Shown here: piece by piece, positions 1 through 64,000 of the stretch | How positions within the stretch are numbered: the first letter of the stretch is position 1 | Layout: each line of letters starts with the position of its first letter | DNA from: a virus | IMG/VR virus record: IMGVR_UViG_3300023184_000028 | Location: 1 to 64,000 of that record | DNA: 64,000 bases | Direction: 5' to 3' (one strand) | Program-made: the position numbers and the translations under genes | Notes under the pieces: generated by a model | Databases searched by the model: none | Told to the model about the DNA's origin: nothing | The model's input: only the letters and a program-made list of their open reading frames with translations

Positions 1-87
1 TGTCAAACGCAATATGTAATTGGATGGCAAGAACTTTATAAAATAAATTTGGCAGTTTCAGAACTATTTTATACTTTTACATTATGA
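1..87 (+). CDS. possible C-terminal end of an upstream gene (partial)
   Basis: Frame 1 is open from the window edge and ends in TGA at 85-87, which overlaps the ATG of the next gene as ATGA. That stop-start overlap is common for real neighbours in this genome. Only about 28 residues are visible and they carry no recognisable motif. A host-like promoter (48-77) lies inside the stretch, and another frame ends at 39, so this may simply be open by chance. Confidence 0.3.
   Translation, partial: CQTQYVIGWQELYKINLAVSELFYTFTL
48..77 (+). promoter_or_regulatory. host-type promoter (TTTG-N18-TATACTTT)
   Basis: TTTG at 48-51 and TATACTTT at 70-77 are separated by 18 nt, close to the Bacteroidota consensus TTTG-N19-TAnnTTTG. 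The -7-like box ends only 6 nt before the ATG at 84, so the transcript would be leaderless or nearly so. Confidence 0.45.
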
Positions 88-545
88 AACAATTACCATA
101 CATACAAACATCAACCGCCATCATTGGCTACACAGAATCTGTAATCGCTAAAAGTGAATGTAATGACTGCTTTGTAAGAGCCGTCGCATCCGCTTATGAA
201 ACCCCATATGATAACGCCCACGCTTGGGTTAAGGAAAAATTTAATAGAGTGAACAAGAAGGGAACTAGATGGGTCTCTTCTAAAATGGCAACTTTTTATG
301 TGAAGGGAGAAACCTTTAATGACAAGTCAATCAAAGTGATTGATAACATGAGAACAATTGATAAAATAACTCATAAGATGAAAAGAACTACTCTTAATCA
401 GTTCATCAAAAAGTATCCAACAGGGACTTATATATTGATTGTTAAGGGACACGCTTTCACCCTAAAGAATGGTGCGGTGATTGGCAATAAGGGTGACGCA
501 ACATCAATGAAAAAGATTGTTCACGATGCATTCCAAATAGTATAA
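84..545 (+). CDS. small papain-fold (C39-like) protein
   Basis: 153 residues. Cysteines at 26 and 29 start a helix-like stretch (NDCFVRAVA). A histidine at 123 sits in a beta-type context (KGHAFTLKNG) about 95 residues later. This Cys-then-His spacing is what compact papain-like or C39-like domains show, but similarity to a named family is not certain. No signal peptide is visible, so it is probably cytoplasmic. The next gene follows after 3 nt. It could be a peptidase, a de-conjugating enzyme or an inactive relative. Confidence 0.45.
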   Translation: MKQLPYIQTSTAIIGYTESVIAKSECNDCFVRAVASAYETPYDNAHAWVKEKFNRVNKKGTRWVSSKMATFYVKGETFNDKSIKVIDNMRTIDKITHKMKRTTLNQFIKKYPTGTYILIVKGHAFTLKNGAVIGNKGDATSMKKIVHDAFQIV

Positions 546-548
546 TTT

Positions 549-1091
549 ATGTTTGACAAATTAATAGAATTTATAATACAGTTTATGGAAGATTTTCTTC
601 CTTTTAAGATTGTGAATCAGTGGGAAAAAGGAGTTTATTTACGATTTGGTAAATATCAAAAAGTTGTTGAGCCTGGTTTAATCTTAAAAATACCTTTTGC
701 CGATAAAGTTTGGACTCATGAGGTAATTACTCAAACGGTTCATCTCCAACCACAAACATTAACCACTTTGGATGAGAAATCCATTGTATTGAAATCAATT
801 ATCCGGTATCACGTAAATGATGTTCAAAAGTTTTTATTGAATGTTATGCATGCGTCCGATGTTTTGGTAGATACAACCCAAGGTATTATTAGAGAAAAAG
901 TTGAGTATACCAATTGGGAAGATTTGGATGATGTTTGTGGTGATTTAGAGACGAATGTACAGGGTGTTGTTGATGATTGGGGTATTACCATTGAAAGAAT
1001 AACTTTAACCGATTTGGGGATTGTAAATACCTATCGTATCATGTCCGATACCAAACAAACAACAAATATATTACCAAATGAAAACTGCTGA
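549..1091 (+). CDS. SPFH/Band 7 (stomatin-like) membrane protein
   Basis: 180 residues. An N-terminal amphipathic or membrane-associated helix (about 1-18) is followed by the hallmark start of a Band 7 domain: an EKGVYLRFGKY stretch, then VEPGLILKIPF, then the LQPQTLTTLDEKSIVLKSII strand pair and a helix. It is shorter than cellular stomatins and lacks the long coiled-coil tail. SPFH proteins scaffold membrane microdomains and bind proteases; what a phage does with one is unknown. It overlaps the next gene, a small two-helix membrane protein, by 14 nt, so the two may work together. Confidence 0.8.
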   Translation: MFDKLIEFIIQFMEDFLPFKIVNQWEKGVYLRFGKYQKVVEPGLILKIPFADKVWTHEVITQTVHLQPQTLTTLDEKSIVLKSIIRYHVNDVQKFLLNVMHASDVLVDTTQGIIREKVEYTNWEDLDDVCGDLETNVQGVVDDWGITIERITLTDLGIVNTYRIMSDTKQTTNILPNENC

Positions 1092-1305
1092 GGATTATAT
1101 AGTTAAATTCTTTAAGGTGTTTATCATCCCGCTGGTCATTACCAATGGGATGATTTACCTTATTGGTAGTTTTATTGCCATGGATTTTGATTATAATAAT
1201 TGGTGGGCATTTAACTCAACATTTGGAAGAGTTTTATTATCTTTGCTTGAATTAATGATATTAGTTAACATCCCCAAATGGTGGGAACAATACAACACAA
1301 AATGA
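1078..1305 (+). CDS. small integral membrane protein
   Basis: 75 residues with two hydrophobic segments (about 12-34 and 50-65), the second containing LLSLLELMILV. The start overlaps the end of the SPFH gene by 14 nt, and its stop overlaps the next gene's start (ATGA at 1302-1305), so translation is probably coupled. No family is recognised. A partner of the SPFH protein or a holin-like protein are both possible; the sequence does not decide. Confidence 0.6.
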   Translation: MKTAEDYIVKFFKVFIIPLVITNGMIYLIGSFIAMDFDYNNWWAFNSTFGRVLLSLLELMILVNIPKWWEQYNTK

Positions 1306-1784
1306 ATATATTTTTATTAGATTGGGACGTTAAGAAATGTGCTGAGTATCATTGTGATAAACACGTTGTTAAAATGATTTTAGAGACCGCACAACTACTT
1401 TGTGGTGTTCACCATACAACCAACTCAACCAACCAAGTTCCTTACAAATTATCCCATAAAAATCATCCTTGCTCCATATGGGCGAGAGAGTCAATAACAA
1501 ATTATTTGTATTTGTGTGAGTTAGGTTTAGAATTATGTGAGGAATATACCTACAGGTACGGTAAAAGACATAAATCTCAGGATGTTATTGAGTGGTGTGT
1601 AACAAATAAAGCACAAATTTGTGACAAAGGACTTACAAAACCCGCACTTGCAATGCCTGACGAATATAAGGTTGGGGATGTGATACAATCGTATAGGAAC
1701 TATTATAATGGCGCCAAGTCAGATTTCGCAGTTTGGAAAAATAGAGAAGTTCCTGAATGGTTTTACAAAAAAGTCAATAATTAG
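1302..1784 (+). CDS. conserved phage protein of unknown function (CDKHVVKMILETAQLL family)
   Basis: I take the ATG at 1302, which overlaps the preceding stop as ATGA, because the protein then begins MNIFLLDWDVKKCAEYHCD, the usual start of this family. A longer reading from 1278 adds eight unlikely residues. The family is widespread in T4-like and other large phages. It has conserved Cys/His-rich N-terminal residues (KCAEYHCDKHVVK), a central HPCSIWARES motif and a C-terminal ALAMPDEYKVGD plus SYRNYY stretch. The many conserved polar residues suggest an enzyme, but I do not know its activity. The gene ends inside a terminator hairpin. Confidence 0.7.
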   Translation: MNIFLLDWDVKKCAEYHCDKHVVKMILETAQLLCGVHHTTNSTNQVPYKLSHKNHPCSIWARESITNYLYLCELGLELCEEYTYRYGKRHKSQDVIEWCVTNKAQICDKGLTKPALAMPDEYKVGDVIQSYRNYYNGAKSDFAVWKNREVPEWFYKKVNN

Positions 1785-1796
1785 TTGACTTTTTTA
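1768..1796 (+). terminator. rho-independent terminator overlapping a stop codon
   Basis: AAAAAGTCAA at 1768-1777 pairs with TTGACTTTTT at 1785-1794 around a 7-nt loop that contains the TAG stop codon of the preceding gene. The downstream arm forms the U-run. Confidence 0.7.
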
Positions 1797-1806
1797 TATA
1801 TGATTC

Positions 1807-1815
1807 ATATTTATA
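1807..1815 (+). promoter_or_regulatory. putative late promoter ATATTTATA
   Basis: ATATTTATA, 21 nt before the ATG at 1837 and directly after a terminator. It belongs to the recurrent motif set described in the findings. Confidence 0.55.
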
Positions 1816-1836
1816 ATCACATAATTGTTTTAACCT

Positions 1837-2439
1837 ATGAGTAGTCAAGTAATTGTTGCGTTCATCACGGGCGTTTTAGGACCCGTTTTATTGTTAGTAA
1901 TCAAAAATCATTTAGATAAAAGAAAGGTAAAACCTGATATCGTTAAAGATGCATTACAAGTTAGCGAATTGGTTAATGCTAAAATTGATACCATTAGAGA
2001 TGAGTTTAAGGCGGATAGAGTATGGATAACCCAATTTCATAATGGTGGTAATTTTTATCCTACAGGTAAATCAATGGCAAAATTTACAATGATGTATGAA
2101 ACAGTAAACGGTAGTGTAATATCAATACAAAATAACTTCCAAAACATTCCTGTTAATCTATTTAGTAAATCAATAAATCAATTATTAGAAGGTGATACAA
2201 TAATCATACCCGATTTTAAGGATGAAACAATTGCCACTTACGGATTAAAATACATTGCAGATGAAAGCGGATGTAAATCAGGGTATCTGTTCTCAATCAA
2301 AACTATTGATGATAAATTTGTTGGTGTTTTAGGTGTTGATTACGTTAAGAGAAAGAATAAATTAACTCAGGAGGAAATTAATCACATATCAAACCATGCA
2401 TCATCAATTGGGGGATATTTAATCGGAAATTATAATTAA
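1837..2439 (+). CDS. membrane-anchored GAF-like protein
   Basis: 200 residues. One N-terminal transmembrane helix (about 5-22) is followed by a charged linker and a GAF-like sensor domain. The domain begins near DRVWITQFHNGG, continues NFYPTGKSMAKF and ends with the typical FVGVLGVDYV strand. GAF domains bind small ligands or serve as dimer modules. I see no output domain, so the membrane anchor plus sensor is the whole protein. It has its own promoter and faces a convergent minus-strand gene whose stop overlaps by 4 nt. Confidence 0.6.
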   Translation: MSSQVIVAFITGVLGPVLLLVIKNHLDKRKVKPDIVKDALQVSELVNAKIDTIRDEFKADRVWITQFHNGGNFYPTGKSMAKFTMMYETVNGSVISIQNNFQNIPVNLFSKSINQLLEGDTIIIPDFKDETIATYGLKYIADESGCKSGYLFSIKTIDDKFVGVLGVDYVKRKNKLTQEEINHISNHASSIGGYLIGNYN

Positions 2440-3239
2440 TTAAAGAATTTTTCAGGTTTCATATCAAGTTCTTTAACCCAAATTTTATTTCCCATATATC
2501 TTAAAGTCACTTCATCAGGTAATAGTGTTACACCACCATATTCATCGTTAGCGTAATTTTTAGAAATTTCTTCGGTATCTGAACTTTGGCCAACACTAAT
2601 TCTTTCAAAACTTAAAATTAAAGTTTTTCCCTTCTGAGTTGGATTTAGATTTATTGGTTCATTCCTCATAATTGTTTGGTCTAAATCTACCTTTAATTCT
2701 TTATCATATGACACACAATAATTTAAGTCATATGGGACTTCATTATAAAAAGTTAACGTACCGTTTCCATCACATTCATCACAATTATTACGACCATCAC
2801 CCCCACACCATTCACAATCTATATTTTCTTCACCATCGCAAGTTTGACAAGTATATTCTTCGTCATCAAGACCAGTTCCATCGCAATCATTGCAAGTAAT
2901 CTGTCCTGTTCCGTCACAGTCACTACAATCAACTCTTCCTTCACCACTACATTCATAACAATCTATATCGTTTTCAGTATCACCAAATTCAAATATGTTA
3001 AAATAAAATAAGTTATTTCTAATTTCATCAACAATATTGGGGTCATCATTACCCATAGAAATTTCATATGTAACAAAAACTAAAAGAGGAATGTTTTCAA
3101 CTGAGAACATTTGTCTAATAAAACTTAAATGTTCATTAGTCATCATTAATTTGTAAATACCTTCTGTTGATATTTGTCCACCACCTTTAACAAAGGGTTG
3201 AATACTTTTAGCCACTGAGTATGTGTGTTCTAAACTCAT
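2436..3239 (-). CDS. DnaJ-type cysteine-rich zinc-finger protein
   Basis: 267 residues. The centre (about residues 92-160) holds six CxxCxG-type units, among them CYECSGEG, CSDCDGTG, CNDCDGTG, CEWCGGDG and CDECDGNG; one unit is degenerate. DnaJ has four such units that form two zinc centres. There is no J domain and no C-terminal DnaJ substrate domain that I recognise, so it is not a complete DnaJ. Known proteins of this kind act in thiol or substrate binding. The C-terminal half is beta-rich. Within this phage it adds to the chaperone-related genes. A late-type motif lies 14 nt upstream. Confidence 0.65.
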   Translation of the reverse strand: MSLEHTYSVAKSIQPFVKGGGQISTEGIYKLMMTNEHLSFIRQMFSVENIPLLVFVTYEISMGNDDPNIVDEIRNNLFYFNIFEFGDTENDIDCYECSGEGRVDCSDCDGTGQITCNDCDGTGLDDEEYTCQTCDGEENIDCEWCGGDGRNNCDECDGNGTLTFYNEVPYDLNYCVSYDKELKVDLDQTIMRNEPINLNPTQKGKTLILSFERISVGQSSDTEEISKNYANDEYGGVTLLPDEVTLRYMGNKIWVKELDMKPEKFFN

Positions 3240-3253
3240 AATTGTTATTTATA

Positions 3254-3262
3254 TATAAATAT
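3254..3262 (-). promoter_or_regulatory. putative late promoter ATATTTATA (minus strand)
   Basis: TATAAATAT on the plus strand reads ATATTTATA on the minus strand, 14 nt upstream of the start at 3239. It forms a divergent pair with the motif at 3276-3284. Confidence 0.55.
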
Positions 3263-3275
3263 TAATATTTTTGAG

Positions 3276-3284
3276 ATATTTATT
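3276..3284 (+). promoter_or_regulatory. putative late promoter ATATTTATT
   Basis: ATATTTATT only 5 nt before the ATG at 3290, so any transcript would be nearly leaderless. Confidence 0.5.
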
Positions 3285-3289
3285 ATATT

Positions 3290-3955
3290 ATGAAACAGAA
3301 ATTACAGGAAGAGATAAAAAGAAGTAAAAAGTTAATGAAACTTAATGAAGACATTCAGTTAGTTAGGTTAAGAGATACTAGTTATCCAAATGTAAAATAT
3401 GATAATGACGAAACTAAAAACGATGAAGTCAATATTACACTTTTAGATGATATACAAAAGGCGGCAAAATTTGCAGATATGGTTGTTACAATTACAACCG
3501 CAAAATCGGGTCATAATGAACTAACTACAACAGGAAATGTCAGTAGACATTCAAAACAAACTGCCGTTGATATTTCAATATTAAATGGTATAGGTTCTGG
3601 AGGAGCAACAAATTCAAGAAACGGTAATGAAGACTTTAGACAACTAGGAAATAAATTAAAAAATGAATTAGTTTCTTTAGGATACAATTGGAATACTGAA
3701 ATTGGAAACGATAAGGCGGTATTATGGCAAACAGAAACTGGAGGTAATCACTATAATCACCTTCACGTATCAAATAAAACCGATTCTTCAGAGGAAGAAG
3801 GAACAACATCAGGAAGTGAAGAAAATGAATTATTAGAAAAAATACTTAATAGTGAATTTATGGGTAAAAAAGTTAAAGAATGGTTAGAAAGTCTTGGGAA
3901 AAACTTTTTTGAAATATTAGCAAAAATAGCATCAGGTTTAAAAGGTATTAAATAA
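3290..3955 (+). CDS. M15-family metallopeptidase, probable peptidoglycan hydrolase
   Basis: 221 residues. The core (about 70-165) carries the M15/VanY-type signature: SRHSKQTAVDIS gives the SxHxxxxAxD motif (His87, Asp94), and NHYNHLHVS near 153-161 gives the C-terminal HxH motif. These are the expected zinc ligands of D,D-carboxypeptidase or L,D-endopeptidase endolysins. The C-terminal 30 residues form a basic amphipathic helix. There is no signal peptide. The basic N-terminal leader ends KLMKLNE (Glu20), resembling the prohead-protease leaders noted elsewhere, so it may be packaged in the virion rather than act as a free endolysin. Confidence 0.7.
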   Translation: MKQKLQEEIKRSKKLMKLNEDIQLVRLRDTSYPNVKYDNDETKNDEVNITLLDDIQKAAKFADMVVTITTAKSGHNELTTTGNVSRHSKQTAVDISILNGIGSGGATNSRNGNEDFRQLGNKLKNELVSLGYNWNTEIGNDKAVLWQTETGGNHYNHLHVSNKTDSSEEEGTTSGSEENELLEKILNSEFMGKKVKEWLESLGKNFFEILAKIASGLKGIK

Positions 3956-3960
3956 TAAAA

Positions 3961-3981
3961 AACCCCTCCAAAAGAGGGGTT
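3961..3981. terminator. bidirectional terminator
   Basis: AACCCCTC, a 5-nt loop and GAGGGGTT, with an A-run before and T-rich sequence after. It serves the rightward peptidase gene and the leftward lipoprotein gene, which converge here. Confidence 0.75.
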
Positions 3982-4005
3982 AACTTTTTAAAGTCAGTAT
4001 TTAAA

Positions 4006-4191
4006 TTACTTAACTTCTACAGCCTTAGTTGAATCACAACAAGGAGCCGCTTTTGTAGTATCCAAAATGCTTTTAGTTGTGTCTACAACTACTGTAGTAG
4101 AATCAGTAGTAGTTGATTCTGTTTCAGAAGATTTTGTTCCACAAGCCGCCAATGATGCTACAACGCTTAACGCAAGAATTACTTTTTTCAT
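4006..4191 (-). CDS. small Thr/Ser-rich lipoprotein
   Basis: 61 residues. It has a short basic start (MKK), a hydrophobic core and a lipobox SLAAC with the acylated cysteine at position 17. The mature part is only about 44 residues, rich in Thr, Ser, Asp and Val, with a CC pair near the C-terminus. Phage lipoproteins are known to act in superinfection exclusion or lysis (spanins); neither role can be shown from this sequence. A late-type motif (4235-4243) lies 43 nt upstream, and the gene ends in the bidirectional terminator. Confidence 0.75.
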   Translation of the reverse strand: MKKVILALSVVASLAACGTKSSETESTTTDSTTVVVDTTKSILDTTKAAPCCDSTKAVEVK

Positions 4192-4234
4192 GTTTGTTTT
4201 TTTAATTGTTTAAGTTTTATTTATTGTTTCAGAT

Positions 4235-4243
4235 TATAAATAT
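4235..4243 (-). promoter_or_regulatory. putative late promoter ATATTTATA (minus strand)
   Basis: ATATTTATA read on the minus strand, 43 nt upstream of the lipoprotein start. It lies between the tmRNA terminator and the lipoprotein gene, so the lipoprotein probably has its own transcript. Confidence 0.5.
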
Positions 4244-4273
4244 AGTTTAATCTAACAAAAATGTCAAATGTTT

Positions 4274-4310
4274 AAAAAAATCCCATCAAATTTTGTGGAG
4301 ATGATGGGAT
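4274..4310 (-). terminator. terminator of the tmRNA gene
   Basis: On the minus strand ATCCCATCA and TGATGGGAT form a 9-bp stem around a 13-nt loop, followed by a run of T. It starts a few bases after the 3' end of the tmRNA. Confidence 0.85.
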
Positions 4311-4317
4311 TTAGTCG

Positions 4318-4713
4318 TGGAGGTGTCGGCGTCGAAGCCGAGTCTTGTTCGCCATAAAAATAAATGACTACATGCTTATTTCAACATTGATTCTCAATGT
4401 TCCGAAATATCAGGTTTGATATATGTGAGAAACCCACCTGCAAACAACTTGGTCTCAGAGTTATTTTAAACGAGCTCTGACCTGTGACCCGTATAACGGA
4501 CTTCTGTTCCTAGGTTATATGTCCTAACCGACCCGAAGGTATCATAACAATTAAGCTACAGATACAGTCTCGTCTTGTCTAATAAGACCAGCAAGAGACA
4601 TTTTGTTCAAAACGTTGCCGTTTGGATTTTACCACCGTTAATTAAAGTCGTAGATGATATCCGACTGCATGCCATTTACCCCTATAAACGCCAATCAATT
4701 CCATGTCACCCCC
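4318..4713 (-). ncRNA. ssrA: transfer-messenger RNA (tmRNA)
   Basis: About 396 nt. The 5' end GGGGGTG (4707-4713) pairs fully with CACCTCC (4319-4325). The third pair is G-U, the alanine identity pair G3-U70, and the discriminator is A; CCA is not encoded (ACGA follows). A T-arm-like hairpin lies at 4326-4341 (TCGGC, TTCGAC, GCCGA). The conserved GGCATGC near the 5' end and AAGCATGTAGT near the 3' end match E. coli ssrA landmarks. A tag frame ends at TAA (4551-4553) and reads ...RQDETVSVA. If it resumes at GGC (4617-4619) the tag is 22 residues. The T-loop is one base short of canonical. The RNA rescues stalled ribosomes and tags their products for Clp proteolysis. A terminator follows and a host-type promoter precedes it. 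Confidence 0.9.
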
Positions 4714-4733
4714 ATAATTTCAAATAACTTAAA

Positions 4734-4764
4734 CAAAGATAAGAATAAATATTTAGTTTCCAAA
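4734..4764 (-). promoter_or_regulatory. host-type promoter of the tmRNA gene
   Basis: On the minus strand TTTG (4761-4764), 19 nt, then TATCTTTG (4734-4741) matches the Bacteroidota vegetative consensus TTTG-N19-TAnnTTTG exactly. Transcription would start about 10-15 nt before the mature tmRNA 5' end. An ATATTTATT variant lies in the spacer. Confidence 0.8.
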
Positions 4765-4772
4765 CAAAAATG

Positions 4773-4781
4773 GTATTTATA
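4773..4781 (+). promoter_or_regulatory. putative late promoter GTATTTATA
   Basis: Located 14 nt before the ATG at 4796, divergent from the tmRNA promoter. Confidence 0.5.
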
Positions 4782-4795
4782 TTAAAACACAGTTT

Positions 4796-5824
4796 ATGAG
4801 AATTATCCGAGAAGCGAAAGAAGATTGGTTGTATATGCAACTTCATATGTTTAATCAGGGAGCACTTAGTGCGGTTCATATTAAAGACGATATGATTTTT
4901 GACCTTAGGGACAATGGTATTATGGTATTAAAATTTGAGGATGATTCAGAATATTTTAAGTTATTTGGTTTTGATGAATATAAAGTCACTGATTTATCTA
5001 GAATTTTTTCATACTATGGTGGTATAGAATGGTTTGATAGTTATACCGCCGCTGATGATTGGGCAGAAGGTTATTTGTATAATTATTTTAATGACGAGAA
5101 TAAAGAAATGTTTGAGGAGATTAAACAATATCTATCACCTGAATTAGATTTGGGGGACAGTAATCAATTGACTCAGTTTTGTAAATTTATGGACGAAACA
5201 TTTCATAATAGAATTGATACGATTATTGGTGATTATACGGGTGAAATGGATAACGCCATTGAGAACACCATGAAGGAAGCGGTTAGACATGACTTATGTA
5301 ATATTTTTATGGGAGATGGGATTTATCAGGCAGGTGATAGTTGTTTTTACAAATATTACACGACTGTAGATACATTAATTAAAATATATGATAGGTTTGA
5401 TGATAAATCATCAGACATTTATGAAATACTAAAAAAATTAGGTAAAGATAAAGGAATTGAGGATAATACCTACAGTGATTATTATGAGTACAATTACCAA
5501 GATAAGTTTGACGACGCCAGTTTTAACAGAACCGTAACATGGAATTTAGAAAAAATTAAAGATGAGTTATTAGAGTCCGATAAATTTAAAGACATTGAGG
5601 AGTATAAAAAAATTAGAGATACGTTAACAAAATACAAATTTAAGTCCAACGTTTGGTATGATTTACCCAAAGATAAAAATATTATGTTTAAAATTCATGG
5701 TGTTAATCCAGAAACAAATGAGATTATTTTTGAATATAAGAAAAAAATGACTCAAGATTTCAAAAAAGGCAGTTTATCGTTGGAAAGGTTTAATTTGTTT
5801 TTATACCATCCAGAATTATTTTAA
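4796..5824 (+). CDS. hypothetical acidic protein
   Basis: 342 residues, unrecognised. It is acidic and rich in Asp, Tyr and Phe, with no transmembrane segment and no obvious catalytic motif. The start MRIIREAKEDW resembles the short leaders ending in [LI]xE found on many proteins here, so a capsid-targeting leader is possible. A central TMKEAVRHDLCNIF helix and the C-terminal LERFNLFLYHPELF segment look like a folded, conserved protein. It has its own promoter and is followed 41 nt later by a peptidase gene. Confidence 0.6.
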   Translation: MRIIREAKEDWLYMQLHMFNQGALSAVHIKDDMIFDLRDNGIMVLKFEDDSEYFKLFGFDEYKVTDLSRIFSYYGGIEWFDSYTAADDWAEGYLYNYFNDENKEMFEEIKQYLSPELDLGDSNQLTQFCKFMDETFHNRIDTIIGDYTGEMDNAIENTMKEAVRHDLCNIFMGDGIYQAGDSCFYKYYTTVDTLIKIYDRFDDKSSDIYEILKKLGKDKGIEDNTYSDYYEYNYQDKFDDASFNRTVTWNLEKIKDELLESDKFKDIEEYKKIRDTLTKYKFKSNVWYDLPKDKNIMFKIHGVNPETNEIIFEYKKKMTQDFKKGSLSLERFNLFLYHPELF

Positions 5825-5865
5825 TTTGTCAAATTAATTTCTTACCTTTATAAAAAATATATAAA

Positions 5866-6696
5866 ATGTCAAGAAATTTAGAGTTATTAAAAGAAATTTT
5901 ATCAGTTCCCACCGTTACATACGATGAAGAAAGAATGGTTCAGTATATTTCAGATTGGCTACATGAGAATAATATTGAACATTATGTTGACGAGTACCTT
6001 AATGTGTATGCTGTCAAACAAACCGGTAAATTACCTAAAGATTTTGTCTTCCCTTGTGTAATTGCTCACACGGACACCGTCCACAGAATAGATACAATTA
6101 ATGTTGTTGAGGAAATGAAACCTAACGCTCATGGTGAACTCAAATTATCCTTGAAAGCTTATAATGATGAAGGTAAACCCACAGGAATTGGTGGTGATGA
6201 CAAATGTGGTGTGTTTGCCTGTTTGGAATTGTTAAAAGAACTACCTAATCTTAAAGCTGCGTTTTTTGTTTCTGAGGAAACAGGATGTCATGGTTCAAGA
6301 TTGGCGGATTCCAACTTCTTCTCAAATGTGGGGTACGCAATTCAGTTTGACGCACCCGAGAATTGGATGATTACCGAAACATGTTTTGGTGCCAAGTTAT
6401 TTGACAGAGATAGTGAGTTCTTTCAGAAATGCGACATGGTGTTAAATGAAAGTATGAATGATAAACGCCAATATATGACACATCCTTATACTGATGTTTA
6501 TGCTCTAAAAACTAAATTTGATTTTTCTTGTATTAATTTCTCAATCGGATATTATGACTATCATACAAAGAACGAATACGTTGTTGTTGAGGATACTTTT
6601 AACGGTATTGAGATGGGTAAAAAGATGATTGAGTTGTTGGGATATAAGAAATACGCAAAAACGTTAGAACGGTCTGAAAACTTCAGATATTGGTAA
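5866..6696 (+). CDS. M20/M28-type zinc metallopeptidase
   Basis: 276 residues. It shows the ordered zinc-site motifs of co-catalytic exopeptidases: VIAHTDTV, GGDDKCG, FVSEETG, QFDAP and, near the C-terminus, DYHTKNEYVV. All expected His, Asp and Glu ligands appear present. It lacks the inserted dimerisation domain of full-length M20 enzymes, which are usually about 400 residues, so it is a compact form nearer peptidase T or M28. No secretion signal is seen. It could trim peptides released by Clp-type proteolysis or act on host peptides; the substrate is unknown. Confidence 0.75.
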   Translation: MSRNLELLKEILSVPTVTYDEERMVQYISDWLHENNIEHYVDEYLNVYAVKQTGKLPKDFVFPCVIAHTDTVHRIDTINVVEEMKPNAHGELKLSLKAYNDEGKPTGIGGDDKCGVFACLELLKELPNLKAAFFVSEETGCHGSRLADSNFFSNVGYAIQFDAPENWMITETCFGAKLFDRDSEFFQKCDMVLNESMNDKRQYMTHPYTDVYALKTKFDFSCINFSIGYYDYHTKNEYVVVEDTFNGIEMGKKMIELLGYKKYAKTLERSENFRYW

Positions 6697-6702
6697 TAAA
6701 AA

Positions 6703-6728
6703 AAAGGAAGTTTTTAACTTCCTTTTTT
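6703..6728. terminator. bidirectional terminator between convergent genes
   Basis: AAGGAAGTT and AACTTCCTT pair around TTT, with an A-run on one side and a T-run on the other. It separates the rightward peptidase gene from the leftward Clp gene, whose 3' end it overlaps. Confidence 0.75.
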
Positions 6729-8735
6729 TGTTTTAGACACTAGCAATGTTTCACCGTCATCTGTTTTCAAGGTATATTTCATGTCCTCTTTAATATTACC
6801 TTTTAGAACTTCTTCTGAGATAAAATCTTCAACTTTATCCTGAATTGCTCTCTTTAATGGTCTTGCTCCATACATTTCATCAAATCCTACTTTGGATATC
6901 ATTTTTTGGATTGAGTCATCAAATTTTATGAAGTATTTCATACCATCCAATCTTTTCTTTAATTTATCCAATTCAATATTGACAATTTTATCAACATCTT
7001 CTTGTTTCAGGGAATTAAAGACAACAATATCATCAATACGATTTAAGAATTCCGGAGCAAAAAACTTTTTAAGTTCTTTATGTAATGTTTCTTTTCTTAA
7101 CTCTTCATTTGCAAATACATTATTGGCATTTGTAAAACCAATACCCATTCCAAAATCTTGCATTTTTTTAACACCAAGATTTGAGGTCATAATAATAATA
7201 CAATTCTTAAAATTAATTTTACGCCCCAACCCATCTGTCATATGTCCGTCATCTAACATTTGAAGTAATGTTGAGAAGATATCTTTATTTGCCTTTTCAA
7301 TTTCATCAAATAAAATTACGGAGTATGGTTTATTTTTAACTTGTTCTGTCAATTGTCCACCTTCATCATAACCAACATACCCTGGAGGAGCGCCAACCAA
7401 ACGAGATGCCGTATGTTTTTCTTGGTATTCGGACATATCAACTCTGATAAGATTATCCTCACTTCCAAAAACTTCTTTTGCCAACTGTTTTGCCAAGTAG
7501 GTTTTACCAACACCTGTGGAACCTAAGAAGATAAATGAACCAATAGGTCTTCCTGGGTCTTTAATACCCAAACGATTTCTTTTAATTGATTTTGCAATAC
7601 GACTAACGGCGTTTTCTTGACCAATAACTTTTTCATTGAGGGCTTTATCTAAATTAATCAAAGCTTTCGCACCATCCAAACTCAATTTATTTACAGGTAT
7701 TTTAGTCATATTTGATACAACTTCATAAATCAAATCAAGAGGTACTTCTCTTTTTTTAGTGGTTACATCATTCTCAAATTTCTTTTTCTCATCGTCAAGT
7801 TTCATTAGAATTTTTCGTTCTTTATCTCTTAACTCTGCCGCTTCCTCGTATTTTTGTTTTTTAACAACATCAATTTTTTGTTGCTTGATTTCTTGAGCTT
7901 TACCTTTTAATTCTTCAATTATTTCGGGTAATTTCATATCCACTTGACATCTTGCACCAACTTCGTCTAAAATATCAATTGCTTTATCTGGGAATTCTCT
8001 ATCAGTGATATATCTGTCAGCCAAATTAACACATGCAAGTAAACATTCGTCAGTAAATGAAACTTTATGGAAATTCTCGTATTTGTCTCTGATGTTTCTA
8101 AGGATATCTAACGTTTCTTCTTTTGTTGAACCATCAACAATTACTTTTTGGAATCTTCTCTCCAAGGCACCGTCTTTCTCAAAGTTTTTACGGTATTCAT
8201 CAAGGGTTGTTGCACCGATACATTGTATTTCTCCACGAGCAAGAGCGGGCTTAAATATATTTGAAGCATCTAAGGAACCCGAAGAATTACCTGCACCTAC
8301 GATGGTGTGGATTTCATCAATGAATATAATAATTTCAGGATTTGCCTGAAGTTCTTCAATAATGACTTTCATTCTTTCTTCAAACTGTCCTCTATATTTT
8401 GTCCCAGCAACTACAGATGTCATATCCAAAGATAATACTCGTTTATCTGCGAGATTTCTAGGACAATCACCATCATATATCTTCATTGCCAAACCTTCAG
8501 CAATTGCGGTCTTACCACAACCAGGCTCACCAATAATAATGGGATTATTCTTTTTTCTACGGGATAGAATCTGAGCAATACGAAGTATTTCTTTTTCTCT
8601 ACCAATAACAGGGTCAAGTTTACCTTCTTCAGCTAACTTAATTAGGTCTCTACTGAAATTATCTAATGCGGGAGTTTTTGAGTCATACGACTTTCTTGAG
8701 TCCTTCTGATTCTCATTATCCATTGATTCTATCAT
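6714..8735 (-). CDS. ClpC/ClpA-like AAA+ unfoldase lacking the N-domain
   Basis: 673 residues with two AAA+ modules. D1 has Walker A GEPGCGKT (69-76) and Walker B IIIFIDE (135-141). A ClpC-type middle region with a UVR-like stretch ([15 protein letters not shown], about 296-310) follows. D2 has GSTGVGKT (405-412) and VILFDEIE (473-480). An IGF tripeptide (532-534) sits where ClpP-binding loops lie, so it could dock on host ClpP. Bacterial ClpC is about 810-850 residues; here the N-terminal adaptor-binding domain is missing and the protein starts about 20 residues before the D1-proximal segment. It is divergent from the Hsp20 gene across a 190-bp region with palindromic repeats. Confidence 0.9.
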
Positions 8736-8925
8736 AATTTTATAATTTACTTAAAATATACAAAAAACATTCTAAAAATACAACGTTTGACATGATGTCA
8801 TGATTAAATAGTTATCATATGACATATTGACATAATATATGTAATTTTAACAATATTTTTCCAATGGCACAAAATTAGTTGATTTGTTGGAAAATAAAAA
8901 ATAAATTTATTAAAAAAACAAAATT
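8736..8925. promoter_or_regulatory. divergent clp/hsp20 control region with TGACAT repeats
   Basis: This 190-bp gap holds an odd-length palindrome TGACATGATGTCA (8788-8800), a TCATATGA palindrome (8815-8822) and two more direct TGACAT copies (8820-8825, 8828-8833). It does not resemble the CIRCE/HrcA operator. Because it lies between two stress-type genes, an operator for shared control is plausible. I could not place the promoters confidently. Confidence 0.45.
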
Positions 8926-9315
8926 ATGTACAATTCAAGATTTGACAAATTAATGGACGGGATTTTTGAAGGTTTTGCATACCCAACCTACTCAACACAT
9001 TACAAGAGTATGGAAAACACGCAACCTTACGAAATAAACTACACAAAAGATGGTGCATACCTAATCTTTGAAGTTCCTGGATTTAATAAATCTAACCTGA
9101 AAGTTGAGATGGAAGACGGTACTCTATATGTAGATGGTACAAGAACCTACAAACGGGATGGTGAAGATATTAATAAATCCGTAAAACAAACTTTTAAGAT
9201 TGGTAGAGAATATGACCCATCAAATATTGAAGCGACAATAGAGGACGGAATTTTGAGTGTGTTCGTACACAGCTACAAAAAATCAGAAAAAAAGAAACGT
9301 ATCAGTTTGTTGTAA
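8926..9315 (+). CDS. small heat-shock protein, Hsp20/alpha-crystallin family
   Basis: 129 residues. The alpha-crystallin domain spans about 35-120 with the expected YEINYTKDGAYLIFEVPGF strands, the NLKVEMEDGTLYVDG turn and the NIEATIEDGILSVFV strand containing the conserved GIL triad. The C-terminal RISLL provides an I-x-L-like anchoring motif. It is an ATP-independent holdase that keeps unfolded proteins soluble; Hsp20 genes are also known in T4-like cyanophages. It is divergent from the Clp ATPase gene and followed by its own terminator. Confidence 0.92.
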   Translation: MYNSRFDKLMDGIFEGFAYPTYSTHYKSMENTQPYEINYTKDGAYLIFEVPGFNKSNLKVEMEDGTLYVDGTRTYKRDGEDINKSVKQTFKIGREYDPSNIEATIEDGILSVFVHSYKKSEKKKRISLL

Positions 9316-9320
9316 AAATT

Positions 9321-9347
9321 AAACCTCCTAAATGGAGGTTTTTTTTT
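9321..9347 (+). terminator. rho-independent terminator
   Basis: AAACCTCC (9321-9328), loop TAAAT, GGAGGTTT (9334-9341), then a long T-run. It ends the hsp20 transcript. Confidence 0.85.
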
Positions 9348-9354
9348 AATTGAT

Positions 9355-9363
9355 ATATTTATA
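9355..9363 (+). promoter_or_regulatory. putative late promoter ATATTTATA
   Basis: Located 12 nt before the ATG at 9376, between the hsp20 terminator and the first gene of the head module. Confidence 0.6.
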
Positions 9364-9375
9364 ATAAAATTATTT

Positions 9376-10212
9376 ATGAAAAATTTATTTAATGATATTT
9401 CAAAAGAAGAAAAACAACGTATCTTGGAAATGCATGGGATTAAAAAACCATTGATATTGGAACAGTCTTTAAGTATTGGAAATTTTCCTACGGGTAGTAG
9501 TCATAATCTTAAATTAAAAAATGACTCTTCAGGAAAAGTTTTTATATTAAAAATAAAAACAAATAATGGTAGAAGTTTATGGGGAGATTTATTTTTAAGA
9601 GGTACACAACTCTTTTCTGACGAAAATTTTTTTATTGAGGGAAACACTATTTGTACGTATTTAGGTGGAAATAGTTCCCGAAAAAAAGTTTTTGAACTTG
9701 TAACTAATGCGCCATCAAAACCAAAAACAAATAATCCTAAACCAACATCCGAATGTCCTCAAAGTGCTTCTGCTCAAAAAATATTTGGTGGAAGTAAAAT
9801 AAATTTATATCCTGACCAAAGTCAAACAACACCAAGCATATCACAAGTTTGTGTTACAGATATAATTGAAATTAAAAGTGACAAGTTAGACGCAAATTTC
9901 AATCAAGCGGAAAAAGGTTTTATTTTACCAACAAACATATCAACCGCATATAATAAAAGTGAAAAACTAAAACTATACTTTGTTTGTGGTTACGATTATT
10001 TAATAAATAATAATGAAAAACAAGTTGGGGAGGCTTTATCCGCATTGGTAGGAGAATACGATTCTTTTGAACATAAACTATATCAAGAAAATGTTACTGC
10101 GGAACTTAATAAACAATTTTGTTCAACAAGTAAAGGAGGTAAGTTCGTACCTAAAGTTAAAAATTCTAAATTTGCATCAACTGGAGGAGGAACGAACTCT
10201 GACGTTGCTTAA
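9376..10212 (+). CDS. hypothetical protein with a virion-type leader
   Basis: 278 residues, unrecognised overall. The N-terminus (NDISKEEKQRILEMHG, then LILEQ) looks like an amphipathic leader ending in LxE, similar to other proteins in this window. Residues 45-115 are beta-rich. A low-complexity Pro/Lys linker follows, then a second domain with scattered cysteines (SECPQSAS, SQVCVTD, YFVCGYD, KQFCSTS). The tail is Gly/Ser-rich. Its own promoter and a terminator on both sides make it a single-gene transcript. A packaged or structural protein is my best guess. Confidence 0.55.
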   Translation: MKNLFNDISKEEKQRILEMHGIKKPLILEQSLSIGNFPTGSSHNLKLKNDSSGKVFILKIKTNNGRSLWGDLFLRGTQLFSDENFFIEGNTICTYLGGNSSRKKVFELVTNAPSKPKTNNPKPTSECPQSASAQKIFGGSKINLYPDQSQTTPSISQVCVTDIIEIKSDKLDANFNQAEKGFILPTNISTAYNKSEKLKLYFVCGYDYLINNNEKQVGEALSALVGEYDSFEHKLYQENVTAELNKQFCSTSKGGKFVPKVKNSKFASTGGGTNSDVA

Positions 10213-10237
10213 TTGATATTAATATTTAAAATTATTA

Positions 10238-10264
10238 AACCCCTCCCTAAAAAAGAGGGGTTTT
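10238..10264 (+). terminator. rho-independent terminator
   Basis: AACCCCTC, a 9-nt A-rich loop, GAGGGGTT and a short T-run directly downstream of the preceding gene. Confidence 0.8.
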
Positions 10265-10267
10265 GTT

Positions 10268-10276
10268 ATATTTATT
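10268..10276 (+). promoter_or_regulatory. putative late promoter ATATTTATT
   Basis: Only 3 nt separate the motif from the GTG start at 10280, so the transcript would be leaderless if this is the -10 element. Confidence 0.5.
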
Positions 10277-10279
10277 AAC

Positions 10280-10582
10280 GTGAAACCATTTATTAAATAC
10301 ATTATACAACTTGATGCGGATAACGAATTACTTGACGATTATCGTAAACTTAGGTATTTGTTTCAAGGGTATGGGTGGTCTGAAAAAGATTTGGAAAAAC
10401 CCCCATATTACTCGCAGGATATGATGTTTTTGCACGGGGGATTTAATAACAAAAAGCATAAATTAATGAGAGAGTTAAAAACATTTTTTGGTGATATTGA
10501 CGTTTCTGAGGTTTCGGATTATCTTAAAGATAAGATGCAAGAAATAAACCAAGAAATACCTTTATACAACAAGGAGGATTAA
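10280..10582 (+). CDS. hypothetical protein
   Basis: 100 residues with a GTG start. An in-frame ATG occurs only after about 46 codons, and the first 45 residues look like folded protein, so GTG is preferred. The sequence is acidic with aromatic clusters (YLFQGYGW, PPYYSQDMMFLHGG) and ends in a charged helix. No known family. The next gene starts 1 nt after its stop, so the two are probably co-translated. Confidence 0.6.
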   Translation: MKPFIKYIIQLDADNELLDDYRKLRYLFQGYGWSEKDLEKPPYYSQDMMFLHGGFNNKKHKLMRELKTFFGDIDVSEVSDYLKDKMQEINQEIPLYNKED

Positions 10583-10583
10583 T

Positions 10584-10826
10584 ATGGCGGTAAAAAAAGA
10601 AACAATACAAGGAACTAAAATAATCAATGAAATTGATTCAAGTAATTTGGTAAAAACCGAATACGATGTTGAAACTAAAAAATTAGTTGCCGAATTTAAG
10701 AGCGGAGCGAAATACGAATACGACGAAGTCCCACACAATATCTACACTAAATTTAGAATGGCCGAATCTCAAGGTAAATTCTTTAATGCTGAAATCTCAA
10801 AAACATATAAATACAAAAAAGTCTGA
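10584..10826 (+). CDS. KTSC-domain protein
   Basis: 80 residues. The C-terminal half matches the short KTSC domain (often linked to lysyl-tRNA synthetase-related or phage proteins): IDSSNLVKTEYD, then KYEYDEVPHNIY, then the closing AESQGKFFNAEI and KTYKYKK. Here the final KTSC-type motif reads KTYKY. Such domains may bind RNA or proteins; no enzymatic activity is known. An AAGGAGG at 10571-10577 lies 7 nt before the ATG but is also the Lys-Glu codons of the upstream gene. Confidence 0.75.
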   Translation: MAVKKETIQGTKIINEIDSSNLVKTEYDVETKKLVAEFKSGAKYEYDEVPHNIYTKFRMAESQGKFFNAEISKTYKYKKV

Positions 10827-10834
10827 TATTTATA
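10826..10834 (+). promoter_or_regulatory. putative late promoter ATATTTATA
   Basis: Only 4 nt before the ATG at 10839. It is also just downstream of the KTSC gene's stop, so the following gene may be transcribed separately and nearly leaderless. Confidence 0.5.
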
Positions 10835-10838
10835 CTTA

Positions 10839-11597
10839 ATGGATAAAAGTACGGATATATTAAAAAGCTTTTCAGTTAGGCAAGAGTTGAATCCTAAAAT
10901 TTGGATAGACCCAAAAGGTAAAGAAACAAAAATAAAATCAGACATTAGAGAATCTCTATTAGAGATTGCATATCAATTTATTGATTTTCTAAAAGTAGAG
11001 GTTTTTGTTGAAGATATAGTAATGACAGGTTCATTATGTAATTATAATTGGTCGGAATATTCTGATGTTGATTTACACTTAATGATTGACTACTCTCAAT
11101 TTCCTGAAGAACAAGTTGAAGTTTATAAAGAGTTATTAAACATTAAAAAACTTTTATTTAATAATAACCACGACATTAAAATAAAAAATTATGATGTTGA
11201 ATTGTATTGTCAAGATTCAACCGAATCTCATTTTAGTAGTGGAATGTATTCAATTTTATTTGACGAGTGGTTAGAAAAACCAAAAAAAGAAACCGTTAAT
11301 ATAGACAAATTATCAATTAAAAATAAAGCCAAAGAGTGGATGAAAAATATTGATAATGTCATGAAACACGCATCACATGAAGATTTAGATGAAGCAAAAA
11401 ATATTTTAGATAAGTTTAAAGAGAAACTTAAAAAATATAGAACATCAGGATTAGAAAAAAATGGTGAGTATTCTAATGAAAATTTGGTGTTCAAATTTTT
11501 AAGAAGAAATGGTTATATTGAAAAATTATATGATTTTGAGAATAAATTGATGGATAAATCACTTTCATTGTCAGAACACCATATAACAAATGCATAA
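10839..11597 (+). CDS. nucleotidyltransferase-fold protein
   Basis: 252 residues. Residues about 62-85 carry the polymerase-beta-type signature: MTGSLCNYNWSEYSDVDLHL gives GS followed by D-x-D (SDVDLH). A later VELYCQD strand may supply the third carboxylate. This family is widespread in large marine phages as a predicted nucleotidyltransferase. Whether it adenylylates a protein, RNA or small molecule is unknown. The C-terminal third is helical and highly charged. It overlaps no structural gene but sits at the head of the capsid module. Confidence 0.7.
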   Translation: MDKSTDILKSFSVRQELNPKIWIDPKGKETKIKSDIRESLLEIAYQFIDFLKVEVFVEDIVMTGSLCNYNWSEYSDVDLHLMIDYSQFPEEQVEVYKELLNIKKLLFNNNHDIKIKNYDVELYCQDSTESHFSSGMYSILFDEWLEKPKKETVNIDKLSIKNKAKEWMKNIDNVMKHASHEDLDEAKNILDKFKEKLKKYRTSGLEKNGEYSNENLVFKFLRRNGYIEKLYDFENKLMDKSLSLSEHHITNA

Positions 11598-11603
11598 ACT
11601 GAT

Positions 11604-11612
11604 ATATTTATT
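11604..11612 (+). promoter_or_regulatory. putative late promoter ATATTTATT
   Basis: Located 13 nt before the ATG at 11626. It supports that ATG rather than the in-frame ATG at 11590, which lies upstream of the motif. Confidence 0.55.
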
Positions 11613-11625
11613 AAGAAAAAACATT

Positions 11626-11811
11626 ATGGCAACAACATATTCAGCAGGGACATTTGTATCTTACATATGTCAAGAATGCGTTACAGGTGGCAGTATTGTA
11701 TCTACTAAAGCATTAGATACACCACATCCGTCATATACTAATGGAGTTGGTGACGTTGTCGTGCAATTACAAATGGTAACTCTTGGAGGACCAAATGGGT
11801 TGAACAGTTAA
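11626..11811 (+). CDS. small hypothetical protein
   Basis: 61 residues from the ATG at 11626, starting MATTYSAGTF. An ATG 36 nt upstream is in frame, but it overlaps the previous gene and precedes the promoter motif, so I reject it. The protein is rich in Thr, Gly and Val with two cysteines (ICQEC) and looks beta-structured, as small head-decoration or fibre proteins do. No family is recognised. It is followed by the acidic protein gene at 11839. Confidence 0.55.
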   Translation: MATTYSAGTFVSYICQECVTGGSIVSTKALDTPHPSYTNGVGDVVVQLQMVTLGGPNGLNS

Positions 11812-11838
11812 ATAAAAAAAAAATTAAATAGAAATAAA

Positions 11839-13218
11839 ATGGCAGATTTACAACCACTTGGAAGTGAAAAATTAACAGGGATGGATAAAATAAATAGAAT
11901 TCTTGAAATCTCTAGATTTAAAGAAAATTCACCAAATTCTGTTAATGAAACATCAAGAAATGAATATAACTTAACTTTAGCCGATGGTAATGAATATCAG
12001 ATTGTTAGAGAGAAATCAGGATATATAATTAAAAAAACAATATCGGAAGGAACAAGTGATTATATTGAACCTATGAAAAATAGGAAATATTACCCGTCAT
12101 ATTCTCAAGCATTAAAAAGATTAAATTTGATGGCTAAAGAAACTAACACTCTTTATGAAAATAAAGAAGGTACTTCACTATTTTCAGAACAAAAGAAATT
12201 TGTTTTGAAAAATCCAAACGCTGAAAAAAAAAGTCCTGATTTAGGTTCGGATATTGAAAACGTACCTCCTCCAGCACCTGCACCCGCACCCGCAGAACCA
12301 ATGGGTGCAACACCTCCACCTTCCGATATGGGCGGAGCAGATATGCCACCACCACCTCCATCAGGAGAAGAAGGAATGGGAGATGAAACAGCTCCACTTC
12401 CTGACGACATGGGAGGAGAAGGAATGGATGATATGGGTGATGAACACGAAGAAGGTGGTGTAACATTCAAAAGTATACAAAAACTTACGGGGAAATTAGG
12501 TCAAAAATTAAGAACATTAAATTCTGACGAAGAAAATAAAATGTCTTCAAAAGATGTTAAATATGTTATTAATTCTATTTTATCTGCACTAGATATAAAC
12601 TCTTTGGATGACAATGATAAAGAAGAAATTATTTCTAAATTTGACGAAGTAGGTGATGAAGATATGGGTGATGAAGATATGGATGGTGAAGATATGCCGG
12701 AACCTCCTCCATCAGATGATGACATGGGACAAGAAGAAGATATGGATGGTGAAATGAAAGAAGAAGATAACTTATGGAGTGATTTTGCCAAAACAGGATT
12801 AGTTAATACTATGTCAGATATGGCTGTAAATACAATGTCAGACCATGCAAAAATGGGTGAGTTCGGAGAAGAATACGGAGACGACGATAATTCTCATATT
12901 CATAGAATCGCTAATGAATTATTTGTTGAAAATAAAGTTGAAAATATTTTGACAAAATATTTTACACTCACAGAAGGTGAGAAAAAATTTAATGATAAAG
13001 TTAATAAAGAAAGAAAAATAGTTAAAACAATAACTAAAAAAGAAATCACAAAAGAAATTTCACGACTTTCTGAAAATGTTATTCAAGAAATTAGTTCTAG
13101 AAAATTTTTAAAAGAAAACCAAAGTGCTAAATTTGTTGGTAAAACAAATAAAAAGAATTTAGTATTTGAACTTGGAAATAAACAGTATAAAGTTTCAACT
13201 ACGGGAGATATCATATGA
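11839..13218 (+). CDS. Pro-rich and acidic low-complexity protein, probably structural
   Basis: 459 residues. The N-terminal part (1-110) is folded, with MDKINRILEISRF and a beta-rich LADGNEYQIVREKSGY stretch. Residues about 140-330 alternate Pro/Ala-rich runs with acidic Met/Gly/Asp repeats. The C-terminus (about 345-459) is a basic helical region with a final VFELGNKQYKVST strand. The composition and position in the head gene block suggest an internal or scaffold-related protein; no named family fits. Its stop overlaps the next start by 4 nt. Long minus-strand frames over the low-complexity part are artefacts. Confidence 0.6.
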   Translation: MADLQPLGSEKLTGMDKINRILEISRFKENSPNSVNETSRNEYNLTLADGNEYQIVREKSGYIIKKTISEGTSDYIEPMKNRKYYPSYSQALKRLNLMAKETNTLYENKEGTSLFSEQKKFVLKNPNAEKKSPDLGSDIENVPPPAPAPAPAEPMGATPPPSDMGGADMPPPPPSGEEGMGDETAPLPDDMGGEGMDDMGDEHEEGGVTFKSIQKLTGKLGQKLRTLNSDEENKMSSKDVKYVINSILSALDINSLDDNDKEEIISKFDEVGDEDMGDEDMDGEDMPEPPPSDDDMGQEEDMDGEMKEEDNLWSDFAKTGLVNTMSDMAVNTMSDHAKMGEFGEEYGDDDNSHIHRIANELFVENKVENILTKYFTLTEGEKKFNDKVNKERKIVKTITKKEITKEISRLSENVIQEISSRKFLKENQSAKFVGKTNKKNLVFELGNKQYKVSTTGDII

Positions 13219-13625
13219 GTTATTTAATTTATGTTAATGGTTTAGGACCAAACTATAAAGGAGATAACATGTATGAATTTATATTTTCCGATGAAATAAA
13301 AAATGTTTGGGATGATACGTGGGACGCGAAGCCCGCTAATGGTTATCCAAAACCACCAAGTTTAGAATTTATAAAGAAAGTCGGAGTATTGAAAGACACG
13401 TCAATTGAGTTTGATTTGATTCAAAATTCCGATTTTTTTAGTTTTACGGATAGTATGGATGATGTGATATCATTGTCTTGGGAAAAAGAAAATGAGGACA
13501 TTGATTTCACAATAACAAAAAGATTAGTATTTAGATTTGGAGAGACTGAAAAGTCAGTTAAAGATAAATTATATGAACGAGATGTCGTTCTTGAGTTTGA
13601 AAAAAAAGTAGTATATGAAAACTAA
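13215..13625 (+). CDS. hypothetical protein
   Basis: 136 residues, starting in the ATGA overlap with the previous gene. It begins MSYLIYVNGLGPNYKGDNMY and is rich in beta-type and acidic residues (IEFDLIQNSDFFSF, DIDFTITKRLVFRFG). There is no catalytic motif and no membrane segment. Both ends overlap neighbours, so it is almost certainly a genuine member of the head-module operon. A small neck or head-tail connector protein is possible but unproven. Confidence 0.6.
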   Translation: MSYLIYVNGLGPNYKGDNMYEFIFSDEIKNVWDDTWDAKPANGYPKPPSLEFIKKVGVLKDTSIEFDLIQNSDFFSFTDSMDDVISLSWEKENEDIDFTITKRLVFRFGETEKSVKDKLYERDVVLEFEKKVVYEN

Positions 13626-14520
13626 CAAATACGCAGATTTAGTTAAGTTTGGGTTTACCCCAAAAACATTGATGACCTTAAGCGAGTCAGATATAAGCAA
13701 ATTACACAGAAACTTAGTTGAGGGTAAAAAAGATGTTTGTCCAAAATGTGGTATGACAAACTGTAAGTGTAAACACAAAAAAACTGAAACTAAGGAACAA
13801 GCCGGAGGAGTCTCAATTACTACATTACCTGCACAACAACAAGTTAAAATGAGTTCTACTGTGGCTAAAACTCAAGGATATAATGCAGGAAATGTGGATG
13901 TTAGTATGGATAATGCAAATAATGTTGTTATTAAAAAACCTTTAGTTTCAGGAAAAGAAGAAGAAGGAAAAGAAGATAATAAAAAATCAAATCCTTGGGC
14001 AATATGTCATTCTCAAGTTGGTCCTAAAAAAAGTCGTAAGTTTGAAAGATGCGTAAGAGCTGTTAAAAAATCTATGCAAGAAAATAAAAATCCTTTTGAT
14101 GTGATTTTAGAAAATAAAATCTTATCTTTGGTGGAGAAACATCTTAATCCAAAAATGACAAAAGGAGAACTTATGAATTTATTAGGTAAAAAAATGGTTA
14201 GTGAAAGTGGTACTAAAGAGAAAGAAGCACCTGTAAAAGACCCAGGTACTAAAACTCCACCAAAACCAAAAACCAAAGACCCGTTTAAACCAGAACCGCA
14301 CAAACAACCAAATCCAAAGGCAAAAAAAGAAACTAAAGAGGCAGTAATGGATGCACCTGTTAAAGAACCAAAGGTTAATCCAGGTACTAAAACACCACCA
14401 AAACCAAAAACCAAAGACCCCTTTAAGCCTGAACCACACAAACAACCAAATCCAAAAGCTAAGAAAAAAATACCAAGTTGGTTAACATTTAATAATTTAG
14501 GAATCAAATTCAAAAAATAA
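13615..14520 (+). CDS. zinc-knuckle protein with a tandem Pro/Lys repeat
   Basis: 301 residues. A CPKCGMTNCKCKH cluster (about residues 42-54) can bind zinc. A second conserved block, NPWAICHSQVG to KFERCVRAVKKS (about 125-153), recurs in phages of this kind. The C-terminal 90 residues contain two nearly identical 30-residue Pro/Lys repeats, encoded by DNA copies at 14242-14329 and 14380-14469. The leader has two candidate processing sites (MTLSE, RNLVE). The basic composition suits DNA or scaffold contact inside the capsid. It overlaps the previous gene by 11 nt. Confidence 0.6.
   Translation: MKTNKYADLVKFGFTPKTLMTLSESDISKLHRNLVEGKKDVCPKCGMTNCKCKHKKTETKEQAGGVSITTLPAQQQVKMSSTVAKTQGYNAGNVDVSMDNANNVVIKKPLVSGKEEEGKEDNKKSNPWAICHSQVGPKKSRKFERCVRAVKKSMQENKNPFDVILENKILSLVEKHLNPKMTKGELMNLLGKKMVSESGTKEKEAPVKDPGTKTPPKPKTKDPFKPEPHKQPNPKAKKETKEAVMDAPVKEPKVNPGTKTPPKPKTKDPFKPEPHKQPNPKAKKKIPSWLTFNNLGIKFKK
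14242..14469 (+). repeat. two tandem-type coding repeats (about 88 bp, 138 bp apart)
   Basis: Copies at 14242-14329 and 14380-14469 both encode the PGTKTPPKPKTKDPFKPEP segment, with mostly synonymous differences. This indicates an old intragenic duplication under protein-level selection. Confidence 0.75.
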
Positions 14521-15788
14521 TGAAAAGTAAAAGAATTAAAGAACAAATTGATTACGGTGATTATCCTGAAAGGATGGACCCAAGTATACAAAGAAAATTA
14601 GAAAGAGGAGAAACTCCTTATTCTAAACATCCGGCAATGCCTGAAGGTGAAAAAAGTTTTGACCAAATTGTTGCTTCTAAAAGATTTAAGGATGTTGTAG
14701 ATAAGTTTGCAAGATATGCGGGTTCAAGAGACCAATTAAACCACCCTAACGCTTTCATGAATTTAATGAGAACTGCTATGGGTTTAATGGGTAATATTGG
14801 TCAGGTAGAACAAAGAAACAAACAATATTTAGAGAATCTTGCCGTTGACTTAGTAAAAAAAGAAATGGGCATACCTGAAGGTAAAATTAACTTTGAAGCT
14901 AGTTTAGTTCCTATGGGTGCAATACAAGCCGCTGAAGATATGCAAGGACAATCTGAGGAATTTTCTGATGAAGAAATTGAAGATGCATTTGGTGAACATG
15001 CCGAGGAATTAGAAGCCTTTGAAGATGCTTTTGAGAAGTTTGACATGGAGAAAGCGAAAAGAAGATTTATGAACTCTTTAATACAGGGAGCGTCTAAAAA
15101 AGGACACTACATGTTTGAATTAGTGAGAACTGAAATAGAAAGAATTAATCCCCAATTAATGAATTGGTATGGACTATCAATGGCTATTTTGGATTATCTA
15201 TATTGGATGTATCCTGAAGACATGGTTATGAGTGCTGCTGGTAGTGGTGCAGGTCAAGCAGGTCAAGAAGAAGTTGATTTAGAAACTGACCCTCCTACTG
15301 TAAGAGCTAAAGGTTCAAGTTTTCCAATCTTAGTTCATGAATTACTTAAAGGTGTTTACGATATTTTAGGTTCTCATGGTTTACCTGATGACCCAAAACA
15401 AGCTGAAATGGTTAGAGGTTCTGAAGATACATTACCTGCAGAAGTTTGGGATTTAAGATTAGGACCAATTTTTTGGGAGAAATTTTTAGCGTCATTCCCT
15501 GATGAGTTATTTGAGGAAGACCAAAAAATGATACAGAACTATCTTATTTCAAGATTTGCAATGTTAACTGCCGATGAATTTTTAAGTTTATCTAAAAAGA
15601 TTTTATCAGGTAGTCCTGAAGGTAGTAAGTACATTAAAAAAATGGTTGATGACATTGTTGCTGATTTAAGAAGTGATGAATATAATCAGGCAATGGGTGA
15701 TGAGGACGATGATGACGGAGGTGATGACGAGGATGATGATGGATTAGGCGATTTATTAGGTGGATTAGGAATTAGTAGACCTAAATAA
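14520..15788 (+). CDS. virion-module protein of unknown function preceding the terminase
   Basis: 422 residues. The N-terminal leader MKSKRIKEQIDYGDY is followed by a mainly helical, Met-rich body (FARYAGSRDQLNHPN, MRTAMGLMGNIGQVEQRN) and an acidic tail of Asp/Gly repeats ending LLGGLGISRPK. No catalytic motif is seen. It abuts the previous gene and is followed by a terminator, then by the large terminase gene. By position it could be a small-terminase substitute or a head-completion protein, but I see no helix-turn-helix to support the first idea. Confidence 0.55.
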   Translation: MKSKRIKEQIDYGDYPERMDPSIQRKLERGETPYSKHPAMPEGEKSFDQIVASKRFKDVVDKFARYAGSRDQLNHPNAFMNLMRTAMGLMGNIGQVEQRNKQYLENLAVDLVKKEMGIPEGKINFEASLVPMGAIQAAEDMQGQSEEFSDEEIEDAFGEHAEELEAFEDAFEKFDMEKAKRRFMNSLIQGASKKGHYMFELVRTEIERINPQLMNWYGLSMAILDYLYWMYPEDMVMSAAGSGAGQAGQEEVDLETDPPTVRAKGSSFPILVHELLKGVYDILGSHGLPDDPKQAEMVRGSEDTLPAEVWDLRLGPIFWEKFLASFPDELFEEDQKMIQNYLISRFAMLTADEFLSLSKKILSGSPEGSKYIKKMVDDIVADLRSDEYNQAMGDEDDDDGGDDEDDDGLGDLLGGLGISRPK

Positions 15789-15806
15789 ACGAATTATAAA
15801 TAATAA

Positions 15807-15838
15807 AAACCCCTCCGTTGAATAAATGTGAGGGGTTT
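15807..15838 (+). terminator. rho-independent terminator
   Basis: AAACCCCTC and GAGGGGTTT form a 9-bp stem around a 14-nt loop. The U-run is short, so termination may be partial. Confidence 0.65.
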
Positions 15839-15839
15839 A

Positions 15840-15848
15840 GTATTTATA
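15840..15848 (+). promoter_or_regulatory. putative late promoter GTATTTATA
   Basis: Immediately after the terminator and only 4 nt before the ATG of the large terminase gene. Confidence 0.55.
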
Positions 15849-15852
15849 GTAT

Positions 15853-17622
15853 ATGAGTTTATCAAAAGAACAATTAATTTTAGAATATACAAAGTGTGTT
15901 AAGAACACTCCTTATGCTCTTAAAACATACCTACAGACATACGATAATACTGCGTCTCAGTATGTCCCATTAGAGTTATTTCCTGACCAAATTTCATTAC
16001 TTGAGGATTATGAGACACATAATGAAAACATTGCATTAAAATATAGACAGGCGGGTGTAACAACTGTTACCGCTGCATGGGCATCAAAAAGATTAGCGTT
16101 TGCATCTAAAAAGAAACCTGAAAAGATTTTGATTATTGCAAATAAGTTGGATACTGCGATTGAAATGGCGAATAAGGTTAGAGCTTTTACCTCTCAATGG
16201 CCGAAATGGACAGGTATTGATTTTTCTAAAGAAAAAGATTCTCAAAGACATTATAAATTAAACAACGGATGTGAGGTTAAAGCGGTTGCAACATCAAAAG
16301 ATGCTCTTCGTGGTTATACTCCAACAATACTGATATTTGATGAGGCGGCGTATATTGAGGCTGATGGTGATTTTTGGGCGGCTTGTATGGCATCACTATC
16401 TACGGGTGGTAAGGTTATTGTTATATCAACACCAAATGGATTTGACCCGATTTATTATGAAATCTATGACCAAGCATTGAGGTCAATGAATGAGTTTAAG
16501 ATATCTGAAATGTTTTGGTATAAAGACCCAAGATATACCAAAGACTTGAAGTTGGTTAAAATAGATGATTTAGTACATTATTTCTTAAATAGAAACGATT
16601 ATAAAGAACCTGAAATAATTGATTTTGAAGGTGTTGATTTTAAGGATAGGAATTTTGAGGAGATAAAGAAAAAAATTGCTGATGGGTATAAACCAACATC
16701 AAGTTGGTTTGAAGGGATGGTTAAGAAATTAAAATTTGATAAGAGAAAAATATCTCAAGAGTTGGAGTGTAATTTCTTGGGTTCGGGTGATAACGTTTTT
16801 GATTCAAAACAATTACAAGGTATCTTCCAAAATATGTTAAAAGAACCCGAAAATAAATTAATGAGTAATTGTTTGTGGATTTGGAAGGAACCTGTTTCAG
16901 GTCACAAGTATATTATGGGTATGGACGTATCCAGAGGTGATTCTGAGGACTTTACCTCATTAGTGATAATAGACTTTGATGAAAGAGAACAAGTGTTAGA
17001 ATACGTGGGTAAAATACCTCCTGACGTAGCTGCAGAAGTTGCCTATAAGTGGGGTTTGATGTACAACGCATATATTGTTATTGATATTACAGGAGGTATG
17101 GGTGTTGCAAGTGCAAGAAAACTACAGGAAATGGGATATAAAAATCTATACATTGATGGAGTTGATATGGCAAATCCGTGGAAATATAACCCCAAAGCTT
17201 TAGAAAAAATACCAGGAATTAACTTTAATAATAAGAGGGTTCAAATAATTGCATCATTTGAGGAGGCGTTAAGACACGGATTTAGGATGTATAGTCATAG
17301 GTTATTTAACGAGATGAATACTTTTATCTATATCAATGGTAGACCTGACCACCAAAAAGGACATCATGATGATTTGATAATGGGAATCTCTATGGCGACA
17401 TACGTTGGTGAAAGTTCATTTAGTCAATTAACTAAGGCAACAGACCAAACCAAAGCAATGTTAAACTCATGGCAAGTAAATATTAATGAAGAAACAAGTA
17501 AAGCGGTATCGTTTAACCCCGTATTACCATCAGGCCCAATGATGGGAAATCAAAGATTTGACAATGAACCGTCTAGGAAAGATTATGAAACATATGGTTG
17601 GTTATTTGGTTCAAGAAGATAG
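15853..17622 (+). CDS. terL: large terminase subunit (T4 gp17-like)
   Basis: 589 residues. The ATPase has a deviant Walker A YRQAGVTT (64-71, no lysine before the Thr pair) and Walker B ILIFDEAAYIE (159-169, Asp163-Glu164). A coupling-type VISTPNG follows near 190. The RNase H-like nuclease carries MGMDVSRGD (Asp358), VIDITGG (Asp411) and HHDDLIMG (Asp506/507). It pumps DNA into the prohead through the portal and cuts concatemers. Length and domain order match T4 gp17. The portal gene follows after 36 nt. Confidence 0.95.
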   Translation: MSLSKEQLILEYTKCVKNTPYALKTYLQTYDNTASQYVPLELFPDQISLLEDYETHNENIALKYRQAGVTTVTAAWASKRLAFASKKKPEKILIIANKLDTAIEMANKVRAFTSQWPKWTGIDFSKEKDSQRHYKLNNGCEVKAVATSKDALRGYTPTILIFDEAAYIEADGDFWAACMASLSTGGKVIVISTPNGFDPIYYEIYDQALRSMNEFKISEMFWYKDPRYTKDLKLVKIDDLVHYFLNRNDYKEPEIIDFEGVDFKDRNFEEIKKKIADGYKPTSSWFEGMVKKLKFDKRKISQELECNFLGSGDNVFDSKQLQGIFQNMLKEPENKLMSNCLWIWKEPVSGHKYIMGMDVSRGDSEDFTSLVIIDFDEREQVLEYVGKIPPDVAAEVAYKWGLMYNAYIVIDITGGMGVASARKLQEMGYKNLYIDGVDMANPWKYNPKALEKIPGINFNNKRVQIIASFEEALRHGFRMYSHRLFNEMNTFIYINGRPDHQKGHHDDLIMGISMATYVGESSFSQLTKATDQTKAMLNSWQVNINEETSKAVSFNPVLPSGPMMGNQRFDNEPSRKDYETYGWLFGSRR

Positions 17623-17630
17623 TATTTATA
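17622..17630 (+). promoter_or_regulatory. putative late promoter GTATTTATA
   Basis: Overlaps the terL stop codon and lies 28 nt before the portal ATG, giving the portal gene its own promoter. Confidence 0.5.
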
Positions 17631-17658
17631 AAAAAAACAAATAGATTAAATTTAATAG

Positions 17659-19533
17659 ATGGAACAGAATACTCAAAATAATCAAAATGGCCAAAATTTA
17701 ACAATATGGCAAAGGTTATCACAAACCTTTGGTCCAAATTCTTTATTAAATCAGGACTATCCTACGTTCAGATATGATAAAAAAGAATTACTTAAAACTA
17801 CAAATAAGCAAGAGTTTGAAAAACAAAAATTACAAGCACAACAAACCGTATATCTTGCTCAACAGTGGACAAAAATAGAAAATAATCTGTATACTCAAGG
17901 TGTTTATTTTGAACCAACAAGATTAGCATCCTATTATGATTATGAATCTATGGAGTATACACCAGAAATTTCCGCAGCATTAGACATTTATGCGGAAGAA
18001 TCTACAACCGTAAATCAGAATGGGTTTATCTTACAAATATATTCAGAATCAAAACGTATTAAATCAGTATTAGCGGATTTATTTAACAACGCATTAGATA
18101 TCAATACTAACTTGGTGATGTGGACTAGAAATGTTTGTAAATACGGAGATAATTTTGTTTACTTAAAACTTGACCCCGAAAAAGGGATTGTGGGTTGTTT
18201 GCAATTACCTAACATTGAGATTGAAAGAGTTGAAAAAGGTATGAAAGGTAAATCTAACTTGGATAACAACGAATCGGAACAAAAAACATTAAGATTTAAT
18301 TGGAAAAATAGAGATTTAGAATTTAACACTTGGGAAATTGCTCACTTCAGATTATTGGGTGACGATAGAAAACTTCCTTATGGTACTTCAATGTTAGAAA
18401 AGGCTAGGCGTATTTGGAAACAACTTTTGTTATCTGAAGATGCCATGTTAATTTATCGTACATCAAGAGCACCTGAAAGAAGAATGTTTAAGGTATTTGT
18501 TGGTAATATGGATGATAAAGATGTTGAAGCATACGTACAACGTGTTGCAAATAAATTCAAACGTGACCAAGTTGTTGACAATAAGACAGGTAATGTGGAT
18601 TTGAGATTTAATCAAATGGCTGTAGACCAAGATTATTTCATACCTGTTAGAGACGCATCAGCACCTGACCCTATTACAACATTACCAGGAGCTCAAAACC
18701 TATCTGAAATTGCAGATATTGAATATATCCAAAAGAAACTGTTGACAGCTTTGAGAGTACCAAAAGCGTTTTTAGGATTTGAAGAAGTTGCGGGAGACGG
18801 TAAAAATTTATCATTACAAGATATTCGTTTTGCAAGAACTATTAATAGAATACAAAAAAGTATGTTAGCCGAAATGAATAAAATCGCTATTATACATTTG
18901 TTTTTACTTGGATTTGAAGATGAATTATCCAACTTTACCTTATCGTTAACAAACCCATCAACTCAAGCCGACTTGTTAAAAGTTGATGTTTGGAAAGAAA
19001 AAGTTTTACTATACAAAGACGCAACAACCAAAGTAGAAGGAATTGCACCTGTATCTCATTCATGGGCTAAAAAACATATATTGGGTATGTCAGATGAAGA
19101 AATTAAACTTGATATACAACAACAAAGAATTGAGAAAGCAGTTGCCACTGAACTTGAAAATACAGCAACAGTTATTATTAAAACAGGTATTTTTGATAAT
19201 ATTGACAAACTATACGGTTCATCTTCAGGTACTACCGCAGGTGCTGCTCCACCAGCTGGAGGAGGTGAAGAAACCGCACCTGAACCCGGTGGATTGGGTG
19301 GTTTAGGAGCACCACCACCTGGAGGAGGAGAAGAAGGAGGAGCACCACCACTTGGAGGAGAAGGGGCACCACCAGAAGGTGAAGTAACACCTGAATCAAG
19401 AAAAGATAGTAATTATAACATTTTATTAGAAAATGACGATATGTTAATGGACAACGAAATAATTGATTTGTCTAGAGCTAAAAATTATTTAGGTGAAATG
19501 GAGGAGCAATTGAATAAACTCCTAAATGACTAA
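17659..19533 (+). CDS. gp20: portal protein (T4 gp20-like)
   Basis: 624 residues. It shows the gp20-type core: EYTPEISAALDIYAEEST, then NVCKYGDNFVYLKLD, the RAPERRMFKVFVGN stretch and the LPGAQNLSEIADIEYIQKKL clip-to-stem region, then VPKAFLGFEE. The dodecameric portal forms the DNA channel and nucleates prohead assembly. After about residue 520 a Gly/Pro/Glu-rich linker (PPAGGGEE repeats) leads to an acidic C-terminal helix, an addition not seen in T4 gp20. It follows the terminase gene as in other T4-like phages. Confidence 0.93.
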   Translation: MEQNTQNNQNGQNLTIWQRLSQTFGPNSLLNQDYPTFRYDKKELLKTTNKQEFEKQKLQAQQTVYLAQQWTKIENNLYTQGVYFEPTRLASYYDYESMEYTPEISAALDIYAEESTTVNQNGFILQIYSESKRIKSVLADLFNNALDINTNLVMWTRNVCKYGDNFVYLKLDPEKGIVGCLQLPNIEIERVEKGMKGKSNLDNNESEQKTLRFNWKNRDLEFNTWEIAHFRLLGDDRKLPYGTSMLEKARRIWKQLLLSEDAMLIYRTSRAPERRMFKVFVGNMDDKDVEAYVQRVANKFKRDQVVDNKTGNVDLRFNQMAVDQDYFIPVRDASAPDPITTLPGAQNLSEIADIEYIQKKLLTALRVPKAFLGFEEVAGDGKNLSLQDIRFARTINRIQKSMLAEMNKIAIIHLFLLGFEDELSNFTLSLTNPSTQADLLKVDVWKEKVLLYKDATTKVEGIAPVSHSWAKKHILGMSDEEIKLDIQQQRIEKAVATELENTATVIIKTGIFDNIDKLYGSSSGTTAGAAPPAGGGEETAPEPGGLGGLGAPPPGGGEEGGAPPLGGEGAPPEGEVTPESRKDSNYNILLENDDMLMDNEIIDLSRAKNYLGEMEEQLNKLLND

Positions 19534-19541
19534 TATTTATT
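19533..19541 (+). promoter_or_regulatory. putative late promoter ATATTTATT
   Basis: Located 15 nt before the ATG at 19557, overlapping the portal stop codon. Confidence 0.5.
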
Positions 19542-19556
19542 GTAAATTATAATATC

Positions 19557-20261
19557 ATGGAATTTGGAATATTAAAATCAAAAATAGAAAAAAAATTAAC
19601 CGAATCTTATTCAAAGAATAGCTTTAATAAAGAAATTAAGACCTTTAGAGATGTTGTTTTAAAGAACGATGGTATTAGTAGGGCATATCACATATACAAT
19701 GAAATTTCCAAATCTAAAGGATTTGATAAGAAATTTGCTGAGGATTATGTTAACGAGTGCATAGACATTTTCAATAGAATTAAGTTTTCTAAAAAATCTA
19801 TATCATTGTTAGAATCTTGGGTTAGTGGAACTAAATGTGAAAATCAATATAAAGATATTGATACTATCTTTAATAAGAGTACGTTAGTTATTGAGAATAT
19901 TATAGAAAGTAAAAATAAGATTATTTCAAATTTAACAACTAAAGAATCCACTACTGAACTAATTAATATTCCTTTAGAAAAAATTGTTGAGGTCGCTAAC
20001 GAAAACTTAAAAAATTATTTAACTGACTTAAATGAATCTGAACTAAATCAGGTTAAAAAATATTTAACATTACCTAAAAATGAAATATCTAAAAGATATG
20101 AAGTTTTAAGTGAACTTATTATTGAAAAATTGGAGAATATGTTAAATGAATCTGATACAGAAACTAAAGAAAGAATTACCGAAACAATTTCTAAAATTAA
20201 AAATGATACTATAGATTCAATATCACTGATAAAATTAAAAACTCTTAACGAGAACTTGTAA
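19557..20261 (+). CDS. helical protein between portal and protease genes (prohead core candidate)
   Basis: 234 residues, almost entirely charged helix, with an N-terminal leader GILKSKIEKKLTES that offers an LTE processing site. T4 has the small prohead-core genes 67 and 68 between genes 20 and 21; this gene occupies the same position, although I see no direct sequence match. Internal scaffold components of this type are cut to peptides by the prohead protease. Its last 17 bases overlap the convergent S21 gene. Confidence 0.6.
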   Translation: MEFGILKSKIEKKLTESYSKNSFNKEIKTFRDVVLKNDGISRAYHIYNEISKSKGFDKKFAEDYVNECIDIFNRIKFSKKSISLLESWVSGTKCENQYKDIDTIFNKSTLVIENIIESKNKIISNLTTKESTTELINIPLEKIVEVANENLKNYLTDLNESELNQVKKYLTLPKNEISKRYEVLSELIIEKLENMLNESDTETKERITETISKIKNDTIDSISLIKLKTLNENL

Positions 20262-20433
20262 TTTTTTGTTGGTAAATAGCCTTTTTCTTTTGGGTTCTTA
20301 ACACTACGGATTTTTTAGTGTATTCTTTTTTTCCTCTTAGGATGTCGTTTTGTTTTGTTTTTATTACCTTATTTTTTAACATTTTAAGTGCCTTATCAAT
20401 TGGCGTTTTGTTATCTAAATTTACTATTATCAT
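20245..20433 (-). CDS. rpsU: ribosomal protein bS21
   Basis: 62 residues. MIIVNLDNKTPIDKALKMLK matches the start of Bacteroidota bS21 (MIIIPVKEGENIDRALKKYK, recalled from the family). The same spacing continues through DILRGKKEYTKKSVVLR, the conserved RR.(A/E)(F/Y)xKPS-like block, and a basic C-terminal helix. Length equals the family norm. bS21 sits at the 3' end of 16S rRNA near the anti-Shine-Dalgarno; phage copies can replace the host protein on ribosomes. It is a lone minus-strand gene inside the rightward head module, convergent with the gene at 19557. Confidence 0.88.
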   Translation of the reverse strand: MIIVNLDNKTPIDKALKMLKNKVIKTKQNDILRGKKEYTKKSVVLRTQKKKAIYQQKITSSR

Positions 20434-20466
20434 ATATTACAAATATCATTAAAAATAGTAAAATTC

Positions 20467-20498
20467 TTTGACATGGTTAATTTTATTGTGTATTTTTA
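20467..20498 (+). promoter_or_regulatory. host-type promoter (TTTG-N20-TATTTTTA)
   Basis: TTTG at 20467-20470, 20 nt, then TATTTTTA at 20491-20498, near the Bacteroidota consensus. It lies 30 nt before the ATG at 20529 and faces away from the S21 gene. Confidence 0.45.
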
Positions 20499-20528
20499 TA
20501 AAAAATAAACTACACATAATGGAAAAAC

Positions 20529-20978
20529 ATGAAGAAAGGAAAAAGTACGAAACTAACGGGTTATCGTTCTTATAAAGTGAACTATGGAACAGTAGATTCA
20601 AGAACATTAAAATCAATTTACCTCAACATTCAAACTTGGGCTGAACCTAAAAAAGAAATAGAATCACCACAAAGGTCAGTTAACAATTTATCAAGACAAA
20701 TCAAACACGCAATTTTAGACTACCTAAATACAAACATTTTTAATGATAAATTTATTGTTGATTTAGATTTAAGGTCAAGCGGAATTCAATTAAATAAAAA
20801 ATCATTTCTAAATTTAGAATGTTTTTTTTACTTAAAAAACCAAAACGAAGATTTTAAGTCTTTATTACTTAAGAATGAAATCAAAAAAATTACAGACGGA
20901 ATCATAAATAAAAACTTCAAAAAGAACGATTCTTATTCATTTAGTTTAACTAAAAAAGAAACTATTTCTATCAAATAA
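20529..20978 (+). CDS. hypothetical basic protein
   Basis: 149 residues, basic start (MKKGKSTKLTGYRSYKVNYG), with a middle that looks like alternating helix and strand (KFIVDLDLRSSGIQLN, FLNLECFFYLKNQ) and a lysine-rich C-terminus. No known family. Unlike its neighbours it has a host-type promoter, which suggests early rather than late expression. The host-like promoter and the divergent S21 gene mark this spot as an insertion of regulatory-type genes within the head module. Confidence 0.55.
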   Translation: MKKGKSTKLTGYRSYKVNYGTVDSRTLKSIYLNIQTWAEPKKEIESPQRSVNNLSRQIKHAILDYLNTNIFNDKFIVDLDLRSSGIQLNKKSFLNLECFFYLKNQNEDFKSLLLKNEIKKITDGIINKNFKKNDSYSFSLTKKETISIK

Positions 20979-20998
20979 TGAAATATACCTTAAACAAC

Positions 20999-21007
20999 AT
21001 ATTTATT
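20999..21007 (+). promoter_or_regulatory. putative late promoter ATATTTATT
   Basis: Located 13 nt before the ATG of the prohead protease gene. Confidence 0.6.
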
Positions 21008-21020
21008 ATAAAATAATAAT

Positions 21021-21749
21021 ATGAAAATATTAGCACCAAATGAAATTGGTAAAGGTATATTGGTAGAATATGACGCAGGTTATATATCACCAACAGATAA
21101 ACATAATGCTCAAATAATTAAAGAATCTAAAAATATGTTAGATTACTCCAAACCATTTGAGTTTTATGCTGTGCTACAAAAATACAATACTCCAAATAGA
21201 AACGGAAGAATTTATCCTGAAAAAATATTAAAAAGAGAAGCCGAAAATTATAAAACCGCAATCTCTAAAGGAACTTCATTATCAGAACTTAATCACCCCG
21301 AATCATCATTGATTGACTTGGATAGAGTATCTCATCTGATAACCGAAGTATGGTGGGAAGGTAATATTTTAATGGGTAAGTTAAAATTATTAACATCACC
21401 AGGATTCCACGAAAGAGGTATCATTTCTTGTAAGGGGGATATGGCCGCCAACTACTTAAGACAAGGTGTTACGTTAGGTATATCTTCAAGAGGTGTTGGT
21501 TCATTGGCAAAGAAAGGAGAACAAAATGAAGTTCAAGATGATTTTGAGTTAATTTGTTTTGACTTGGTATCATCACCATCTACACCTGGCGCATATCTTT
21601 TCTTAAATCCTGAAGATAGAAATAATTATGAAGAGAATCTTGATGAGGAAAACAAAATGAAAAGAGAAAGGGTATTAGGGTCAAAACCTGGTGAAGGAAA
21701 CAAATCACTTGACTTAATGAGAAAATTATCCGATTATTTGGGAAAATAA
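21021..21749 (+). CDS. gp21: prohead core protease (T4 gp21-like)
   Basis: 242 residues. The herpesvirus-assemblin/U9-like fold shows LQKYNTPNRNGRIYP (51-65), the histidine in SELNHPESS (His92) and the serine in LGISSRGVG (Ser155/156), with a second acidic strand DDFELICFDLVSSPSTPGA. It cleaves scaffold and capsid proteins after [IL]xE sequences during maturation, then digests itself. Its position between the portal region and the scaffold gene matches T4. Confidence 0.93.
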   Translation: MKILAPNEIGKGILVEYDAGYISPTDKHNAQIIKESKNMLDYSKPFEFYAVLQKYNTPNRNGRIYPEKILKREAENYKTAISKGTSLSELNHPESSLIDLDRVSHLITEVWWEGNILMGKLKLLTSPGFHERGIISCKGDMAANYLRQGVTLGISSRGVGSLAKKGEQNEVQDDFELICFDLVSSPSTPGAYLFLNPEDRNNYEENLDEENKMKRERVLGSKPGEGNKSLDLMRKLSDYLGK

Positions 21750-21756
21750 ATAAATT

Positions 21757-21975
21757 ATGGAAATGGATGAAAAGTATTTTGTTGCAAAAATTATGTATGA
21801 TTTACCAGACCCTGAGTCAGGAAAAATTAAAAAAATTAGAGAAGAAAAGTTAGTTCGTGGGTTTTCAGTAACTGATGTTGAAGCAAAAGTGACTAAACGA
21901 TACGAGACTTTTTCACAAGATTGGAGAATTACTTCTGTATCTGAAAGTAAAATTGATGAGGTTTTAGAAGGGTAA
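21757..21975 (+). CDS. small conserved protein (DUF4494-like)
   Basis: 72 residues, 7 nt after the protease gene. The pattern of an initial KYFVAKIMYD strand, a charged KKIREEKLVRGFSVTDVEA turn-helix and a final ITSVSESKIDEVL strand resembles small Bacteroidota proteins called DUF4494; this comparison is from memory. A similar small protein occurs at 27472. Function is unknown. A terminator follows. Confidence 0.5.
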   Translation: MEMDEKYFVAKIMYDLPDPESGKIKKIREEKLVRGFSVTDVEAKVTKRYETFSQDWRITSVSESKIDEVLEG

Positions 21976-21993
21976 GTAATTAAATTAAAAAAT

Positions 21994-22020
21994 AAAAGGA
22001 GACAATATGTCTCCTTTTTT
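21994..22020 (+). terminator. rho-independent terminator
   Basis: AAAAGGAGACA and TGTCTCCTTTT form an 11-bp stem with a 3-nt loop, followed by more T. It separates the protease transcript from the scaffold gene. Confidence 0.85.
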
Positions 22021-22113
22021 CGTATATGGTAATATTTATTGTGGTAATAAACCGCAATTCTAAAATAAATGGGGGTAAAACACTCCTATAATAAACTTTT
22101 TGTATAAATAGAA

Positions 22114-22122
22114 ATATTTATA
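22114..22122 (+). promoter_or_regulatory. putative late promoter ATATTTATA
   Basis: Located 18 nt before the scaffold ATG, in a 120-bp AT-rich gap after the terminator. A forward TATAAATA (T4 late consensus) also occurs at about 22103-22110. Confidence 0.6.
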
Positions 22123-22140
22123 TAGTAAATTATACTAAAA

Positions 22141-23628
22141 ATGGCAGAAAAAAAATCACTAGTAGAAGAAACATTACTCCAAATGAGAAGTTTGGAAAAT
22201 GTGATTTCTGAAAATGCAAAAGGAATACTTCACTCAACCATGAGAGAAGAAATCGGAGAATTAGTAAAAGAGTCCCTTAAAGAGGCTGAAGAAGACGAAT
22301 CAATGAGTATGGATACTGAAATGTCTGAACAAGATGATGACATGGAAGTTGATATGACAGATGATTCTGAAGATGAAACCGACACTGAAACTGACGACAT
22401 GACTGACACAGAAGATGACATGGAAGACGATGAAACTGACGACATGGATGACATGGAAGATGATGAAACTGAAGACATGGACATGACAATGGATGACGAA
22501 GACGAAGAACCTGTTGATTTAACAAATGCTTCTGACGAAGAAATTTTAAAGGTATTCAAAGGTATGGGTGAAGAAGATGGTATTATCGTTAAAAAAGACG
22601 GTAACACTGTTGATTTACAGGATACTAATGATGATTCTCATTACAAAATTTCTTTAGGTGAGCAATTTGAGGATGAAATGGAAGACGACGAATTCGGTAT
22701 GTCTAAAATGGGTGGAATGACTGGCATGGATGATGAAGAAGATGAGGAGGGATGGGAAGAAATTTCTCCAATTCATGGTATGAATGACGAATCTGAAGAA
22801 GATGAAGAAGGTATTATGTATGAAATTGAAATGGATGAAGAATCTGAAGAAGACCAATCTATGGAAATGGATGAAGAATCTGAAGAAGACCAATCTATGG
22901 AAATGGATGAAGAATCTGAAGAAGATGACGAATCATTAGAAGAAGGATTTAAACCTAAAGGTAAGGGAATTGGTAAAGCAAAATTCCAATACAAAAAAAC
23001 CAAAGGTGGTTTCAAAGAAACCATGAAACAAGGGACAAAAGGTGTTGGAATGGGTAAACCAAAATTTGAATTTAAAAAAGGTGAGAACATGGGCGGTACA
23101 AATAAAATTGTTAAAAAAACCGAAACCAAAGAAGCTGCTAGAACCTTAGGTGCTGGAAGAAGATTTGGAAAACCTGGATTACCTAAACCAAAAGCGGCTC
23201 CAAGACATTTGAATTTAGAATCTGTTGAAAGAGAAGTTAAATTACTTAGAGAAAAAAATGAAGAGTACAGAAAAGCGCTTAACGTTTTTAGAAGTAAACT
23301 TAACGAAGTTGCGGTTTTTAATTCTAATTTGGCTTACGCTACAAGATTATTTACTGAACATTCAACTACCAAACATGAAAAAATCAATATCTTAAGAAGA
23401 TTTGATTCTGTTGAATCTTTAAAAGAGTCAAAATCTCTTTATAAAATTGTTAAAGATGAACTTTCATCTCAAGGTGGTGGTAAACTAATGAAAGAGTCAA
23501 TTCAAGAAAAAATTGATAAGACTCCATCATCAGGTTCTGCGGCTAATTTAATTGAGTCAAAAACTTACGAAAACCCTCAATTTATGAGAATGAAAGATTT
23601 GATGTCAAAAATGAACATCATAAAATAA
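22141..23628 (+). CDS. gp22: acidic prohead scaffold protein (T4 gp22-like position)
   Basis: 495 residues. Residues about 55-270 are extremely acidic (Glu/Asp/Met/Ser), including three copies of a 12-residue unit EMDEESEEDQSM. A basic Gly/Lys section follows, then a coiled-coil C-terminal region (REVKLLREKNEEYRKALNVF and onwards). Directly before the major capsid gene is the usual place of the core scaffold gene. Scaffold proteins form the prohead core and are degraded by the protease. Similarity to T4 gp22 is by position and composition, not by alignment. Confidence 0.7.
   Translation: MAEKKSLVEETLLQMRSLENVISENAKGILHSTMREEIGELVKESLKEAEEDESMSMDTEMSEQDDDMEVDMTDDSEDETDTETDDMTDTEDDMEDDETDDMDDMEDDETEDMDMTMDDEDEEPVDLTNASDEEILKVFKGMGEEDGIIVKKDGNTVDLQDTNDDSHYKISLGEQFEDEMEDDEFGMSKMGGMTGMDDEEDEEGWEEISPIHGMNDESEEDEEGIMYEIEMDEESEEDQSMEMDEESEEDQSMEMDEESEEDDESLEEGFKPKGKGIGKAKFQYKKTKGGFKETMKQGTKGVGMGKPKFEFKKGENMGGTNKIVKKTETKEAARTLGAGRRFGKPGLPKPKAAPRHLNLESVEREVKLLREKNEEYRKALNVFRSKLNEVAVFNSNLAYATRLFTEHSTTKHEKINILRRFDSVESLKESKSLYKIVKDELSSQGGGKLMKESIQEKIDKTPSSGSAANLIESKTYENPQFMRMKDLMSKMNIIK
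22828..22935 (+). repeat. 36-bp tandem coding repeat, three units
   Basis: Two identical 36-bp units (22828-22863, 22864-22899) and a third diverging near its end (22900-22935) encode EMDEESEEDQSM. The identical DNA copies suggest a recent slippage expansion. Confidence 0.85.
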
Positions 23629-23656
23629 ACTAAAAAAAAATTAAATAAAATTTAAA

Positions 23657-25465
23657 ATGGGAGCATTATTAGAAAGCGGTCTTGTTGGTAACATTGGTCT
23701 TAAGCACCTTAAAGTTATCAAAGAAGACACTATCAGCAAATGGGACAAATTAGGATTCCTTGAGGGTCTTAAAGGTCACCTTAAAGAGAACGTTGCACAG
23801 TTATATGAAAACCAAGCATCATTCTTAATCAACGAAGCATCTGCAACAGATTCTTCAGGTTCTTTTGAAACAGTTGTATTTCCAATTGTGAGAAGAGTAT
23901 TCTCTAAACTTTTGGCAAACGATATCGTTTCTGTACAAGCTATGAACTTACCAATCGGTAAATTGTTCTACTTTGTACCTAAAATTCAAGGTTACACTGG
24001 CGGTTCAGCAAACCAATCAGGTACACACTACGCGCCAATCGGTTCACCGGGTAACTACCCTGGTAATCAAAATGCGGGATACGGTACATCAACAGGAGCT
24101 TACGCTAAAAATCTTTATGATTTGTTCTATGAAGGTTCTGAACCTACATTGAATCCTGCAGGTTTATTTGACTATTCTAAAGGACAATGGTCAGCGATTA
24201 CCGCAACTACGACTGTGGTATCTTGGTTAAATGGTGGTTTAGTTGAAAATAACTCAATCACAGGAAATCAAAGAAAAATGATTATCAAAATGTGTGGTTT
24301 CTATGATAACGGTGTTGGTAAATTAATGGGACCTGATGGTTCTGAAATTGATACTGAAACTTTCTTATCTGATTTACATATTGTTGCGGGAGCTGGTTTA
24401 TCGGTTTCTGCTGGTTGTGTTGATACAACTGCAGCCGCTTTACCGTTCAGAGTTGTTACTCAACAATATGGTAAAGGTATTGTGAGTCCTACTTACACTG
24501 CAACTCCAACTACATGGCCAAATGGTAATGGTGGTTCTTATGACAGTATTTGTTCTCAAGATGGTTGTATCATTTTGGAAGTTGATTTACAGTGTCCAGT
24601 ATGTGCAACTTGTGGAGCAGATTCATTAGATGGTTACACAGGTACTACAGTAGTATCTGCATCTTCTGCAACTTCTTTCGTAGCTGTTTTCAGACGTTAT
24701 GAAGAATTGGAATTTGAAGATAAAATTGGTGAAGTTTCTTTTGACCTTGAATCAGTAACAGTTTCTGTAACTGAAAGAAAATTAAGAGCACAATGGTCAC
24801 CTGAATTAGCTCAAGACGTTGCGGCTTTCCACAACATTGATGCTGAAGCAGAATTGACGGCTCTATTGTCTGAACAAGTTGCTGCTGAAATTGACCGTGA
24901 AATCTTACGTGATTTACGTAAAGGTGCCGCATGGACAATTCGTTGGGACTACAATGGTTGGAAGAGATTATCTCAAACAACTTCTTATACTCAAAAAGAT
25001 TGGAATCAAACTTTGATTACTGCAATTAATCAACTTTCTGCTCAAATCCACAAATCAACTTTGAGAGGTGGTGCAAACTGGATAGTTGTTTCTTCTGAAA
25101 TCAGTGCAATTTTTGATGACTTGGAATATTTCCACGTATCAAACGCAGCACCTGAGCAAGACCAATACAACATGGGTATTGAAAGAGTAGGTACTCTTGC
25201 AGGACGTTACCAAGTATATCGTGACCCTTACTTCCCAGCAAACACAGTTTTGATTGGACACAAAGGAACTTCATTGTTAGATACTGGTTACATCTACGCA
25301 CCGTATGTACCTTTACAATTAACTCCAACTATGTACAATCCGTTCAACTTTACTCCAATTAAGGGTATTATGACGAGATACGCTAAGAAAATGGTTAATA
25401 ACCGTTTCTATGGTAAAATCACAGTTGATGGTGTTAGAACATTTGACTTACAAGAATTGAGATAA
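23657..25465 (+). CDS. gp23: major capsid protein (T4 gp23-like)
   Basis: 602 residues. The N-terminal delta-domain ends with QASFLINE then ASATDSSG, a good gp21-type cleavage site after Glu60; T4 gp23 is cut after Glu65. The HK97-like core follows: VVFPIVRRVFSKLLANDIVSVQAM, then the C-terminal VTERKLRAQWSPELAQD, NIDAEAELTALLS, GTLAGRYQVYRDPYFP and MTRYAKKMVNNRFYGKI stretches typical of gp23. It forms hexamers of the shell. A strong terminator follows, ending the head module. Confidence 0.95.
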   Translation: MGALLESGLVGNIGLKHLKVIKEDTISKWDKLGFLEGLKGHLKENVAQLYENQASFLINEASATDSSGSFETVVFPIVRRVFSKLLANDIVSVQAMNLPIGKLFYFVPKIQGYTGGSANQSGTHYAPIGSPGNYPGNQNAGYGTSTGAYAKNLYDLFYEGSEPTLNPAGLFDYSKGQWSAITATTTVVSWLNGGLVENNSITGNQRKMIIKMCGFYDNGVGKLMGPDGSEIDTETFLSDLHIVAGAGLSVSAGCVDTTAAALPFRVVTQQYGKGIVSPTYTATPTTWPNGNGGSYDSICSQDGCIILEVDLQCPVCATCGADSLDGYTGTTVVSASSATSFVAVFRRYEELEFEDKIGEVSFDLESVTVSVTERKLRAQWSPELAQDVAAFHNIDAEAELTALLSEQVAAEIDREILRDLRKGAAWTIRWDYNGWKRLSQTTSYTQKDWNQTLITAINQLSAQIHKSTLRGGANWIVVSSEISAIFDDLEYFHVSNAAPEQDQYNMGIERVGTLAGRYQVYRDPYFPANTVLIGHKGTSLLDTGYIYAPYVPLQLTPTMYNPFNFTPIKGIMTRYAKKMVNNRFYGKITVDGVRTFDLQELR

Positions 25466-25486
25466 TCATTCTTTAATGAAAATACG

Positions 25487-25518
25487 AAAGGAGACAAGAA
25501 ATTGTCTCCTTTTTTTTT
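25487..25518. terminator. strong terminator after the capsid gene
   Basis: AAAGGAGACAA and TTGTCTCCTTT pair around GAAA, followed by a T-run. A-rich sequence on the left could also let it serve the convergent minus-strand gene. The stem shares GGAGACA with the terminator at 21994. Confidence 0.85.
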
Positions 25519-25795
25519 AATTAGTTGGTGTGGAAACGACTCTAATAGCTTTTGATAATAATTCTGTTTCAGTTATATTATAAGCATTTCTTTTGAATGC
25601 TGATTGACACGCTTGTAGTATACAATATAACGCTTGTTCTTGATTAAGATTAGATATGAATCTATCTAAATCTTCATTTTTATAATAATTCATTGTATCA
25701 AACAAGACACCGATTGGTTCTCCAAGATTTGGTTCTTCCATTTTATTTTCTTCAACTATAGGTTCTTCTGTTTTAACTTCTTTTTCTTTTGGCAT
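25517..25795 (-). CDS. small acidic hypothetical protein
   Basis: 92 residues. The first 25 are Glu/Lys/Pro-rich and probably disordered; the rest is a helical domain (LDRFISNLNQEQALYCILQ, then ACQSAFKRNAYNITETELL). No family is recognised. It converges with the capsid gene and its upstream region is shared with the rightward gene at 25846; I see no clear promoter for it. Confidence 0.55.
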   Translation of the reverse strand: MPKEKEVKTEEPIVEENKMEEPNLGEPIGVLFDTMNYYKNEDLDRFISNLNQEQALYCILQACQSAFKRNAYNITETELLSKAIRVVSTPTN

Positions 25796-25814
25796 ATTAT
25801 TTATTTTTTTAGTG

Positions 25815-25823
25815 ATATTTATA
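25815..25823 (+). promoter_or_regulatory. putative late promoter ATATTTATA
   Basis: Located 22 nt before the ATG at 25846. Confidence 0.55.
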
Positions 25824-25845
25824 ATTATAAAAAATTTTTCACTTA

Positions 25846-26565
25846 ATGTCCATTAAAAAATTAAATAGAGAGTTATTAGAATGGTATAAAGAGGACAAAT
25901 TGTTAACTGAAGCCACAGGAACAAATGGTTCAGGTTCTTTTAAAATTCCTTTAAGTCCCGGAACAAGATTATGGGATAAAACAAATTTAGACCCATTTAA
26001 TATTCAAGTTTCAAAATATGATGATGCTCAATTAGCGTATGATAGTTATGATGGTTCTTTAGACGTTTCAAAAAAAACCGCAAAAAAAATGGAATCTAAT
26101 GCTCGTAAGATTGAAAAGTATCAAAAAAAACATCCTGAAAATAGTGATGACGATGGGAATAATTTAAATGGTGGTAATGGTCCTGGAACCCCTGTAGGTC
26201 CGTTTAATAAAATAGTTAAAGAAGATTTAGCCGTTTGGTTTGGAACAAAAAAGAAACCAAAAGGTAGTAAACAACCAAAAGGTCCTTGGGTTAATATTTG
26301 TCGTCATAAAGAAGGTGGTGGTCACCCCCCATGTGGTAGACCTGATGCATCTGACAAAGGGTATCCTAAATGCAGAGCAGCTGGAGTTGCATCAAAAATG
26401 ACTGATTCACAAAAAAGAAGTGCTTGTCAGCAAAAAAGAAAGGCTGAAAAAACCCATAGTAAATCAGGGACAGGTAACACACCAAAAATGACTCATTACG
26501 AACCAAAAAAAGAGTCAGTAAGAGATAACATTTTAAGTGTTATTAAAGAGTATCTCTCAAGATAA
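25846..26565 (+). CDS. Cys/His-rich phage protein with a virion-type leader
   Basis: 239 residues. The leader LEWYKEDKLLTEATGTNG has an LLTE then A site like the capsid cleavage site. The middle is Lys/Asn/Gly-rich. Residues about 150-205 contain a conserved block: GPWVNICRHKEGGGHPPCGRP, then KGYPKCRAAGVA and KRSACQQKRKAEKTH. I remember this block (DUF6321-like) from T4-like cyanophages; four Cys and several His could bind zinc. The basic composition suggests DNA contact. Function is unknown; a packaged internal protein is my inference. Confidence 0.6.
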   Translation: MSIKKLNRELLEWYKEDKLLTEATGTNGSGSFKIPLSPGTRLWDKTNLDPFNIQVSKYDDAQLAYDSYDGSLDVSKKTAKKMESNARKIEKYQKKHPENSDDDGNNLNGGNGPGTPVGPFNKIVKEDLAVWFGTKKKPKGSKQPKGPWVNICRHKEGGGHPPCGRPDASDKGYPKCRAAGVASKMTDSQKRSACQQKRKAEKTHSKSGTGNTPKMTHYEPKKESVRDNILSVIKEYLSR

Positions 26566-26961
26566 ACTTTCCAATATTTTTTTTAGAGAATGTTGAATAT
26601 TTGATTTTATCTCAACTTCTAATTGTAATCTTTTTTTCTCAACCTCATTATCAAACATTTTTAGTAGTTCTTGATAATGCTCATCAAATTCACAATAAAT
26701 ACTATAACTATATACGTGATTTATCAACATAATAGTACCGTTTGAAATGACAATAAACATACTGCTATCGTCATTTTTTATATATCTCTTGTTTGATAAA
26801 GGCGCTATTGTTAACTTTGAATTTGGATTATTGATTAATTTAATACATATATCATGACAAAATTTTTCCTCTTCGCTAATTTCTCTTGGGGGGTTAAACT
26901 TGTTTTTTAAGTGGAGATAATATCGGTATAAAATGTTTTTAGGGTTAATTACGTCTTTCAT
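26557..26961 (-). CDS. hypothetical protein
   Basis: 134 residues, converging with and overlapping the previous gene by 9 nt. The start MKDVINPKNILYRYYLHLK is basic-aromatic. The middle has a beta hairpin-like SKLTIAPLSNKRYIK and MFIVISNGTIMLINH region, followed by a long C-terminal helix. No named family. It appears real because its codon use and composition resemble the neighbours, and it leaves almost no gap. Confidence 0.5.
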   Translation of the reverse strand: MKDVINPKNILYRYYLHLKNKFNPPREISEEEKFCHDICIKLINNPNSKLTIAPLSNKRYIKNDDSSMFIVISNGTIMLINHVYSYSIYCEFDEHYQELLKMFDNEVEKKRLQLEVEIKSNIQHSLKKILESLS

Positions 26962-26998
26962 GATGCAAATATAAAAATATTTTTGGAATAAAATAAAG

Positions 26999-27029
26999 TT
27001 GATTATTAAAAATAATTAACTTATACTTG
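26999..27029 (+). promoter_or_regulatory. host-type promoter (TTG-N20-TATACTTG)
   Basis: TTG at 26999-27001 and TATACTTG at 27022-27029 match the TAnnTTTG-type -7 box in all but one position. It lies 14 nt before the FKBP start. Confidence 0.6.
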
Positions 27030-27043
27030 TTAAAATAAATATT

Positions 27044-27469
27044 ATGAAAAAAATTAAAAACGGTGATACCGTAAATGTAAATTACACTGGAAAATTGGAA
27101 GATGGAACTATTTTTGATTCGTCTTTAATTGAAGGAAGAACTCCATTAAAAGTAACGTTGGGTCAAAATCAATTAATTAAAGGATTTGAAAATGGTTTAA
27201 TTGACATGTTAGAGGGTGACAAAAAAACAATAGAGATTGAACCGACTGAAGCTTATGGCGACCATAATCCTGAAATGATTATTGAAATCCCATCAACTAA
27301 TGTTCCACCCGATGTTCAAGTGGGTCAAATGTTACAAGGGAATTCTCCTCAAGGTCCTGTTAATGTTAAAGTTCTTGAAATTAAAGAAGATGTTGTCGTT
27401 CTTGACGGTAATCATCCTTTAGCTGGAAAAAAATTAATCTTTGACTTGGAAGTCGTTGGAATTGACTAA
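27044..27469 (+). CDS. FKBP-type peptidyl-prolyl isomerase (SlyD-like)
   Basis: 141 residues. The FKBP core is clear: VNVNYTGKLEDGTIFDSS, GQNQLIKGFENGLIDMLEGD and the closing GNHPLAGKKLIFDLEVVGI. An insert-in-flap chaperone domain lies between about residues 70 and 120, as in SlyD. The metal-binding His/Cys-rich tail of SlyD is absent. It catalyses proline isomerisation and can act as a chaperone. It has a host-type promoter, so it may be expressed early. Confidence 0.92.
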   Translation: MKKIKNGDTVNVNYTGKLEDGTIFDSSLIEGRTPLKVTLGQNQLIKGFENGLIDMLEGDKKTIEIEPTEAYGDHNPEMIIEIPSTNVPPDVQVGQMLQGNSPQGPVNVKVLEIKEDVVVLDGNHPLAGKKLIFDLEVVGID

Positions 27470-27471
27470 TT

Positions 27472-27654
27472 ATGGGAAATCATTATCAAGTTAATTACAC
27501 TTTAGTATTTGAAGGGGGTAGTAAATCCAGACAAGCAACAACTCTTATTATGGAAAGTAACTCATCCTACGAGGCTGAAAGAAAAATTAGAGAAACTAAC
27601 AACATTAACACTAATGTAATTGAAATTCAAATCACTGACATTATTAAACGTTAA
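27472..27654 (+). CDS. small conserved hypothetical protein
   Basis: 60 residues starting 2 nt after the FKBP stop, so co-transcribed with it. It forms a strand (YQVNYTLVFEGG), a helix (SSYEAERKIRETN) and a strand (VIEIQITDIIK), an arrangement similar to the 72-residue protein at 21757. No function is known. Confidence 0.55.
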   Translation: MGNHYQVNYTLVFEGGSKSRQATTLIMESNSSYEAERKIRETNNINTNVIEIQITDIIKR

Positions 27655-27658
27655 TTTA

Positions 27659-27682
27659 AAACCCCTTTTTTGAGGGGTTTTT
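27659..27682. terminator. bidirectional terminator
   Basis: AAACCCCT and AGGGGTTT form an 8-bp stem, with T-rich sequence on the right. It lies between the convergent genes ending at 27654 and 27688. Confidence 0.8.
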
Positions 27683-27687
27683 AATTA

Positions 27688-28152
27688 TTAACAATAAGGT
27701 GGGGAACATCTTTTTTTCCCGTCTATTCCTGGCATTTTTCCTTTACAAACTTGGACTCCGTAACCATTTCCATAAGCAGATGGGTAGACTTTATACTTAG
27801 ATTTTGCGGCTGCTTTACCACGAGCACATAATTTAGTACCTGTTTTTTTACGACCTTCTGACATCATATCCATATCAGGTTGATTATTATCCTCGTGCTT
27901 AGTTTCATTCATTAAGAAATCAAATACTTGGTCAATAGATTCTTTAGCAGTCGCTATGTGGTCTTGAGCCCAATCATGACCATTTTCAAGAATTTCTTCA
28001 ATTTTGTCTTCATCCAATTCTAATAACAAATCACATTGTCTTTTAATCTGTTCTAAATTACTAAAGAACATATATCTTTCATTTTCTTGTTCAGATAAAA
28101 CTTTTTTAATTAATTTCTGAATATCTGATTCAGTTAGTTTTACAATTTTCAT
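27688..28152 (-). CDS. phage protein with a C-terminal KVYPSAYGNGYGVQVCKGK domain
   Basis: 154 residues. The leader MKIVKLTESDIQKLIKKVLSE is an amphipathic helix with two xTE/LSE sites. The C-terminal 55 residues (KLCARGKAAAKSKY, then VYPSAYGNGYGVQVCKGK, ending RCSPPYC) match a small domain that recurs in T4-like marine phages, usually as PSAYANAYA; its function is unknown. Four cysteines in that part may bind metal. The gene overlaps nothing but is 1 nt from the next gene upstream and ends at a terminator. Confidence 0.65.
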   Translation of the reverse strand: MKIVKLTESDIQKLIKKVLSEQENERYMFFSNLEQIKRQCDLLLELDEDKIEEILENGHDWAQDHIATAKESIDQVFDFLMNETKHEDNNQPDMDMMSEGRKKTGTKLCARGKAAAKSKYKVYPSAYGNGYGVQVCKGKMPGIDGKKRCSPPYC

Positions 28153-28153
28153 T

Positions 28154-29653
28154 TTATTTTTTATTAACTATTTGGAATTTTATTGTTCTTTTATAAGTAT
28201 CAACTTCCCCTGAAGTATTAACTTTAATATCTATATAATATTCATTTGGTAATTTATCTTTTGTATCAAACATAAAATAATATTCGTTTGTTGCTCTATT
28301 TAGTTTTTCCCAACTTTGAACCTGAACTTCCGTATTTCCCTCTCTAACATATATTCTATAATAAGCATCTACGTTTTGTAATAATTGTTTTGTGGTATAA
28401 GCCTTTTTAATTACCACACCAATTTTTCTTAAATCAGTATTAAGTATTTTTTCATCTTGTTTAATACCATAAAAATCAAATCCGTATATTTCAGGTTCTC
28501 TTGATTGTGAACCTATTATAATTCTATTCTTATATGGTTGTAAAACAAATTCATTTTCTATGTCAGATAAGGTATTACCATCATATTGTATGTCACCCCA
28601 AACATCATTAAAGACACATGGAGTTTTATAACCAATTATAGGGGGTATTTCAACCTCATAAACACCTTTTGTTCTTGGACATGACCTAAGTCCTGTTAAA
28701 GTGGGTATTAGGTCACCATTGGGGTCTAAAATAGATACAGTTGGATTTACATCCAATGTTGTTAAGTTTCCGTCAATATAAACATACAAATAAAGTTTAT
28801 TTGCTTTGTTTTCAACAAATAAATTTCTATCATCTTGAACTAAATCATTATATGTTGATAATAAATAAGGTTCGTAAAATGTTTGGGTAAATCTACTAAA
28901 GAATGACACACAATAGTTATTAGTTAAACCTGTAATAGTTTCAAACTCTGGCCTGTATGCTATCCCCCATCCTGAAACATTGGTAATAGTTCCGTTTAAG
29001 ATACCATTTATTTCATTAGTCATGTCAAAATTAATATCTTCATCACCTCTATCAAAATGTTGCGAATCAACAATAACTAATTGGTCGTAATTCACTCCTG
29101 ATATAGAACTATTAGTATTTGAATATACACCATATTCAGACCAATGAGTTAAATTATTTCTTTGAAACCAATTTGAGGGTCTGTCAGAATAGGATTTATC
29201 ACCTATTAATTTTTTGGCGATTAATTCTCCGTTATAGGCATTTAATTGGTCACTTGAATAATCATAACCAACTCCCTCGTCCCAATCTTGTACAGTTCCC
29301 GTATCTCCTGAAGTTAAAGGGATTCTGAATAAAATTAAATCAAATGAACTCGCTCTCCTTCTACTATCGGAATTCAGTGAGTTTAATAAATCCGCATCAA
29401 AACGAATTGTATTTGACATTGTTAATGTATGAGTTAAAGTATTTGTACATTCTGTTGTTATTATTCCTGATGAAATTTTTTCAAGCAATTCTGATAAATC
29501 TATATTGAATAAAAATCGGCTAAATCCTGTTGGGGATATAGACATATCATTACTACCAAAATATAAATCAGTTATTGGATTTCTACCCGTATTGGCTAAT
29601 GTGTTAGAAACTAACGTATTGTTTTTACTAAAATATGACCTGTGAGTTGACAT
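28154..29653 (-). CDS. large beta-rich virion protein (tail or fibre type)
   Basis: 499 residues, beta-rich throughout and without catalytic motifs. The N-terminal half has DNRLRE-like features: paired short strands, FNIDLSELLEKI, TLTHTLTMSNTI, and a mid-region VSGWGIAYRPEFE. The C-terminal half reads like tandem Ig-like or propeller modules (LYVYIDGNLTTLDVNP, VYEVEIPPIIGYK). A tail-surface or baseplate-associated role fits the neighbours. It has its own late-type promoter. Confidence 0.6.
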   Translation of the reverse strand: MSTHRSYFSKNNTLVSNTLANTGRNPITDLYFGSNDMSISPTGFSRFLFNIDLSELLEKISSGIITTECTNTLTHTLTMSNTIRFDADLLNSLNSDSRRRASSFDLILFRIPLTSGDTGTVQDWDEGVGYDYSSDQLNAYNGELIAKKLIGDKSYSDRPSNWFQRNNLTHWSEYGVYSNTNSSISGVNYDQLVIVDSQHFDRGDEDINFDMTNEINGILNGTITNVSGWGIAYRPEFETITGLTNNYCVSFFSRFTQTFYEPYLLSTYNDLVQDDRNLFVENKANKLYLYVYIDGNLTTLDVNPTVSILDPNGDLIPTLTGLRSCPRTKGVYEVEIPPIIGYKTPCVFNDVWGDIQYDGNTLSDIENEFVLQPYKNRIIIGSQSREPEIYGFDFYGIKQDEKILNTDLRKIGVVIKKAYTTKQLLQNVDAYYRIYVREGNTEVQVQSWEKLNRATNEYYFMFDTKDKLPNEYYIDIKVNTSGEVDTYKRTIKFQIVNKK

Positions 29654-29667
29654 TAATTGCGTTTAAC

Positions 29668-29676
29668 AATAAATAT
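29668..29676 (-). promoter_or_regulatory. putative late promoter ATATTTATT (minus strand)
   Basis: AATAAATAT on the plus strand, 14 nt upstream of the start at 29653. Confidence 0.6.
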
Positions 29677-29682
29677 CTATAA

Positions 29683-31251
29683 TTAGTTAATTCTAATATA
29701 TTGATTAAGAATTGTGTTAGATGCGTTTTGAAGTTGTTGTAATAAATCATCCACTTTCACTCCCCCACCAACAGGAACCGGCGGTGTCGGTGCTAATGGA
29801 TGTGTATGGGCAATTAAAAATTGAACAATTAAATTTAAAAATTTCATTAATTCGTCACCCCTAACCATAGGGTCCGTATTTGGTAATATATTTCTAACAA
29901 TATAATCTTGGTCAATACCACCTACAGTTGTACTATCTAAGTTAATTGCTTGTTTACTAGGTATTTTAGATTCGTGAGACAACATTAATAATTTATCGGC
30001 ACCCATAATATTATAAGTCGTAGATAATAACTGATAATCAATTTTTTTAAGTTCTTTTGTTCTAATTAAGGGTTGTTGTCCTGGTGTGTTTTTATCAAAA
30101 ATTAATCCAAATCCACCATCTCCCTCTGTTTTAAATTTAATTTTTTCTTTTACTTCTTTTACTTTGAGATATTCTGATGTACCAGTAGAAGTACTTACTT
30201 TAACCCATTTATAGGTTGAACTATCAGGTCTAAAAACTAATGGAAATTGATTACTTAAATCAATGATAGGAAACGTAGGTATATTGATTTGACCATCATT
30301 CGCTTGTTGAATAAACGTATTAATCGTATCAATTAAAGTATCTGTAGATAAATTATTTAAGGATATTGTATATATTAATGATTTGTCTATTGCCAAAACA
30401 TCAGTATCTATTTTTAAATTTTTAGTCGTGTATTCTTGTTTTTGAGGTAATCCGTATAATGTGATAACTAATGAAAAAAGTTGGTATTGATTTTCGGGAT
30501 TTACTATTTTCCATTCAATTAAGGAATTAACATATTTTATATTCTCATCTAATTTAATTGCAGATTCTGTACCTAAATCAGTAATCCTAACATCAAAATC
30601 CGATAATTGAACAAAGCTTCTCGTTTTTTTAACTGATATTTGTTGATATGGATTATCAGGTTTTGTTGTACTTTTACCGGCTCTTAGTAAGACATCATTG
30701 TTCTTAATAATGATGTCACAAGTTCCCCTTCCGATTAAAGCAACATCATCAGGTTCAGGAAAAACGCCTTTAGTACTTTCAAAAAAATATTTTGAATTTT
30801 CCTTATTTTTTAATAAAGGTGTTTCAAGAATTCTATCTCTAGTTGCAAATAATCTTGAAGCCTCTGAATTTTCGTTAAATATTGTTAATGATGATGAGAA
30901 AGTTCCCATAACATAATATTGTTCTTGAAATTTGTATTCAGGATTTGGCCATAAAATATTAACCGATTCTCCAATTTTAGGAGTCACCTTAATAAAAATA
31001 GGTAATAAAGGTAAAAAACAAAAAGGGTCTATTTTAGACCATTTAAATTCCGGTAGTAAATCAGTGTTATCATCATTTTTTGTTGATTTATTGTTGTATT
31101 TATCCGGTACCGAATCTAATATTGATTGTACATTTATACTGTCCAAAGGTGAATCAAAACGTACTCTAACTCTATTAAGCATAAGAGGGTCTTCATTTTC
31201 TTTAACTACTGCCGTCCATATGTACTTCCTATTATATTGATTTATTGCCAT
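29683..31251 (-). CDS. baseplate-hub-like protein with an OB-fold start (gp5-like candidate)
   Basis: 522 residues. The N-terminus MAINQYNRKYIWTAVVKENE then LNRVRVRFDSP, followed further on by PKIGESVNILWPNPEY, resembles the OB-fold of T4 gp5/VgrG-type spike proteins. The C-terminal part includes LMKFLNLIVQFLIAHTHPL, a pattern common in spike proteins next to the tip, then a Pro/Gly-rich stretch and a helix. I see no lysozyme domain. Assignment to the hub or spike is an inference. Confidence 0.5.
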   Translation of the reverse strand: MAINQYNRKYIWTAVVKENEDPLMLNRVRVRFDSPLDSINVQSILDSVPDKYNNKSTKNDDNTDLLPEFKWSKIDPFCFLPLLPIFIKVTPKIGESVNILWPNPEYKFQEQYYVMGTFSSSLTIFNENSEASRLFATRDRILETPLLKNKENSKYFFESTKGVFPEPDDVALIGRGTCDIIIKNNDVLLRAGKSTTKPDNPYQQISVKKTRSFVQLSDFDVRITDLGTESAIKLDENIKYVNSLIEWKIVNPENQYQLFSLVITLYGLPQKQEYTTKNLKIDTDVLAIDKSLIYTISLNNLSTDTLIDTINTFIQQANDGQINIPTFPIIDLSNQFPLVFRPDSSTYKWVKVSTSTGTSEYLKVKEVKEKIKFKTEGDGGFGLIFDKNTPGQQPLIRTKELKKIDYQLLSTTYNIMGADKLLMLSHESKIPSKQAINLDSTTVGGIDQDYIVRNILPNTDPMVRGDELMKFLNLIVQFLIAHTHPLAPTPPVPVGGGVKVDDLLQQLQNASNTILNQYIRIN

Positions 31252-31447
31252 TTGTTCGTTTTTCGTATTCCTTTAGTATTTTATTATATAATAACTCTGT
31301 TTTATCTAAATGATAAGTTAATTTAATGATAGCATTCTTAGTTTGTTCAAAATCAGAACTCAAATATTCTAAAGAATAAATTAATTCTTTATTTGAACTC
31401 TCCTTTAAATTTTTAATAACATTATTTACATTTTCTCTATTATCCAT
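31232..31447 (-). CDS. small coiled-coil protein
   Basis: 71 residues if started at the ATG at 31447 (MDNRENVNNVIKNLK). A longer start at 31474 would overlap the previous gene more and adds a poor hydrophobic run. The whole protein is predicted helix (NKELIYSLEYLSSDFEQ, LDKTELLYNKILKEYE). It overlaps the next gene downstream by 20 nt and sits in the baseplate-type cluster. A small chaperone or tail-assembly helper is possible. Confidence 0.55.
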   Translation of the reverse strand: MDNRENVNNVIKNLKESSNKELIYSLEYLSSDFEQTKNAIIKLTYHLDKTELLYNKILKEYEKRTNGNKSI

Positions 31448-31448
31448 A

Positions 31449-33344
31449 TTAATAAGACATTCCAAATATATCACCTGAAGGTAATGTAATCCCTGCGGGT
31501 GTCATAGTTAATGGTCCTACAAAAACCTGAGTTTTTCTATTAGTATTTTCATCTTCATTACCATTTATTTGCGCAAACATAGTTTGTAACCATAAATTTG
31601 GCGAACCATCTTCTAAAGGACCTGTTGGTAATCCTAATTTTTGAAGTTCATCAATAACATTAATAAAAGCTCTTGATTTAGAATATCCATCCAAGAATCT
31701 AGACGCAGCTAAAAGGTAAGAAGGTATTTTATTGCCTAAAGACCCTGCAGCCAAGTTTAGTAGTGCAAGTATTTCATCCACAACACTTTTACATTTCCTC
31801 CAATCATCAACAAATCTGGCAATAATTAAAACTAATTCAACCAATTTTAATATTATTATATATTTCTTTTTCGCTTTTTCTTTTACAATATCAGATAATA
31901 TATCACTTACAAGTGATTTAATATCTTTCTTTATAATATCAAATAATTCTTTTACAAATAATCCACCAATTTTTGACATTAGATTAATTACATATTTTTT
32001 GAATTTTTTAATAAAATCATTTAAAGATTCTATTGAATCACCAATAGTTTGTCCTATGGCTTTAGCCATAATTAATATTGGTAAAATAACTTTAGGCGAT
32101 ATTAACGCCATCATTATTGCTTTAGGTAAATTAGTTAAAAAACTTAAATCTGCAGTAAGTTTAATATCAACAGATGTTGGGATTAATAATTTCCATTTTT
32201 TATTTTCTGTTAGTAAATTTATTAAATTTTCAGCAATTTTTTGCTCCTCCTCAATTTTAGTTGCCGAATTAAATTTTAATAAACCATCAATAATTGTTTT
32301 ATTATCTACTGGTAATAGTACATTTTGACAATCCTCAAATTCAATAACTCCGTTTTTAATGTTAGATGTTGATTGGTCAATATCCCTTAAGTCAATATCG
32401 GTAAATTCAAAAAAAGATTCGTCAACACCATCTAATTCCGCGACTTTAGCATTACCACTAACATCAATTTCTTTTTTACCATCAAAACATAATCCAAGTA
32501 TTCTTTGTAATAAAAGTAAGAATTTATTTTTATCGTCTAATTCACCAGTTCCAATATTAGCTTCAAACGAGATTGAACCACAAATCATATCCATAAGATG
32601 TTGAAATAAATTATTCGTATCTATGATTTGTATTGATTTATAATAATCTGTTAAGAAATTAGAAATACTATTAACCGAATTAATTTTTGGTGATAAAACA
32701 ATCTTAAAAAAATCCCCAGTTATAGAACCATTTGTTTGTACGTAAGATATTTCAAATAGTTTTTGTCCTGAGGCACCAAAATAATCAACAGGAACATTTA
32801 AATGTTGTAGTCTGTCCCACATTTCTCTATTCATACTGTAAGGTATTGAATGTGGGGTTGGTGCCGTTTTTTCGTAAGCAACCGCTGAAGTATCTTCGGT
32901 AGGGTCTCTTTTTAACAGGTTTAAAAAATCAGTACTTTTAACCTTAATGTATATTGGCTGAGCAGTTTCGTAAGATTGTTGATGAGAACATCCTAAAGCT
33001 GAAATACCTTCATTTAAGATGACATCAAATATTTTTGGAGAAATTCGTAAGGCAGATTCAATAAACTTACTTTTAATATACCTCATTGTTGAAGAACCTG
33101 ACCCTGAATTAAACTGAACCATTGATAATAGTTCGTCTAATTGAGTTTTAATTTGTCTTTGGTATCTTTTTTTTTTGGTTTTTAAGTTCTCAACAGTTGT
33201 TGTTACTTTTTTTTTGTCTTTTTCTAAATTATCTTTGATTTGTTTTTTAAGTTTTTTGGCGTCTTTTTTTACTTCAAGGTAAGTTCTACTCGCCTTAATT
33301 TTTTGTTCAACCAAATTGTATGAATCCGATAAATCAATTGACAT
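31449..33344 (-). CDS. large tail or baseplate protein
   Basis: 631 residues. A long N-terminal coiled coil rich in Lys (about 10-75) is followed by a mixed domain (SMNREMWDRLQHLNVPVDYFGASG). The central 380-530 region is unusually hydrophobic for a phage protein (FLTNLPKAIMMALISPKVILPILIMA, written here in parts: LPKAIMMALISPK, ILPILIMAKAIG) with amphipathic helices before it. The C-terminus is Gly/Pro-rich. No family is recognised. Hydrophobic central helices would suit a protein inserted in, or ejected into, a membrane. Confidence 0.55.
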   Translation of the reverse strand: MSIDLSDSYNLVEQKIKASRTYLEVKKDAKKLKKQIKDNLEKDKKKVTTTVENLKTKKKRYQRQIKTQLDELLSMVQFNSGSGSSTMRYIKSKFIESALRISPKIFDVILNEGISALGCSHQQSYETAQPIYIKVKSTDFLNLLKRDPTEDTSAVAYEKTAPTPHSIPYSMNREMWDRLQHLNVPVDYFGASGQKLFEISYVQTNGSITGDFFKIVLSPKINSVNSISNFLTDYYKSIQIIDTNNLFQHLMDMICGSISFEANIGTGELDDKNKFLLLLQRILGLCFDGKKEIDVSGNAKVAELDGVDESFFEFTDIDLRDIDQSTSNIKNGVIEFEDCQNVLLPVDNKTIIDGLLKFNSATKIEEEQKIAENLINLLTENKKWKLLIPTSVDIKLTADLSFLTNLPKAIMMALISPKVILPILIMAKAIGQTIGDSIESLNDFIKKFKKYVINLMSKIGGLFVKELFDIIKKDIKSLVSDILSDIVKEKAKKKYIIILKLVELVLIIARFVDDWRKCKSVVDEILALLNLAAGSLGNKIPSYLLAASRFLDGYSKSRAFINVIDELQKLGLPTGPLEDGSPNLWLQTMFAQINGNEDENTNRKTQVFVGPLTMTPAGITLPSGDIFGMSY

Positions 33345-33712
33345 TACTTACTTAGTTTGTATTGTTGGCCTGCGTTTTCAACATCTCTATTAATAATAGA
33401 TTGAACTAAGTCATCATCTAAATCACTCAAAGTGAAATCTTCTTTTTCTGTGTTAGATTTCTCCCATATAGATGATTGTAATTTAGATAATGATAACTTT
33501 TTTTCAACACAGTCATTTATTATTTTTTGTTGTTCTTTAATGACAGGTCCTATGGTTTGCATATCCTCAGAGTCCTTCATCATAGCCAACATCTTATTTT
33601 GTATTCTTATTGCGGTGTTTCTTTGTTCAACAATTTCATTATAAACTTCTTGTAATACCGAAAGTATTGAATCTTTAGTGAATTTAATTTCTTTTTTCTT
33701 TGGTCTGCTCAT
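33344..33712 (-). CDS. coiled-coil hypothetical protein
   Basis: 122 residues, basic start MSRPKKKEIKFTKDSILSVL then continuous charged helix (VYNEIVEQRNTAIRIQNKML, KIINDCVEKKLSLSK). It abuts the next gene by one nucleotide. Its own late-type motif lies 5 nt upstream. A tail-tube or tape-measure-chaperone type small helical protein is possible; nothing decides it. Confidence 0.55.
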   Translation of the reverse strand: MSRPKKKEIKFTKDSILSVLQEVYNEIVEQRNTAIRIQNKMLAMMKDSEDMQTIGPVIKEQQKIINDCVEKKLSLSKLQSSIWEKSNTEKEDFTLSDLDDDLVQSIINRDVENAGQQYKLSK

Positions 33713-33717
33713 AATAC

Positions 33718-33726
33718 TATAAATAT
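33718..33726 (-). promoter_or_regulatory. putative late promoter ATATTTATA (minus strand)
   Basis: TATAAATAT on the plus strand; the motif ends 5 nt before the start at 33712, in the 25-bp gap behind the sigma gene. Confidence 0.55.
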
Positions 33727-33737
33727 AGGTTTGATAA

Positions 33738-34496
33738 TTATTTTAACGTATTACCCAAAATGAATGAATATAGTTTTTTATATTTTTTCATAGAATTTCT
33801 AATTTCTTTTGTTGTTAAATTAGTCATTTCTCTTAAAGATAACAAAATTACATTTTTATTAAATTTGTTATTGTCAGCACTCATAAATATTGTTTCATAA
33901 TTGTCAAATAACTCTAATAACGCAATTCCGAGTTTTCTTTCATTATCATTCATTGGTTGTTCGTCAATATATAATTTTAATTCTAACTTAAACTTATTTA
34001 TTATTGTTTCAGAATCAACAGTATCAATATCAATTGAATATGAGAATTTTATATTTTCTTCTAATGATGAAGAGATATCTTCATACGATACTTTTCTATT
34101 TAATTCTTTTTGGTCTTTAATAATTTGACCCATTAAATAGTTTTTACATATGGTACCAAAATAAGAATACGCCTTCTTTTCTTTAGAAGGTTTAAACTTG
34201 TCTATTTTAGTCATTAAAAATGAATGAGTATCAACATGAATTTCTTGGAAATCCATATCTTTACGATATAATTTATATCTTCTAATAATAGAAGATATCA
34301 TTTTATCTAATGGGTCTCTGAGATATTGATTATAAATTTTGTTTCTTTCATCTGCAGAGGACTCAACTAAAAATAACCTAACAGCATTTTCTTCTCTAAC
34401 GTCAAAGTAATTTTCTTGTTTTGCCTTTCTACCTCTTTTTTTAATATCAATACCTTCATTTTCCGTAACACCTGTTGTTGAATTTAATACTTCCAT
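33738..34496 (-). CDS. gp55: late-transcription sigma factor (T4 gp55-like)
   Basis: 252 residues. The middle has the sigma-region-2-like arrangement of gp55-type factors: YLRDPLDKMISSIIRRYKLY, then DTHSFLMTKIDKF and AYSYFGTICKNYLMGQIIKD, the last being a sigma-2-type helix with an aromatic YF pair. A C-terminal helical portion (NLTTKEIRNSMKKYKKL) may bind DNA or polymerase. Such factors direct host RNA polymerase to late promoters after replication. It overlaps the glycosyltransferase gene upstream by one base and lies at the end of that operon. Confidence 0.7.
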   Translation of the reverse strand: MEVLNSTTGVTENEGIDIKKRGRKAKQENYFDVREENAVRLFLVESSADERNKIYNQYLRDPLDKMISSIIRRYKLYRKDMDFQEIHVDTHSFLMTKIDKFKPSKEKKAYSYFGTICKNYLMGQIIKDQKELNRKVSYEDISSSLEENIKFSYSIDIDTVDSETIINKFKLELKLYIDEQPMNDNERKLGIALLELFDNYETIFMSADNNKFNKNVILLSLREMTNLTTKEIRNSMKKYKKLYSFILGNTLK

Positions 34497-35299
34497 TAAA
34501 GGGATGGTTCATAGTTTAGTTTTCTTTCGTCTTTAAAAAAATATTCTTTCTTAGCGGATTCAACCCAAAATTTAACTTCATTTTCAGTTAAAACATCTGA
34601 ACCGTTTTTATAATTCCAAAAAATAGAACCTTCTCTTAAATTAACGTGTTTATAACCTATCTTAGGGATAGTCATCATTCTTACAGAATTAAATGTCAGT
34701 CTTAATAAAAATTCATATACAAATGTTAATTTAAAATTTGGTTTGATTCCGCCAAATTCTTCTATTGTTTCTTTCTTAATCACCATTCCTGATGTTTGAA
34801 AGTTTTGATATTCATGTAAAATATCATTAGTTAAAAATCCAACTTCTTGTGCGAAATTAGTTGCAAAAGTTGCTTCGTTTGTAAATCCGGCAAAAACACC
34901 TTTATCGTCAACATCAATGACTATAGGTAAAAATGCATTAACATCTTTATAAACCTCAGAGTATTTTTTAACGTTATTAAACCAAATTGATGCATATTCA
35001 TCATCAAATTCTAAAATAGATACCCATTTAGATGTTGATTTTTCAATTCCAAAATTTACTTGGTTAGCAAAACTAGGTTCATCTTTCCATTCTAGTTTTT
35101 TAATAGTTAATTCACCAAAATCAAATTCTTCTAAGAACTTAACAAGAATTTCTTCATCAGTGTGAACAATAACTAACTCATTTATTTGTGCTTTTTGTGA
35201 TTTCAACGATTCAATTGCTTTAGTAAAATATTCACTAAAATCTTTTGCGGTTGCAGTTTTAATAGGTAAAATTACCGATACATCAAATTTATTTTCCAT
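34496..35299 (-). CDS. glycosyltransferase family 2-like protein
   Basis: 267 residues. It begins DVSVILPIKTA, the GT-A fold start, has an EFDDEYASIWF segment giving the acidic metal-site region and a later QTSGMVIKKETIEEFGG stretch typical of GT2 enzymes. It transfers a sugar from a nucleotide sugar; donor and acceptor are unknown. No membrane segment. The stop codon overlaps the start of the sigma gene by one base. Confidence 0.72.
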   Translation of the reverse strand: MENKFDVSVILPIKTATAKDFSEYFTKAIESLKSQKAQINELVIVHTDEEILVKFLEEFDFGELTIKKLEWKDEPSFANQVNFGIEKSTSKWVSILEFDDEYASIWFNNVKKYSEVYKDVNAFLPIVIDVDDKGVFAGFTNEATFATNFAQEVGFLTNDILHEYQNFQTSGMVIKKETIEEFGGIKPNFKLTFVYEFLLRLTFNSVRMMTIPKIGYKHVNLREGSIFWNYKNGSDVLTENEVKFWVESAKKEYFFKDERKLNYEPSL

Positions 35300-35306
35300 A
35301 TTAATA

Positions 35307-36362
35307 TTAATTTTTTAATTTGTTTAATTGTTCTGTAAATGATTGCTCTCTTGATTCCAAATACCAAGAAAATAATTCATCAACTTTATCAGTAAAATTA
35401 TTTTCAGTGTATATCTCACTTACCGTTTTATCCATATCATCATACAATTCAGGTTTTATATTATCTTCTAACCAATTTTGTATAAAATCTGCAGTAAAAT
35501 CAATAATTTTATTTTCTTCTGAAATCCAAATACCATTTGTTTCATTAAGCCAAGAAGGTACTAAATTAGGTAATCTTCCAATTACAGGAACTCCACATTT
35601 CATTGATTCTAATGGGAAAGTACCATATCCACTTGTTTCATCTATCCACACACTCAAAAAACAATCTTTTAAAAATGATGAAAAATCAGATTCTGATAAT
35701 CCTCTCATATCTCTAAATGTTATCCATCTATATTGAGGATATTTTAGATAAAAAGTTTTAATAAAATTTAATGTTTTTCTTGCGTCTCTAGAATGAACTG
35801 CGATAACCGGCTTTTGAGGATATTTTGACTTTTCAAAAGACTCAGGAAGATATGGAGGTAACACATCAATAGAGATACTTCTCATAATTGTTGAAATGTG
35901 TTCTTTCTGAAATTCAGAAGTTGTAATACATTTGAAGAACCCGTAATTACCCCAACTAAATCCTGGTTTAAGTGTTTCCATCATATGGTCGTATGCCTGA
36001 CATAAAACAATTTTACCACAAGGTAAATCTTTTATCTGTTCCATAACAAAACCAAATATTTCAGGTATTATGATTAAATCCTCAGGTGAGATTTCTAAAT
36101 TTTGACCTTCAATTGCTCTATGAGGTAACTCAGTCATATAGTCTTCGCTTAACCATTGTCCGACACCCGTGTAATCAGGTTTTTCGTGTAATATAATAGG
36201 ATTGTATCCTTTATTTTTAAGTGCCATACCTAACTGATAGGTATATCTAATTCCTGCCTTAGGATTCCCTTTGGTATCCTGAGTGAATAAATAAATCCTT
36301 GATTTCTTTGATTTTAAATTCTCAATAGATTGTTCTAATTTCAATATTGTTTCTTGTTCCAT
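35307..36362 (-). CDS. GT-B-type glycosyltransferase
   Basis: 351 residues. An N-terminal YLFTQDTKGNPKAGIRYTYQ opening of a Rossmann domain, a central VIAVHSRDARKTL strand and a C-terminal GYGTFPLESMKCGVPVIG then NGIWIS reproduce the donor-binding half of GT4-like enzymes (EsxxxGxPVI pattern). It is probably soluble. Product and acceptor are unknown. It has an 8-nt gap to the GT2 gene, so the two are co-transcribed. Confidence 0.75.
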   Translation of the reverse strand: MEQETILKLEQSIENLKSKKSRIYLFTQDTKGNPKAGIRYTYQLGMALKNKGYNPIILHEKPDYTGVGQWLSEDYMTELPHRAIEGQNLEISPEDLIIIPEIFGFVMEQIKDLPCGKIVLCQAYDHMMETLKPGFSWGNYGFFKCITTSEFQKEHISTIMRSISIDVLPPYLPESFEKSKYPQKPVIAVHSRDARKTLNFIKTFYLKYPQYRWITFRDMRGLSESDFSSFLKDCFLSVWIDETSGYGTFPLESMKCGVPVIGRLPNLVPSWLNETNGIWISEENKIIDFTADFIQNWLEDNIKPELYDDMDKTVSEIYTENNFTDKVDELFSWYLESREQSFTEQLNKLKN

Positions 36363-36365
36363 ATT

Positions 36366-36650
36366 TTAAAATGATTTTAATAGTTTTTTACTCATTAATG
36401 TGTTAAAGGCTAATTTGAATGGGATTGATAAATGATTAGCCGCTTTCCCACCTAATACATCATCAACTTCTTCATGTTCATCCATTAAAACTTCTAGCAT
36501 TAATTTTATTGTCTCATATTTTACTACACTAATATGATATTCATTTGTTTCTCCACTAGCCAATAACGGAGAATCTGATTTAATTTGGATGTAGTTATCT
36601 ATTTCATCTAAATCCAAGAAATAGTGCTCGTTCATTATTTTTAACATCAT
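36366..36650 (-). CDS. small hypothetical protein
   Basis: 94 residues with an acidic start (NEHYFLDLDEIDNYIQIKSD) and a helical middle (SVVKYETIKLMLEVLMDEHE). It shares one base with the upstream gene and lies between two glycosyltransferase-region genes. The family is not recognised. The short length and acidic composition would fit a regulatory or adaptor protein. Confidence 0.5.
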   Translation of the reverse strand: MMLKIMNEHYFLDLDEIDNYIQIKSDSPLLASGETNEYHISVVKYETIKLMLEVLMDEHEEVDDVLGGKAANHLSIPFKLAFNTLMSKKLLKSF

Positions 36651-37252
36651 TAGTATTTTGTTATTTGGTTTATTATATCTTTAAGTTCTTTTATTGAACT
36701 TATTTCAAACTCACTTTTAATTTCTTTATTATATTCTGTATTATACTTTATAATAATTTTATTATTAGGATAGTTTAATAATAAGTCAGGATTTGATGTA
36801 AGTAAAACATCTATTTCATCCCACATAGAATTTATTGTAGAATTACTATAAAATTTTACCTTTTCAACCAAACATCCAAATTTTGATAAAAAAAATAAAG
36901 AAGCGGGTTTAGATTTTCCAATTTCATCTGATACTACTAAAATGTCATGCAAATCTCTTAATTGAATATAAAAATCATTTAAATCATTAAAAGACGAATA
37001 TTCTGAAGACTGAGCATGCCCAAAAATTTCCATGGGAAATTCTTCGTATAAAAAAGAAAATAATTCTTTATCCGTATCAAATTTAAAATGTTCTTGTATT
37101 TTTAAACTTGTAACAGGTAAATTCATTTCATACTTAAACCCATTTTCCTCCTCAATTCCATCAGTCTTATCTATCAAAAATTTTTGGTATGTCTTTTCAA
37201 TTTTATCTATAGTATTTCTAAGAACACCATTTATTTCTATACCAATTCTCAT
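36650..37252 (-). CDS. HAD-like protein with a degenerate catalytic motif
   Basis: 200 residues. The N-terminus MRIGIEINGVLRNT has the shape of a HAD motif I, but the two catalytic aspartates (DxDGVL) are Glu5 and Asn7. Later LHDILVVSDEIGKSKPASLFF resembles motif II/III and a KFYSNSTINSMWDEIDVLLT strand-helix pair follows. Active HAD phosphatases need the first Asp as nucleophile, so this one is probably inactive or repurposed. It overlaps the PhoH gene by 4 nt. Confidence 0.6.
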   Translation of the reverse strand: MRIGIEINGVLRNTIDKIEKTYQKFLIDKTDGIEEENGFKYEMNLPVTSLKIQEHFKFDTDKELFSFLYEEFPMEIFGHAQSSEYSSFNDLNDFYIQLRDLHDILVVSDEIGKSKPASLFFLSKFGCLVEKVKFYSNSTINSMWDEIDVLLTSNPDLLLNYPNNKIIIKYNTEYNKEIKSEFEISSIKELKDIINQITKY

Positions 37253-37992
37253 TCTTCGTATTTTTTTAATATTTTAGTTATTAAAGGATTACGAACAACA
37301 TCGGAATCCTTAAACTCAAAGATACCAACATCATTCATATTAGTAAATCTTTTAATTGCATCCCACAATCCTGTTTGAGTTTTATCTCTATGTCTATCAA
37401 ATTGTTCTAAGTCACCTGAGATAAAAAATTTACTATTATACCCTATTCTTGTTAGTAATAATTTCATTTGATTTGGGGTTGAATTTTGAGCCTCCTCAAA
37501 AACTAATATGGAATTGTCAATATTCATACCTCTCATGTACGCGAGAGCAAATACCTCAATTACTTCCATTTCTTTAAGTTTTTCTCTCGCTTCTTTTCCG
37601 ATTATTTTATTCATTAAATAATATGATGGGAAAATGTAAGGGTCAAGTTTTTCCTCCACATTACCTGGAAGTGAACCTAATTTTTCTTCTGCTTCAACCG
37701 CAGGTCTAACAATAATAATTTTTTCATATGAATTTGCTGGGTCAGATAATAAATCCATTGCCGCCTTCATAGCAATATAACTTTTACCAACACCTGCAGG
37801 ACCAGAACATATCGTTATTTGATTAGTTGTTAAAAGTTCATAATATGTTTTTTGACTTTCAGATAAAAATTTTTCTTTGGTTTTTTTCTTGATTATTTGG
37901 AGTATTTGTTCTTTCTTAGTTAAATTTGGTTTATACTCAATTTCTTTATCTTTTTGTGGTTGAGATGAACCTCTTTTTCTTCTTTCTGTCAT
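37249..37992 (-). CDS. phoH: PhoH-like ATPase
   Basis: 247 residues. Walker A GPAGVGKS (64-71), a KIIIVRPAVEAEEKLGSLPG segment and the Walker B SILVFEEAQN (161-170) match PhoH-like proteins, as does FFISGDLEQFDRH. PhoH-like proteins are widespread in T4-like phages; they are ATPases of debated role, possibly RNA helicase-linked. The N-terminal 40 residues are Lys-rich. It lies inside the glycosyltransferase operon, between the GT2 gene at 38004 and the HAD-like gene. Confidence 0.9.
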   Translation of the reverse strand: MTERRKRGSSQPQKDKEIEYKPNLTKKEQILQIIKKKTKEKFLSESQKTYYELLTTNQITICSGPAGVGKSYIAMKAAMDLLSDPANSYEKIIIVRPAVEAEEKLGSLPGNVEEKLDPYIFPSYYLMNKIIGKEAREKLKEMEVIEVFALAYMRGMNIDNSILVFEEAQNSTPNQMKLLLTRIGYNSKFFISGDLEQFDRHRDKTQTGLWDAIKRFTNMNDVGIFEFKDSDVVRNPLITKILKKYEE

Positions 37993-38003
37993 TTTTTAAT
38001 TTT

Positions 38004-38729
38004 TTAATTTTTTATTAAATTATTATAAGAATTTAATAAATTTTTAGTTTGGGGTTGCCATTCACGAAATTGATTCATTTGGTCATCAACATTAGTTATA
38101 TGATGAAGACCTAATCTCATTCTTATATTACTTTCAGGTATGTTTTTTTGTATTTGTATTTTTCTTTTTAAAAATTCATCAGTCATAGGTGAGAACCCGT
38201 ACCATAGAATTATAAAATTATTAGAATAATCACCTAAAAAATGTCTTCCAGTTGGATATGGTTTCCCTACTTTAGAAAGTCTTCTTAATTTTCTAAAATT
38301 AACAATGTGGTCATTATCTATACCATAATATCTTTGTAAAACTAAATTTTTTTCTTTGTCGGGTTGAATAAATTCATTATCAGTATTATCAACCATTAAA
38401 TAGCTTCTAATTAGTATGTCTTCATTTATTTCCTTTTCTAATAAATTAAAATCACCAACTAAAAATTCTGTTGTATTTAATACGATTCTCCATCCTTGTA
38501 ATTTTGATTCTATTTTTTGAATTTCGTTATCAATTAAAAAAGCATCAAAATATTTATTTTCACTATCAATTATTTCCCAAGTAGGGCAAATTTCTTTTAT
38601 TATTTTTTTTGAATTATCTGTAGAATTGTAATCAATCATAATTCCGTGGTCAAAATATTTTTTATGATGATTTAACCACCAAGGGAGTAAATATTCTTCG
38701 TTATAAAAATGAGATAAAATAGTTTTCAT
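38004..38729 (-). CDS. glycosyltransferase-like protein (GT2/GT92-like)
   Basis: 241 residues from the ATG at 38729, which begins MKTILSHFYNEEYLLPWWLN. An earlier in-frame ATG at 38756 overlaps the upstream gene and adds nine poor residues. FYNEEYLLPWWLNHHKKYFD and MIDYNSTDNSKKII are typical of this group, in which NEEYLLPxWLxHH opens the GT-A fold. A later GRHFLGDYSNNFIILWYGF supports a glycosyltransferase. Soluble, substrate unknown. Confidence 0.68.
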   Translation of the reverse strand: MKTILSHFYNEEYLLPWWLNHHKKYFDHGIMIDYNSTDNSKKIIKEICPTWEIIDSENKYFDAFLIDNEIQKIESKLQGWRIVLNTTEFLVGDFNLLEKEINEDILIRSYLMVDNTDNEFIQPDKEKNLVLQRYYGIDNDHIVNFRKLRRLSKVGKPYPTGRHFLGDYSNNFIILWYGFSPMTDEFLKRKIQIQKNIPESNIRMRLGLHHITNVDDQMNQFREWQPQTKNLLNSYNNLIKN

Positions 38730-38730
38730 A

Positions 38731-39321
38731 TTAATTATGCACAAATAAAACACCATTTACTTTTATAGGATTTGTTTGACTGGCAATTTTTGTTGCGTAA
38801 ATCCCATCGGCAACTGAAACAAAATCGGTCCACGGAGTTATTTTAATTAAATCCATATGTGAAATAAATGAACCCATATCAACCCTTCCTACATTTATAG
38901 TAGTGTTTAATATAGTATAACTAAAATGACTATGTAGTACATCGCAATAAACCATTTTCGTATTAAATAATTTTGCAGTTCCAATCATTCTTTCTAAAAA
39001 AATAGGAACATAGTAATTATCTTCATTCGTATATAAAACCCAATCTGCGTGAGGCTCTATCATTGATACCTTATGTCTATGATGAAACCCCCAGTCCCCC
39101 TTATGTTCTAAATTGTCAATAAAAACTATTTTATCACTCAATTTTCTAAACTGGTCAGGTAAAGTTTTATCATTAACAGGTCCATCATGATGTATGTAAA
39201 TTTCATAATTATCGTAAGTTTGGGCTAATAATGAATATACACAGGAAAATGCTGAATTAATTTTTTTTTCTGAGCCGTTGAGGTATGCCGAAATACAAAT
39301 TCTTATTTTATCGTTACTCAT
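38731..39321 (-). CDS. glycosyltransferase family 2 protein
   Basis: 196 residues. IRICISAYLNGSEKKINSAF and LLAQTYDNYEIYIHHDGP form the GT2 N-terminal pattern, and HADWVLYTNEDNYYVPIFLE holds the metal-site region (NED instead of DxD). Short and without membrane segments, so it is a catalytic domain only. It overlaps the 3' end of the gene upstream (39318) by 4 nt. Confidence 0.72.
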   Translation of the reverse strand: MSNDKIRICISAYLNGSEKKINSAFSCVYSLLAQTYDNYEIYIHHDGPVNDKTLPDQFRKLSDKIVFIDNLEHKGDWGFHHRHKVSMIEPHADWVLYTNEDNYYVPIFLERMIGTAKLFNTKMVYCDVLHSHFSYTILNTTINVGRVDMGSFISHMDLIKITPWTDFVSVADGIYATKIASQTNPIKVNGVLFVHN

Positions 39322-41123
39322 AGTGTTTTTAAATGTTTAGTAAAATTAATACACCTATTTATATTTTCCTTATGTAAGGGTAGTAGTGAAATATATAATA
39401 ATTTTGTTTTTATAACTAATTCGTTGATTTTAATTTTAGGATGTATTAATTGTAATTCACTTAAAAAATATTCTCTAAGTGATTTCAAATAAGTTTCTTC
39501 AATTAATTCATCATGTAAAATATAATCATACCCATATAAACTTTGTAGTATTTTCGCATAATCATACAAAATATCACCATGAATTGTTAACTTGTCATTC
39601 CAAACCCCTCTAATATCAATAAATTTACAAAAATCTTTATTTAAAAAAACATTTGTAAAAACACAATCCCCATGAATTATTCCTTGCTTATATTGAGATA
39701 TTGATTCAATATCCTTTAGATAATCGTTTAAACTAAGATTTAAAGAATTATAAAAACTGTCGTTTTTTTCAAATCGTTCAATAACTTTATTCTTGTAACC
39801 CCAAGATAAATCCAATTCTAATATTTCAGTTTTAGTTGTATGTATTTTATTAATTGTTTTTAATAAAATGTCAATATCATTTTTAGTTAGTTTTTTAGAT
39901 AATAATAAAGATGAAAAAGTCGGGTCTTTTATTTTTTCCATCTCTATTTTTGATTTTGATGATTGATATATGGTCGGAAAATATTTTTTTATTTCTTCAG
40001 GAATATTATTGTAGTAATTAGATTCTCCTTCTAAATTACCTAATTTTATTATTCTATTACCGTCAACTATTATTTTATTGTGAGCTCTTGGGTCATGGTC
40101 TTCAAATAAGTAAAATCCTGTTTCTTTTTCTAAATCTTTGTGTGCTGGTATTGCTTTATCATCAATATATAAATCGGCATATGGTTTCATTAAAATTAAG
40201 TCATGATATAGCACCCCATTATCAGACAAAACTTTTTCAATATACGGTCTTTTTTGTTCAATAAGGTCATAATTTGCATTTGTTGATAACATCCCCCTTG
40301 CGGTGTGTAAAATTATTTTATGCCCATCTTTGAATGCTTGATTACAATACTTTACATTTTTATCTATTTTCTTTGGATTTGTGTATAAATCGTAAATTAA
40401 TGTACCATCAATATCAAAACAAATAGTATATTCGTTTTTTAATTTATTGGTTTTTGAATAATTTTTTAACTGATGAGGGGTTCCGCAACAATCAAATTCA
40501 TTAGTGATATCAATAATCTCAAATTTATGATTATTTTTAACTAACTCTTTAATTGCCATACTTATGTACAACTCCGAATCTAAACATAATAAATTGTTAC
40601 ATGAGATTTCAATTAATTTTTTATTTTCAAACACATAGAATCCTGCATTAGCAATATTACTTATGGCGATTTTTTCCTTAATTTCTGTTACAACATTATT
40701 CTCATTAACCGTAACATAACTATATAAACCAGTTTTATCGTCATCGTAAAATGTTAAAATAAAACTACCTTCTTTATCTATTGCTTTTTTTATTGAAATG
40801 TCAGAAAATATCGTATCACAATCAATACATGCGATTTGTTCATCATCAGGTAAAAAATCACAAGCCTTTAAAATAGTTTCGGCGGCTCCCTTGGTTGGAG
40901 AACTCAATTCAATAATTTTAATTTCGTCACTAAAAATACTTTTTAATTGTTTTGACGTTTCATTATTACAAACAACATAAATTTCATTAAAATTATTTTT
41001 TAATTTATTTATTATTTTTTTTATTAAAGGTTCTGAATTAATTCTCACAAATGGTTTATATTCAGAATATCCTGCATTCAGAAACCTTAAACCAAATCCC
41101 ATCATAGGTATTAATGCTATCAT
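39318..41123 (-). CDS. three-domain sugar nucleotidyltransferase / HAD / kinase-like enzyme
   Basis: 601 residues. Domain 1 (1-220) is a nucleotidyltransferase with GFGLRF (9-14), Lys23-Pro24 and Asp101/Asp103. Domain 2 (about 232-345) is a HAD phosphatase: CFDIDGTL (Asp237, Asp239), LHTARG and YIDDKAI (Asp321/322). Domain 3 (345-601) is a choline/aminoglycoside-kinase-like domain: IIHGDCVFTNVFL (His484, Asp486, Asn491) and KFIDIRG (Asp503). Homologous parts occur in capsule and phosphocholine pathways. The order suggests activation of a sugar or alcohol phosphate in one chain. The fusion is unusual. Confidence 0.75.
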   Translation of the reverse strand: MIALIPMMGFGLRFLNAGYSEYKPFVRINSEPLIKKIINKLKNNFNEIYVVCNNETSKQLKSIFSDEIKIIELSSPTKGAAETILKACDFLPDDEQIACIDCDTIFSDISIKKAIDKEGSFILTFYDDDKTGLYSYVTVNENNVVTEIKEKIAISNIANAGFYVFENKKLIEISCNNLLCLDSELYISMAIKELVKNNHKFEIIDITNEFDCCGTPHQLKNYSKTNKLKNEYTICFDIDGTLIYDLYTNPKKIDKNVKYCNQAFKDGHKIILHTARGMLSTNANYDLIEQKRPYIEKVLSDNGVLYHDLILMKPYADLYIDDKAIPAHKDLEKETGFYLFEDHDPRAHNKIIVDGNRIIKLGNLEGESNYYNNIPEEIKKYFPTIYQSSKSKIEMEKIKDPTFSSLLLSKKLTKNDIDILLKTINKIHTTKTEILELDLSWGYKNKVIERFEKNDSFYNSLNLSLNDYLKDIESISQYKQGIIHGDCVFTNVFLNKDFCKFIDIRGVWNDKLTIHGDILYDYAKILQSLYGYDYILHDELIEETYLKSLREYFLSELQLIHPKIKINELVIKTKLLYISLLPLHKENINRCINFTKHLKTL

Positions 41124-41124
41124 A

Positions 41125-41781
41125 TTAATTTTTTTTCCAAACTAAATAAATTGACCTCAATCCATAAGATTTTATGTCATCTCCAACTTCCCAATTGTAT
41201 TTATATACCCCAATATCTAAATTATTATCTTTAAGTAATTTATAATTAAAATTATTTTCCTTAAAAATTGTTTCAAGATATTCTCTAGAGGTTTTAGACA
41301 CAATATTGGTGGCATCGCTATTCTCAATTGAGGATAGATTACAACTTGAACTGGCATTTTCTAATTCAAAGATTATTTCATTTTTATTTGAATTAATATT
41401 TTCCGTTTCTAATATAAGAAGATTACAGGAATTTAAACATTCTATTAAATTTTCTTTTACGTTTTTCAAATGATAAAGTAAACCAGCGTGTAATATAATA
41501 TCGTATTTTTTATCTAATTTTAATTTATCACAATCAACTAATTTTGATTCAATATTTGGATAACTTTTATTTAAAATTTTTAAATTTTCTTTCCTACCTT
41601 CATAAGCAGTTACTTTTGAGCCTTTTTTATAAAACTCATTTCCAAAATAACCATATAAAGCACCTAGTTCTAAAAGTGTTTTTCCATCAAAAAAATCAAA
41701 ATCATCAAATATTTTTGAGACTTCATCATTTATAATCTTAAATCTTTTTTCAACCCATAAAGGGTAGTCTGAAATGTGCAT
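41125..41781 (-). CDS. SAM-dependent methyltransferase
   Basis: 218 residues. Motif I GKTLLELGALYGYFG, an acidic turn AYEGRKENL and a later YDIILHAGLLYHLKN motif give a class I Rossmann methyltransferase. The AGLLYHL and ETE region resembles sugar or lipid O-methyltransferases such as those found next to glycosyltransferases. Soluble. It abuts the genes on both sides by one or two bases and probably modifies the same product as the cluster. Confidence 0.75.
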   Translation of the reverse strand: MHISDYPLWVEKRFKIINDEVSKIFDDFDFFDGKTLLELGALYGYFGNEFYKKGSKVTAYEGRKENLKILNKSYPNIESKLVDCDKLKLDKKYDIILHAGLLYHLKNVKENLIECLNSCNLLILETENINSNKNEIIFELENASSSCNLSSIENSDATNIVSKTSREYLETIFKENNFNYKLLKDNNLDIGVYKYNWEVGDDIKSYGLRSIYLVWKKN

Positions 41782-41782
41782 T

Positions 41783-42859
41783 TTATTTTATTAATTGTTT
41801 ATTGAACCATTCTATTGGTGGTTTAGTATTAAAATGAATTAAATATGAATAATTACAAGATTTTGCCATATTTAAATTATTAAAATTTCTGTGTATATTT
41901 AATTCCTCATCGTTTGAATTTGGGTTAATATCTATATCTTTTATTTTATTTTTCCAAAATAATGGTATGTCATTAATCACCCATTTATAATCTGTTCCAT
42001 TTATATCAATAGAATATAGGTTAGTTGACTTTGGATTTATATTCACACAATTTTCATATCTTTCGTCATAACCATATTTTATTTTAATATTTTTTTCAAA
42101 AAACCCATACGGAATTAATAATGGGGGTGCAATATTAGCAAAATTACCAACATGTCCATATCCATCAAAATGTCTAACAATTTCTTTAGTCGGAATATAA
42201 AATGTTGAAGGCATTGGGGTTCTAACATTATAAAATTCGTCAGGTTTAAACCATAATCTACCATCATCCTCAAATTCAAACCAATATTTTTTAAATCTTT
42301 CTTTTTTTATTATAAGTATACCATCAAAAATACTCCATCTGTATTTTACAAAATTACCCCCATTTTGAAGTTCCCCATTAAAGTGATTGGCAATTCTAAT
42401 TCCTTCTAACCAATGAGAATAGTATATAGCGGATAATGGGTCAGAATCTTTTGTTAAAATATCAATACCATCTCTTAAAACATCTAAAGAACTATCCAAA
42501 AAAACGTGGTCATCATTACAGGCTAACCAAATAATATCATCATTTATTTCAGATATCTCATCGTAAACATTCCTCCAATCTTTAATATAGTTGTTTCTAT
42601 ACCATTTAAGAATTAATTTATCTTTTGGAAAATTCTCATAAATAAAATTTTCAAGTTCTCCTTTTCTATGAATGAATTCATTAGAAATTTCAATATAAAA
42701 AACAAATTTACTAACTAACTCTGAAAACACAGAATAACTTGATAACGTGTATTTAAAAACATCAAACCTACTTGTGGTTGGATAATCATGTCTAACACCG
42801 TTTTTATAACTATTAACTAATCTATGTTCTGTTATTTTAACATTAATTAACACTATCAT
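41783..42859 (-). CDS. glycosyltransferase-like protein
   Basis: 358 residues. An N-terminal MIVLINVKITEHRLVN opens the fold; DDIIWLACNDDHVFLDSS (about 115-135) is the acidic metal-site region of a GT-A enzyme. IFDGILIIKKERFKKYWFEF resembles acceptor-site sequence. The remaining C-terminal half is unassigned. It overlaps the methyltransferase gene upstream by 4 nt. Donor and acceptor unknown. Confidence 0.6.
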   Translation of the reverse strand: MIVLINVKITEHRLVNSYKNGVRHDYPTTSRFDVFKYTLSSYSVFSELVSKFVFYIEISNEFIHRKGELENFIYENFPKDKLILKWYRNNYIKDWRNVYDEISEINDDIIWLACNDDHVFLDSSLDVLRDGIDILTKDSDPLSAIYYSHWLEGIRIANHFNGELQNGGNFVKYRWSIFDGILIIKKERFKKYWFEFEDDGRLWFKPDEFYNVRTPMPSTFYIPTKEIVRHFDGYGHVGNFANIAPPLLIPYGFFEKNIKIKYGYDERYENCVNINPKSTNLYSIDINGTDYKWVINDIPLFWKNKIKDIDINPNSNDEELNIHRNFNNLNMAKSCNYSYLIHFNTKPPIEWFNKQLIK

Positions 42860-44052
42860 TGTACACTATATTTTGGGAAATATTTTATATAGATATCTCC
42901 ATCATTGTCACGAACTTTTTTTATTCGTTCTTTTATTTCATTAAAGAAGTTCCATGCTAATGGTATAAAAACTATGCGGTCATTTTCATTATATTCCGAT
43001 AGAAAATTAACAGATTTGATTTGTATGTTACTTCCAGGTGTATATAAACCCTGTTTCATCGGATTATCATCTATAATATAATCTAATGAAATATTTGCAA
43101 AATTTAAAAATGTCATCCCTTTTGCCGCCGCACCATATCCGATTATTTTATACCCGTCTTTACGATACTTTTCAATTGAGTCAATAAATGTGTTAACAAT
43201 CTCTAACACATTTTCTCTGTAGTTAGTATATGTTTTATGCGATAATAAACCTCGTTCTTTTTCAACATCAATATGATTTTGAATTAAAACATTTTGTTTT
43301 ATTTTTTTACTTAATACAAAAACATAACTGATTCCGTGAGCAGGAGTTTTAACAACATCAATTAAATTTAAATTTGTTCTTTTTGCTAATTCGTTAAAAG
43401 AGTTTACATTGAAGAATGATAAATGTTCATGATAAATTGTATCAAATTGATTATTATTTATCATTTCAGATTGAGATGTTTGAATAAACAATAATGAATT
43501 GTCGTCCATTAAATTATAACAATCATCTAAAAATTGTTTGGCATTTTCGTTATGTGCAAAAACATTCTGAGCTAAAATAACATCAAATTTTTTATCAAAA
43601 CTTTTATCGTTAAAATAGTCACAAACCACTGTATGATTTTTAGAACAAATTTCAAATAAATTAGTTGCCGGTTCAACACCGTAAGTTTTCCATCCATTTT
43701 CCTTAAAAAAATCTAACTGAGTACCATCATTACAAGCAATGTCTAAGATAGTACCATTTGATTTTTTAGTATATAATTCAATAAATTTAGCAAACCACTT
43801 AAAATAATCTCTTAATGTATTTGAAGTCCCGCTAACATATAAATAATTTTTAAATAATAAATCGGGATTTACAATATGTGATAGTTGTAAATGATAACAA
43901 TTAGAACATAAGTTTAATTTTAGTGGAAACTCAGGTAGTTTCTCATTATTCAAATGGTAGGTATTGGCTAATGGTTGATTTTTTAAATCTAAAATTTCTA
44001 TTAAATTTTTACTATCACAACATATACATGTTGTTTTTTCACTACAATTCAT
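42856..44052 (-). CDS. sugar C-methyltransferase (NovU/TylCIII-like)
   Basis: 398 residues. The N-terminal zinc-binding module has Cys9/Cys12 and Cys49/Cys52 pairs (CICC and CSNC). The SAM domain carries DIACNDG (104-110), GVEPA and FDVILAQNVFAH. A C-terminal domain follows with FIDSIEKYRKDGYKIIGYGAAAKG and PLAWNFFNEIKERI, as in TylCIII-type enzymes that methylate C3 of keto-deoxysugars. The neighbouring epimerase fits the same pathway. It overlaps the gene downstream by 4 nt. Confidence 0.8.
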   Translation of the reverse strand: MNCSEKTTCICCDSKNLIEILDLKNQPLANTYHLNNEKLPEFPLKLNLCSNCYHLQLSHIVNPDLLFKNYLYVSGTSNTLRDYFKWFAKFIELYTKKSNGTILDIACNDGTQLDFFKENGWKTYGVEPATNLFEICSKNHTVVCDYFNDKSFDKKFDVILAQNVFAHNENAKQFLDDCYNLMDDNSLLFIQTSQSEMINNNQFDTIYHEHLSFFNVNSFNELAKRTNLNLIDVVKTPAHGISYVFVLSKKIKQNVLIQNHIDVEKERGLLSHKTYTNYRENVLEIVNTFIDSIEKYRKDGYKIIGYGAAAKGMTFLNFANISLDYIIDDNPMKQGLYTPGSNIQIKSVNFLSEYNENDRIVFIPLAWNFFNEIKERIKKVRDNDGDIYIKYFPKYSVQ

Positions 44053-44965
44053 ATTTTTTTATATTATCTCGTTTAGTTAAAACTATAGAATCAAAATTTT
44101 CTACAATACTGTTAGTAATGGTAGTAATCGTTTCTTTAAAAGTAAAATTAAAATTTTTTATAAATTTTTCACAATTTATTGAAAAATTATAGTTTTTTGT
44201 TTGTAATTTAGAGTTAAAAATAACATCTCCTACTTCTTTCTCATTCACAGGTTTATTAATAATCTCGGAAACTGAGTATGCGATTTTTTCTGAAGTACTG
44301 TTAAATGATGCTAAATTATAAATCCCTCTCAAATCTTTAGTTTCTTCAATAATTTTTATAATGGCTGAGGTTAAATCTTTAATTCCTAATATAGGCCTTA
44401 AAGTATCTTTAACATATAAATCAATTTTATTATTCAAAATTGCTGATGTTACCATTGAATTTATCATGATATCTGTTCTCATTATTGGTGAATATCCATT
44501 TACAGTACCAAATCTTAATCCGTAATACTCAATCCCTGAGAATTCGGCATATAAATCAGATACATGTTTAGTTATGTCATAATTGTTATGTGGAACAAAA
44601 CTTAAATAAGTTTCGTCAACAATATTTTCACCAGTTGCTCCATAAACACTGGAACTACTTGCATAAATCAATTTAATTCTTTTATTAATATTTTTAATTT
44701 TATTCAATAAATTTATAAAGTTAATAACATTATTATTAAATGCGTATGTATAATCACCTTCACACATTTTAACACTAGAATGACCTGCCAATAAAACAAT
44801 AGAATCAAAGTTAGATATAAAATCTTCATCTAACGAATTATAGTCACATTTAATAGAATTTTTGTTATTAAACCATCCAATATCAACAGATGTAATCTCA
44901 TAGGGTAAATTTTCATTTAAATAACTACCTATGTATCCATCACCACCAATTATTAAAATTTTCAT
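44042..44965 (-). CDS. NAD(P)-dependent sugar epimerase/dehydratase
   Basis: 307 residues. The extended SDR signature is present: GGDGYIG (7-13), VLLAGHSSV, YASSSSVYG with the catalytic Ser/Thr region and YDITK (Tyr-x-x-x-Lys). The following YYGLRFGTVNGYSP matches nucleotide-sugar enzymes. It is expected to act on a nucleotide sugar as a 4- or 3,5-epimerase or dehydratase; which one cannot be told. It overlaps the C-methyltransferase gene by 11 nt, consistent with coupled action. Confidence 0.85.
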   Translation of the reverse strand: MKILIIGGDGYIGSYLNENLPYEITSVDIGWFNNKNSIKCDYNSLDEDFISNFDSIVLLAGHSSVKMCEGDYTYAFNNNVINFINLLNKIKNINKRIKLIYASSSSVYGATGENIVDETYLSFVPHNNYDITKHVSDLYAEFSGIEYYGLRFGTVNGYSPIMRTDIMINSMVTSAILNNKIDLYVKDTLRPILGIKDLTSAIIKIIEETKDLRGIYNLASFNSTSEKIAYSVSEIINKPVNEKEVGDVIFNSKLQTKNYNFSINCEKFIKNFNFTFKETITTITNSIVENFDSIVLTKRDNIKKYEL

Positions 44966-44976
44966 AATATATTTTT

Positions 44977-46488
44977 TTAAGTTAAAACCATAAATTTATT
45001 TTTTAATTTATCAAAATTATTTCTAACAAATGGATATAATTTTTCTAAATAATCTCTACCTTCATTTTCCGCATTTTCAGTTCCTTTACCCCTGGTTTGA
45101 CTTTCATAATGATAAGCAACTAAATTACCGTCATAATAATTTTCATAACCAAGAGTAACACATTTAAAATTTAATTCAACATCTTCAAAACAAGTTGTGT
45201 ATGATTCATTAAAATATCCACATTTTTCAAATACATTTTTTCTTATCATCATTAATGCTGCGGTATTACCAACAACAGGTCTAAGATTTAGGTTGTAATT
45301 GAAATAACTATATAAACCAGAATGAGTTATTTTAAACTGTTTTTTATCGTCTAAAAACGCCATCATTCCGTCGTGTTGGATAGTGTTATCTTCAAAATGA
45401 AGTCTACATCCAACGGTACCACATTTACTGTTGTTTTTAATTATTTTTATCATTCCATAGATAACATTATTTAATACTTTAATATCATTGTTACAAAACA
45501 ATAAAAGCTCATATTGATTCCCAATGTGATTTTTAACAACGTCATTATTAATTTTTGCAAAATTATAATAATCATATTCTATTAAGTTAACATTTCCAAG
45601 ATTTAGAATATTTTGTCTTATCCATTCTTTTTCTAAATCACTAGACCCAGTATCTGCAATAAAAATATCAAAAAGTTCTGAATTACAATGTTGATAAAAT
45701 GAATTAATACAATTAAATAACATTTCAACTTTTCCTTTTGTGGGTATTATGACCGCAACTTTTCCAATATTTTTTATAGGTTTTTCTTTTATTTCGGGGA
45801 TATAAGAGTTATTAGGTCTCAAATCAAGAGGTAGTTTATCTCCCCATTTTTTGACGAATTTTTCTTTACTCTCCCAAAACTCTTTATTTGGTTGACCTAC
45901 AGATTCATGAGTAATTTCAAATGACGTTGTTACGCCAATTTTAACACCATCCAAATAATTTGGCATGCAAAATAGATGGTCATAAAAATGGAATTTTCCA
46001 ATTGTTTCGTCAAATGTGTGTTTTATTTTGGTTTTATCAAATGATATGAATAACCCATCAATCGTTACCACAGGTATTAAAAATGGTAATTTCGTAGAAT
46101 ATTTACTTAACCATTTTTTTTGACCGACAGGATGATGATAAACTTGTCCGACCATAGTTAAATTCATTCGTTCCCAATATACTCCTGATTCCGGAAAATA
46201 ACAAGAACCCGCTTTACCTACAATTCCGTAATCGGGATTATCTTGAAAATCCTTTAGTAATTTTTTACCCCAATCAGTTTCTAATTTAATATCATTATGA
46301 CAACATACAACAATATCATATTTTGATTCCGAAATACCTTTGTTATAAATTTCGGATAGACTATACTGATTATGATTTACATATTCTAAAATCTCAAAAT
46401 CATTAATTCCAATACTTTTAGACAAATGGTCTTTAAATTTTTTATTATAATCAGAATCTTTATGCGTTGAATATACTACTGTAATCAT
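44977..46488 (-). CDS. tandem GT2 glycosyltransferase
   Basis: 503 residues with two GT-A-like halves. The first (about 1-230) shows MITVVYSTHKDSDYNKKF and IVVCCHNDIKLETDWG. The second (about 245-490) shows KVAVIIPTKGKVEMLFNCIN, LLLFCNNDIKVLNN and RKNVFEKCGYFNES. Two-domain enzymes of this type can add two sugars or make a repeated linkage. The second half ends with an unpaired CFEDVELNFKC motif. It lies between the dUTPase and epimerase genes. Confidence 0.78.
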   Translation of the reverse strand: MITVVYSTHKDSDYNKKFKDHLSKSIGINDFEILEYVNHNQYSLSEIYNKGISESKYDIVVCCHNDIKLETDWGKKLLKDFQDNPDYGIVGKAGSCYFPESGVYWERMNLTMVGQVYHHPVGQKKWLSKYSTKLPFLIPVVTIDGLFISFDKTKIKHTFDETIGKFHFYDHLFCMPNYLDGVKIGVTTSFEITHESVGQPNKEFWESKEKFVKKWGDKLPLDLRPNNSYIPEIKEKPIKNIGKVAVIIPTKGKVEMLFNCINSFYQHCNSELFDIFIADTGSSDLEKEWIRQNILNLGNVNLIEYDYYNFAKINNDVVKNHIGNQYELLLFCNNDIKVLNNVIYGMIKIIKNNSKCGTVGCRLHFEDNTIQHDGMMAFLDDKKQFKITHSGLYSYFNYNLNLRPVVGNTAALMMIRKNVFEKCGYFNESYTTCFEDVELNFKCVTLGYENYYDGNLVAYHYESQTRGKGTENAENEGRDYLEKLYPFVRNNFDKLKNKFMVLT

Positions 46489-46500
46489 ATTTTTTATTTT

Positions 46501-47067
46501 TTATATTCCTGTTGAGCCAAATCCATTATCTCCTCTATCTTTTTCTTCAATATTACTAACTTTAACCAAATCAACCCATTTACCATTAATAACCGGACAT
46601 AAAACCGCTTGAGCAATTTTCATTCCTTTCACTATTGAAACAGGTAAATTACTTGAGTTAAAAATTATCACTTTAATTTCCCCATTATATCCTGAATCTA
46701 CAGTTCCTGGAGTATTTAGAACCGTCAATCCTTGTTTTAGGGCTAACCCACTCTTAGGTCTTACTTGTATTTCGGTACCATCAGGAATATCAAATCTAAG
46801 ACCTGTTGGTACTAATACTCTATCAAATGGTTTTAATTCAAAATCCTCTGTTGAATAAAGGTCAAATCCTGAATCAGATGGGTAATTGTATTCTGGGTCG
46901 GATACTTCGTCAGTTAATTTTTCATATTTTAACTCTCTTTTTGGTGTATAATTGGCGAATTCTTCATCTAACCCATCTAAATCAATTCCCATATCAGATA
47001 ATAGTTCTTTCATTTTAGTTAATTCCCCATCATCTTTTAATAAATAATCAAATTCATCTGTCATCAT
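46501..47067 (-). CDS. dut: dUTPase with an acidic N-terminal extension
   Basis: 188 residues. All five trimeric dUTPase motifs are visible: SDSGFDLYS (I), RPKSGLALKQG (II), PGTVDSGYNGEI (III), KGMKIAQAVLCPV (IV) and DRGDNGFGSTG (V). Usual phage dUTPases are about 140-150 residues; here an extra acidic N-terminal stretch of about 55 residues precedes the core (DGELTKMKELLSDMGIDLD). It lowers dUTP and supplies dUMP. It overlaps the exonuclease gene by 4 nt. Confidence 0.95.
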   Translation of the reverse strand: MMTDEFDYLLKDDGELTKMKELLSDMGIDLDGLDEEFANYTPKRELKYEKLTDEVSDPEYNYPSDSGFDLYSTEDFELKPFDRVLVPTGLRFDIPDGTEIQVRPKSGLALKQGLTVLNTPGTVDSGYNGEIKVIIFNSSNLPVSIVKGMKIAQAVLCPVINGKWVDLVKVSNIEEKDRGDNGFGSTGI

Positions 47068-47768
47068 ATTTCTAACTTTTTTAATTTTTTAATAATATCT
47101 ATTAATACTTTAACGTCACGTTCACAGTATTCAGTTATTTCTTTTAATTTATTTTCATCCCAATATGCGGAATGTACTTTATCGCCAGTTACTTCACCAT
47201 CTTTAGGTGTTGGAATATCCATTGTTGTACAAAGTAAATCTAATGAACCTATGGATGTATATGCCCCATATTGCCAAATCTCTTTTGTATCTATTGCTTT
47301 AATTTCCCAAGGTTTTGTATCATAACTTGGAAGTATTGACGGTGGCATAAGTCCGTTGATAATCATTCTTTTAGCTAACATTGGAATATCAAAGTTCTTT
47401 AAGTTATGTCCACATAGGTAAAAATCCAATTTTCCGCATCTGTCTAATAGTTTTTGACAATCTTTTAATAATTCTTTTTCATCATCACCTGAAAAACTTT
47501 GTGTTTTAATTTCATCTTTGTCAGTGACAAATGCAACACTAACGCAAACTATTTTTGCAAATTCAGGAACAAGAGACGCTCTTCTAATAAAAATTTCATC
47601 TAAAGATAGTTGAGAATCCTCAGGAAATCTTTTTACAAACCAATCAATATATTTAACATATTGTTTAGCAACATTTGGATTAGTGATTTTACACGATTCA
47701 TAATTTTTACATCCACCAACAGTTTCAATGTCAATAAATAAAATTTTTGTTATAGGAATTTTTATCAT
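47064..47768 (-). CDS. DnaQ/PolB-type 3'-5' exonuclease
   Basis: 234 residues. Exo I motif LFIDIETVGG (Asp13, Glu15), Exo II HNLKNFDIPML and Exo III YCERDVKVL form the DEDD set, of the PolB-exo2 kind found alone in many phages. It likely trims DNA or RNA ends. It is soluble and sits at the boundary between the glycosyltransferase genes and DNA-metabolism genes. Confidence 0.85.
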   Translation of the reverse strand: MIKIPITKILFIDIETVGGCKNYESCKITNPNVAKQYVKYIDWFVKRFPEDSQLSLDEIFIRRASLVPEFAKIVCVSVAFVTDKDEIKTQSFSGDDEKELLKDCQKLLDRCGKLDFYLCGHNLKNFDIPMLAKRMIINGLMPPSILPSYDTKPWEIKAIDTKEIWQYGAYTSIGSLDLLCTTMDIPTPKDGEVTGDKVHSAYWDENKLKEITEYCERDVKVLIDIIKKLKKLEI

Positions 47769-47772
47769 AAAA

Positions 47773-48990
47773 TTATTTTATAAGTGATTTGTACCATTCT
47801 GCCCTTGCTTTTGTTACCACATTCAAATCGTATCTATTTTTAACTGTTTCGTATAATCTTTCACCCAAATCTACAACTAAATTTCTATTATCGTTCAATT
47901 TTTTTATAAATTTATACCAATCACTATGATTTCTATTTTCATCCACTAATAACGCATTACCATCAGAAGTGAAATTACCATTGTTTAATGCGTGTTTTAA
48001 GTCAACAGTGTAAGGACCAACATTAGATGCTATGATTGCTTTTTTGTAGAATCCTGCCTCAATTACTTTAAGTTGTGATTTAACTCTATTGAAAATATGG
48101 TTTTTAATCGGTGCTAATGACACATCAAATTTTGAGTAATTTTTCGCATATGCCGTTACAGGTCTTGTCCAAACTCTTCTATACAATTCATTTGCTTCAT
48201 TAGGATATTCTTCTTCTTTATACATTTTTAGATGTTTTACATACTCATCAGATAATCCATAATATTTGTCAGTAACAATTTCTTCATATTTAGCCCACAC
48301 CGTTTCTTCAGGTTTAATTGGCCTTTGTTTTTGTTCTCCTGTTTGTTGATTAATTTCAGTAATTGTACCTCTTGTATCAAATCCACATAAAACAAATTGG
48401 AGGTCTTCTCTCTCAGAATTTAATTTGGACATAGATTGTTCCATTAACATTAAATCATGTAAATGTGATGAACCCCCTAACCAACCAATTCTTAATTTAT
48501 CACTATGTAATGTAGGTTCCTTAAATTGTCCTTCGTTTGGATTAATAGCGTTTGGAAAAATAACAACATTTTTATTTAACAGTTTTATTTCGTCAGCAAA
48601 AATAGATGTTGTTGTAGTAACATACTCCGCAGCTCTTAAATTAGCCGTAATTTTTTCATTCAATTTGTTAACTCTAATTATTTCGTAGATAGGGTGTTCT
48701 TTTGTTGGTAACCAATAATCATCAATATCAACAATAGTGATGATTCCCATTGATTTTAATCCTTGTAATAAATTTGGGGTTTCATCGTAGTTTTGTCCAA
48801 TATTTCTATGAATATGAACAATTTGATATTTTTTCCAATAATTTGGATTCTTAATATCAGGTGAATAATCTATATCCACATGAAAATCATCGGGATACAT
48901 ATTTTGTAAGAACACGTGCGGGTCAACTGAACGAAATTTACCAACGCCGGTTTTATCTGATGGAAGTACTAGTACATTAATTTTTGACAT
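47773..48990 (-). CDS. glycosyltransferase family 4-like protein
   Basis: 405 residues. It has a Rossmann-type start (KINVLVLPSDKTGVGKF), VDIDDYWLPT, the VVIFPNAIN hinge, a LRIGWLGGSSHLHD strand and the donor-site part PIKNHIFNRVKSQLKVIEAG (ENxxxxxExxxxG-like). The final helix DLNVVTKARAEWYKSL is typical of GT4. Its substrate is unknown. It starts the glycosyltransferase section of the long leftward operon. Confidence 0.8.
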   Translation of the reverse strand: MSKINVLVLPSDKTGVGKFRSVDPHVFLQNMYPDDFHVDIDYSPDIKNPNYWKKYQIVHIHRNIGQNYDETPNLLQGLKSMGIITIVDIDDYWLPTKEHPIYEIIRVNKLNEKITANLRAAEYVTTTTSIFADEIKLLNKNVVIFPNAINPNEGQFKEPTLHSDKLRIGWLGGSSHLHDLMLMEQSMSKLNSEREDLQFVLCGFDTRGTITEINQQTGEQKQRPIKPEETVWAKYEEIVTDKYYGLSDEYVKHLKMYKEEEYPNEANELYRRVWTRPVTAYAKNYSKFDVSLAPIKNHIFNRVKSQLKVIEAGFYKKAIIASNVGPYTVDLKHALNNGNFTSDGNALLVDENRNHSDWYKFIKKLNDNRNLVVDLGERLYETVKNRYDLNVVTKARAEWYKSLIK

Positions 48991-49041
48991 TCTTTATAAT
49001 TTTAATAAAGGATAACCAAAAAAATGTAATAAAGAAAGAAA

Positions 49042-49614
49042 TTACTTAGTTTTTTTTATTCGTGAGATTTTACCTTCAAAGATATGTTGACCAACTCTAA
49101 TTGTCATTGTTTCGTCAGTTTTTGTAGATGATTCAAGAATTAACCCATTTTCCGCTAAAACTTCTTCAACAACTTCTTTCATCATTCTTTTTAATTCAGA
49201 ATTTGATGGTAATTTTGTTGATGTTGTTTTATTTTCTGAAATAGGTTCAGGTCTTTTTGTTCCCATTAGTTTAGAGGCTTTTTCAATTAACTCATCCGAT
49301 AAGACTGAATTTGATGGGGACATTGGATTAGACGCAACAATAGGATTTTCAATCATTAATTTTTTAATTTCGTCGGGAAGCTTAGAATTTAGAATTCTGT
49401 CTTTGGTTACAGGTTGAGGATTCGGATTAATTGTTTTAGTTTCCGACATTAATTCTTGAGGTATATTGTATTTTGCGGTTGGGGCCTCATAATCTTCTAA
49501 TTCAGGTTGAGGTATATTAATACTTTGAGATGGAGCATTACCTCTACCCATTTGACTATGTTTATCCATGATAGCTTTTGATATTGCCAATTTTTCCATT
49601 AAATTACTACTCAT
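49042..49614 (-). CDS. hypothetical virion-region protein
   Basis: 190 residues. An initial helix (MSSNLMEKLAISKAIMDKHS) is followed by long Pro/Asn/Ser-rich linkers and a C-terminal folded piece (ELKRMMKEVVEEVLAENGLILESS, here shown in part, then MTIRVGQHIFEGKISRI). The C-terminal piece resembles other short protein ends in this phage. Function unknown. Confidence 0.5.
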   Translation of the reverse strand: MSSNLMEKLAISKAIMDKHSQMGRGNAPSQSINIPQPELEDYEAPTAKYNIPQELMSETKTINPNPQPVTKDRILNSKLPDEIKKLMIENPIVASNPMSPSNSVLSDELIEKASKLMGTKRPEPISENKTTSTKLPSNSELKRMMKEVVEEVLAENGLILESSTKTDETMTIRVGQHIFEGKISRIKKTK

Positions 49615-49615
49615 A

Positions 49616-50023
49616 TTATGCTACGTTTTGTAAGGGAGTATTATCAAATTTCGCGTTAATGATAACATTAACCATACTTTTATCTCCATTAAAATTATAA
49701 CCATCTCTTGGTTCATTGTAAACTTCACCGGTGGGTTTTAACATTAATATTTTGTCTAACCTAAATAACCTCCATCCTGGTAATGGTTGTTCTCCGTTAT
49801 AAGCAGTATAAGATGAACCTTCCATGTCCCAAGCTCTTAATACTCGGTTACCTGCTTTACTAACACCAAAACAAACGGGTTCTATTTCACGCATTCCTCT
49901 ACCGCCAGGCTCGTCACCATCGTAGTAGATGACGAGTTTCTGTCGGTTTTTAATTGCATGAGTAATACCTTCAATCGTTGCCGATTCGGTAATTACTTGT
50001 TTGAAGGTATTTATCAATTTCAT
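49616..50023 (-). CDS. WYL-domain-like protein with a virion-type leader
   Basis: 135 residues. The leader MKLINTFKQVITESATIEG looks much like T4 internal-protein targeting peptides (short helix ending in ITE). The rest resembles a WYL domain: ITHAIKNRQKLVIYYDGD, MREIEPVCFGVSKAGNRVLR and GWRLFRLDKILML. WYL domains bind ligands or nucleic acid and often regulate transcription. No DNA-binding domain is attached. It shares one base with the gene upstream. Confidence 0.65.
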   Translation of the reverse strand: MKLINTFKQVITESATIEGITHAIKNRQKLVIYYDGDEPGGRGMREIEPVCFGVSKAGNRVLRAWDMEGSSYTAYNGEQPLPGWRLFRLDKILMLKPTGEVYNEPRDGYNFNGDKSMVNVIINAKFDNTPLQNVA

Positions 50024-50313
50024 TAGAAATCAGGATATGTCGTATTTGAGTTGTAATGATTAATTGCAACTTCAATATTTCTTTCTCTAACGTCAAATCC
50101 AGCACCTGCGGCCTGATTAAATACGTCTAAATCACCACCTGTACCTTTACCTTGGTCATCACCTGTAGCTAATGCATCGGGGCTAACTGCTGAGTATTCG
50201 TTTGCGATGTTATAATCGTTTCTCGGAAATAAAATATTTCTTTGAGCTTCTGCGATTTGTGATAATGAGTTTCTCTCATCTTGAGAAATGTCAATTGGTT
50301 CTAAAACTGGCAT
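50023..50313 (-). CDS. small hypothetical protein
   Basis: 96 residues, acidic, rich in Asn and Gly (DDQGKGTGGDLDVFNQAAGA) and without motifs. It overlaps the WYL-like gene by one base. It may be a small structural protein. Confidence in the gene rests on its snug packing and coding-like composition. Confidence 0.5.
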   Translation of the reverse strand: MPVLEPIDISQDERNSLSQIAEAQRNILFPRNDYNIANEYSAVSPDALATGDDQGKGTGGDLDVFNQAAGAGFDVRERNIEVAINHYNSNTTYPDF

Positions 50314-50315
50314 AA

Positions 50316-50729
50316 TTAAATTATTTTTTGGATTATTTGGTTTATTCTTTTTAATGCTTCGGTTATTTTTATATCCGAATTTATTTTATCATGACTTTTA
50401 CTTGGTCTGTTCAAGTCATTGACTTTATCTTTATTATGTGGTCTGATATAAGCGTTTGGCATACCACTTTGAGCTTTTGCTTCTTTTCCTGCCTCAATAG
50501 AACTTCTATCAGAGTTTAATGTATGGTTAACCCATCCTAACATATGGTCTCCACCTAAACTATCTTTCTCCCCATTCTCCATTCTATGTTTCATTTTTTT
50601 CAATAAAGAATAAGATACGTTACCTGTTGATAATAAGTTACCAATAGTTTCATTCGTCTCGTACTTTTTCAGATGTTTCAAAGTAGAGTCAGGAATTTTA
50701 TATTCTTTACCGTATAAATCTTTATTCAC
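50316..50729 (-). CDS. hypothetical protein
   Basis: 137 residues. Basic and Asn/His-rich, with LLSTGNVSYSLLKKMKHRM and NAYIRPHNKDKVNDLNRPS. The end is a short leader-like helix (TEALKRINQIIQKII). No family is recognised. The start overlaps the end of the gene upstream by 8 nt. Confidence 0.5.
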   Translation of the reverse strand: MNKDLYGKEYKIPDSTLKHLKKYETNETIGNLLSTGNVSYSLLKKMKHRMENGEKDSLGGDHMLGWVNHTLNSDRSSIEAGKEAKAQSGMPNAYIRPHNKDKVNDLNRPSKSHDKINSDIKITEALKRINQIIQKII

Positions 50730-51570
50730 TTTTTAACATTTTAATTAGTTCATTAATTGTTAAACCTTCTTTGTCGGCCATTTTTTTAAGGGCCTCAACA
50801 TTTTTCTTAATAACTTTAGAAACTTTACTTTCTTTTTCACTAATTTCGGTTCCTTTATTTCTCTTATTAAGTAAAATTTCTTCAACCACTTTAATCATTT
50901 TAGCCCTTTCAATTTCAGACAAGGTCATTCTATCTATAAATCCTTTCTTGTGTCTGATACTTTTAGGTGCGTTATTAGTTCTTTTTCCGTATGGGTCTTT
51001 ACCAAACTGTTGAGTTCTTTCTTTTGCCTCATCAGGATTCATACCCATCTTAGTACATAAATATTTATAAGTTTGTTTTCCATCCATATCTTTTGTTTCT
51101 TCATATCCAAAAGCTTCTGAATAATCAACTTCATTAACAACATCTTCATCATCAACCGATTCACCGTAGTATTTTCTATAACCTCTTAATAATGGGTTAT
51201 TTGGCATTCTTGCCATTGCCACTGTTTGGTCAGTTGTTTTATGTGGAGTCATTCCCATATCTAAAATAGGGATACTTGAATTTGCTAAAGAACCATCTTT
51301 ATCAATAAACTCACCTATTTCATCTTTACTAATTGGCTCAAAATATTTTTTAATTTGGTCTTTTGTTTTTAATTTTTTTCCTTTAATAACAGACGAAACA
51401 CCCTTTCTAACTTTTTCACTATCTTTTTTGTCAAAATCTAATTTATCGTCTTTTTTTCTTGATTCCGTTAATGTTTCGGCAATAGAATAGTATAACGATA
51501 TTTTATCTGTTTTTTCTGTTAAATAAAAGTAATAAGGTCTTATAAAATATTCCTTGTTAAATTCAATCAT
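50722..51570 (-). CDS. hypothetical protein, first gene of the long leftward operon
   Basis: 282 residues. It starts MIEFNKEYFIRPYYFYLTE and contains a second leader-like AETLTESRKKDDKLDF. The rest is charged helix with conserved-looking patches (MTPHKTTDQTVAMARMPNN, then FGKDPYGKRTNNAPKS) and a KxSKVIKKNVEALKKMADKEG end. No family known. Its promoter is the divergent late-type motif at 51586-51594; the genes down to 33738 follow without another clear promoter. Confidence 0.55.
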   Translation of the reverse strand: MIEFNKEYFIRPYYFYLTEKTDKISLYYSIAETLTESRKKDDKLDFDKKDSEKVRKGVSSVIKGKKLKTKDQIKKYFEPISKDEIGEFIDKDGSLANSSIPILDMGMTPHKTTDQTVAMARMPNNPLLRGYRKYYGESVDDEDVVNEVDYSEAFGYEETKDMDGKQTYKYLCTKMGMNPDEAKERTQQFGKDPYGKRTNNAPKSIRHKKGFIDRMTLSEIERAKMIKVVEEILLNKRNKGTEISEKESKVSKVIKKNVEALKKMADKEGLTINELIKMLKSE

Positions 51571-51585
51571 CTCAAATTATTTATA

Positions 51586-51594
51586 TATAAATAC
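51586..51594 (-). promoter_or_regulatory. putative late promoter GTATTTATA (minus strand)
   Basis: TATAAATAC on the plus strand, 15 nt upstream of the start at 51570. It would drive the leftward operon from 51570 to 33738. Confidence 0.6.
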
Positions 51595-51604
51595 TGCGAT
51601 TCAA

Positions 51605-51613
51605 GTATTTATC
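51605..51613 (+). promoter_or_regulatory. putative late promoter GTATTTATC
   Basis: Located 10 nt before the ATG at 51624; diverges from the motif at 51586-51594. Confidence 0.55.
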
Positions 51614-51623
51614 TAAAGTAATT

Positions 51624-54600
51624 ATGTCGTATCAAAATATAAATCAGTATAATTTTAATAAGTGGTACCTTATAGATAGGTCTGATATTCAGGATTTTTG
51701 CTTGGCATCAGATGAAAAGGACTACAAATTTGAGGTTATTTTCTCAAATACACTTATTGGTGCCGATGACGGTAATAAACTTCCTATCAGTTTTGATTTG
51801 GATTATAGTGGTAACACAGAATTTTATGTGTTAAATTATAATGAATATAATCCATTTAATAACTTAGTTTCATCCAATTATTATAACCCAAAAAATGAGG
51901 ATTTAACTTGTTTTACAGCGAACACTGCCTGTGATATTGGACTTACAGGAACCGATAACGGACTTGTAGAACAGATGACAGGTGAAACAATTACATTTAC
52001 TCAAGGATTATTTGATAATTCGTTAAAGTTTGAGAGATTATATTTTGATAGAAGATTAAAACTTCACCAAGTAACAGGATATACCCAATCACCAAACATA
52101 CAATTTTCAGGGCTACCTGATACCATGTTATTTAATGTAGTATCAAAATTGGAAGATAAGGTCGGTGTTTATCATGAATTATATGGTGGGTTTTATCAAG
52201 GGTTTTATAAGTTACATGGATACGATTACGAAATTTTTCCTGAAAGAGTAAATAAGGGATGGACTGTGGAGATGTTATTAAAACCAAGATTGGTTGATGA
52301 ATACATATTAAATCCCGGTGAAACAACTCTTAATACTTTCTATCCTGATAATAAAAATATATTTTTCTTTTTTGGAACTAGAGCAGAGAACAAATATTAT
52401 CACCATGCTAGCGGAAGTCCTGTTTCAGATACGGGATATACGAGGGTAACATCTTTATTAAGTTCTATTGAAACTTGTGCATGTTGTGATTCAGGCGTGA
52501 CTACTTCAAGATGTATTTACGTTTATCCTCCCCAACACGACCCATCAATTACCGCAACCACTTGTGGATGGGAGGGACAAAAACACGCTTGTTCTGCGGT
52601 TACAACTACAACAACTGTACAATGTGCCCCTTGTGAACCTTGTTTAACAGGATGTGATGGTACAACACCACAAACATACGAATATACTTGTGAAACCGAC
52701 CCATTATTTGATTCAATGTCAAATGCCATCGCACTTAAATTATGTGGTGACCCAAAGAATCCTCAGATTGGTGTTAGAATGTTAAGATTTACGGGGACAT
52801 CATTTGCCGATGGTAATTGTATCACGGGTTCTTGTTCTACAACAGGAGTTAGTGTTACGACAGGTTATACAATAGAAACATTATGTACTCCAAAAGGGAT
52901 ATATGACGATTGTTTATTAATTAGTACCGAAATCTTAAACAAAGAACGTTGGATTCAGATTGATGCGGTTTGGGAAAGAAATACATATCTTGAAAATTGT
53001 GATTTGTGGTATAAAGGAGGCTTGGGACTAATAACAAAAACGGAATATCTTGCGAGTTTATCAAACAACTCAATTTCATTGGTAACACCAACTAATTGTT
53101 CTCCTGATGAAAAAATAACCTTATCTCAATTAAATCAAGCTTGGTTAAATGAGAAAGATTTTAGAAAAGGTAAATTAAAAATATATGTTAATGGTAGGTC
53201 ATTCTATACTTTTGAGAATGTTGAAGAAATCATACCTAGGTCATTATATGCCGACAAAGAAAAACAACTTGGGGTTCCGTTTAGTATATCATGGGGTGGC
53301 GGAACGCAAGGATTACATAATAATTTAGTATTTACGGGAGCTCCTGATTCATTAACAGGTTTAATCTATCAACAAGACCCCGAATTATTCCCAAATAATA
53401 TTTTAAGTGGTACAACTTTATCAGGTTTAACAACTACTATTTTATTAGAACAAAATTTTGGTGGAACATTTGATGGGGGTATTTCACAGTTTAGAATGTA
53501 TAGCGAACCTTTAAGTGCTGATGAAGTTAAACATAACTACAAACTACTTAAAGATAAATTTTCGTTATTTGATTACGATTGTCCTAATTGTTGTTTACCA
53601 AATGATATTATTGGTAATATAAGTGTATGTGATATAAGTTATGACGTGTTATCTGCAAATACAATAACTGTAAGAGCAGTTTATTCTGCGGGTTCAATAT
53701 CTTCAACATATATTGCAGAATCTCAATTTCCTTTAGATGATAATATTGATTTTACATTCACTAATACATTGGGTGTATATGTTGGAGACCCAATAATTAT
53801 TGATGTTTCAATAACAATTGAATCTGGTTCTAGTTCAGGGACAACAACAATCGTAATAGATTCCGATTTTAATAATTTGGACTTAACAAGCAGTTTTTCA
53901 GGGTTTAATACGACATTTACAGGAACTACACAATTTGGGTTTAGAGCGATATATGATTATAACTTTATAATTCCTCCGAGCCCAACACCAACACCAACTC
54001 CTACACCTACACCAACTCAAACTCCTGACCAAGTATTAATTGACCCAATTATTACTGATAATGGTGAGTTTATTTCAGTTGGTGAAAACGAATATTTACA
54101 ATTTGTTGACCCAGAACAAAATATTTTTGATGCGGTTTTAACTACTATCGGTGAATACATATCGGTTGGATTTGACCAATTTTTAAGGTTTATAAATCCA
54201 TCCCCAAGTCCTACACCCACGATGGGTTCACCATTTCAGTTAGGTAGAAAACATGTTAAAGATGAAAGAGATAACAATTACTTAATTTCTAATTTTTACG
54301 ATTGGTTGGTTAGTGTTAAAACCAAACCAACGGTTGTTCCAACGCCAACACCGACAAAAACAAAATTACCAATAACACCAACACCGACAAAAACAAAATT
54401 ACCAATAACACCAACAAAAACACCAACCCCAAGTATAACACCAAGCAAATCAATAACAACGAAATATTGGGATGATAATGTATGGTGGGGTAATCAATTA
54501 AATACTCCAATGTGTGTTGGATATGCTTGGGCCCATTGGATTTCAGATGGCCCTATAGTTCATACTGGAACTCAACCTGTGGTTTCTCCTAGTTTAATAT

Positions 54601-55016
54601 ACTATGAAGCACAAAAAGTTGATGAATGGGTTGGTGAAAATTATGCCGGAACATCTGTTAGGGGTGCCGCCAAATACTTAAAAACTGCAGGTAAAATAAC
54701 ATCGTACTATTGGGCATTTGATGTTAACACTTTAGTTAATACCGTATTAAATTTAGGTCCAGTTGTTGTCGGCACCAATTGGTATTACAATATGTTTTAC
54801 CCGGTAAATGGTGTTATAAGTGTAGGAGGTTATTACGCTGGCGGTCACGCTTACGTAATAAATGGGGTTGATACAGTAAAAAAACAATTTAGAATAAAAA
54901 ATAGTTGGGGTCAAACTTGGGGTATTACTGGACATGCTTATATCTCATTTACGGATATGGCAAGATTAATTTCTGAAAGTGGTGAAATATGTTTGGCAGT
55001 AGAAAATAATTTTTAA
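51624..55016 (+). CDS. fibre/adhesin protein with LamG-like region and C-terminal papain peptidase
   Basis: 1130 residues. The N-terminal 680 residues are beta-rich with a LamG/concanavalin-like part ending in ISQFRMYSEPLSADEVKHNYK. Pro-Thr linkers (54 kb region, including 33-bp repeats) lead to a C-terminal papain (C1A) domain (947-1130): Cys964 in NTPMCVGYAWAHW, His1075 in GGHAYVINGV and Asn1093 in KNSWGQTWG complete the triad. The usual glutamine before the cysteine is not obvious (NQLNTPMC gives a possible Gln). A surface fibre carrying a peptidase could cleave a host surface protein during entry. Confidence 0.85.
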   Translation: MSYQNINQYNFNKWYLIDRSDIQDFCLASDEKDYKFEVIFSNTLIGADDGNKLPISFDLDYSGNTEFYVLNYNEYNPFNNLVSSNYYNPKNEDLTCFTANTACDIGLTGTDNGLVEQMTGETITFTQGLFDNSLKFERLYFDRRLKLHQVTGYTQSPNIQFSGLPDTMLFNVVSKLEDKVGVYHELYGGFYQGFYKLHGYDYEIFPERVNKGWTVEMLLKPRLVDEYILNPGETTLNTFYPDNKNIFFFFGTRAENKYYHHASGSPVSDTGYTRVTSLLSSIETCACCDSGVTTSRCIYVYPPQHDPSITATTCGWEGQKHACSAVTTTTTVQCAPCEPCLTGCDGTTPQTYEYTCETDPLFDSMSNAIALKLCGDPKNPQIGVRMLRFTGTSFADGNCITGSCSTTGVSVTTGYTIETLCTPKGIYDDCLLISTEILNKERWIQIDAVWERNTYLENCDLWYKGGLGLITKTEYLASLSNNSISLVTPTNCSPDEKITLSQLNQAWLNEKDFRKGKLKIYVNGRSFYTFENVEEIIPRSLYADKEKQLGVPFSISWGGGTQGLHNNLVFTGAPDSLTGLIYQQDPELFPNNILSGTTLSGLTTTILLEQNFGGTFDGGISQFRMYSEPLSADEVKHNYKLLKDKFSLFDYDCPNCCLPNDIIGNISVCDISYDVLSANTITVRAVYSAGSISSTYIAESQFPLDDNIDFTFTNTLGVYVGDPIIIDVSITIESGSSSGTTTIVIDSDFNNLDLTSSFSGFNTTFTGTTQFGFRAIYDYNFIIPPSPTPTPTPTPTPTQTPDQVLIDPIITDNGEFISVGENEYLQFVDPEQNIFDAVLTTIGEYISVGFDQFLRFINPSPSPTPTMGSPFQLGRKHVKDERDNNYLISNFYDWLVSVKTKPTVVPTPTPTKTKLPITPTPTKTKLPITPTKTPTPSITPSKSITTKYWDDNVWWGNQLNTPMCVGYAWAHWISDGPIVHTGTQPVVSPSLIYYEAQKVDEWVGENYAGTSVRGAAKYLKTAGKITSYYWAFDVNTLVNTVLNLGPVVVGTNWYYNMFYPVNGVISVGGYYAGGHAYVINGVDTVKKQFRIKNSWGQTWGITGHAYISFTDMARLISESGEICLAVENNF
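54343..54408 (+). repeat. two 33-bp coding repeats in the Pro-Thr linker
   Basis: The copies 54343-54375 and 54376-54408 are identical except for one base and encode TPTPTKTKLPI. Similar (ACNCCN) Pro-Thr tracts recur at 53985, 55270, 55590 and 63780 in other genes. Confidence 0.8.
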
Positions 55017-55030
55017 TAAATAATATTACC

Positions 55031-56251
55031 ATGAAATGTTATAAATATACAATTACGAACACGGCAACTACTTGGGTAACATTTGGTTACCATAGTTGCG
55101 AAAGTAACTTAATCGTAACTCAAGATGAGTTATTTCCGGGTCAGCATAAATATGTTTGGGCATACGAAGATACAATAGTATCTGCTTTCCAAACAGGTTA
55201 TAATCTTAATAATGATACTTTAAACCCAATACCAATTTCAACAGGTGCTACAACCACTACTACAACCATTCCACCTACACCAACTAATACTGAAACGCCA
55301 ACGCCAACAAATACTGAAACGCCAACACCGACTCCTACTCCAACATTACCAATGTATTATTACGATGTTAATGGTTATAGTTGCGGAACTCCTTGTAATT
55401 TTGCGGGAACATTTGTTGTTAAATCATCAACTCCTTTAACTACCGGATATTTTTATAATAACCCTGAAAATAGGACATATTCATTTGAAATTTTATCATT
55501 AACATCAGAAGTTGTTACAAATTATGATTTATCAACCGAACCTGGATATAGTGATTGTGTATCGTCTTGTTATGGGCCAACACCCACACCAACTAACACA
55601 TCTACCCCCACACCAACAGTAACACCAACAATAACACCAACACAAGCACCTAATTATAGTCAATGTGCGTCAGGGTGGACATTATTAAACTTGGATGTTA
55701 CAACATATAGAAATGGTGACCCAATTCCTGAAGTAACAGGTAACACAGAATGGACTGGTTTGACAACAGGTGCTTGGTGTAATCCTGGAGGTAGTTCAAA
55801 TCCAAACCCATTGTATGGAAAATTATATAATTGGTATGCAGTAAATGACCCAAGAGGTCTCGCACCCGAGGGGTATCATATACCAACACAAAGTGAATGG
55901 TTAGATTTAATAAATTGCGCCGGAGGAGCATCAATTGCTGGAGGTGAATTAAAAATGACAGGAAATACTGGTAATTGGGCGCCACCAAATTCAGGTGCAA
56001 CTAATAGTACTAATTTTTCGGGTTTACCAGCAGGAGTAAGGGCTTCAACAAATGGAAGTTTTGGGGGAACATATACACAGGCAGGTTTTTGGGCATCAAA
56101 TGAACAAAGTTCATTAAATGCTATTTCAAATTTTTTAACTTATTCAAGTACTAATGTTTCTTCTGTAAATTCACCAAAAAGTAGAGGACTTAGTGTTAGA
56201 TTAATACAAGACCCAACAACAACACCAACACCAACTCCAACAATAACGTAA
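55031..56251 (+). CDS. fibre protein with a C-terminal FISUMP domain
   Basis: 406 residues. The N-terminal 60 residues (KCYKYTITNTATTWVTFGYH) form a domain also found in the last gene of the window. Pro-Thr linkers separate it from a second small beta domain and then a FISUMP domain (about 225-395): GKLYNWYAVNDPRGLAPEGYHIPTQ, here in parts, then TNFSGLPAGVRASTNGSF, FWASNEQSS and SRGLSVRLIQD. FISUMP is a Bacteroidota surface domain with a C-type-lectin-like fold, so a receptor-binding role is likely. Confidence 0.8.
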   Translation: MKCYKYTITNTATTWVTFGYHSCESNLIVTQDELFPGQHKYVWAYEDTIVSAFQTGYNLNNDTLNPIPISTGATTTTTTIPPTPTNTETPTPTNTETPTPTPTPTLPMYYYDVNGYSCGTPCNFAGTFVVKSSTPLTTGYFYNNPENRTYSFEILSLTSEVVTNYDLSTEPGYSDCVSSCYGPTPTPTNTSTPTPTVTPTITPTQAPNYSQCASGWTLLNLDVTTYRNGDPIPEVTGNTEWTGLTTGAWCNPGGSSNPNPLYGKLYNWYAVNDPRGLAPEGYHIPTQSEWLDLINCAGGASIAGGELKMTGNTGNWAPPNSGATNSTNFSGLPAGVRASTNGSFGGTYTQAGFWASNEQSSLNAISNFLTYSSTNVSSVNSPKSRGLSVRLIQDPTTTPTPTPTIT

Positions 56252-56278
56252 AAAAAGTAAATAATAAAACAATAAAAG

Positions 56279-56287
56279 ATATTTATA
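56279..56287 (+). promoter_or_regulatory. putative late promoter ATATTTATA
   Basis: Located 17 nt before the ATG at 56305; the sequence continues to TATTTATAAATA, which also contains a forward T4-like TATAAATA. Confidence 0.5.
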
Positions 56288-56304
56288 AATAAAATAGAAA
56301 AATT

Positions 56305-58782
56305 ATGTTAACAGGAAAAACCATAGGACAATTAACTTATTTGGAAGTACCAACACCAGATACTTTAATACCCGTAGAATTAAGCGGAGCCACATATCAT
56401 ATTGACTTCTCGGCAATCACTACAGGAGGACTTATTGAAGTAACTTACTCTGAACTTGTAGATAAAATTAATGGTGAAACATTAACAAAAGGTACTCATT
56501 ATATCATAACTGATTTCCAAACTTGTTATGATGTTCCTGAATATTATGTAAATGGTAATCCTAAAGGAAGTAATGTAATACAATACAATCAAGGCAATAT
56601 TGAACCTATTATTGTTTTCGCAACAAGTATTAGTACAATTAGTTCTACCGCATATCAACCATCATATCCAAATGATAGAATCCAGTATGATTGGACTTTT
56701 AATATGACACCAAATACAGGTGGGATTGCTCTTGGTAGAATAACAGAAAGAATTGATGAATATAACAATAGAACCGACTATGACCACAGAACCATACTTT
56801 TTAATAGATTTAAATCATACAATAAAGGCTCTCAATTAACGGGGACTATCAATAGTTATGATTCCTCAACGGGTATAATAACAGGTAATGGTACTTTATT
56901 TTTAGGTGAAGTAGAAATTGGGGACATACTATTTTTTGAATATCAAGGATATATGGTGGGTGTTAGGGTTTATAGTGCTAGTACAAATACCACAATATTA
57001 GTTATTGTTGACCCGTCATTTGGAAGCACAATAAACTTCACAGGTGGACTTATTCCTTTCTACGCATCAACACCAACAGGTAATTACTACGAATATAAAG
57101 AGGTTTATATTGGACAAAAAAATGAAGAAGACTGGGATAATTTTTTAACTTTTAATTTAGATGGAAGTGCAATACATAACTATATTGGTGATTATTCTAA
57201 ATTTTATCTTGATGAAATCGGAAGTAACTCAGGATTTTTATTGGCAAATAATGTGTTTTATGGTAATAGAACTTATTCAAATACTATTGGTGATAGGTCT
57301 TATAACAATACGGGAACATATTGGTTTGCAAGAAATACAATTGCCGGTAGATTTTATAACAATGTAATTCATAATAATGGTTTTTATAGTAATAGTATTG
57401 GAGAATATTTTGATAATAACATTATTAAAGGTTATATGTATGAAAATACAATTGAACAATACTTTGAGAATAATGAAATTTATAGGGACTTTTATAGTAA
57501 TCAAATTGGTAACTATTTTGATTATAATACAACATACCATTATTTTTACGATAATAAAATAGGTGTTTATTTTGAAAATAACACTATTGGTCAAGAAGAC
57601 ATATATTATGAATTTTATTCAAACAAAATAAATAATAATTTTAAAGGTAATTTATTTCTTGGTGATTTTTCTCTTAATACTGTCGATTCTAATGTTGTGG
57701 GTAATCATTTTTCAGGTTATACTGTGGCAAATAAAATAGGTTTAGAAACAAATTATAATGACTTTTCAGATGTTGTGACAGGAAATGATTTAAAAGGGAA
57801 TTTTTATGAAAACACTATTGACGGTTCATTTGACGGAAATACTATTGGATTTACGTTTCACGATAACTCAATAGTTGGTACTCTACAAGGAAATAAGTTT
57901 GGCTATGAAACTTCAGGTAATACTATTACAGGATATTTCACAGGTAATACTGTTGGAAATTATTTTAATAATAATGAATTTTCAGGTGAAACCACAGAAA
58001 ACATAATAGGTGATTTATGTTATGAAAACCAAATATTAAACTATTTTGAGGGTAATAACATATCTTATGGTTTTAAAGGTAATCTTATTTTAGAACCATT
58101 TGCATTTAACAATGTGGGTCTTGGATTCACCGCAAATCAAATATCTGGCCAGACAATATTTAATACGTTTGGTGACGCAACCGCAGGAAACGATTTCTTA
58201 GGTAATTTTATAAGTAATAAAATAAGTAATTTGTTTGTAGAAAATTCGGTTGGCAGTGATTTTAGTCTTAATACTATTGGAGAATCATTTGGTTTTAATA
58301 TTATCGGTAATTCATTTGGAGCAAACACAGTTGGAATAGGATTCCAATATAACACCATCGGTAATGAATTTGAAAGTAATTATATTGGTGATATATTTTC
58401 CGGAAATACCATAGGTAATAGTTTTGGATATGGAGCTGTCTCAAGTCAAAAAAATATTGTAGGTGATAATTTTATTGCCAATACAATAGGAGAACATTTT
58501 TATAATAATAGAATTAGTAATAATTTTAACCTTAATACTGTTGATAACTATTTCCAATGGAATATTGTTGATACCATAGTTGGCGATACTTGTTTAACTA
58601 CGGGTGTTTTGTACGAACCAACTACGGTTAATATCTTTAAAAATAGAAATCTTGATAATAGATTGTCGTATTATGATGAGTTAGATGTATTAACAATAGA
58701 AACATTAACTGAAGCACCTTGTAATGACTTTGTGACTTTAGACATACCAGAGAATGATTTGAATTTTGGATTAATATTATAA
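56305..58782 (+). CDS. fibre protein with a long beta-solenoid repeat
   Basis: 825 residues. The first 30 residues (KTIGQLTYLEVPTPDTLIPV) match the start of the fibre gene at 62407. A globular part runs to about 300. From about 305 to 790 there are dozens of short repeats of the form NxIGxxFxxN (examples NTIAGRFYNNVIHNN, NTIGNSFGYGAV), which is the pattern of a right-handed beta-helix or similar solenoid. The repeat is rich in Asn, Phe and Gly. Such solenoids form the shafts of phage fibres or the catalytic part of depolymerases; no catalytic cleft can be identified. Confidence 0.75.
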   Translation: MLTGKTIGQLTYLEVPTPDTLIPVELSGATYHIDFSAITTGGLIEVTYSELVDKINGETLTKGTHYIITDFQTCYDVPEYYVNGNPKGSNVIQYNQGNIEPIIVFATSISTISSTAYQPSYPNDRIQYDWTFNMTPNTGGIALGRITERIDEYNNRTDYDHRTILFNRFKSYNKGSQLTGTINSYDSSTGIITGNGTLFLGEVEIGDILFFEYQGYMVGVRVYSASTNTTILVIVDPSFGSTINFTGGLIPFYASTPTGNYYEYKEVYIGQKNEEDWDNFLTFNLDGSAIHNYIGDYSKFYLDEIGSNSGFLLANNVFYGNRTYSNTIGDRSYNNTGTYWFARNTIAGRFYNNVIHNNGFYSNSIGEYFDNNIIKGYMYENTIEQYFENNEIYRDFYSNQIGNYFDYNTTYHYFYDNKIGVYFENNTIGQEDIYYEFYSNKINNNFKGNLFLGDFSLNTVDSNVVGNHFSGYTVANKIGLETNYNDFSDVVTGNDLKGNFYENTIDGSFDGNTIGFTFHDNSIVGTLQGNKFGYETSGNTITGYFTGNTVGNYFNNNEFSGETTENIIGDLCYENQILNYFEGNNISYGFKGNLILEPFAFNNVGLGFTANQISGQTIFNTFGDATAGNDFLGNFISNKISNLFVENSVGSDFSLNTIGESFGFNIIGNSFGANTVGIGFQYNTIGNEFESNYIGDIFSGNTIGNSFGYGAVSSQKNIVGDNFIANTIGEHFYNNRISNNFNLNTVDNYFQWNIVDTIVGDTCLTTGVLYEPTTVNIFKNRNLDNRLSYYDELDVLTIETLTEAPCNDFVTLDIPENDLNFGLIL

Positions 58783-58807
58783 TAAATAAAAAATAAAAAA
58801 TAAAAAA

Positions 58808-59884
58808 ATGATACAAGGAATTAGAATAACAAGTACAAATTTATCAGGTGCCACCGCCGATGTAACTTTTTATCCAACAACAGGTGGCTCAACTTCTTTA
58901 GGTACTCAAACGGTACCTTTTGATAACATTAGTGATTATCCTTACGGTACTTATGATTTATCAATTGCCGAATACGATAGAACCTATGAAATAGAAGTAC
59001 CAGCACCCTTAACAGGCCAAAGTGCGTATACTGATACGGTAAGGGGAGTTACAGTAGATGGCGGAGCACAACCATTCTCAGGTGCGGTATTATCTGAGGT
59101 GTGGGGTACATATACAACAGAATATATCACAAATGAAGGTATACCATCTACAGACATTGTTTTAGCGGAAGGTATTTGTTCAGATGATGTGGATGCATCA
59201 AAAGTACCCGGAAATATTGGTGGATGGCCAACCAGTATTAATTCATTTTTAGGACCGTTTATGTCCGGTGGATTGGCAGGTTATCCGTTTGTTGGTAGTG
59301 TTGGGTTTGGAGCATTTGCAAGTCACGTAGCAACAACTCTTGGTGGAACCTTGTTTGTTACAAGTATGCCACATATTGGTGTAACTGAAGAAGGTAGTTC
59401 AGGTAGAATGTTACGTAGAGGTAAATCCGATAGTTTGACTGATAATACTTGTGGTGCTGTATGGGGTGCAATTAACCAAGTTGTAAATGTATTAAGTACC
59501 GCACCAAGTCAAGATAATCCACCATTTGACAATGGTAATTATTCTTTTTGGAAATTAACAGATATTTTATGGCCGTATAAATCAACCTTAACAGGTTTTA
59601 CAGGTACTGCTGAAGAAATATATAATAAACAAATGATATTTGCTACAGAAACTATTAGGGATTCCGCATATCAGTATGTTATTGACTATTTACCAGGTGC
59701 AACCGAAGCAAATACAGAAAATGATGTATATTTTTTAAGCGGTATTTTTATTAATAGTGATGTTAGTACGGGTACAACACAATTTGAATCATATGTTGTT
59801 GTTGATAAAGTTATGAAATATGTGTTTGACGACCAATGGTATGATATAACTGGCGATTATTTGGCGGGATTACCAATTGACTAA
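58808..59884 (+). CDS. fibre-module protein with an LCIB-type carbonic-anhydrase-like domain
   Basis: 358 residues. The first 60 residues form a small beta domain (VTFYPTTGGSTSLGTQTV) that recurs at 62139 and 63305. Residues about 92-330 follow the LCIB/C family pattern of algal and bacterial beta-carbonic anhydrase-like proteins: ICSDDV (Cys124, Asp126), GGLAGYPFVGSVGFGAFASH (154-173), SMPHIGVTEEG (His189) and NTCGAVWGAI (Cys215). The zinc ligands Cys-His-Cys and the Asp are all present. I compare from memory; no alignment was run. Hydration of CO2 at the virion surface or inside the cell is possible, as is a non-catalytic use. Confidence 0.65.
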   Translation: MIQGIRITSTNLSGATADVTFYPTTGGSTSLGTQTVPFDNISDYPYGTYDLSIAEYDRTYEIEVPAPLTGQSAYTDTVRGVTVDGGAQPFSGAVLSEVWGTYTTEYITNEGIPSTDIVLAEGICSDDVDASKVPGNIGGWPTSINSFLGPFMSGGLAGYPFVGSVGFGAFASHVATTLGGTLFVTSMPHIGVTEEGSSGRMLRRGKSDSLTDNTCGAVWGAINQVVNVLSTAPSQDNPPFDNGNYSFWKLTDILWPYKSTLTGFTGTAEEIYNKQMIFATETIRDSAYQYVIDYLPGATEANTENDVYFLSGIFINSDVSTGTTQFESYVVVDKVMKYVFDDQWYDITGDYLAGLPID

Positions 59885-59910
59885 ATAAATTAAAATAAAA
59901 AATAATAATT

Positions 59911-60177
59911 ATGAGAATTTGTATATTATGTGAAGAATCTAAAGTTTCACAAGCAAGAGAAAAAATGAAAAATAATAATATCTTAAAAATAGATTTATCC
60001 CCAACCGGAGAATTACCCGCAACACATAAGTTATGTGTTATGGCAGTAACCGAAGAAAGGGCGAAACAACTTATGGATTCCGCCGAATTAACAATAATTG
60101 AGGCAATGAACCCAAGTGAATTTTTGGAAAAACATAATCTAAAAAAAATCGGCAAATACGGAATTGGAAACCTATAA
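59911..60177 (+). CDS. small hypothetical protein
   Basis: 88 residues. MRICILCEESKVSQAREKMK, then KIDLSPTGELPATHKLCVMA and IEAMNPSEFLEKHNLKKIGK. One Cys pair CILC suggests metal binding but the second pair is missing. It lies after the LCIB-like gene and overlaps the oxygenase gene by 14 nt. The short strand-turn-helix layout looks real. No family recognised. Confidence 0.55.
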   Translation: MRICILCEESKVSQAREKMKNNNILKIDLSPTGELPATHKLCVMAVTEERAKQLMDSAELTIIEAMNPSEFLEKHNLKKIGKYGIGNL

Positions 60178-60784
60178 GATAAAAAAAAATTTCATCACAA
60201 AGGATGAATCAAACCAAATAGTAAATTGGTTAGATTCTGTTAACCATACAGGTGATGATAGTAATTACCATCTTACAGAGCTCTCCAAAGTATTAAAAGG
60301 TAAATCTTGTATTTTTGATATTTCAAATACATCATTAACAAATTATATCACAAAATTCCAATCAATATCAGACGTATCTAAAAACCCTTTACCTGATTTT
60401 ATTCATAACATAATAGATAGAATATCAGAAGAGTTTAATTTTCCAAAAGATAATATTTTTCTTCAGGCGGTTGATATGAATAAAGGGGGAAAAATTAACC
60501 CACATTATGATGCATCTCTTGATGGATATGTTAATTATAAATGTAACATTAGTGTATTGTCAGAAGATTATGATTTATTTTTAGACAAAGAGTCAATTAA
60601 AATACAAGAAACTGATTTATACGGATTTGAGGCCTCATTATATAAACATTGGACAAACGAGTTTAATTCAAGAAGAGTTTTTTTAAGTTTTGGGTTTTTA
60701 TTAAAATATGAAGATGTGGGTAGAGATATAAACGACCCGAGAGTTAGATTAAGTAAAAGAATTGAGAAATACTTTCAAAAATAA
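60164..60784 (+). CDS. 2-oxoglutarate/Fe(II)-dependent oxygenase
   Basis: 206 residues. The facial triad is clear: INPHYDASLDGYV gives HxD (His114, Asp116), SLYKHWTNEF gives the distal His162, and SRRVFLSFGF gives Arg170/171, which would bind 2-oxoglutarate. The jelly-roll order of strands around these motifs is correct. Such enzymes hydroxylate proteins, nucleic acids or small molecules; in phages P4H-like members occur next to tail-fibre genes. Its overlap with the upstream small gene links it to the fibre module. Confidence 0.82.
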   Translation: METYKIKKNFITKDESNQIVNWLDSVNHTGDDSNYHLTELSKVLKGKSCIFDISNTSLTNYITKFQSISDVSKNPLPDFIHNIIDRISEEFNFPKDNIFLQAVDMNKGGKINPHYDASLDGYVNYKCNISVLSEDYDLFLDKESIKIQETDLYGFEASLYKHWTNEFNSRRVFLSFGFLLKYEDVGRDINDPRVRLSKRIEKYFQK

Positions 60785-60785
60785 A

Positions 60786-60794
60786 ATATTTATT
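60786..60794 (+). promoter_or_regulatory. putative late promoter ATATTTATT
   Basis: Located 12 nt before the ATG at 60807, overlapping the oxygenase stop. Confidence 0.55.
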
Positions 60795-60806
60795 AAATAA
60801 AGAAAA

Positions 60807-61778
60807 ATGGGAACAAAATACATTGTAAATAACGTAACAGAACAAACTATAACAGGTGATTTAAAAATCAACGGAAATATAGTCGTCACAGGTTCAACAA
60901 CAAATAATAGTATAGGTACTTATAAAGCATTATTAAGTCAAACAGGTTCATTAACAGGGACTAGCGTGGGTGACTTTGGTGGTCAATTAATAATTGGTGA
61001 AACATATACTATTACAAATTATCAAACTGGTGATACTTTTACTAATGTTGCTGATGTAATAAGTGGTACTATTAACACAAGCGGTTGTGTATTTATCGCA
61101 ATTGCAGATGTACCGTCAAATTGGTCAAATAGTTCTGAATTAGTATCAGATGGTGATATTGTTTCCCGTGTTTTAGAAAATTCACTAGGTTTTGATATTG
61201 ATTGGATTCATAATGATACTGGTTATTACATTGGGTATCGTTCTGGACTTCCTTTTACATACTTTAATGAATTTCCGAGAAATGATATATATACGAATGC
61301 CCAATCAATATATCCTTTTAATTATTTTGGTTGTCCTTTTTCACCACTTTTAACAATTGGTGTTGGTAGTGATTATTCACCTAATGATTCTTTATATTTA
61401 TCTGTCACTGATGTGTGTGCAGGTCCAGGTCCTGCGTATTTAGATAACTTACTATACTTTACACCTATTCAAATACAATTTAAAAAAGAATATCTTGATA
61501 TATATGGTGCACTTGATGCTTCTTTTCCTTTTAATTATGTGAGCTTGGCATTATTTTGTAATGGTAGTTATTTAACCGATATTTATGCTGACGATACATC
61601 TTATGTTAATAACATGTCTGAATTAATAACACTATTAAATAATGACCCAGAAAGTAAAGTATATGATATATCATTCTCTGAAGGTGGTCCAGGCGGTATT
61701 ACAATGAGAATGTCAAAAGATATTAAAAATTTATATTGTGAGGGTGAATTAACATTTTTAATTTATAGTAACATTTAA
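60807..61778 (+). CDS. fibre or adhesin protein
   Basis: 323 residues. The start (MGTKYIVNNVTEQTITGDLK, NGNIVVTGSTTNNSIG) is the repetitive beta pattern of phage tail-fibre shafts, as in the gene at 62407. The rest is aromatic and beta-rich (YYIGYRSGLPFTYFNEFPRN) with no motif I know. A C-terminal YLSVTDVCAGPGPAYLDNLL segment may be a head domain. Likely part of the host-binding apparatus. Confidence 0.6.
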   Translation: MGTKYIVNNVTEQTITGDLKINGNIVVTGSTTNNSIGTYKALLSQTGSLTGTSVGDFGGQLIIGETYTITNYQTGDTFTNVADVISGTINTSGCVFIAIADVPSNWSNSSELVSDGDIVSRVLENSLGFDIDWIHNDTGYYIGYRSGLPFTYFNEFPRNDIYTNAQSIYPFNYFGCPFSPLLTIGVGSDYSPNDSLYLSVTDVCAGPGPAYLDNLLYFTPIQIQFKKEYLDIYGALDASFPFNYVSLALFCNGSYLTDIYADDTSYVNNMSELITLLNNDPESKVYDISFSEGGPGGITMRMSKDIKNLYCEGELTFLIYSNI

Positions 61779-61790
61779 AAAAATAAAATT

Positions 61791-62132
61791 ATGATAAAGA
61801 TAATAAAAAGAACAACAGACAATAAATACCTTAAATCAGTTGAAACTGAAACATGGGTTGATAATGTTAAAGACGCATTTGAAATGACATACCTAGAGTG
61901 TGAATCTGCTAAAGCAGCATTAAATGGTTTGTTTTTACCAGAACAATTACAAGTAATTGTTAATCCTCAAAAAAGTAAACCAATGACAGATGAAGAAATA
62001 TCACAGATGTCTGCAATGAGACCAAGAAAAAACGTATTACCAAAATCGCAACCTATGATGATGAATAATAAAGTAAGTAAAAAAGAAGAGTATCTAAAAA
62101 GTTTAGATATAAGTAAATTTTTTAAAAAATAA
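61791..62132 (+). CDS. small hypothetical protein
   Basis: 113 residues. MIKIIKRTTDNKYLKSVETETWVD, here in parts, is followed by a helix (DAFEMTYLECESAKAALNG) and a Lys/Met-rich C-terminal part (MNNKVSKKEEYLKSLDISKF). It could be a small fibre-assembly helper. It is the only mainly helical gene among the fibre genes. Confidence 0.5.
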   Translation: MIKIIKRTTDNKYLKSVETETWVDNVKDAFEMTYLECESAKAALNGLFLPEQLQVIVNPQKSKPMTDEEISQMSAMRPRKNVLPKSQPMMMNNKVSKKEEYLKSLDISKFFKK

Positions 62133-62138
62133 ATTACT

Positions 62139-62399
62139 TTGTACGCAGTAAAATTAAATAGCAATTTATATAGTGGTCAGACGGCTAATATTATCTTTAG
62201 TCCTGATACAGGAGGTACTGTAGATATTGGTTCTGTGGTTATACCATATGATTTTTTTGTTGATTATTATTATGGTGTCTATAGCTTTTCATTTCCTGAC
62301 ATAAACAAAAATTGTTTTTTATATCTTAATGACCACTATTTATTATTGGAAAATGGATATAATTTACTACAAGAAGACGGTTCAACGATAATTATATAA
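62139..62399 (+). CDS. small beta-domain protein (fibre-module paralogue)
   Basis: 86 residues from a TTG start; there is no ATG with this frame near the beginning, and TTG is used rarely here. The beta domain (NIIFSPDTGGTVDIGSVVIP) matches the N-terminal domain of the gene at 58808 and the gene at 63305. The C-terminus (NDHYLLLENGYNLLQEDGST) is distinct. Probably a small virion protein. Confidence 0.45.
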   Translation: MYAVKLNSNLYSGQTANIIFSPDTGGTVDIGSVVIPYDFFVDYYYGVYSFSFPDINKNCFLYLNDHYLLLENGYNLLQEDGSTIII

Positions 62400-62406
62400 A
62401 AAGATT

Positions 62407-63303
62407 ATGGCAAGTTTAAAAATAAGTCAACTACCCTCATTAAGTGCAATAACAGGTACTGATATAATACCTATTGTAAGTTCAGGTGATACTTATAAAG
62501 TATCTTATAGTTTATTATCAAATGGTGATTATCAATTATTTAGAAATAAAACAATAAGTCAATCAGGATTTACATTTACCTTTGCTGGTAACTTAAATAG
62601 TAAATTAATTATATCTCAAAAATTTGAACAAGGATTGGGTAATAACGCCTTTGGTATTTATTCTCACGCTCAAGGACAAAATACAATAGCATATGGCGAT
62701 TATTCTCACTCAGAGGGGTATGGTACAAAATCTACTGCTGCGTACTCTTTTGTACATGGATATAATAGTGAATCTTTAGGAAATTATTCTTTTACATCAG
62801 GTATTGGAACATTTACCTCAGCACAAGGACAGGCAGTATTTGGTAAGTATAACACAACAGGTAATACAAGTTCTTTATTCGTTATTGGTAATGGAACCAG
62901 TGTTTTTACTAGACGAGATTTAGCATTATTTAATTCAACAGGACTTACAATAAATGGTGATTTAATTGTCACAGGAAATACTAATATTAAACCTTATAGT
63001 GTTTATATTGGTTTAATATCTCAAACGGGTACATCGGCACCTACTGATGTTGTTTTAGAAAACACATTAGGATTTACACCTGTTTGGGAATATATATCAG
63101 CAGGAACATATAGTGTTAGTCAAACAGACGCTTTTCCAATAGAAAAAGTGTATGTTAACACACCATTAATGGTTAATAACGATATTACAGATTATTACGC
63201 AATAGATAATACTTATTTTCCAAACACATTAATTGTTAGAACATTAAGCGGTCTTGATGATTCGTTATACTATTCACCAATTGAAATAAGAGTTTACAAC
63301 TAA
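62407..63303 (+). CDS. fibre protein with YadA-like head repeats
   Basis: 298 residues. The start MASLKISQLPSLSAITGTDI, IPIVSSGDTYKVS resembles the N-terminus of the solenoid protein (56305). Residues about 85-150 hold YadA/Hep_Hag-type repeats: YSHAQGQNTIAYGDYSHSEGYG, here in parts, TKSTAAYSFVHGYNS and LGNYSFTSG, which form a left-handed beta-roll in trimeric adhesins. A C-terminal beta-rich domain follows. Role as trimeric receptor-binding fibre is likely. Confidence 0.72.
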   Translation: MASLKISQLPSLSAITGTDIIPIVSSGDTYKVSYSLLSNGDYQLFRNKTISQSGFTFTFAGNLNSKLIISQKFEQGLGNNAFGIYSHAQGQNTIAYGDYSHSEGYGTKSTAAYSFVHGYNSESLGNYSFTSGIGTFTSAQGQAVFGKYNTTGNTSSLFVIGNGTSVFTRRDLALFNSTGLTINGDLIVTGNTNIKPYSVYIGLISQTGTSAPTDVVLENTLGFTPVWEYISAGTYSVSQTDAFPIEKVYVNTPLMVNNDITDYYAIDNTYFPNTLIVRTLSGLDDSLYYSPIEIRVYN

Positions 63304-63304
63304 T

Positions 63305-63532
63305 ATGAGCACATCAACCACCATAACACTTGAAAGTATAAATTATAGTGGTGAGTCAGCTTCCATTATTTTTAGGCCGATTGGAGACACTGTGTCAATT
63401 AATTTAGGTACTCAAATACTTCCATACGTATTTGACCCATCAATTTTAGAACCATCCAAAACTATTTATGGACAATATGTAATTAAGACCTCAACAGGGA
63501 ATTGTTCATATAACTTATTTGTGGTTAAGTAA
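63305..63532 (+). CDS. small beta-domain protein (fibre-module paralogue)
   Basis: 75 residues. The sequence (NYSGESASIIFRPIGDTVSI) follows the same small beta domain as at 58808 and 62139: a strand, SGxxA-x-I/V-x-F, then a gly-turn, then a second strand (LGTQILPYVF). It starts 1 nt after the fibre gene. A late-type motif for the next gene overlaps its end. Confidence 0.5.
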   Translation: MSTSTTITLESINYSGESASIIFRPIGDTVSINLGTQILPYVFDPSILEPSKTIYGQYVIKTSTGNCSYNLFVVK

Positions 63533-63540
63533 TATTTATA
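63532..63540 (+). promoter_or_regulatory. putative late promoter ATATTTATA
   Basis: Only 3 nt before the ATG at 63544; the preceding stop TAA (63530-63532) shares its last base with the motif. Confidence 0.5.
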
Positions 63541-63543
63541 GAC

Positions 63544-64000
63544 ATGGGAAATCCTTTATATTGTTGTAAATATACTATAGTTAACTCCGGCTCAACTCCG
63601 GCGTATTTTAACTACGTTTCGTGTGTTCCAAATACTCCAACCAATAATTTCCAAATACCATTATCACCAAAACAAGTAAAATATATTTGGTCTTTTGACG
63701 GGATGTTTACCCCATTAAATAGGACAATTGGGATTCTTTGTAAAGAATGTAAACCATTTAATGTTACTCCAGTCCCATCCAAAACACCTACTCGGACTCC
63801 GACCCCAACCATAACTTCAACTATTACGCCTACAATGACTCCAACCGTAACACCAACGGTAACACCATCAAATTTACCATTATCAGGTTGTTATGAAGGA
63901 TATTCAATACCTAACACATATATAATGTATACTGATTGTTGTGATGGAACTATAGTTTCTAGATACGTTATTGAACAAACACCATACTTGGTTAATGTTG
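63544..64000 (+). CDS. fibre protein, partial (runs off the window)
   Basis: 152 residues visible without a stop. The start MGNPLYCCKYTIVNSGSTPA and the later FQIPLSPKQVKYIWSFDG parallel the N-terminal domain of the FISUMP protein (KCYKYTITNTATTW, FPGQHKYVWAYED). A Pro-Thr linker (TPTRTPTPTITSTITPTMTP) follows, then a Cys-rich beta part (LPLSGCYEGYSIPNTYIM). I expect a C-terminal binding domain beyond the window end. Confidence 0.7.
   Translation, partial: MGNPLYCCKYTIVNSGSTPAYFNYVSCVPNTPTNNFQIPLSPKQVKYIWSFDGMFTPLNRTIGILCKECKPFNVTPVPSKTPTRTPTPTITSTITPTMTPTVTPTVTPSNLPLSGCYEGYSIPNTYIMYTDCCDGTIVSRYVIEQTPYLVNV

Follow-up and report, generated by a model that had tools for sequence, protein, structure and literature searches.

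Phage tmRNAs as such are already established (PMC4131195, PMC9004378, PMC7162821). Among large lytic phages, the mycobacteriophages Bxz1, Cali and Wildcat and Bacillus phage G encode one (PMC4131195), and ssrA has also been described in T4-like aquatic phages, i.e. methylophage Melnitz and the pelagimyophages (PMC9004378). Huge phages carry tmRNA together with SmpB, according to a survey which relied on ARAGORN (Al-Shayeb 2020; PMC7162821). In another ARAGORN survey, tmRNA was present in 2.3% of phage genomes (PMC9004378). A preliminary description of the DNA analysed here had called phage tmRNA genes known, which is correct, and rare, which holds in a relative sense given this percentage. Phage tmRNAs are usually discussed as host-rescue helpers, and amino-acid recycling has already been suggested as a role (PMC9004378).

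The tmRNA gene described below lies in the window, meaning the whole analysed stretch of 64,000 nucleotides, with which a 192,370-bp IMG/VR record of a large, uncultured virus begins. It resembles those of Bxz1, Cali, Wildcat and phage G in belonging to a large lytic phage, and differs from them in phage and host group. The Melnitz and pelagimyophage tmRNA is permuted, two-piece and placed under a glutamine riboswitch, whereas the present one is in one piece behind a Bacteroidota promoter. With the huge phages it shares parts of the same pathway. Its features are those of the one-piece tmRNA of Bacteroidota (ssrA, RF00023), namely the G3.U70 acceptor, T arm, H2, PK1, GGC resume codon and TAnnTTTG promoter, and a Flavobacteriaceae tmRNA (L323) shares even its boxA-like leader. 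Unlike the Bacteroidota tmRNA, however, the phage RNA carries a tag of 21-22 aa that is unlike GENNYALAA and lacks an LAA end, and RF00023 scores range from 63 to 133 bits in the phage group versus 106-200 bits in the sampled Bacteroidota. As far as the literature shows, three things are new: the long virus-only tag family, the conserved neighbourhood of Clp and peptidase genes, and how large a group ARAGORN misses. Points that the preliminary description also lacks are the tag sequence, the distribution across a large group of viruses, the linkage to Clp genes and the failure of ARAGORN on most of these tmRNA genes.

Identification and structure of the tmRNA gene

The record encodes a T4-type terminase, a portal and a major head protein (capsid), and ARAGORN reported one tRNA-Met in the remainder of the record beyond the window. 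Different parts of a 601-aa protein at 39318-41123 on the minus strand match phosphoheptose isomerase, polynucleotide kinase and additional families.

An Rfam scan of the 64-kb window gave a single match above the gathering score, with no second RNA family. This match covers positions 1-374 of the 374 of RF00023, with 69.9 bits and an E value of 3.6e-25, the gathering score being 47 bits. In a folding test the RNA was more stable than its own shuffles (z -2.7). ARAGORN did not report a tmRNA at this place in the window. The element is a genuine tmRNA, and its features are listed in Table 1. The preliminary description had proposed that the phage encodes a tmRNA here, had listed the alanine identity pair, a complete acceptor stem, the landmarks of bacterial ssrA, a host-type promoter and a terminator, and had named a subthreshold covariance-model score as grounds for dropping the claim. 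All of these elements were found, and the score lies above the threshold. Its border at 4713 agrees with the model, whereas the model extends 3 nt beyond the other border, 4318.

Table 1. Features of the tmRNA gene and its neighbourhood.
Feature	Position	Strand	Basis
Intrinsic terminator, 11-bp stem AAATCCCATCA/TGATGGGATTT plus T-run	4274-4312	-	Direct reading of sequence
tmRNA (ssrA) gene; mature ends as placed by the Rfam model	4315-4713	-	RF00023 full model; L002-L005 share the site beside the 4796 gene
Discriminator A (4318), then CGA (4317-4315) in place of CCA	4315-4318	-	Sequence; tails of relatives
Acceptor stem, 3' strand CACCTCC	4319-4325	-	Sequence; tails of relatives
T arm TCGGC-TTCGAC-GCCGA, 6-nt loop	4326-4341	-	Sequence; T-stem covariation among relatives (helix 6)
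Tag stop codon TAA	4551-4553	-	TAA, TAG and TGA all occur among relatives
Tag frame, GGC resume codon, GNVLNKMSLAGLIRQDETVSVA (22 codons)	4554-4619	-	Translation; conserved in viral copies with synonymous changes
PK1 pseudoknot, AGTCG/CGACT and TATCATC/GGTGGTA	4630-4666	-	Sequence; helices 4 and 5 in this subgroup, other subgroups differ
H2, 5' strands TAAATG and CATGC	4667-4678	-	Pair with CATTTA (4366-4361) and GCATG (4375-4371); covariation
Acceptor stem, 5' strand GGGGGTG; G3 of G3.U70 at 4711	4707-4713	-	Sequence; covariation in relatives
boxA-like leader motif GTTATTTGA at -15	4720-4728	-	Motif count in related upstreams
Bacteroidota-type -7 promoter element (TAnnTTTG), TATCTTTG	4734-4741	-	Motif fit; upstreams of relatives
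Conserved 4796 gene, 342 aa	4796-5824	+	Homologue in 108/129 tmRNA loci
M20-type peptidase	5866-6696	+	PF01546, 25.8 bits (cut-off 24.6); phrog_4191 peptidase; 99/129 loci
ClpA/ClpC-type AAA+ unfoldase, no N-domain, IGF loop	6714-8735	-	PF07724, PF10431; 79/129 loci

The acceptor GGGGGUG/CACCUCC is paired at 7/7 positions and includes G3.U70, which is retained in all 97 related viral copies with a readable position. T arm, H2, PK1 and tag frame can likewise be read directly; H2 and PK1 stand before the tag, as the tmRNA family requires, with a PK1 layout that varies by subgroup. The fold was examined in 38 distinct viral copies less than 92% identical to one another. Standard pairs filled 80.8% of the pair cells, and shuffles reached 65.0%. 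The covariation score was 0.384; shuffling lowered it to 0.146, and sliding gave no value higher than 0.156. As the acceptor and T stem had served to cut the copies out, H2 is the independent part of this test; its two helices (2 and 3) were paired in 88.6 and 100% of cells, with two-sided changes present. PK1 was only 52-60% paired because the subgroups use different pairs.

Two details of the window copy stand out. Its 3' end is A-CGA instead of CCA (ACCA is encoded in 45 of 100 relatives), and its T-loop (TTCGAC, 4331-4336) has 6 nt instead of the 7 found in 94 of 100, on a T stem that is paired here and covaries among relatives. Both kinds of change are seen in other viral copies and could lower activity. 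They can also be read as decay, which would suit a decoy function, in which the RNA sequesters host SmpB or stalled ribosomes and thereby inhibits trans-translation by the host; such a role was proposed for mycobacteriophage DS6A, whose tmRNA is TLD-only (PMC4131195). A decoy requires no tag, however, and a full tag with its stop codon is maintained throughout the group together with a covarying body. We therefore consider a decoy very improbable. The 6-nt T-loop recurs in five other viral copies, from at least two other subgroups, and may be either a recurrent variant or a recurrent assembly error.

The TAnnTTTG element was present in 53 of the 72 unique upstream regions of relatives, versus 7 expected, and it points to a Bacteroidota host (there is no direct host match). 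The boxA-like motif occurred in 62 of the 72 versus 0.25 expected. In most viral tmRNAs this motif, GTTCTTTGA as in rRNA leaders, stands 14-17 nt ahead of the gene, and it also precedes several sampled bacterial tmRNAs (L323, L337, L339-L341, L351, L353 and L359); an antitermination or processing signal of tmRNA genes is possible. The terminator is known from direct reading, its 13-nt loop exceeding the limits of the terminator scan.

A conserved tag reading frame

The preliminary description had noted a tag frame, which can now be placed exactly (Table 1). It reads GGC AAC GTT TTG AAC AAA ATG TCT CTT GCT GGT CTT ATT AGA CAA GAC GAG ACT GTA TCT GTA GCT TAA. Starts at CAA or GCA were rejected: GCA ACG TTT TGA ends after 3 codons, and almost every relative interrupts the other frame. 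An origin as a copy of a phage protein was also rejected, the tmRNA itself being the sole match to the tag in the whole record.

The tag belongs to a family, GNV[L/I][N/D]K[M/L]...GL[I/V][R/K]...V-x-[V/A]-A, with at least 125 viral copies. These comprise at least 119 stretches of viral contigs retrieved with a DNA pattern covering tag codons 1-7, plus the earlier loci, and some of them share one record. Three further viral tags are divergent (GKSFAKMSALGLMREESVVAA and GNTLAKM[SA]ALGLTREASVVTA). Viral copies differ from one another by synonymous changes and exchanged stop codons, and their stems covary. Since the search pattern partly imposes codons 1-7, only codons 8-22 give a free test of conservation. 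They vary mainly at third positions, and GGT/GGA, CTT/TTA, CGT/AGA and TAA/TAG/TGA interchange. The frame is open in all viral copies, and the other two frames contain stops in 97 of 98 cases. The synonymous fraction was 0.414 versus 0.356 for a column-shuffled null in the 22-codon group, an excess counted as weak, and in the 21-codon group it was not above the null (0.311 versus 0.321). With the excess confined to the 22-codon group, the main arguments for the frame are that it stays open, that its stop codons are exchanged and that changes concentrate at third positions.

The C-terminus is VSVA in the window and VVA, VAVA, VTVA, VTA or VAA in relatives, a hydrophobic end of the tmRNA type. 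A tag of 21-22 aa is kept across copies down to 44% identical in RNA sequence. This bears on a more ordinary account of the gene. Host mRNA breakdown in T4-type infection yields many non-stop mRNAs, and the RNA might only add rescue capacity during this breakdown, its odd tag having drifted without functional consequence. In line with this, tmRNA and SmpB are reported as translation helpers in huge-phage surveys (PMC7162821). Drift, however, fails to explain why the 21-22-aa form is retained at such distances, and we regard an ordinary supplement as unlikely. The suggestion in the preliminary description that the virus chooses its degradation tag is strengthened, as the tag sequence is conserved and virus-specific.

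Clp-peptidase neighbourhood and a proposed degradation route

The tmRNA gene forms a conserved block with the 4796 gene, the M20 peptidase and the Clp AAA+ unfoldase (Table 1); in the counts over 129 tmRNA loci many of the misses, including those for the Clp gene, fall at contig ends. The 4796 protein has a confident model (pLDDT 89.7), whose fold had no match at E <= 0.001 in PDB or among viral models; by its position it is a candidate adaptor. The Clp protein contains two AAA+ modules and a D2-small domain (PF00004, PF07724, PF10431). All 45 Clp homologues listed have an [IV]GF tripeptide, at what we take to be the site where ClpC and ClpX dock ClpP. Neither SmpB nor ClpP was found in the record; as the record may be incomplete, their absence is provisional. 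ClpP is encoded by 11 related records, all with GNVL-type tags (GNVL 11/35, GNVI 0/34; Fisher p 0.0004, with shared descent ignored), and the two phage ClpP examined appear intact around the catalytic residues. SmpB is present in one tmRNA-bearing 322-kb relative (G204; L363 1477-1893), with an apparently intact C-terminal tail. To judge by gene content, the surroundings of the tmRNA are a proteostasis neighbourhood. Genes for Band_7/SPFH, DnaJ zinc-finger-like (below the Pfam cut-off) and HSP20 proteins (549-1091, 2436-3239, 8926-9315) also cluster round the block.

The RNA fold, identity pair, tag frame with its conservation, promoter motif and gene linkage are all direct readings of sequence. 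A role in ribosome rescue is assigned because the RNA belongs to the tmRNA family. The tag is taken as a degron for the phage Clp on the basis of the linkage, the docking loop, the ClpP of relatives and the conserved tag; what ties Clp to the tag is thus their neighbourhood, and the connection is put forward on that footing. On balance we think it likely that the gene gives a functional one-piece phage tmRNA, which works in rescue together with the SmpB of the host and attaches a degron specific to the phage, probably read by the adjacent Clp with ClpP.

The proposed sequence of events is as follows. Host RNA polymerase would transcribe the tmRNA from the TAnnTTTG promoter, and host enzymes would trim it and add CCA, with alanine presumably charged through G3.U70. 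Together with host SmpB, the tmRNA would enter ribosomes stalled on broken mRNAs. Translation would then switch to the GGC resume codon, so that A-GNVLNKMSLAGLIRQDETVSVA is added to the unfinished protein and the ribosome is freed. The phage tag would act as a phage-specific degron with a small hydrophobic C-terminus, unlike the GENNYALAA-type tag of the host. Its most likely reader would be the adjacent Clp unfoldase of the virus, docked on ClpP (the host's here, the phage's in some relatives), and the neighbouring M20 peptidase may finish the peptides. Since a virus-only tag adjoins the virus's own unfoldase, the virus probably labels proteins and helps to destroy them itself. More tentatively, this could amount to an orthogonal degradation route, in which the conserved middle of the tag (KM..GLIR) is read by the viral Clp, possibly with the 4796 protein as adaptor, and truncated proteins are recycled under viral and not host control; we see this extension as possible, with the odds somewhat against it.

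Rescue could also be real with a tag that protects or re-routes, replacing the host tag and sparing phage proteins from host ClpXP. The C-termini VSVA, VVA, VAVA and VTA are indeed unlike the LAA of the host, and 21-22 aa with a conserved middle exceed the needs of a short ClpX degron. Against this, every tag has a C-terminal alanine preceded by a small residue, genes for a Clp unfoldase and a peptidase are linked to the tmRNA gene, and 11 relatives have ClpP. A protective tag is thus judged improbable, and degradation through the viral Clp remains the preferred reading. A whole virus group maintains a long conserved tag of its own next to its own Clp unfoldase and a peptidase, and some members add ClpP or SmpB; the benefit of tmRNA to the phage becomes directly testable through a tag swap.

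Viral relatives, bacterial tags and detection by ARAGORN

The four closest loci by flanking gene (L002-L005; 94, 85, 70 and 50% identical) carry RF00023 at the same place and on the same strand. It exceeded the cut-off in 13 of 42 records related by terminase or flanking gene. The tmRNA is present in records that extend across the Clp-peptidase locus; one record ends within a weak partial match (G030), and one is a doubtful case (G019). Neither the window tmRNA nor that of a relative (L136) had a blastn match among 50,697 phage records, tblastn with two tag peptides gave no match in the same set, and a search of the viral contigs for an exact 24-mer found none.

RF00023 was present in 141 of the 148 genomes of the Bacteroidota sample. 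The sampled tags have 9-10 aa (GENNYALAA, GEYNYALAA, DNNYSYRLAA, ANDYSYAMAA and similar) and end in [LM]AA, a type from which the window tag departs with its 22 aa and SVA end. A degenerate tag pattern that matched 120 of the 125 viral copies had zero matches across bacteria and archaea, represented by about 85,000 genomes (one per species). A phylogeny built from 38 viral and 38 bacterial tmRNAs grouped the viral ones in one clade (support 0.79), which suggests a single acquisition followed by replacement of the tag. The RNA might instead be passive cargo, in the form of a host gene copy retained as an integration site or acquired by chance, as tmRNA genes are common integration sites (PMC11590407). 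Its fixed position in diverse T4-like viruses, the single clade, the virus-only tag and the constrained tag frame make this extremely improbable.

ARAGORN detected tmRNA in 15 of the 125 viral loci (about 12%), with the same GNV frame in 13 of the 15. It found 10 of 10 tmRNAs in bacterial controls, so the failure is specific to the viral group. As ARAGORN is the tool of large surveys, including the huge-phage one (PMC7162821), phage tmRNAs have been undercounted. Among the bacterial genomes, a Tannerella MAG (G052, contig C190:23449-23900) has a second strong RF00023 match of 97.6 bits beside its normal tmRNA, which may belong to a prophage or a phage contig.

Follow-up and report, generated by a model that had tools for sequence, protein, structure and literature searches.

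Open reading frame (ORF) 58808-59884 raises the question of whether a tailed phage encodes a carbonic anhydrase (CA) among its fiber genes and, if it does, whether that protein is a working enzyme carried on the particle. Known carbonic anhydrases come from every domain of cellular life and from a small number of giant viruses. The window analyzed here is a stretch of 64,000 nucleotides, positions 1 to 64,000 of IMG/VR record IMGVR_UViG_3300023184_000028, which is 192,370 bases long in total. The ORF lies on the + strand in a fiber-like module of this record, opens with ATG, and encodes 358 amino acids without an internal stop; it comprises an N-terminal adaptor domain followed by an LCIB-type beta-carbonic anhydrase domain. 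Because genes for a terminase, a portal resembling gp20, and a head protein resembling gp23 occur in the same window, the genome that carries the ORF is that of a T4-like tailed phage (the T4-like major head protein is at 23657-25465, + strand; phrog_138, E=8e-67), and the fiber-type neighbors of the ORF place it in a structural or fiber-type module. The terminase is only 26 to 28% identical to those of Flavobacterium, Microcystis, and uncultured phages; a Bacteroidota host is possible, but this is a guess from these terminase-related phages and from a Fib_succ_major domain encoded in the same module.

Profile, fold, and catalytic residues show that residues 103 to 333 (59114-59806, + strand) form a beta-carbonic anhydrase domain of the LCIB type, a type typical of algae. 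The first-pass annotation had recognized the pattern of the LCIB/C family in residues 92 to 330 and had suggested a Pfam search and a comparison of an AlphaFold model with diatom LCIB structures; the assignment held in both. Pfam LCIB_C_CA (PF18599) matched the ORF with E=2.6e-28 over profile positions 11 to 217 of 223, at 99.3 bits or about four times the curated cutoff of 25 bits, and this was the only match to the family in the whole 192-kb genome. A phmmer search of PDB sequences recovered solely LCIB-family chains (6kfs, E=6e-13; PtLCIB4 5b5y, E=2e-9), and a profile built from 49 viral and cellular relatives recovered all LCIB structures in the PDB (E of 1e-15 to 2e-55) and no others. The CA domain was modeled by AlphaFold (AF2) with pLDDT mostly of 85 to 98, and Foldseek aligned the model to 6kfs (E=1e-14; TM of 0.82 by target length), PtLCIB4 (5b5y_A; TM of 0.81), and CrLCIC (TM of 0.70), with ordinary beta-CAs next at lower scores. 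In both sequence and fold, PtLCIB4 and 6kfs are closer to the phage protein than CrLCIB and CrLCIC are. With the LCIB/LCIC family as a whole (PtLCIB4 5b5y, 6kfs, CrLCIB 5k5w, and CrLCIC 5b5x) it has in common the fold (TM of ∼0.8), the Cys-His-Cys zinc ligands, the Asp, the transition-state His, and the GGLAG.PF.G block. It differs in being phage encoded and joined to structural proteins by fusion or insertion, in an added N-terminal QxxYT segment and a C-terminal extension ending in YxxGL, and in belonging to a separate clade on a long branch, with only ∼15 to 24% identity to the solved members in structural alignments.

All of the active-site positions expected from PtLCIB4 could be located in the phage protein. 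Cys124, Ser125, and Asp126 (59177-59185, + strand) align with C46, S47, and D48 of PtLCIB4, and alignment to PtLCIB4 and 6kfs identifies them as a zinc ligand, a small residue, and the catalytic Asp, respectively. The block GGLAGYPFVGSVGFGAFASH spans residues 154 to 173 (59267-59326, + strand), and its last residue, His173, corresponds to His88 of PtLCIB4; a conserved Gln/His of beta-CAs has been described as transition-state stabilizing (PMC13144422). The remaining zinc ligands are His189 (59372-59374, + strand), equivalent to the His of SHVGV, and Cys215 (59450-59452, + strand), equivalent to the second Cys of ACCG, and Arg203 (59414-59416, + strand), the first Arg of RRGR, is a proposed partner of Asp126 in an Asp-Arg dyad, a role that is inferred. 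The numbering of S47 and H88 was confirmed via two mutant PDB entries (S47R and H88A, the latter being 5b5z), and C46 and D48 follow from these. Cys124-x-Asp126, the GGLAGYPFVGSVGFGAFASH block, His189, and Cys215 had all been named in the first-pass annotation and were confirmed at these positions; His173, whose PtLCIB4 counterpart is mutated in 5b5z, and the invariant Arg203 are additions to that list. Clustering of the zinc residues in a model had also been put forward there as a test, and for this the support is only indirect, resting on the fold match and the alignment, since zinc geometry was not measured.

Residues C124, D126, H173, H189, R203, and C215 are identical in every viral copy that covers them (47 to 49 of 50, the rest being gaps) and in every cellular copy that covers them (38 to 40 of 40), and the catalytic set remains constant across viral sequences down to ∼45% identity. 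Across the CA domain only 20 of 242 columns are invariant among the 49 viral and cellular sequences, yet all five residues nominated beforehand (C124, D126, H173, H189, and C215) fall among them (hypergeometric P of ∼2e-6), and therefore the catalytic pattern is not due to chance. Invariance within the GGLAG block is partly by construction, as the cellular set was gathered with a pattern for that block, but that pattern did not include the six columns listed above. At position 125, 45 viral copies have Ser and 2 have Ala; Phe is usual at this position in bacterial LCIB homologs, and Arg occupies it in the PtLCIB4 S47R structure. The CA domain is under purifying selection, with a median dN/dS of 0.19 among 23 close relatives; the median for the adaptor is 0.23. 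We consider zinc binding and activity of the phage domain likely, but both are inferred, as there are no zinc or activity data.

One rival explanation is that the CA fold is catalytically dead, or its activity irrelevant, and that it serves the virion for binding, in the manner of vaccinia D8, which binds chondroitin sulfate through a carbonic-anhydrase-like domain (PMC9570275). That precedent, with the same sort of placement on attachment proteins, speaks for it, as does the finding that purified CrLCIB and CrLCIC are inactive on their own despite the fold and zinc site (Jin et al. 2016, via PMC8825250), so that the fold alone is no guarantee of catalysis. D8 resembles the phage protein in bearing a CA fold on a viral particle (inferred for the phage), but D8 has an alpha-CA fold and binds glycosaminoglycans, whereas the phage domain is a beta-CA that keeps the full catalytic set. 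Loss of zinc or catalytic residues would be expected in a pure binder and none has been lost; we therefore regard this explanation as unlikely. PtLCIB3 and PtLCIB4 appear to be constitutively active (PMC9614477). The first-pass annotation had left both an active enzyme and a binding module with lost activity as options, and we favor the former, with activity still inferred, because no member of the catalytic set varies and purifying selection acts on it. A second rival is an active CA-fold enzyme with another small substrate, for example in COS or CS2 hydrolysis, reactions that occur in other beta-CA-fold enzymes. The zinc site would also serve such a reaction, and a long branch leads to the viral clade, but the catalytic set is that of PtLCIB4 and 6kfs, including the equivalent of His88, and there is no positive evidence for another substrate, making this very unlikely.

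To our knowledge no phage carbonic anhydrase of the LCIB kind has been described, as the first-pass annotation had also supposed. A tblastn search of 50,697 INPHARED phage records gave no match to the ORF up to E=0.1, PHROGs and BFVD contained no match to it, and the open literature searched held no report of LCIB in phages, with only an algal review surfacing. Other mentions of carbonic anhydrase in that literature proved unrelated: the term referred to plasmid cyn genes rather than a phage LCIB in a Klebsiella phage paper and to a size standard in a phage-structure preprint, and the giant-virus and sponge-virome cases concern different settings. In a collection of viral contigs, by comparison, 59 loci matched the protein in full or in part, and a CA-domain profile gave 64 matches, largely on the same contigs. 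Cellular homologs at ∼30% identity were found in Bacteroidota, Balneolota, Planctomycetota, Spirochaetota, Chloroflexota, and one archaeal bin; the bacterial ones (Prolixibacteraceae, Balneolaceae, Planctomycetota, and others) have the same six key residues in a ∼230-aa core but stand alone, without an adaptor. In a phylogenetic tree, a branch of length 3.8 with 100/100 support set all viral copies apart from the cellular ones; as the tree has no root and includes some long cellular branches, the donor and the direction of transfer remain unresolved.

All viral LCIB sequences are metagenomic and many of the contigs are fragments, and a referee might suspect an assembly chimera or a misannotated host fragment, given that no isolate phage is represented. 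Against this, some 60 viral contigs carry the gene, they form a single viral clade, conserved phage neighbors lie on the same contigs, and the frames are open with a dN/dS of ∼0.19. We consider such an artifact all but excluded.

The N-terminal adaptor (residues 1 to 66; 58808-59005, + strand) is a predicted six-stranded beta domain. The first-pass annotation had noted that it recurs in two other small genes, and this held: a profile built without them matched ORFs of 86 aa at 62139-62399 (+ strand; E=1e-17) and 75 aa at 63305-63532 (+ strand; E=4e-9), both composed of the adaptor domain, and no further match was found across 104 kb of this phage. Elsewhere in the viral collection the adaptor begins lectin-like (laminin-G) proteins in L056 to L059 and a fiber-like protein in L010 that is similar to the protein at 51624 (the papain-like C1 kind). 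The laminin-G proteins match phrog_8510, annotated as "virion structural protein," but they do so via their laminin-G part. The adaptor has a pLDDT of ∼30 in the full-protein AF2 model and a mean of 86 when modeled alone; the latter model had no significant match among PDB folds (best E=0.15, to Ig- and VHL-like folds, on which we place no weight), and no homolog of the adaptor was found in Pfam, PHROGs, or the PDB.

The neighborhood of the gene has several features of its own. Upstream, 51624-55016 (+ strand) encodes a fiber-like protein with Pro-Thr repeats and a C-terminal papain-like (C1) domain at 54444-55016 (+ strand), similar to domains in the large phages XacN1, RAS14, and CM1, and 55031-56251 (+ strand), in the same module, encodes another Pro-Thr-repeat protein, with the Fib_succ_major domain (Pfam E=2.9e-32). 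The next gene, 56305-58782 (+ strand), encodes 825 aa with Asn/Gly-rich repeats (N.IG..F..N), by eye a likely beta-helix fiber, and it is the upstream neighbor of the LCIB gene in most close relatives. A conserved 88-aa protein (59911-60177, + strand; 48 to 97% identical in relatives) is encoded directly downstream of the LCIB gene, and then comes 60164-60784 (+ strand), which by eye resembles 2-oxoglutarate/Fe(II) oxygenases (HYD...H...RR) without a significant Pfam match and in many relatives remains close to the LCIB gene; with proline-rich fiber repeats and glycosyltransferases nearby, a modifying role is conceivable. Farther away, the window encodes the ATPase of an ATP-dependent protease (6714-8735, - strand; phrog_4871, E=2e-237) and, among glycosyltransferase-type genes, a multidomain protein (39318-41123, - strand) whose middle part is phosphoheptose-isomerase- or kinase-like (phrog_1238 and phrog_415). 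A 547-aa phage protein in L192 (13811-15454, - strand; genome position ∼77.8 to 79.5 kb) carries a full Fe/Mn superoxide dismutase in its N-terminal part (Pfam Sod_Fe_C, E=8.5e-40; Sod_Fe_N, E=4e-23).

The strongest evidence is an insertion of the CA domain, found among the proteins that carry it in related phages. A unit of residues ∼71 to 355, from QxxYT to YxxGL (59018-59872, + strand), is seen in all five carrier contexts. In the main group it follows the ∼66-residue N-terminal domain, in L161 and L162 it follows an N terminus that stands as a separate neighboring gene in L146, L153, and L157, and in L146 it has yet another N terminus; the L151 protein has a C terminus of its own, with weak similarity (E=7e-4) to a fiber gene like that at 60807. 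In L051, L052, and L163 the domain lies cleanly inside a ∼500-aa structural-cassette protein, at the junction ...LILFRIP / PQYWDEG.... This carrier occurs without the insert in 77 other contigs, where its halves are joined by a constant 20-residue spacing, and is conserved at ∼75 to 96% outside the insert; an insert-less homolog with 57% identity is encoded by the phage studied here (28154-29653, - strand). It is likely that the CA domain has passed between carriers as a cassette of ∼285 residues within this phage group. Exactly one copy was present in 17 of 17 records tested, whichever the carrier, and eight of the tested records with a fiber-type copy also have a domain-less carrier homolog elsewhere in the record.

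All of these carriers look like virion parts, an inference from gene position and from the other partners of the adaptor. Assignment to the fiber module, as in the first-pass annotation, is supported by the common adaptor and, independently, by insertion into the structural-cassette protein. In L207 the 500-aa carrier gene directly follows a 522-aa baseplate-type gene near the head gene, but the evidence for a baseplate protein is weak (the window homolog at 29683-31251 matches Phage_base_V with E=0.017). Pfam gave no match for the 500-aa carrier and PHROGs none for its window homolog, and neither is found in annotated phages; a point against a virion location is that neither the adaptor nor this carrier matches any annotated virion family. 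Display of the CA on the virion is in our judgment probable, but it is inferred, in the absence of virion proteomics. Enzyme domains on structural-type proteins are seen in other phage fibers (for example, the papain-like C1 domains of XacN1 and of the protein encoded at 51624), as here, although no carbonic anhydrase was found among the fiber enzymes of annotated phages. The carriers also bear on a third rival, an auxiliary metabolic gene whose intracellular product would supply bicarbonate or regulate pH for biosynthesis. In its favor, cellular LCIB homologs are stand-alone proteins of ∼230 aa in Bacteroidota and others, and the CA gene of a giant virus has been put forward as auxiliary (PMC13037468). 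No intact viral copy stands alone, however; all are fused, to the adaptor or to other fiber-type N or C termini, or inserted, which renders this explanation unlikely.

Since the full catalytic set is kept while the carriers change, and every carrier is structural or fiber type, a particle-displayed enzyme is the best reading of these data. Our confidence that the protein is a catalytically competent CA displayed on the particle leans only modestly toward yes; both catalysis and virion location are inferred. In the proposed mechanism, the adaptor would dock the protein to the particle, and the CA domain (residues ∼71 to 355) would bind one zinc via Cys124, His189, and Cys215; Asp126, with Arg203, would take a proton from the zinc water and keep that water in place, and the transition state would be stabilized by His173. 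Because the carriers are all virion-like and there is one copy per genome, action is likely to take place outside the cell at the particle surface, putatively in the layer surrounding a respiring host, which is rich in CO2 and poorly buffered. There the enzyme would speed the conversion of CO2 and H2O to HCO3- and H+, altering local pH or bicarbonate during adsorption or injection. Such an effect on pH or bicarbonate, already raised by the first-pass annotation, is chemically plausible and untested, and a role in attachment is no more than possible. LCIB enzymes are dimers, an awkward fit with a trimeric fiber.

LCIB-type CAs are absent from the phage records, phage protein families, and predicted viral structures searched, and the insertion in the 500-aa protein is a natural case in which a structural-cassette protein of a phage has taken up a folded enzyme. 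A bolder reading, which we offer tentatively, is that a group of tailed phages displays an active beta-CA and moves it as a cassette among structural carriers, and that the chemistry of CO2 and protons at the surface of the host would then belong to attachment or injection, serving, for example, as a sensor of a respiring cell or an acid trigger near one. The finding thus poses a new and directly testable question: are phage particles equipped for CO2 chemistry, and to what end?
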